This document shows positions 1 through 24,484 of a stretch of DNA of 24,484 bases, in pieces. The stretch spans positions 1-24,484 of the forward strand of contig NBIV01000476.1 in assembly GCA_003194525.1 (NCBI GenBank), written 5' to 3'. The stretch is from Gracilariopsis chorda. Taxonomy: Eukaryota > Rhodophyta > Florideophyceae > Gracilariales > Gracilariaceae. The first letter of the stretch is position 1. Every line of letters starts with the position of its first letter. The notes under the pieces are model-generated. The model did no database searches. It was not told where the DNA came from and was given only the letters and a program-made list of their open reading frames with translations. Made by a program: the position numbers and the translations under genes.

Positions 1-903
1 GGACCGTGCTGGCCGCTCAAAGCGTATCATCGAAAAGAACTTGGCCCTCGCCAAGCGACGCATATAGCGGAATTCAGCCCGAATGATCGGGTCGTGTCCA
101 GCACACCGCGTCTTGGCGCGCCGCGGGAATGCTTCTCCACAAGAGTGGTTCCAAACCCGCGAGGCGGTCGAGGTACCCCATTTCACCTGGGTGCGATACA
201 ATCCGATGTCGGAGCCCATACCATCGGGGATGGGATACTCGAAGGGAGCCCGGCGAAGCCGTTGATGAGCGAGTAAGACCAACGCCGCGTGCGCGGAAGC
301 TGCTGATTCCCGACCCCGTCGGATTACCGTGTGCACGGGTATCGCTACGCGATTTGCCCAATCCCACGAAGTGGTCACGATTGCCGGAACGTCACCCGGA
401 GCATTCCGTTTCCATCGGTATACATCGCCAGAAGGGCATCATTGAACACCGCAGTCGGGTGGAACCACGGCGCCAACCGGAGAGTCATGGCATGTTGCGA
501 AGGCTGCAGCCCGACCAGCATGTCGTACGACAGCCACGCTGCCATTAGATACCCTCCCGTGGGAGCCGCACTCGCATTTGCGCCTGTTTGTTGCGCTGGA
601 GTGGAGAGACCGCTCTGCGAGAGGCACGGAATGAAATCCGGAGAAGTACTGTAACGGTGTGTTGCTGCGCGTTGTTGCGTTGTTGTTGCCGTTGTTGTTG
701 CCGTTGTTGTTGTTCATCGTAGATGATGGAAGCCGAGCAATCGGAGAAAAAGGCCGCGAAAGCGTGTGTGTTGTTGGAAGAACCTCGGAAGAGTTGGTCG
801 CAGATTCGCTGTTCGCAGCTAGGTGCTCGTTACTCAGAGTGGGATGGAGAACCGGCGAGCCGGACTTACATTTAAGGACCTTGCCCGGTGCTTCCGTCGC
901 CAT
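1..903 (-). pseudogene. Antisense accessory ORF of Ty3 element A (5' part, decayed)
   Basis: This is a broken copy of the protein ORF at 7016-8840, read leftwards from an ATG at 903 and running off the window. The N-terminal part is low-complexity with an Asn-rich stretch. It then matches the other copy at GFxSVP, STPAQ, LRLAPxFHxxA, YxDGxG, SWDWxxRxAIPVH, ESAxxAHAALV, GExGYxxRLAxLE and AVCW. Reading needs frame changes near 606, near 395 (the latter shared with the other copy) and again around 220 and 70. It lies just inside the LTR that begins at 939, opposite in sense to that element's pol. The family is unknown to me: I see no membrane segment or known catalytic motif. Homology to the second copy is certain from the motif order; function is not inferable. 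Confidence 0.75.
661..715. repeat. GTT/AAC triplet repeat coding poly-Asn
   Basis: Imperfect GTT triplets with interspersed GCC. Read on the minus strand they encode Asn runs broken by Gly in the antisense ORF of element A. A shorter Asn run (MNNNNNQ) sits at the same place in the homologous ORF near 7170-7190, so the tract is a positionally conserved low-complexity part of the protein. Confidence 0.8.
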
Positions 904-926
904 CGTGGATGTCGTATTCGCACCTC

Positions 927-938
927 AGGAGGGGGATA
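927..938 (+). promoter_or_regulatory. Polypurine tract of element A
   Basis: AGGAGGGGGATA lies directly before the TG that opens the LTR at 939. This is where the plus-strand primer of an LTR retrotransposon lies, and it shows that pol of element A runs on the + strand and lies left of the window. The matching site in element C (just right of 6959, minus strand) is less purine-rich. Confidence 0.75.
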
Positions 939-1847
939 TGAAGTGCAATCCTCAAGGAGGAAGACTCAGCGATGCCCTGTGGACTTGGTGTTTTTGCCGC
1001 TTTCGCGTGTTTATGATTACTACCGCTATTAGCGGGTGTGTCAGCCCTCAGCGGATCCGCACTGTGCACCAGGTGCACAGTTGTGCATGCGCCGTGTGCC
1101 GCCCAAGGCGTGAGTGGACCACGTGTGACACGGATAGTCAAGAGGAGGTTGGCACCACGGTGTGGACATTTAGTTAACTTATATATATTATTTATTATTT
1201 ATCTACGCTACAGTAGGGAGATTACTACACTATATAGTGGCTTGGCGACCTCGCCCTGACACTGAGTAAACTTCCCCCAACCAGGGTTCTTGGCTCTAAG
1301 TCTTTTTCCGCTTTCGCGAGTCTTCTACACTCCTCGGAGGTAAAGCCGCGTTACTAACGGTAGACCTATCCACCCTGCGTCACTAGGAGTATCACCGCCT
1401 TGCACTTGTCACTTAATTCACCACCGCCGTGTTTCTCGCCCTGTATAGGGTTTCCTTTGTACTTTTTTTTCGTGGTCCCGTTTGCCCACACCCCCGTCGC
1501 CCCCCAATCGGGCATCCCCCGTATTTCCCTTACCCCACTCTCGTGGTTCCTACCCCTTTGTGTGGTTGCTCGTCACCGCTGACGCGTGTCTCTCGTGCCG
1601 GTATCCCGTGACGCCCCCCCCCCACTTACGTGGACTCGTACTCCTTGGAAGGGCTGTTTTCCCATTCGTGGTGATCCTAATCCTACCGTTTCAACTCTCC
1701 CCGCTTGGTGTGAGAGTGAGCCTCGGCTTTACCACCCGACTTCGTCGTGCTCATCCGGAGAGGCTCCGTTCGCTGTGTTACCCTCCAGAGGGGAAGATGA
1801 TTCCGAACGTCTTCGTGTGTTGTCCCGCTTGCGGGTATTGCACTACA
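939..1847 (+). mobile_element. 3' LTR of Ty3 chromovirus element A
   Basis: About 909 bp, opening TGAAGTGCAATCC and closing GGGTATTGCACTACA, so the termini form an imperfect inverted repeat with TG/CA ends. Both ends and several internal blocks align with the LTRs at 6166-6959 and 16860-17656 in reverse orientation: the AT-rich box, the GTGTCxCACxTG block, the CTCGGC-TTTACCACCCGAC block and the CGAACGTCTTCG block. It is clearly diverged from them, so A and C are related families or old relatives. The right end falls exactly where the copia reading frame resumes (1848), marking an insertion into element B. Confidence 0.85.
1176..1202. promoter_or_regulatory. AT-rich box in LTR A (possible core promoter)
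   Basis: A TATATATTATTTATTATT stretch stands out in a GC-balanced LTR. An AT box followed by TTAACTAAAT is kept at the equivalent place in both LTRs of element C (about 6760-6782 and 17455-17477). It could act as a TATA region for the element transcript, for the antisense ORF, or for both. Promoter function is inferred from composition and conservation only. Confidence 0.4.
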
Positions 1848-2177
1848 CTTATTTCTGTTCCCGTGCGGTACTATTATTGCCTTCATTGCGCGTTCTCCGT
1901 CTTCGTCCGTCTTGACCTTGTAAACCACGTGGGAAGTTATGACATTTGCGTTTCGGTCTACCTCGTGCTCCGGTATTGGTGTGTATGCGTCTACCCAATT
2001 GGTGTCGTGTTCTTTCTGGAAGGGCTCGTCGAGGATCCATGCTGGTGCAAACGCAAGTTCTTTCTTGTTCACCTGTTTACTCCCGATGTGGTCAAATATG
2101 TTGTTTAGCACTTTCTGCTTATCCGACTTTAGTTGAGTTGGTACGTTCTCCTTCTGTTCTCTTCCCGTTGCGTGCAC
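1848..2177 (-). pseudogene. Copia RT, N-terminal fragment
   Basis: The frame contains KKEL, WVDAYTPIPEHEV and VVYKVKTDEDGERAMKAIIV, the entry region of copia reverse transcriptases (canonically K-W-V-Y-K-x-K-x-D-x-x-G followed by KARLV). The similarity ends at 1848, exactly at the LTR terminus of element A; downstream residues in the same open frame come from the LTR and are unrelated. The catalytic YxDD box is therefore absent from this fragment. Confidence 0.75.
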
Positions 2178-2207
2178 GCCGATGTCCTTCCTTTCCGCTT
2201 CTTCAAT

Positions 2208-3306
2208 TCATGTCCGTGATGAAATCATGTGGTTGTTCGTCGGAAGCATATCTTTTGCTGAGCTCTCTTCCCTTCCCCCTGCTTCCGATGAATCAACTCC
2301 GTATCCAAGGGGGTCGTCGAGGGATCCTCGCATCAGTTCGGCTGTTAGCGGGTTATCTGGTACAAGACGAATGTCTTCGTAAGCGGTTTTCATTGGCCTG
2401 CCTTGCCGTGACCTTCGGGTAACAATATAGTGATCTCTTGCATCGAAGACTTCTGCTTCTGTCCAGTAAGCTGTTCCACGTGATGGTTTGATAAATACGT
2501 ACACTTTTCTTCCCTGAGGTAGCAAATAAGGGCTGGTAGTGATAGGTGACCGTGTCTTGAGGAGCCTGTGTAGCGCCCTTATCTCTACTTGCTCTTTGTG
2601 GGCGTCGAGGATCTCCTGCGATACAACCGAGGTCGGTATACCTAGCAGCGATGGGCTGTATCCTTTCACCAGCTCGAATGAGCTCAGGATGGTTGAACCC
2701 GAGAAAAGATTAGACAGAAACGTTGCTCTGGTGAGAATCGTGTGGTGGTTGTCTTGCGAGTTCTCCTTATTCAGCTTTTCGATGATCTTCTTGACCGTTT
2801 GGTTTTTCCTTTCCACTATACCCAATTTGTTGTGCCTTCTTGCTGGTCTTGGGCGATACTCAATTTTGTGGCTAACACAGAATGCTCTTAGGGATGGTGA
2901 ATTGTACTCATCATCTGCGGATAATCTTAGTGGACATCCGTGTCTGCATATCCATATGGATGCAATTTCCCCAGGGTCGTGGTTGTGGACCTATCTGTTA
3001 CGATGGCTGCCTCCGAATAGCGTGTGCCGGTATCTGTGATGTGGATTATCGTTCGTTTCTCGCTATGGATATCTATGAAGAAGAAGTCGATCTGGACTTC
3101 TTGTTTGAAGTGTTCGTTCACATGGGACAAAGATATCTTTCTCGTTTTTGCCGGTTGCCCCGATTGGGCACAAATGTCACATCCGTCTGATATGGAATCT
3201 ATAGCTTGTCTTAGTGCTTTGTCGAGTATTCCTGCGTCTTGGCATATCCTTTTCACTTCTTCGGGGCATGTTTATATCGATGTATCCGTTTGGCCAATGT
3301 TTTCAT
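2208..3306 (-). pseudogene. Copia integrase
   Basis: N-terminal zinc-binding residues are HRYKH (HX3H, near 3270) and CDIC (CX2C, near 3170), split by a frameshift near 3255. The core has the first Asp in VQIDFFF (near 3110), then after another frame break the second Asp in SADDEYNS (near 2910) and the Glu in GIVERKNQT (near 2815) with spacing close to the D,D35E norm. The C-terminal part has a KGYSP segment and an SH3-like strand-rich block (QGRKVYVFIKPSRGTAYWTE). It lies directly upstream of RT, as expected for copia. It is inactive as it stands because of the frame breaks near 3255 and about 2930, although catalytic residues survive. Confidence 0.85.
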
Positions 3307-3369
3307 AGCCCGGTTGTGATTTGGGTTAGAACTGGTGAGGAGCATTTTCGAGATTCTGGTTACGTCTGG

Positions 3370-3800
3370 CCGCGGGACTATAAGCAGTCTGAATCGCTTG
3401 TCCGAACTGTTTACATCGATGTATGTTGGAAGTGTGCGTGATCCTTTATCTTCTGGTCGTTCGATGATGATCTTTTTGTGTTTGCCCTCTTTGATGGTGT
3501 CCGCGTACTGTTTTGTGTCGAGTCCAACGATTAGTGGATCGTTTCCGTCGGTCAGATCGACTGTCAGAGAAAGCGGTTTGGAGTTCTCGTCGTCGACAGT
3601 TAATGTCGATGAGCATTTCACTGGTTTGGCGTTTATGCCGTTCGGGCCCCATCCTTGGAGGTATTCTTCTCGGGGAGGGTCTAAGTCTAGCTGTATTCCG
3701 AGTATATCACATATGCGCGCTGCTGTGGCAATACCTCCCGTCGATGTTGGTGCTCCTTCGTCTAGAATGGGATTAGGATCTGGTTGGAGCTCACCGATGC
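3370..3800 (-). pseudogene. Copia aspartic protease
   Basis: Reading leftwards from about 3800 gives PILDEGAPTSTGG, then ARICDILGI and PPREEYLQGWGPNG, then PLIVGLD. This is the shape of a retropepsin with the active-site loop and an I-V-G-L-D block. The catalytic triplet is DEG (3754-3762) instead of D-S/T-G, which should abolish activity. A gag-pre-integrase-like linker follows before the HX3H residues of integrase. Identification rests on loop context and position between gag and integrase. Confidence 0.65.
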
Positions 3801-3803
3801 TAC

Positions 3804-4156
3804 TTACTGAACATACTGCCTATCTTCTGGTTTCGATTCTTCCTCTTTCTCCGCCGTATCTTGTACATCGTCTGCCTTATGCTTCTTACTCCATGGTTGA
3901 TCCTCTCGTCCGAAGTTCGGTCTCTTCCTGTTCAGTGGATGCATTTCGCATTTACGATCTTTCCATTGATGATCCAGTTTATCGCATGCCAACAATTTCC
4001 TTTCTTACGAAATGATGTTCGCTTATGGTTGAATCCGGATGAACTAAATCCTTTTCCGGCTATCATAGTCTTTGTGATCTTAATCCCGCCTTCTGTATCA
4101 GCAGTTGCCTTCTTATCCGTTGGGTTGTCGACCTGTAGGTCTTTTATTGCTGCCAC
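3804..4156 (-). pseudogene. Copia gag C-terminal zinc-knuckle region
   Basis: A Lys-rich segment leads into KGNCWHA in one frame and CDKLDHQWKDRKC in another. Together they outline a C...C...H...C nucleic-acid-binding knuckle with a frameshift near 3990, inside the motif. Downstream is a charged linker (WSKKHKADDV, AEKEEESKPEDR). The spacing is slightly off the usual CX2CX4HX4C, so the exact ligands are uncertain. Confidence 0.55.
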
Positions 4157-4276
4157 AGCATCCTCTAGGCATATGAAAGATCATTCTGATTTCTCCGTCA
4201 TGACGAACTTATGTGGGTTCAAGATGTTGTTGATTGTTTCGTGACACTCTTTCACTTCAGCTACGTTGCTTTTCTC

Positions 4277-5041
4277 TCATGTGGCTTCTTGTACCGCGCT
4301 GCTGTCTTTCTCGGATCGGTGCTTGTTGAGGTTGAGTATATTTGTTAAGATACCCTTCAATTTGTGCAGCTTCGACGCCGTTATATGATGGTATGTATCG
4401 GATATAACTGGATTGACTCTTGCAGCTGCAATCAATGAAGATACGACGTTGTTGAATGTCACTGTTGATAGCTTCGAATTTTCTAATAGTACCATCGCAA
4501 ATGTCTGGCTATCTTTTCCGTTGTCCTTGGTTCCTGATAAGTTGAGATACGCCTGTGCGTGGCCATAAAACCGATCGGCGTATCTGGTGAAGTTCTCATT
4601 ATCTTGTCGAATCCAGTTGTGGATTGTTCTAATCATTTTCACTTTGCGCCGAACCGAGTCTGATACTGAGTGCTTGGCTACGAGGAATATGATCTTTTCC
4701 AATGCCTCGATACGTTGTTCATTGGGGGTGTTGCTGGTGCTACGTAGACATATTTCCCTTGCATCCACAGATCGATTTACAAGTTGTTGGTTTCCGTAAT
4801 TCTTGCAGGAGTATATTGTAAGACAAAGGGTGATGGCTACTCCTTTTGCTCTGTTGTCTCCTCCTTCTGCATAATTGAAGATTCTTTTTGGCCATATCCG
4901 AACACTTTGTCGCCACAAATATTTGTCAGTTGTGGATTCTAGTCTCGGTGGTTCGAGAAGGTGGATGGGTGAAGAGTGCGCTGGGCCCATAACTGTGGGT
5001 TGAGTGGACTCCATACTAATTACGGACTGTGACAAATACAA
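4277..5041 (-). CDS. Copia gag, capsid region
   Basis: The frame is 254 codons from the first ATG; the second ATG at 5014 (MESTQPTVMG) is an equally good start because it begins the likely structured part. It shows the helical make-up of copia gag: YLWRQSVRIW near the start, IYSCKNYGNQQLVN, EALEKIIFLVAKH, and NFTRYADRFYGHAQAYLNL, a typical gag_pre-like segment. It ends in a TGA at 4277-4279, with the rest of gag continuing in another frame. It follows the TATA-containing leader on the minus strand. Capsid function is assigned by position and style rather than by a signature motif. Confidence 0.65.
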   Translation of the reverse strand: MYLSQSVISMESTQPTVMGPAHSSPIHLLEPPRLESTTDKYLWRQSVRIWPKRIFNYAEGGDNRAKGVAITLCLTIYSCKNYGNQQLVNRSVDAREICLRSTSNTPNEQRIEALEKIIFLVAKHSVSDSVRRKVKMIRTIHNWIRQDNENFTRYADRFYGHAQAYLNLSGTKDNGKDSQTFAMVLLENSKLSTVTFNNVVSSLIAAARVNPVISDTYHHITASKLHKLKGILTNILNLNKHRSEKDSSAVQEAT

Positions 5042-5405
5042 TCAGAGCACAGTATTAAGCACAATTGCCCGGAGTCCGCCCTTCTTCTCTCGCTTGGCCC
5101 TCTCCTCTCGTTTACTCTGAGCCTCATCGCTCCTTTTATAACACTCGCACGCGGCCGTTCTCCCTCCTGATATATCTTTCTGTTCCGACCTTTCATGTAT
5201 GTCAGCTATCGCGGTGCGCTGCGATCAATTCCGGCGCGTGCTTTTGTTTAATTACAAATTCCAATATCAATTCGACACATATACGTCTTATCACACCCAC
5301 AGTGTAGAGGTCAACGGTCCCCTCAGGGCCGTTCCAAACAAGCGTTCTGGCATACCAGCGTACCAGAGTTTTGACACTTGTACGACAGTAGTTCGCCCTC
5401 CGACA
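5042..5405 (-). promoter_or_regulatory. Probable 5' LTR/leader of element B with TATA box
   Basis: On the minus strand TATAAAAGGA (5131-5140) lies about 120 bp upstream of the gag ATG, a good RNA polymerase II core promoter. A TGTCGGAGGGCGAAC start is readable at 5405, compatible with a copia LTR terminus, and ...TGTCACA near 5045 could be its end. With no partner LTR in the window the limits cannot be checked, and I see no convincing primer-binding site. Confidence 0.4.
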
Positions 5406-5705
5406 ATCAAAACATCATAGGGATCCCAAGTAGAAGTTCAGCTCTTAATTCGACAACTTCCGAAATTTTGGTGAGGCACCTCCACCAAAACGTTAATCTC
5501 TCAACAACCAATAGAAGTATTTTGGTTCTCATACGTGCGTCATATTTGCAGCACAATCAACATGCAAAAACTCACCCCACAAGAATCACGAACGTTTACT
5601 TTTCGTCATATCAATAAGCTAACGTAATGGCTGTAAAAGCCCAAAAAATAAAGGGTTTCAAATAGTGGCAATATATATGTGCCGGTTTAAGCAGCTGACC
5701 GTTCA
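5406..5705. other. AT-rich spacer, no gene seen
   Basis: Low-GC sequence between the start of element B and the ORF at 5706. It has CAACAACCAAT and AAAATAAAG runs but no ORF with recognisable content, no RNA gene and no repeat that I can support. Confidence 0.5.
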
Positions 5706-6165
5706 CTACATACCAAAACTCAACTCTCCATCAATGTCTGGAGCAATAACTCTCGCCACAGGAACCAACAACGCTATGCGCGCTTCAGTGTTTTGAGCTT
5801 TCGCTCGTGCTTGACGCATCTCCAATCTGTGTTTGCGAGACTGCACATAACGACGGTCACAAATGCTCTGCTGCAGGGCCAGTTGCAGAAGACGCTTAAT
5901 ATCGCTTTTTAGCACCTTGAAAGCAGCTGCGCGTCTTTTTGCCTTCTTTCCTTTCTTTCTACGTTTGTGATGCTCAATACGTTTCAAATGCGCTTCAATC
6001 ACAGCAACTGAAGTAACATATGAACCAGCGGTTGTATGGAGTTGAACATGTCCATTCGTTTCCACGACGGCGTTGCGTAGTAAAATACGATGCTGCTTTT
6101 CAAACTCTGATACAAGCGCTTTCATGCTAACGTTCTCTTTCTCACTTCTTTTTGCATTTGTCAAA
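5706..6165 (-). pseudogene. Lys/Arg-rich protein, C-terminal part, cut by LTR
   Basis: An open frame of about 150 codons ends in FGM-stop at 5706. It reads EFEKQHRILLRNAVVETNG, a strongly basic patch HHKRRKKGKKAKRR, then a Gln/Leu/Arg-rich helical tail and PVARVIAPDIDGELSFGM. At 6165 the frame enters the LTR of element C; codons beyond that (including the apparent ATG at 6296) belong to the LTR. The 5' part of the gene must have been lost or moved by the insertion. It is not recognised. A basic, helical C-terminus of this kind occurs in DNA-transposon transposases and in nuclear proteins, but neither is demonstrated. Confidence 0.5.
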
Positions 6166-6959
6166 TTTAGCACAATGCCCGGAAGCGGGAGTGCACCGAA
6201 AGACGTTCGGGATCTTTCCTCGTTAGAGGTGAGCCCAGTTGGGTAGAGCCCTCCCAGGAGTGGCACGACTATGTCGGGTTGTAAGGCCGAGGCCACCCGT
6301 CGCGACTTGCGCGGGGGGGTTGAGGCAAGAATCGGGTATCTGCAGGAGCGGTGTATCGGCGTGTTCGTCCTCTAGAGAGGTGAGGTTTCCACGTTAGTGG
6401 CACGCGCGAACATGAGCCGTGGGTAGCGGGAAAGCCACCCTGTAAAGGGAAAAATAAGGGGGAGCTGAGTCACGAGTGTCGTGACGAAGACTAACGGCAG
6501 TGCCGGTAAATAAATCTTATACAAGGCGAACACCAAGACAGCTGGAATAACAATCCGAATACTCGGGTCCTTTAGATAGGCAAGGGGTAGACTTCCCGTA
6601 TGCGACGGTGCTTCCCTCCAAAGAAGAGTAGAGAACACGCGAAGGCGGTGAGGTCTAGAGCTAATTCCCCAGGTTGGGGTCCCTTGTTGGGGAATGGTTA
6701 CTGGTGCGACGGCAACCCGCCGGCCCACTAAGTACTAACCATCCCAGAAGTGGGTGTGAAAATAATAAATAGAATTAACTAAATTACTCCACTTTGGTGG
6801 TTCATGCCCACTACTGTGGCCAACCGCCAATTGACTCTTCCGTGTCCCACATGTCAAATCCACTATTATTGGTCGTAGTTAATGCAATGACTACATTACC
6901 GAAACATTCGGGAAATCAACCAAGTACCAAGAATCCCTCGCTGAGGGCATTGTACTTCA
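6166..6959 (-). repeat. 3' LTR of element C
   Basis: About 794 bp, with imperfect terminal inverted repeats (TTTAGCACAATGCCC at the left end, GGGCATTGTACTTCA at the right end). It is collinear with 16860-17656, with around 45 differences including small indels by eye. The left terminus has drifted from the TGTAGTGC form of the other copy. It carries the AT-rich box near 6760-6782 and a palindrome at 6469-6485. Its right edge lies 57 nt from the antisense ORF start, so this LTR is the natural promoter candidate for that ORF. Confidence 0.92.
6469..6485. repeat. LTR palindrome, 7-bp arms
   Basis: GTCACGA-GTG-TCGTGAC is a perfect hairpin with a 3-nt loop. It is unchanged in the second LTR (17163-17179) although the LTRs differ elsewhere by about 6%. 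It could be a protein-binding dyad or an RNA structure; nothing more can be said. Confidence 0.7.
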
Positions 6960-7015
6960 TATGCCCGTCCTTAGTCGGGAAAGCAACCGCGAACGCGGGC
7001 GAATCCCAGTGGAAA

Positions 7016-8840
7016 ATGGGTGATAAAATTCCAAACCTCTCCGGGTCACCGGGTCAGGCCTCTGCCTCAGAGAAACAACCTCCTGCAAAAGCAGCGAACC
7101 AGCCTTCCACAAGTGCACGCTCCTCCTCTTCCTGCTCAACTCAGTCAGATAATGCCCTTTCGAAGGGGAATATGAACAACAACAACAACCAGCCTCCAAG
7201 ACCGACTCCAGTCGGGAACTTCACAACCGGTTTTTGGTCGGTACCCTTTCCACAAGGGAGGCGAACTCCTGCACAGCCGGCACACACTGGTGCAGCGTCC
7301 CAGCATGGGTTCCAACTTCCACCAGCAGTGGCTCCTTCCGGACTGATCCCGGCGGCGACTTGGCCTTCTTATAACGCCCTTGTAGGGTTAGATCAGATGA
7401 ATCGGAGTCACGCCTCTCGGCTCCGGCTTGCGCCGTGTTTCCATGCCATTGCTGCCCTCAACGAGGATTTGGTTACGGCCTACGCGGATGGTTCCGGTAC
7501 TTTGCCCGGGATCTACCCAGCGTTGTCACCTCGTCGTGGGACTGGCGGCATCGAATCGCCATCCCGGTGCACCATATCCGAAGAAACTCGGGAGAATCCG
7601 CGATTGCGGCTCATGCTGCGCTGGTGCGGATTGCATGTCAACAGCAGAGCTGGGTGCCTTTCGAATTACCGGTGCCTACCGGCTTTGGCTTCGACGTTAG
7701 CCTATTCCGCACGCGCGGTGAAATCGGTTACGGCGAACGCCTGGCCAGCCTCGAAACCCTCGCGTGGAGGAACCTTCCTGCTGCGCAGCAAGAAGCCGTG
7801 TGTTGGGAACGACCGATACTTCGGGATGAATTCCAGTACCTTTCCCGGCATTTCCGGTCCATTTTCCTCCAGAACTTCATCCGTTATGAACGGCGCTGGC
7901 GATCCCGATTTCGGTACTTTGTCCCGTATCATAACGTGGAGATTGAGCGGATTGCTCCGCCTTACCGACACGGTCGGTACGTCGCACTCCCCGAGTGGTG
8001 GAGGTTCCATGAAGCGTGCCGGGGTTGCTACGTTGAACTCCCGCCGGCACTCACGTACCTCGGTTCCTTTGTGATTCAGGGTCCCCGGTCGGGGTTTTGG
8101 TCGGTAATTGTAACCGAGTGGGCTGCCTGCACTGCGGCGTATATCCTCGCTGAGTTTTATGACCAGTATCGACTGTGGTTCATCCAACCACTTGTGCGGG
8201 CCGCTATTCGCAATCTGGACCTCAGCGTTCCCCTTGGGGTATTTCCAATAATCACAAAGTACTCCAATTACTTCCGTTTGATTGACAGTATTGACTGGCG
8301 CGAGATCCCGCTGAAACAGAGCGGTCGGCTTGACGGCGGCGGTGGCAGTACTGGTGGTCCGGGTCTTGGTAGAAACACCGCCCTTGCGGGGACTTCATCT
8401 ACTTCGATCCCTGGGAGTTCCGGGAGATTTCCTCCGAGGAGGCGAGGGAACTCTGCGACGAACTGCGGCACGTGCCGGACGACCACCCGATTGGGTACGT
8501 CGATTCCGACGATTATTACCGCGCGTATAGCGGGGATGGCCCGATGGTCGATGACGAACCCGAAGAGCCGGGGGACATGGAACTAGACGTTGCCGACATG
8601 GTCGTAGACGAATCCCCCGAGGCGGTGCCTCCGGTTCCCAGTCCTCCGACGGCGAGCGCTAGGCCTTCACTCCCCAGCGGGGGTACAGTCAATGAAAGCG
8701 ATATCATTGTCCGCTTCCTCCGCGGAGCGGGTTTAAGCGCTGCCGAGGTTTCGGGTGACGTCACCGCGATGGCGGATGCCTTGGCTTACCGCCTTGCGGG
8801 TGGTCACGCCCCGGACGATGGGGAGGGGTCGAACCTCTAA
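7016..8840 (+). CDS. Antisense accessory ORF of element C (unknown family)
   Basis: A protein of about 600 residues is readable from an ATG at 7016 in three frames: 7016 to about 7505, about 7505 to 8380, and about 8380 to 8840. The first part is Ser/Gln/Pro-rich with a short Asn run, then GFWSVPFPQGRRTPAQ. The middle is dense in Trp, Tyr, Phe and Arg (SWDWRHRIAIPVH, LPEWWRFHEACRGCY, TKYSNYFRLIDSIDWREI). The last part has FDPWEFREISSEEA, an acidic stretch and a Pro/Ser linker. Homology to the ORF at 1-903 shows the frame choice is real. There is no known enzyme motif, signal peptide or clear membrane helix. It converges with pol, leaving 187 nt between stops. Programmed frameshifting and simple decay are both possible. 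Env-like or RNA-binding roles would be guesses. Confidence 0.7.
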
Positions 8841-9027
8841 TCCAGTATCATGGTTTCTTTCCCTGGCTTAGCCAGTAATGTAGTTTAGCATCACACAGGA
8901 ACACGAGGCTCCTGAGTAAGCTTTCCCGTTTAGAACGGCGTTTTCTCTTTCATTCGCGTCCTTGACGGAGTCCATACAAAACGGGGTGTACTCCTTCCTT
9001 CCTACCGTTCCCGGCTTCGCGGCGTTT
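8841..9027. other. Convergent spacer between antisense ORF and pol
   Basis: A short interval between the stop of the + strand ORF and the end of the minus-strand chromodomain frame. Both transcripts must terminate here or overlap. No clear polyadenylation signal (AATAAA) is visible on either strand. Confidence 0.4.
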
Positions 9028-9558
9028 TTATACCACTTGGGCGTTGCACAGCGTAGCTGGATTTGCGGTACCCGCGCTGCGGTGATATTGGACCACCTTC
9101 GAACGAGGGAGGTGTTCGATGGGTTCCATGGTGTCCCAGCTTGGGTCATATCCGTACCAACGGACGCGGTATCTTAGAACGTCTTCCTGATTCCAGGTGT
9201 GCCCGACGATTCGGCCAATCACAAACTCTTGTTTGTATACCTGCCGGCCTTGCCGTGTTATGGTGACCTCGCTTGTCAGAGGTTGCCCGATGGACGGGAT
9301 ATTTCCCCTCAGGGGTGCGTCAGGATGCAACGTGCCGGCTTCGCTCGGAGGATACGGCGCAGAGTGCGGAATAATATCCCTCAAGAAGGTGTCTTCGTGG
9401 AACTGTTGCCGCTTACAGCGTAATTGGGTCGTACCGCTAGTTTGCGGGGGTCCTCTGTCCCATGTTGAAGGTAATCCGGTCGAACCGCGAGCTAGCGGGC
9501 ATGTTGCCGCTTTGGCGAAGTTGTGGAGGTCACTCCCTGGTAGGGCTTTCCGCGTCAC
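9028..9558 (-). pseudogene. Integrase C-terminal chromodomain
   Basis: In this 176-codon frame residues 111-160 (9079-9228) form a chromodomain: EFVIGRIVGH, then LRYRVRWYGYDPSWDTMEP and IEHLPRSKVVQYH. The positions that form the methyl-lysine aromatic cage in HP1-type domains are occupied here by Phe, Trp and Tyr, so histone-tail binding is plausible; in chromoviruses this domain steers integration to chromatin marks. The preceding 110 residues are Pro/Ser/Gly-rich linker. The frame continues pol from the right after frame changes. The stop shortly after the domain is close to the natural end of pol. Confidence 0.88.
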
Positions 9559-10404
9559 GCGGTGATTGGTGCGGGGCGCACAATCTCCGTGCGTTCACGT
9601 GACTCCCACGGCATGTGGCTCTGAACCGCCTCCTTGCGTTCCGCCTCCCTTGGCTTTGGCCTTACACTGTCCGGCTGAGCCGTGCACTGCTATGTTGGCA
9701 CCCGGTATCCGGCGGTTACTTCCAGTGCTCCGGTGTGTTGCCTCAACCTCCCTTCTGGGGAGTGGACAGCTGGCGCCGTTGACACCCTGCTCGGGGACTT
9801 TGACTCTAATTGAGGTGTGATGTCTTCCTCAAGAGGTGCATCATCCGGAACGACCAGTTATACCCTGGCGACGACGCAGGATTTTTCCGAGACGCTCGGT
9901 ATATTACCGTGATTGCGCGGAGACTTTGGAACTTCTATCTCCGAAGTTCGGACAACATTCCCGTTATGAACAGTTCTCAAGTCCGGGGCTGTAGAGACAG
10001 GGACTTGAGTTGCAAGATGTGCATTCCTGCCTTTCTCCCTCAAGAGGGTCTTTTCACTTTCCAGCGTTGCTGGTTTTCCAAGGCGTGCGTTGCCTGCTAC
10101 CAGCGGTGTGGATGGTGCTGAGGAATCCCTTTTGGAGGGAAGTTCCGTCGACGACGGTTCTGCGACTACACCTTGGTGAGGGGTCTCCGAAACGATATTG
10201 CTATTCTGATTCAGGGAATTGCCCTGGTTCAGGGGTACGGACTGCGATGTCGGTCCACTCTCCCGTATCATACGGTGTAGCTGCGTCGTTCCGGAACCCT
10301 GTGTGGGGCATTGCGAGGCTTCATCGACCTTCCGTGTTTCACGGCTCAAATCCCGTTGCGACCGTAATAAATTTCCAGCGTGGCGATAGGTCCCCTCCCC
10401 CTCC
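9559..10404 (-). pseudogene. Long low-complexity tail between integrase and chromodomain
   Basis: Read on the minus strand in more than one frame, this links the GPY/F module to the chromodomain. One open stretch (9858-10349) is rich in Ser, Thr, Pro, Gln and Asn, with GSGTTQLHRM. The peptide SGTTQL recurs near residue 41 of the chromodomain frame, suggesting an internal duplication. A disordered spacer of this length is unusual for chromoviral integrases. No domain is recognised. Confidence 0.5.
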
Positions 10405-12146
10405 TTAGACGGAGCAGGGGAGTAATAGTAGGATATCCCGCATGGCGGGTGTAATGCGTGCCGAAGGGGCGGTAGTGTTAGGAGTACAGAAAGGTCCGTT
10501 TGGACCTGAACGATCCAGCCGAGCCGGCGGTTCCGACAAAGTCGGTAAATCTGAGAGGCCCCAAGTAGGGTGTGGTAGAGTAGTCGGTCTATTTAGTCCC
10601 GGGGTTTCCGGCGTTGCTGAGTCCGTAGAGACGGGTTTCCCTGTTTCCTGGACAACCTCAGACGAGGAAGGAGAGGCAGAAACAACACGATCGCGGGAAA
10701 TCCGCTCGCGTGCCTTGCCCATTTCCACTACGACAGTATCGGAGTTAACGGATACCACTTTAAACGGTCCATCCGCCACAGGCGAAAGCTTGTGACGCTT
10801 CTCCCGTTCCGGGTTATAATATGCCTTACGTATAAAGACGTAGGTATTAGCCCGTATGCGGGGAGCATGATCTCGTAAGCAAGCGTCGAAATCCCGCTTG
10901 TACGCGGCTTGCGCGCGTTCCATACACTTTCACGCTGCGGGGACCAGTTTAGTAAGCCATTTCTTCCATTCCTGGCGGTAGCAACCCACAGATGGGAAAT
11001 TGTCCAAGGTGGCTTGGGATTCTAACGCCACAGGCGGGGTGAACGAGATAGAACCAATTCGAACCGTGACACTCCAGTAGTCCGGTGAACTTGTGTATTC
11101 TATGCAAATGTTAAAGCATCTGCATACAAGTCCCAAGCTTTGGGGTGATCAGCAACGTAGGAACCGAGAGAGGCCAACAAAGTCTGGTTGAACCGTTCGA
11201 CTTGCCCATTGTACTGGGGATGGCAGGTAGTCGTGAACAAGTTCTTCACGTCCAGGATGCGACAAACATCCTGGAAGAACTTGGACGCGAACTGCCGTCC
11301 GTTATCGGAGAGCACCTCCACAAGAGGACCGTAGACAAAAATCCAGTGCGTTACCAGAGCCTGGGCCACGGTGAAAGCAGTTATCCTCCGAAGAGGGACA
11401 GTCCGAACAAGCTTTGAAAAGCGATCGGTGATCACAAGTAAGAACTTGTTGCCTCTCTTTGTAGTGAGGAAGGGTCCGAGAATATCGATTGACATAAACT
11501 CGAGTGGCGCCCTAGCAGGGAATAACGTCATTTTCTTCGCATTCCTGCTGAGCTTCACCCAGTTCTTCGAGCATTCGGTACAAAACCGCACAGTTGCGTA
11601 GCAATCAACCGCCATGGCGGGCCAGTAAAAAGCCCTTAGCAGGGTGAGGTAGAGCTTCCTCCCACCTACGTGGCCACCGAGATTCGCATAGTGCGAGAGA
11701 TGTAACACCCGCAACTGCAGGGAATGAGGTACCACAATTTGTGGGCGAGCTTCGACCAACCCAACGAGGTAGCCTTTATCGTTCACCTCGAACGGGAAGT
11801 CTTCGCAACCGTTTAAACGGGCACGAATCCTCATACAGAAGGGGTCACCGAATTGTTCTCGGATCAATTCCTCCGGTGAAACCGGTACAAAACTTCCCAG
11901 TAAGGGGTTCTCAGGGATCTCGCGGGATGCGAGTAAGTTGTCAAAGTCAGCATCTTCATCCCAGTCTTCTAGCCATTCCTCGAACTTCCACTCCGGTTCA
12001 TCCGGTTCTTCAGCCATGAAGCATGGAATGCCGTCATCCTCCGTTGGAAGTGCTTCCCCATTTGTGGGTAAACGCAACAAAACGTCGGCCTGGGTGTTGA
12101 GGTTGAGCCCCCTTTTTATATATGACTTGGAAGTCATATTCCACAA
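10405..12146 (-). pseudogene. Ty3 integrase with GPY/F module
   Basis: The frame 11100-12146 opens with the end of RNase H ([12 protein letters not shown]), then an acidic spacer (EDWDEDADFDN). The zinc-binding region is HLSHYANLGGH...CTEC. The catalytic core keeps all three acidic residues: MSIDILGPF, LSDNGRQF and NGQVERFNQTL. After one frame change near 11110 the chain continues through 10930-11136, and after another into 10405-10923, which holds the GPY/F-type module (YVFIRKAYYNPERE, KLSPVADGPFKVVSV). Integrase inserts the cDNA into the genome. The core is intact but the polypeptide is interrupted by at least two frameshifts. Confidence 0.92.
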
Positions 12147-12189
12147 GGCGGAGTCTCCAGCGCATAAGGCGTCCCGACGGATCAGATAT

Positions 12190-13494
12190 GTTCATTAACC
12201 ACCTCAACGAGGAATGATCAGTCTACACGGTAAACTGAACTCCCATAAGATAGGGGCATAGGGTGGAAAGCGCCCACACGACGGCGAGACACTCTTTCTC
12301 CGACACAGAGTAATTCCGCTCGTGGACATTGAGCGAGCGCGACCAATAACCAATTGGCCTTCGGTCCCCCTCTGGGGTGGTTTGGAAAAGAGCACAATCC
12401 ACTTAGTAGTCGCTCGACTCCGTGTTCACGGACTACGGGAGTCCCAGTTTGGGTAAAGATGAGATAGGTGCTGACGTCACAGCCTCCTTTAAGGAGTTAA
12501 ACGCTCCAGATTGCTCGGGCGTGAAATGTCCCAATTGTGGGGATTTCATTTGCGTAACAACGCGTTCAACGGTGCCACGATATCCGAAGAGTTCGGGAAA
12601 AACCGTCGGTAGATTTTGACCAGCCCTAAAAAAGAGCGGAGTTCCGTGTGAGTGCGGGGTTCCTTAGCCCCAACGAGGGACTTGACTCGAGCCTTCTCGA
12701 TCATTAACCGTCCCGGACGGATGATCTGTCCCAGACACTTGACAGTATTTATGAAGAACTCGCGCTTCCTCAACTTGGGGGTAATTCCCGCATCGCGGAG
12801 CACGGTCAGAACGTCCCTGACATGGGTGAGATGGTCCCCAAATTATTGGAGAAGATGATAATATCATCCAGGTAGAACAGGCAGCTCCGCCACTTGAAGC
12901 GGTTCAATAGAATATCTATTGCACGCTGAAAGGTGGCGGGAGCGTTGGTCAAACCAAACGGCATCCACTTGAAGCGGTACGATCCTGCGTGGCAGGTGAA
13001 CGCGGTCTTATCGCGATCCTCCTGTCTAACAGGGACCTGCCAATAACCCCAATTGGCGTCCAAAGCCGTGGACACGGTAGCGTCTCCAAGGGAGTCGATG
13101 CACTCGTTCATACGAGGGATGGGATATGTGTCCCTAACAGTCACGGCATTGAGCCGGCGATAGTCGACACAGAACCTCCAGGTTCCGTCGGCATTCAAAA
13201 CCAGTACAACTGGGGATGCCCAGGGTGATTGAGCGGGCTCCATCACAGCTGCGCGGAGCATTTTGTCCACTTGGGACTGCTACTCTCCCGAGCGTTCGGT
13301 CTTGCCCTGTAAGGGGGTTGTGCCATCGGACGTGCACCCGGTAACAGATCTATCCGGTGTTCCGTAGCATTAATCTTGCCGAGCGAGCGATCCCACATCT
13401 TGATAATTTCCCGTAGCATTGCACGGAGTTTGTCGCGGTGTGACTCCGGCAGATGGCCGAGGTCTATATCTTCGAATGCCTTTATGGGGTCCAC
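12190..13494 (-). pseudogene. Ty3 reverse transcriptase and RNase H
   Basis: RT starts in the frame at 13494 with DLLPGARPMAQPPYR and continues in 12806-13270 (ASPVVLVLNADGTWRFCVDY, YPIPRMNECIDSLG, FKWMPFGLTNAPATFQRAID). The catalytic motif is YLDDIIIFS; the first acidic residue is in STALDANWGYWQVP. A single-base frameshift near 12845 moves reading into 12546-12803 (thumb, GITPKLRKREFF and LRSFLGLVKIYRRF). RNase H follows in shifted frames: YWSRSLN and SVSEKECLAVVWAL, then an in-frame TAG before TDHSSLRWL. Identity is certain from the canonical order; activity would need several repairs. Confidence 0.93.
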
Positions 13495-13566
13495 TCGCTC
13501 AGAATGCGCTGTAACATTGTCCTGTGGTACAGGTGTGGCCGTCAGTTCCGAGTTATTCAGGGTGTC

Positions 13567-14573
13567 CTACGTTAAAACAACAGTTTCCTCTCTTTCCTTT
13601 GACGATAGTTCGTCAGTGGTGGGGGTGGCTTCCTCAGAAGAGGCGGCAATTCCGAGAACATCGGCGGTCGTCATCTTCGTCGGGAGCATCCCAAGGGGGT
13701 GTGGAGTGACGCTTCCAATTACTTGGTTCTTTACTAGACACTGGAGGCGTTGGCCAAGATTGGCAACGAGTATCCGGAAAGGAGCATCCGGGGTAACGTG
13801 AACAATTCCGTTCGCCAGCAAGAGCTGGTATTTCTCGTATAACGAGGACAGAGGTTGAATAACCCGAAGACCGTGTTGACGGCAATTGACTTGCACCCAG
13901 ACTTGGGACTCAGGCGGTATAGAAACCAAGTCTGCAACTCGAAGTTTGGTGGAATCGCGAGACGCGGGCGGTGGTTCCTGCGCAGCAGGTAGTGGGACTT
14001 GCTTCTACGAAGCACGCTTCAGCGAGCGACAGACGATCGGGAGTGACGATCCGTCTTCGAGTTCCACACGCCTAAGGCGGGGCCTGATTGCGTCGACAAA
14101 TCTGTCGCAGTAATCACATCCCAGTATGACTGGAGCGGCCAATGACCGACAAACAATAAAGTCGAGCTTCACCACCGAGGTGCCCAACCGCACGACTAAG
14201 TCGACGATACCCACCGTTTTGAACGGATTGTTGTTCGCATCTGCGACGTCAGGAACCGTTTCGGAACGGATACGAGACCGCACCTGCGGGGTAGCAATGA
14301 TTCTACGATGAAAATGGGGCCTGCACCTGTGTCCAGGACTGTTAGAAATCTCACCATAAAATGGGTATCAAGGCCAAGGTCGGCGTAAACCTTGTAGTTG
14401 CGCTTGGCCATGACCAAGACTCTATCCGGGATCCGGGGGTCTTCACTCCGTATCCACGGGCGACGCAGCACAGAAAGGTGTGCAGAGTCTGCGTCTGCGG
14501 TGTCCTTCCTTGAAAGGATTTTCAGCGGGGAGCGAGGCGTCAACAGACTCATCTCTGAGGACGCCTCTCCCAA
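13567..14573 (-). pseudogene. Ty3 aspartic protease and protease-RT spacer
   Basis: The frame 14196-14573 carries the retropepsin active site VLDTGAGPIFI with an intact DTG triad. After a frameshift around 14270 the C-terminal half continues in 14005-14283 and ends in the flap-distal motif PVILGCDYCDRFV (the hydrophobic-ILG-x-D block of Ty3 proteases). A less conserved spacer follows in two frames (13734-14015 and 13567-13929) before RT. The protease would process the Gag-Pol polyprotein; here it cannot be made in one piece. Confidence 0.85.
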
Positions 14574-14590
14574 AGGGGAGACTCCCTCAG

Positions 14591-16752
14591 TTAGTTTTCC
14601 TGGGAGGTTCCCGCCGTAGGCGGTAGTCCAGGATCCTCGAACACGAGAGCTTCGTTCCGGGGGCCGGGGTTTTTATCCGCATAAGCGGTGGTTGCGTCGG
14701 ACGTTTGCGCGACTTCCCGATTCGGGTTAATTGAAGCTAGCCGCGCACGCGGGATATGTGGCAAGGCATGCGAGAAGTCTGTTTTAGCACGGAGGTAGGA
14801 AGCCGTCGGAAGGGAACGTTTCTCCTCTGAAGTGAGGGCCTCGTAATTTGCCACCACCTTGGCCATATCCTTCAGTGAGCAAAGACACTGAGGGGATGTA
14901 TGGCCATGGGTGTACCAAAGGTGGCAAATTAGAGCCAACACGGCGACGCACCGGTTAGTATCCCGAGCATTGGAGAAGCGTACCGCCAGGTGGGTGTCAT
15001 TCCATCCAGGCCGTTGATAACGGGATTGGCCGTTCATAAATGGGACTCGTGGCGGGTGAACGCCATTGTTCCCCACGTACAATACGGGGTTGTCTTGCGC
15101 CGTTTCGAACATGTCCTCCGTCGTTGACGGTAAGTCTGTGGTTGGCATAGACACACCATTCCCTCTGCAGATTGCACGGTGTCGTATCCCTGTGGGGGGG
15201 TTCTATCCGCAAAAGTGACGGCGATGAGGAGTCACTCTCCAGCACCAACGCCTTGGCGGGCCTAGACCGAGGACTCGGAGTTCTTGCACGAAGTGCTTCC
15301 CCTTCCGCTCGAGCGTGTTGAACAAGCTCGAGATAGGTGACCCTCCACTTGTCATCGCAGTAACGAGTGACAAGACTCCGGATTGCCGGGTCAAGGCCAT
15401 CGATGAACATGGTACAACGTTCCCCTGCGGGGTATACATTCCCACAACGGTGCAAGGCCTTGTTAAGGCGCACCGAGTAATCGGTTTCAATCTCGCCTGA
15501 GCGCTGACGAGTATCTCGCAAAGCGAGGATTGCCCCCTGAGTGATGGTATTGGTGGCATAGGAGCGCAAAAAATATTGTACCGACTCCGGCCAGCAGGTT
15601 ACTCCTTCCTCTGAGGCACGAGATGATCCTCTGACAGAGGTGTACTGGTCTTCTGCCACTCCCCGTAAGAAATACGGTAATGCAAAATAGGCTTGCCCCT
15701 CGTTCATTCCGAGGATATCGGCTTCCGCTACAAAGCGGGAAAGAAAGTCCAACAACATAATTGGGTCTTCCCCAGTAAAATACTGGTTACGCAGTGAGAG
15801 TTGCATACGTTTTATGCACTCTTTCACCTTCCCCGTGCCACGGGGTGTACTTCCTAAAGAGGAATCTTCGAGCCAGTAGTACCGGTAGGACAATAGTTTC
15901 CGATACAACGGGCTCGTCGGTTTTATTTCCCTGAGGCCAGGGTGTGTTCTCCTCTTGCTGCAGGTCCGAATTCCACCTTGGGTGGCGGATGACCGCCTAG
16001 AGCCGGAAGAATGGCCTCTTTTCTCGTCCTCCGAATCGGAGTCCGAGGAAGTAGAACCATCTGACCCGTTTCGGGATGAGTCCGATGATGTCGTAGAATC
16101 TGAATCCGAGTGATCTCGTTTGTGTTTGTGCTTATAGCGGCGTTTTTTTTCTTCCAGCATGCTGGTCTTGGTGTAACGCAGCTGGTGCCGGATCATCTGG
16201 GGACTGTTTATCCATGAGGATAAACGGCTCTAACGTCTCCAGACGGGCACGAACTCGATCAAATCGACAGTCAACTCCTTCTATGAAGGTAGCGGGTTGC
16301 CCCAAACTCTCTAACATAGAGTTGACATCGGACCGTAAGATACGGAGATCCTCTGCGACCACCTTTGTAGGGGTGTCCATCACCTCCTCACGGAGGGTTT
16401 GGAATTCCGCGACAAGGGTGTCGTGGGCGGTCCACAAAGCGTGAACCTGAGATTCCAGGGAATTCCCCTGGGGGGTGTTATCGCCCGTCAGACGGGGTTC
16501 AGGTGCGGCGGCGGCCACGGCCGTAGCCAGATGAGCACCATCCACGGCATTCGATAACGGAGTCGACGTGGATTTCCGGGGTTCCCGGGGTGGGTTTAGA
16601 GTCCTAGACGAGGCACCCCCAGCATGGCTGGATTTAGCCCTAGTCGGGATCCGACAAACGAACCGAACTTCGGGGTTATCTCCACCATTGTGGGAGCGAC
16701 TGCAGGTAGTCGCAGGCTCCGCAGAGAAGGGCTTCCTCGACATGAGGGCCAA
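14591..16752 (-). pseudogene. Ty3 gag (coiled N-terminus, capsid, zinc knuckle)
   Basis: Three frames follow each other. 16132-16752 starts at an ATG 80 nt inside the PBS and has an Ala/Pro-rich N-terminus and a heptad-like helical segment. 14997-16196 begins with a Lys/Arg then Ser/Asp-rich linker (SDSDSEDEKRGHSSGSRRSS) and holds the capsid core, with YFTGEDPIMLLDFLSRFV, YFALPYFLRGVAEDQY and the helix ending ELVQHARAEGEALR. 14591-15154 holds the zinc knuckle CHLWYTHGHTSPQC. The first frame change lies at an A8 run near 16143-16150, the second near 15150. The knuckle has Trp where the second Cys should be. Gag forms the virus-like particle that packages the RNA. Confidence 0.85.
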
Positions 16753-16835
16753 CCGTTACGACGGGAAAACAACGGAACTTCCGGAAAACAAACAAAAGTA
16801 ACCAAACCTCGACAGAGGTAAGCAAACACCAAAAC

Positions 16836-16856
16836 CGATTCTAGGTCGGGAGACCA
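16836..16856 (-). promoter_or_regulatory. tRNA primer-binding site of element C
   Basis: On the minus strand, 3 nt after the 5' LTR, comes TGGTCTCCCGACCTAGAATCG. Its complement ends in CCA and reads as a tRNA 3' end: a half T-loop (CGATT), a T-stem strand CTAGG, an acceptor strand TCGGGAG, discriminator A and CCA. The spacing and length are textbook. The tRNA species cannot be named from this alone, and it does not look like the initiator-Met type used by many plant elements. Confidence 0.8.
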
Positions 16857-16859
16857 CTT

Positions 16860-17656
16860 TGTAGTGCAATGCCCGGAAGCGGGAGTGCACCGAAAGACGT
16901 TCGGGATCTTTCCTCGTTAGAGGTGAGCCCAGTTGGGTAGAGCCCTCCCAGGAGTGGTACGACTATGTTGGGTTGTAAGGCCGAGGCCACCCGTCGCGAC
17001 TTGCGCAGGGGGGTTGAGGCAAGAATCGGGTATCCGCAGGAGCAGTGTATGGGGGTGGTCGTCCTCTAGATAGGTGAGGTTTCGCCGTTAGTGGCACGTG
17101 CGAACATGAGCCGTGGGTAGCGGGAAAGCCACGCTGTAAAGGGAAAAATAAGGGGGAGCTGAGTCACGAGTGTCGTGACGAAGACTAACGGCAGTGCCGG
17201 TAAATAAATCTTATGCAAGGCGAACACCAAGACAGCTGGAATAATAATCCCAATAATCAGGGTCCTTTAGGTAGGCAAGGGGGTTAGACTTCCCGTATGC
17301 GACGGTGCTTCCCTCCAAAGAAGAGTAGAGAAAACGCGAAGGCGGTGGGGTCAACAGCGAGTTCCCCAGGTTGTGGTCCCTTGTTGGGGGAGGGTTACTG
17401 GTGCAACGTCAACCCGCCGGCCCACTAAGTACTAACCATCCCAGAAGTGGGTGTAAAAATAATAAATAGAATTAACTAAATTACTCCACTTTGGTGGTTC
17501 ATGCCCACTACTGTGACCAACCGCCAATTGACTCTTCCGTTTCCCACGTGTCAAATCCACTATTAGTGGTCGTAGTTCATGCAATGACTACATTACCGAA
17601 ACATTCGGGAAATCAACCAAGTAACAAGAATCCCTCTCTGAGGGCATTGCAATTCA
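16860..17656 (-). repeat. 5' LTR of element C
   Basis: About 797 bp, opening TGTAGTGCAATGCCC on + and ending GGGCATTGCAATTCA. It is collinear with 6166-6959 and includes the palindrome (17163-17179) and AT box (about 17455-17477). Its first base lies 3 nt from the primer-binding site, fixing the inner boundary. The last nine bases overlap the start of a third LTR in opposite orientation, so the outer edge is ambiguous by about that much. Confidence 0.92.
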
Positions 17657-18260
17657 ATACTCAAGGGAGGGCGGCCTTGCCGTTTCACCCTGAAATAAAG
17701 ACAAGCTGTGACTCGGCTCTGAGTTTATCGCCTGCGCGAAGTGACCAAATCCTGCTGGGGTTTCACCGCGTTCAGTCTCGTTATAATCACCCGCATAGTA
17801 TCACCAAGGGCCGCTGATCTGTATTACCCCGTGGGCTCGCCCAGTGTTCACTGTTTTTACCGTTTTGGTTACTTTCTATTGTGGGAACGGATAGCCGTTC
17901 GACTCAGTATTGAATTTTGCCGTGCTGGCTGAACAAGAAATACCCCCCACCGCCGGGTCTCTTTCGGCTTTCCGCACGACCCGCCGGGCTGTACCCTCCC
18001 TTTTGGTTTCTCACCTTTTTCCCTTTTCCCTTTCTGGAGTCTCCGTGTACCGGAATACTGCTCACACGGACCTGTGCACTACGTTGACCAGCTGGTAACC
18101 CGATTCTCGGTACCACCTCCGTCGGTATAGCCGGACGCCATCTCGGTTTTACACCCGAACACCGTGTGGTACGGAGGACCCTGTGGCTGCGCCTACATCG
18201 CAAGAGAGCAAGGCTGCGAACACCTTCGGAGGATTTCCCGCATAGGGATATTGCTCCACA
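17648..18260 (+). mobile_element. Divergent LTR D, related to LTR A and C
   Basis: It starts TGCAATTCAATACTCAAGG (15 of 20 positions match the first 20 bases of LTR A) and ends TTCCCGCATAGGGATATTGCTCCACA, which parallels the end of LTR A. An internal CTCGGTTTTACACCCGAACACCGTG block matches the CTCGGCTTTACCACCCGAC block of A. At 613 bp it is shorter than its relatives and lacks their AT box. No element body follows on the right and element C abuts on the left, so it is a solo or stranded LTR. Confidence 0.65.
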
Positions 18261-18710
18261 GTCTTCTGTATTGCATACATAAGTCGTTCTGCCGGCATCT
18301 TTATCGCTCAATGGTTCGGCGTTGGAGAGGAAATAGCAAGGTTCGGGAGCCAAGCAACCTCCTGTGTCACTTGCTCACTTTTCTGTCAGCTTGTGTTGTA
18401 TATCTCATTCCAGCGCTTCGTCTCCCATCTTTCATCAAACCGAAATCTCATTACAGTTTCAATACTTTTCATGGCCTCAAAGTTCAGGCGTGTATCATTG
18501 ATACCAGATTAAAACTATAAGTATAGCGGGTCACAAGATTCTCCCCTGAGACGTACATGTTCTTCTTTCTTATCATTTAGACGCCAAATGACCTCTCCCA
18601 ATATCTTAACGACGTTGTTGCTCCTTTTCATGTCCTTCACTTGTACTGGTCTTGGTATTGGCTCCCGTGTTGGACAAAGAATGAGAGCAGAAAAGTTCTT
18701 CATGGAAGCA
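18261..18710 (-). pseudogene. Decayed coding traces of unknown gene
   Basis: Short minus-strand frames look protein-like but are broken: 18515-18703 (VKDMKRSNNVVKILGEVIWR, then RLNDKKEEHVRLRGE), a piece near 18380-18490 (ETVMRFRFDERWETKRW), and one near 18265-18360. They may be parts of one decayed gene or mobile element. No family is recognised. Whether they once joined the basic ORF at 5706-6165, now 12 kb away across the retrotransposons, cannot be told from this window. Confidence 0.3.
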
Positions 18711-19712
18711 TCTTAAAATACAGAGACTGAGCTGGGTGAAAAGACACCAGAAAGTCTGACAATGATAAAATGGTAGAGATAAACAAATAAAACATTCTTT
18801 GGACTAAAAACCAGCAGAAGATAATTGTAAAATCGTCTCAAGAGGTTTAATATCGCACTTTGATGCTGTACAAAAGCCATGACATAACTATAGAGATTCC
18901 TTTGGGAACTTATGAATAAATCCATCTCACAAGATGAATAGAAACACATTTATTCCCAATCGATATTTATTGGTAACACCACAGCATTATCAATAGTTTA
19001 AAATGCCCAAACTGCAAAAAGAACAAACAAATTGATTTAAAGTCCAACCATGTGCAAGAAGTGGTGAGGCAAGATACGTTTTGCATAAAATATATACAAA
19101 CTGAAAGGTACTCTTTTTCAGTGTTGAGTAAGTCGTTGAAAAACTTGCCTACAAATATGTGATTTGTTGTACAAAGTAAAATGTAACTGCTAGTTTATTT
19201 TTAAAACTATTATAACGATTTTGTTTTCCTTTTATGGCTTTTAATTATTTTCCGCTTTCGTTACAGAAAGGTGAATTTGTATTTGTTTTGTATGGTTTTG
19301 GCTAATATGAGGACTTTTGTACCTTATCATTTTGGTTCAGATACTTTTTACAGGGTCTTGCTGCGCAAAGAGGTTTTTAACGGTGGCAGCTTTGGTCAAT
19401 TGCTCGAGATAGATACTAGTAGTACGCAATTATGATACTTTGTTCATAACTGCGAGGGACGGTGTGAATGGCTGTGCCAGCCGATAAGTGAAACGTGTAG
19501 ACGTACATGTTTCACTGAACCTGACAGTCAGATTATCAATAAAGCCGCCGGCGGCTCTGGCTGACCTCGTGTGTCGGTCAAGCCGCAAGGCACCACCCCC
19601 ATGTTTTTCAAGATAGAGGGGTGTGGTAACGATATTTGGGGGTATACAGCGTACTTTAAGTATTATTTATGTTAAAAACTTCGAAAATGAATGACCCATT
19701 TGTTGGTACTTT
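18711..19712. other. AT-rich intergenic DNA with palindrome cluster
   Basis: Markedly lower GC than the surroundings, with no credible ORF. Three inverted repeats lie close together: GGCTG-TGC-CAGCC (19470-19482), a 13-bp-arm hairpin with one mismatch and a 4-nt loop (19487-19516), and the perfect 12-mer GCCGCCGGCGGC (19544-19555). I see no RNA gene. Confidence 0.5.
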
Positions 19713-21100
19713 ATGATAAGAGTGTTGTTCCCTGGGACGACGCCGCTCCCATCGCGCCCGCACTCGCTCCTCACCTCCGCCACCCCCACCTCCGCTGCTG
19801 CCTCCGCCTCCGCCGCCGTTGCCGTTCTCGCGTGTAGCAGCAACCGCCTCGTACCATGGCCCTCCCCCACGCGCCCCGTTGCCACCGTACTGGACTACTG
19901 CGCCGGCCTGCATAGTGCGCACAATGCACAACAAGCTCCATCGATTTGACCACGCGTTGCGCAGGTACGCCACGAATGGACGCCAGTGTCTTGGCCTCTC
20001 TCTCTCTGACTGCATACCTCGTTCAAACGCTTCAGGAAAGCCCAGACGTGGCGGGGCTCGCTGTGCTTTTGGGCGCCGTGCGCCCCCTTCGCCACGCGCC
20101 CAGTGCTTGCTTGGTCGTGCCGCATATCCGCTAGAAGCCTATGAATATATCGCGCCCGCCGCCGCCGCTGGCGGGTGATGGTACGTGTTCCTAATTTGTG
20201 CAGTCGTTTCTCGTCGATGTGGATCTTGTGATGGTGTGAAATGCGCCGCTCTGAACGAAACTGTCGCTATAGCGACAGCTCGCGTGCCGTCTTCCAAAGG
20301 GTTGGGGCGAAAACCCACATGGTGTGTCTAGATGTGCGTGAGAATGGTCAAGGCGATCTTGGTCGTGACTATGGACGACCAGTGTGGCGTTTCAGACGCG
20401 TTGTCGGGAGAGGTGTAAGACCTGTGCAAACCCATCTCGCTCACCAAGCACTACATTGAGCAGGGAGCTGACGAAATCTTCTTTCTGAATATCACTTCGT
20501 TCCGCGGGGAGCTACTGGGAGAGGCAGCAATTGTGGAAGTGCTGCGCCAGACGTCGTACCATGTGATTGTGCCGCTCTGCACTGGCGGCGGCATCGGGGG
20601 TTACACTGACGGCGTGGGACAGCGCTGCGGTGCGTTGGATATGGCGGCACTTTGCTTTCGCACCGGTACGGATAAAGTATAGGTGGGCAGCGACGCCGTC
20701 TACGCGGCTGAGCGTTTTATGTCGGGCGGCGGCGTGACATCCGGGTCATCTTCTATCGCGCAGATTTCGAATCTGTCCGGCACGCAAACAGCGAGGGTTT
20801 CAATCAACACGCGGCGCGTGCGTGTGGCAGAGACATGTTGCTTCGACACCATCCAGAACGCGGACGGGCGATGCTGTTGGTAGCAGAGTATGGTGAAGGG
20901 TGGACGCACGTCGATGCAGCTGGCGCGGGCCGTGCAGGCGCTGAGCGCCATCGAGGTCCTGCTCAACTCGATTGCTTCGACCTACAACTAATATGGCTGG
21001 TACGCCACATGAAAACGACCGGGACCGTCCTGGTGATCGGCAGTTCCTCAATTCCTGGGAAACGCCACTATCGCGTGTCGTTCGCTGCGTACATACCCAT
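19713..21100 (+). pseudogene. HIS7: HIS7-type imidazole glycerol phosphate synthase pseudogene
   Basis: The intact enzyme is a glutaminase-cyclase fusion making IGP and AICAR in histidine synthesis, plastid-located in plants. Here a Ser/Ala/Pro-rich leader precedes VATVLDYCAG (about 19878), the glutaminase N-terminus. About 50 residues are missing before LRRYATNGRQCLGL, where the active-site Cys position reads Ser. ESPDVAGL and VPHI follow in another frame. The cyclase has CLDVRENGQGDL (20325), a frameshift, QGADEIFFLNITSFRGE, GGGI, VGSDAVYAAE, ISNLSGTQ and KGGR, then NSIA where the second catalytic Asp should be, and VRHMKTTGTVLVIGSSS. Stops lie at 20416, 20680, 20881 and 20989. No introns are needed. 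The GC-rich base composition differs from both flanks. It is clearly non-functional. Confidence 0.85.
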
Positions 21101-21468
21101 CAGGTTTCATCAAAGCTACTTCTCTAACGCAAGAGATAAGCAGCCCTTCAGATACACCTCCTAAAGCATTTTGCTGACTCAAGAGGCGTTTAGATCTACA
21201 CATTCAGTGCATGGTCAGGGGATTTCCAAGATTTGCTAACCGCTCTCTTAGTACAGCTATATGTGCGATCCATTCGTCCTTGCTCGTCTTCAATGCTTAC
21301 TCAAGGAATCGGAGTTCTCGGTCTACTACGGAAAGCGAGGGATTGTGCAGACCCCATACAATCTTATCAGGCTACCCGGTGTGTGATTGACAACTTATTA
21401 TGGATAAGAACACTTCACAACTACGTGTAGGTATAGGACAAATTTGCTGACGGTAAGCCGTCGCTGCC
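21101..21468. other. Spacer, no gene seen
   Basis: Mixed-composition DNA after the HIS7 relic. Only short Met-initiated frames without recognisable content are present; no repeat or RNA gene is seen. Confidence 0.4.
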
Positions 21469-21684
21469 CTACTTGTCTTTCGATGCTTTGACGATATCTA
21501 CCCTTTGGTAATACGTATTGATGCGTACCCACGGGCAGCCCACCACAATCGTGACGGTACGATCTCCAGAAAATATCTTCACTTCGAGGCTTTTACCATG
21601 TGGTAGCCGTAATCTTCTCTCCGCCACGCACCGATTTCTTGATCGTGCAAAGCGCGTCTTCTTTTCTGCCTCTTACAAGCAATT
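21469..21684 (-). other. Possible terminal exon, unknown
   Basis: On the minus strand about 68 codons are open without an ATG, ending at a TAG (21469-21471). The sequence is well mixed (LPHGKSLEVKIFSGDRTVTI, then VVGCPWVRINTYYQRVDI). A TTGCTTGTAAG stretch just upstream could serve as an acceptor. It may be a last exon or a relic. Support is the protein-like composition only. Confidence 0.22.
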
Positions 21685-22580
21685 GCTCAACGCCGGCACT
21701 CCTCGTCGCCGAATTTCTATCCCTTGTTCACATACTGCGCAACCCACCCTCTTTGATTTCATTTGCGTCCGCTTGCCTCCGAAGCAATCCCGTGGGCAAA
21801 ATGTGCAAGTTTAAGACCATGGTTACGAGAAGTGGGAAAAAGTACCTAACGCACATCGATTGTGGGAAGTCTAGCTGTCTGGACTCAGCGAAATACAAGC
21901 CCCAACGCAATTCAAGAGCTTAGTTTCCTTGGCTTCCTTTCCTCACACTACAACTACGGTCGAGAAATTCGCTTTTGAATCAAGAATATGTTCGATCTCG
22001 ATCCTTTAGGTACCCACGGTCCTCTTTTCGGTACTGATTTGAGAATCGAGCAATTCAGCACAGGAAGAGTGGCGAGTTAATGGGTTTACTGCACTTGCTT
22101 GGCGGTAAGGTTTCCTGTGGAGGTCCATTGACTCTTGCTATTTCGAAATACGTACATCGTCTGTGCCATAGTTCATTCGTAACAATTTGAATCTGAAAGA
22201 AACTCTGCATGAAACTGCGGTCAATAAACATTTAGCTCCAAAGTTCATTTACACTGAACACAGCTATTTCTTCATCTTCATTGTAGGTCCTTGATTCCTA
22301 ACGACGACAAAGATATAAGGGTAAAATCACTTAGTCAAAGTTACTTTTCTCTCCACAGGAAACCAAGGAATCTCTGCGGCCACTCTCTGATATGTCGTTG
22401 ACGGACTTACCTCTTCGCTCGCGCAAACTTGGCGAGTGTTCTCTCCTTGCTTGCTTTGCCAACTGATTTTGTAGTACGTAGTGATCAACGTCCGGCTTTG
22501 CCCTGCAAGAGCAGTTGCACAAAGTGCTATTTCATTCTGTCAACGTGCTGACGCCCGCTGGGCCTGGCTAATTCTTCTCT
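21685..22580. other. Spacer, no gene seen
   Basis: No ORF with convincing content, no tRNA-like fold and no repeat was noticed on either strand. Confidence 0.4.
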
Positions 22581-23841
22581 TCATACGACTCCCGAGAGAC
22601 CATAAATGTAAGGTCTCGTGGAGACGAGAGCTTCGGTGTTCTTCGGACGTTCGAGTGGAGGTCTGAAGTCCAGTTCGTGGCTGCACCAGACACTACCAAC
22701 CTCCGTAAATATCGAATCAACGCTTCTGAGATGTCTCATCGCATACACGCGGAACATATCGAAGTCTATCGTATCTCCCAATATATCACGAAGAACAGTT
22801 TCCAATCGGTTTATGAGAGCGTCCATGACGTCCGGGAGCGGCCGTTTGAGCATCCAAAGTTGTATCTTTACCCGACTCCTCCCGTTCCCCTCTTTTCGCC
22901 CATACTTCCGACAAGCTTTTTTCGTGCCATCAATAACAGCACCATGAGCGACACCGAGTGACTTTTCAAGACAAGAGGCAAGACAATCAGAAGAAAGCTC
23001 CGCCATTGGATCCCAAGAGTCGAAGCGCAATACTTTGCGGTTCTTGCAGTCTTGGTCAACCTTTATCCGGCTCTCAACGAAAGACAGGAAACAACTTGCT
23101 TCATCTCCTGCGCATGCACTTGCTTCTTTGGCTTGATACGCACATCTCAGTATATACTCGGATATAGCACACATATGAATAACAAGTTCTTGCATTCTTG
23201 CGAGTGTATTGTCTTCAAACCACTTCTTTGCAATTGTTCCGTCGCTTCTGCCCGGCTGAAGAGAGCTATTGCATTCTCGGGCAAGAGAAGCGATGTACCC
23301 TCCTATCGCCAACCACCATATTTCGTCCATACAACAACTTTAAACCGCTGTAGACGATCATAGAGGAGGGATAGCGAGACATGGCGTCAAAAATGTTCCT
23401 TCCCCGGCCTTCTCCTGGGAGTTTCGCCGACAGGGCACAAACGTTCTCCACATCCTAGTCTCACCCTTCCAGTACTTCGAGCCATTCATCAAAATGCGCA
23501 CGTCGTACTGCTTGACAATCTTTTGAGCAAAGGACCGCGCGTTGTAGAAAGACTTTGTGTTCTGATTTCTCAAAGAGGCCATGCGCCTCTTCAGTTTCTT
23601 CGACCTCCGCATCCATACGTTCTCGTACCCAGCGCACAACATCTGGAATCGATTCAGAAAGTACTATCTTCCGTGGTTGCAGTTCTTTTCTAGCTGCGTT
23701 TTCACGAACCTTCACATTACTGATGATCCTCTTCCTATCACTCTTTGTGATCTTCTTCGACACTCCTTTCCAGGCAGTTGCACCTTTGGCATCGCTGTTT
23801 GAGGCCCTTGCTCTTTCTTGTGCCATGCCTCTCTTCCTCAT
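22581..23841 (-). CDS. Hypothetical gene, possibly two exons
   Basis: The main frame is 22581-23330 (249 codons from an ATG just after an in-frame stop). It has a hydrophobic start (MDEIWWLAIGGYIASLA), a Cys-containing helical middle (ISEYILRCAYQAKEASACAG) and a helical C-half (MDALINRLETVLRDILGD). Upstream, 23461-23841 encodes 126 codons that are Lys/Arg/Glu-rich (SKKITKSDRKRIISNVKVRE). A donor GAAGG/GTGAGA (intron base 1 at 23464) and an acceptor TTTAAAG (ending at 23338) would remove 127 nt and join the frames into one protein of about 378 residues. The acceptor is weak (AAG, poor pyrimidine tract), and a competing frame (23358-23642) also overlaps the upstream part. No family is recognised. 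The main frame is likelier real than the join. Confidence 0.4.
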
Positions 23842-23946
23842 GTCTAGACAATGGATTGCAGGACTCCTTTCTTATCACTCTGAACAAGTCGACTTCCTTC
23901 ATGCCAATGAATTGCCCGGTCCTGCACGTCGTGAGCGCTGTATGAC

Positions 23947-24327
23947 ATGGGAGGCTGTGGCTTTCAGCGAATTACGAGGAGCGTGCATATCTGTAAGGCC
24001 TTACGAACTGTCATAGAACGCCCCTTACGGGCGTATTATTTGCGTTGGAAAATGTGGCGACAGTCCCACGAAGCTCAGAGAAAACTCAAGAAAACGTTTC
24101 GTTGGAGAAATGATGCCGGCCAGCCTGTCCAAGTAATTTTATCGGTTCAGTATCGATCGTCGGCTTGGTCTCGAGATATCATAGACACTCGACCGGCTTC
24201 CCAAAGAGGACGGATGTACGATATTTCGAGACATGATTGGTCTATGACGAAGTCTATGGGCCTTTCCGCCATGCTTTCGAAGGTTGTGCGATCTTTGAGT
24301 CGTTGTGGATACATACATTCAATATGA
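23947..24327 (+). CDS. Hypothetical Arg-rich ORF
   Basis: A frame of 126 codons with many Arg, Ser and Trp residues (LRAYYLRWKMWRQSHEAQRK, then TFRWRNDAGQPVQVILSVQY). No domain, signal peptide or membrane segment is evident. Its stop overlaps the next ATG at 24324, which carries no meaning for a eukaryotic gene. It could be an exon, a relic or chance. Confidence 0.28.
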   Translation: MGGCGFQRITRSVHICKALRTVIERPLRAYYLRWKMWRQSHEAQRKLKKTFRWRNDAGQPVQVILSVQYRSSAWSRDIIDTRPASQRGRMYDISRHDWSMTKSMGLSAMLSKVVRSLSRCGYIHSI

Positions 24328-24484
24328 CAGATTTGCAGCCAGCTACGAAGCGCAACCTTGATGTGTCATGTTCATTTGGAGGTCTAATTTTGTTCGAGCC
24401 CTCCTCGATAATGACAGGTGAGCGTCATTCTGCGCATTTGTATGTTTTCGAAAGTAGGAAACCAATTTACAGGGGTATTCGGTG
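24324..24484 (+). CDS. Hypothetical ORF running off the window
   Basis: Open from ATG at 24324 to the window end (53 codons), starting MTDLQPATKRNLDVSCSFGG. Within it ACAG/GTGAGC (donor at 24418) and CAATTTACAG (acceptor ending 24472) outline a possible 55-nt intron with good consensus at both ends. Because the window ends, neither the ORF nor the intron can be tested further. Confidence 0.3.
   Translation, partial: MTDLQPATKRNLDVSCSFGGLILFEPSSIMTGERHSAHLYVFESRKPIYRGIR

What the first reader, a model, noticed from the sequence alone, without database searches (positions are those of the whole stretch)
7016..8840. Unknown protein encoded antisense to pol inside a chromovirus
Between the chromodomain end of pol and the 3' LTR, on the opposite strand, lies about 1.8 kb coding for an aromatic- and Arg-rich protein with an acidic tail. 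A homologous copy sits in the same relative place and orientation in element A (1-903). Shared motifs in order include LRLAPxFH, YxDGxG, SWDWxxRxAIPVH, AHAALV, GExGY and AVCW. The two copies differ greatly in DNA, yet conserved residues persist and one length difference is two codons, which points to past selection on the protein. Antisense ORFs at this position are known from some plant Ty3 elements, but I do not recognise this protein.
Basis: partly seen in the sequence, partly recalled or inferred. Interest (0 to 1): 0.75.

Follow-up and report, generated by a model that had tools for sequence, protein, structure and literature searches.

The report
Antisense gene in seaweed retrotransposons
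A family of jumping genes in a red seaweed carries an extra gene written backwards at its far end, coding for an unknown protein that natural selection has preserved, which suggests that the jumping gene needs it.

Summary
[quoted passage not shown] An antisense ORF (aORF, 7016-8840 +) faces pol tail-to-tail beside the 3' LTR. This copy is broken into three frames, but its closest relative is open for 608 codons, and 8 of 8 fetched loci of a younger subfamily have intact ORFs (595 or 615 aa) facing a chromodomain pol. The protein is real and selected: dN/dS between subfamilies is 0.195 (bootstrap 0.15-0.25); four of the five other frames give 1.39-2.49, the fifth (0.34) shares wobble positions. 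Four of four more distant aORF families also face a chromodomain pol, and aORF and pol divergence correlate (r 0.84). Named homologues are all Gracilariaceae. No Pfam, PHROGs or PDB family was convincingly matched; both structure models are too poor to use. The closest known kind is the antisense accessory ORF of plant Grande, RIRE2 and Retand and fungal Boty; Retand's TRP28 domain was not matched. Best guess: an antisense-expressed accessory regulator of retrotransposition. The gene is well supported; transcription was not tested and the function is inferred.

The parts
6173..6959 (-). 3' LTR of the main element (element reads on the minus strand)
   Evidence: 94.7% identical direct repeat of 16867-17656; repeat also found. 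No matching target-site duplication was evident by eye.
7016..8840 (+). antisense ORF (aORF), ATG to stop, broken into three frames in this copy (about 7016-7525, 7510-8391, 8385-8840)
   Evidence: tblastn with the intact relatives; ORFs; indel counts
9028..9558 (-). C-terminal part of pol with chromodomain
   Evidence: Pfam Chromo PF00385, E 2.9e-07
11100..12146 (-). integrase part of pol
   Evidence: Pfam Integrase_H2C2 E 4.7e-11 and rve E 2.2e-10
12806..13270 (-). reverse transcriptase part of pol
   Evidence: Pfam RVT_1 E 8.4e-23; 92% aa identity to the younger subfamily over 144 residues
14997..16196 (-). 399-aa ORF in the gag position (gag by place only)
   Evidence: no Pfam family
16867..17656 (-). 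5' LTR of the main element
1..903 (-). element A: homologous aORF, cut by the contig end and broken
   Evidence: tblastn matches at 1-399 and 399-611; 92.7% DNA identity of 1-737 to family locus L073; N-terminal ORF 439-903

Best explanation
This is a third gene of a Ty3-type, chromodomain-bearing LTR retrotransposon lineage in Gracilariaceae red algae, encoded antisense between pol and the 3' LTR and convergent with gag-pol. Shown: it codes for a protein of about 530-630 aa under purifying selection, it faces a chromodomain pol in six diverged families, and it is intact in young-looking copies. Inferred: it is transcribed from an antisense promoter in or beside the 3' LTR. The protein has a low-complexity N-terminus, a conserved Arg- and aromatic-rich, lysine-poor core of about 320 residues, and an acidic C-terminal tail. 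It most likely acts as an accessory regulator of retrotransposition (nuclear or nucleic-acid-associated), as proposed for plant aORF-3R proteins and retroviral antisense proteins. I put about 0.95 on a selected protein gene of the element and about 0.4 on the regulator role.
For: Architecture: LTR pair; RT, IN and chromodomain on minus, aORF on plus. 8 of 8 loci of the younger subfamily have an intact aORF and a facing open pol tail with a Pfam Chromo match. 4 of 4 more distant families have a facing pol tail with a Chromo match (one, L077, at 24.6 bits, just under the 25.1 cut-off). Of 156 hand-pooled aORF places and 150 chromodomain places from capped lists, all 26 pairs within 2.5 kb beyond the aORF 3' end are on opposite strands and none lies upstream; these 26 are young, closely related copies, so they are not independent. 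Selection: dN/dS 0.195, core 0.165, tail 0.169, against 0.114 for RT and 0.57 for the pol C-terminal tail; other frames 1.39-2.49, except the one sharing wobble positions, 0.34. Co-inheritance: aORF and pol-tail identities correlate over six families, r 0.84, 2 of 720 relabellings as high. Some aORF-linked chromodomains sit in uninterrupted frames of 1875-1885 aa. Function hints: core pI 6.6-9.6 and tail pI 4.1-4.6 in the 10 of 11 proteins that could be split. Literature: maize Grande gene23 protein nuclear and antisense-transcribed (PMC7264820, passages).
Against: No expression data were available. The function rests on composition and analogy. The core is not basic in every member (P0009: net charge -1, pI 6.6), and P0015 has an acidic N-terminus instead. 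Both structure models are poor (mean pLDDT 44.5 and 49.0) and gave no fold match. No DNA-binding or bZIP Pfam domain was found. A simple motif scan showed no canonical TATAAA in the antisense direction. dS of the aORF (0.92) is over twice that of RT (0.40) between the two subfamilies, though measured on different copies; recombination or a local rate difference could be involved.
Confidence: 0.5

Rival explanations
1. The aORF is a structural or particle protein (second capsid-like or envelope-like gene) made from an antisense transcript, rather than a regulator.
For: Arg-rich core, about 600 aa, constraint close to that of RT.
Against: No transmembrane-like stretch by a 19-residue hydropathy window in 10 of 11 proteins (best 0.88-1.49); P0014 reaches 2.15, in its N-terminal extension outside the core. 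No similarity to the ORF in the gag position (hhalign probability 0.12%). Antisense expression is unusual for a structural gene (established knowledge).
Confidence: 0.2
2. A captured host gene or fragment spread by one retrotransposon lineage, with a host-derived enzymatic or binding activity.
For: Transduction is a usual proposal for extra ORFs (PMC7264820 and PMC11963269, passages). A host origin cannot be excluded.
Against: Three protein searches and the Pfam scans found no recognisable cellular relative; each protein search scored only about 8000 candidates sharing short exact words, so remote relatives can be missed. Named hits come only from Gracilariaceae. The gene is old within the elements: aORF identities go down to 35% between families of one genome.
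Confidence: 0.2
3. The antisense RNA, not the protein, is what matters (double-stranded RNA with gag-pol transcripts; self-limiting silencing).
For: Convergent arrangement in the 26 listed pairs and the 12 loci read directly; the idea is in the literature for plant aORFs (PMC7264820, passages).
Against: An RNA-only role does not predict dN/dS 0.195 in this frame with 1.39-2.49 in four of the other five. It may act in addition.
Confidence: 0.08
4. Neutral leftover: an open frame kept by composition or by recent copying only.
For: The window copy is broken, and 39 of 40 copies of its subfamily carry frameshifts or stops in the alignment; singletons in that subfamily look neutral.
Against: Shared variants and between-family comparisons show constraint; six diverged families keep the ORF.
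Confidence: 0.02

Closest known systems
Antisense additional ORFs between pol and 3' LTR (aORF-3R) of plant Grande, RIRE2, Retand and PvRetro13
   Same: Same place and orientation; said to be present in most copies of a family and conserved about as well as other retrotransposon proteins; antisense transcription reported for Grande (PMC7264820, passages and section 5).
   Different: Those are plants, and Retand is a non-chromovirus lineage (PMC11963269, start of abstract and passages). The protein here has no TRP28 or SMC Pfam match. The host is a red alga and pol bears a chromodomain.
Boty of Botrytis cinerea and Sclerotinia sclerotiorum (antisense aORF)
   Same: Antisense ORF between pol and 3' LTR outside plants (PMC7264820 section 5).
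   Different: Boty's protein was not compared here; that Boty is a Ty3 element is recalled.
HTLV antisense proteins (APH-2; HBZ recalled)
   Same: Antisense gene of a retroelement with a promoter inside the 3' LTR; regulatory (PMC11963269 and PMC7264820, passages).
   Different: No bZIP Pfam match; no sequence relation seen; HBZ's bZIP nature and shorter length are recalled.

Membership tests
Antisense aORF-3R of LTR retrotransposons | ORF between pol and the 3' LTR, antisense to gag-pol | tested here: met
   window; 8 of 8 younger loci and 4 of 4 distant families for the facing pol; 26 of 26 listed pairs
Antisense aORF-3R of LTR retrotransposons | Present in most copies of a family, conserved like other element proteins | tested here: inconclusive
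   Conservation is met: dN/dS 0.195 vs RT 0.114. The share of copies or chromodomain elements lacking it could not be counted, because the loci were found through the aORF and the lists are capped.
Antisense aORF-3R of LTR retrotransposons | Antisense transcript | not testable with these tools
   no RNA data
Retand (plant) aORF with TRP28 domain | TRP28 (PF04195) domain | tested here: not met
   no such match at E<=1 for P0001 or for any of the 9 members of A2
Chromovirus (Ty3) | chromodomain at the C-terminus of pol, after integrase | tested here: met
   window: integrase and Chromo in order on minus; Chromo at the pol end in 8 of 8 younger loci and 4 of 4 distant families, one slightly under cut-off
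Chromovirus (Ty3) | RT in the chromovirus clade | not tested
   no tree was built
Envelope-like aORF | sense orientation | tested here: not met
   aORF on the opposite strand to RT and IN and to chromodomains
Envelope-like aORF | transmembrane segments | tested here: not met
   maximum 19-residue hydropathy 0.88-1.49 in 10 of 11 proteins; P0014 2.15, in an N-terminal extension
HBZ-like antisense regulator | bZIP domain | tested here: not met
   no Pfam bZIP match at E<=1
Any protein of known fold | structural match | tested here: inconclusive
   models of mean pLDDT 44.5 and 49.0; no useful match

The most novel reading that the evidence does not exclude
Red-algal Ty3 elements evolved, independently of plants, fungi and retroviruses, an antisense accessory gene. 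Its protein is of a new family (perhaps a new fold) with a lysine desert that could protect it from ubiquitin-dependent turnover, and it controls or protects the element (copy-number control or counter-silencing). Antisense accessory genes at the 3' LTR would then be a recurrent design of LTR retroelements across eukaryotes, not a plant oddity.
Probability: 0.25. Interest if true: 0.75.

Novelty: new variant of a known kind. Interest (0 to 1): 0.55.

Why it matters
Antisense genes beside the 3' LTR are known from plant and some fungal retrotransposons, where their function is unsettled, and from HTLV. A separate, strongly selected case in red algae, in chromodomain elements that look young and have long open pol frames, makes the arrangement look recurrent and offers a test system: many intact copies in a genome of about 91 Mb. 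It also gives a context to proteins now listed only as hypothetical in Gracilariaceae genomes.

Tried and rejected

Distant relatives: IMG/VR by conserved peptide patterns (68 stretches, none confirmed) and plasmids by tblastn gave nothing. In PHROGs 1 of 9 members touched phrog_8260 at E 0.064, and in Pfam three families matched one member each at E 0.095-0.26; all treated as chance.

A longer start inside the LTR (663 aa in L002) was rejected, because the younger subfamily's frame opens only 14 codons before the shared ATG.

A dual-coding reading (sense ORF under the aORF) was rejected: the opposite frame with low dN/dS (0.34-0.56 over nine pairs) is the one whose third positions coincide. 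A gag origin was not supported.

LTR mates of the younger subfamily were sought by DNA. The capped list held 40 places at 99-100% identity, the query's own included, and 4 weaker ones; pairs could not be assigned.

Literature: nine answered searches listed no title or abstract on an antisense ORF in red-algal retrotransposons. I saw listings and abstract starts, plus passages of four papers (PMC11963269, PMC7264820, PMC5408684, PMC9762032) and one section. Only open-licence papers are held. The G. chorda genome paper (recalled) was not in those listings.

Full report
What is there. The window is a 24.5-kb contig of a 91.3-Mb, 1081-contig genome. Protein P0003, annotated as Gracilariopsis chorda BWQ96_03215, matches this genome at 100% over its first 491 residues, so the genome is most likely that red alga (inference). 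The main element reads on the minus strand: 5' LTR 16867-17656, an ORF in the gag position, RT, integrase, chromodomain, and 3' LTR 6173-6959; the LTRs are 94.7% identical. The antisense ORF (aORF) lies on plus at 7016-8840, starting about 57 bases inside the 3' LTR boundary and ending tail-to-tail with pol.

State of this copy. The frame is broken into three pieces here. Against the closest copy (L002, 99.6% identical over the ORF) there are four frame-disturbing indels; over 4.8 kb the two loci differ by 30 mismatches and 7 gap openings, so assembly error is possible but not shown. L002 is open for 608 codons. Of 40 copies of this subfamily aligned to L002, only L002 is free of both frameshifts and stops. 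The sequence beyond the element's 5' LTR (17700-20700) recurs at 97-100% identity over its whole 3 kb at five other places, and in part at a sixth, so the window lies in a duplicated or haplotype-split region.

A younger, intact subfamily. A protein search of the same genome gave 72 places (capped), many at about 70% identity. All 8 loci fetched from that group (L063-L070) have an intact ORF of 595 or 615 aa and a facing open pol tail of 386-437 aa with a Pfam Chromo match. The sequence around the ATG (GAAAATGGGTGAT) is the same in 7 of 7 loci compared, L002 and six of the eight. Forty LTR places, the query's own included, are 99-100% identical to the LTR used as query. Some aORF-linked chromodomains lie in uninterrupted frames of 1875-1885 aa (C23, C66, C676, C2).

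How general the arrangement is. Pooling by hand the places gives 156 aORF places; 81 have no stop inside the match, an undercount because matches that run past the natural stop count as having one. One search listed 150 chromodomain places. Within 2.5 kb beyond an aORF 3' end there are 26 pairs; 26 of 26 are on opposite strands, with 239-270 bp between the two matches, and no listed chromodomain lies within 2.5 kb upstream of an aORF start. The lists are capped, and these 26 are closely related young copies. Four more distant families (35-55% aa identity to the others) were read directly: 4 of 4 have a long open frame facing the aORF that ends in a Chromo match, 3 above Pfam's cut-off and one (L077) at 24.6 against 25.1 bits. 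Identities of aORF and of the pol tail correlate over six families (r 0.84; 2 of 720 relabellings as high), as expected if they were inherited together.

Selection. Between the window's subfamily (L002) and the younger one (L064) dN/dS is 0.195 (bootstrap 0.15-0.25): N-terminus 0.30, core 0.165, acidic tail 0.169. Read in the other five frames the same alignment gives 1.80, 1.85, 1.39, 0.34 and 2.49; the 0.34 frame is the one that shares third positions. For comparison RT gives 0.114 (144 codons, dS 0.395, window against C23) and the pol C-terminal tail 0.57 (L054 against L065). Three pairs within the younger group give 0.26, 0.28 and 0.42; there, one of the other frames falls just below 1 (0.93-0.97). 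Three of the four between-family pairs further apart give 0.19-0.30, with dS at or near saturation; in the fourth dS could not be computed. Among 39 old copies, singleton variants have N/S 3.05 and are spread evenly over codon positions (147, 155, 132), as in neutral decay; variants shared by 2, 3-5 and 6 or more copies have N/S 1.78, 1.55 and 1.11. Old copies decay; source lineages were selected.

The protein. It has a low-complexity N-terminus, a conserved core of about 320 residues and an acidic tail. Arg is 9.6-12.5% and aromatic residues 10.8-13.7% of the core segment in the 11 proteins scanned; tail pI is 4.1-4.6 and core pI 6.6-9.6 in the 10 that could be split; P0015 could not be split and has an acidic N-terminus. 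Lysine is scarce: over six aORFs 21 lysines against 68.7 expected from position-specific base composition, while four sense ORF pieces have 45 against 43.5. The window's own subfamily is less depleted (7 against 12.2). There is no Pfam match for P0001 at E<=1, no PDB sequence match and no useful structural match. Three protein searches returned 16 rows, 13 distinct proteins: three from G. chorda (P0003, P0009, P0011), one each from Gracilaria domingensis (P0010) and Agarophyton chilense (P0016), and eight from unnamed lgn or ena contigs. The three named species are all Gracilariaceae. Each search scored about 8000 word-sharing candidates only, so remote relatives may be missed.

How it most likely works. 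The gene is expressed antisense from or beside the 3' LTR (inferred; no RNA data; a simple scan showed no canonical TATAAA). Its product is retained because elements that have it spread better or last longer (inferred from selection). Arg-rich core, acidic tail and the precedent of the nuclear maize Grande gene23 protein (PMC7264820, passages) favour a regulator of transcription, RNA fate or copy number. A structural role and a captured host activity are the main rivals. An RNA-only role and a neutral leftover are disfavoured by the dN/dS results.

What is known. Antisense ORFs at this place are described for plant Grande, RIRE2, Retand and PvRetro13 and for fungal Boty (PMC7264820, section 5). 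In Retand 97% of clusters contain antisense ORFs encoding TRP28, of unknown function (PMC11963269, passages). TRP28 was not matched here. The arrangement is therefore a known kind; the protein family, the host group and the chromodomain setting are new in what I could search.

Noticed in passing
aORF families in L002, L064, L071-L074: Lysine is depleted about threefold relative to base composition in the antisense proteins (21 vs 68.7 expected over six), not in four sense ORF pieces of the same kind of element (45 vs 43.5).
   Followed up: partly
window 7016-8840 and 12806-13270, with counterparts in the younger subfamily: Synonymous divergence of the aORF (0.92) is over twice that of RT (0.40) between the two subfamilies, measured on different copies.
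   Followed up: no
window 1683-5041, minus strand: Another decayed retroelement-like set of ORFs, with an integrase-like piece at 2208-2825 by eye only; no Pfam match passed its cut-off.
   Followed up: partly
window 17700-20700: Sequence beyond the element's 5' LTR recurs at 97-100% identity in five other places of the assembly (C702, C518, C375, C709, C243), suggesting recent duplication or split haplotypes.
   Followed up: partly
window 22581-23841, minus strand: ORFs of 249 and 126 aa with no Pfam match above its cut-off.
   Followed up: no
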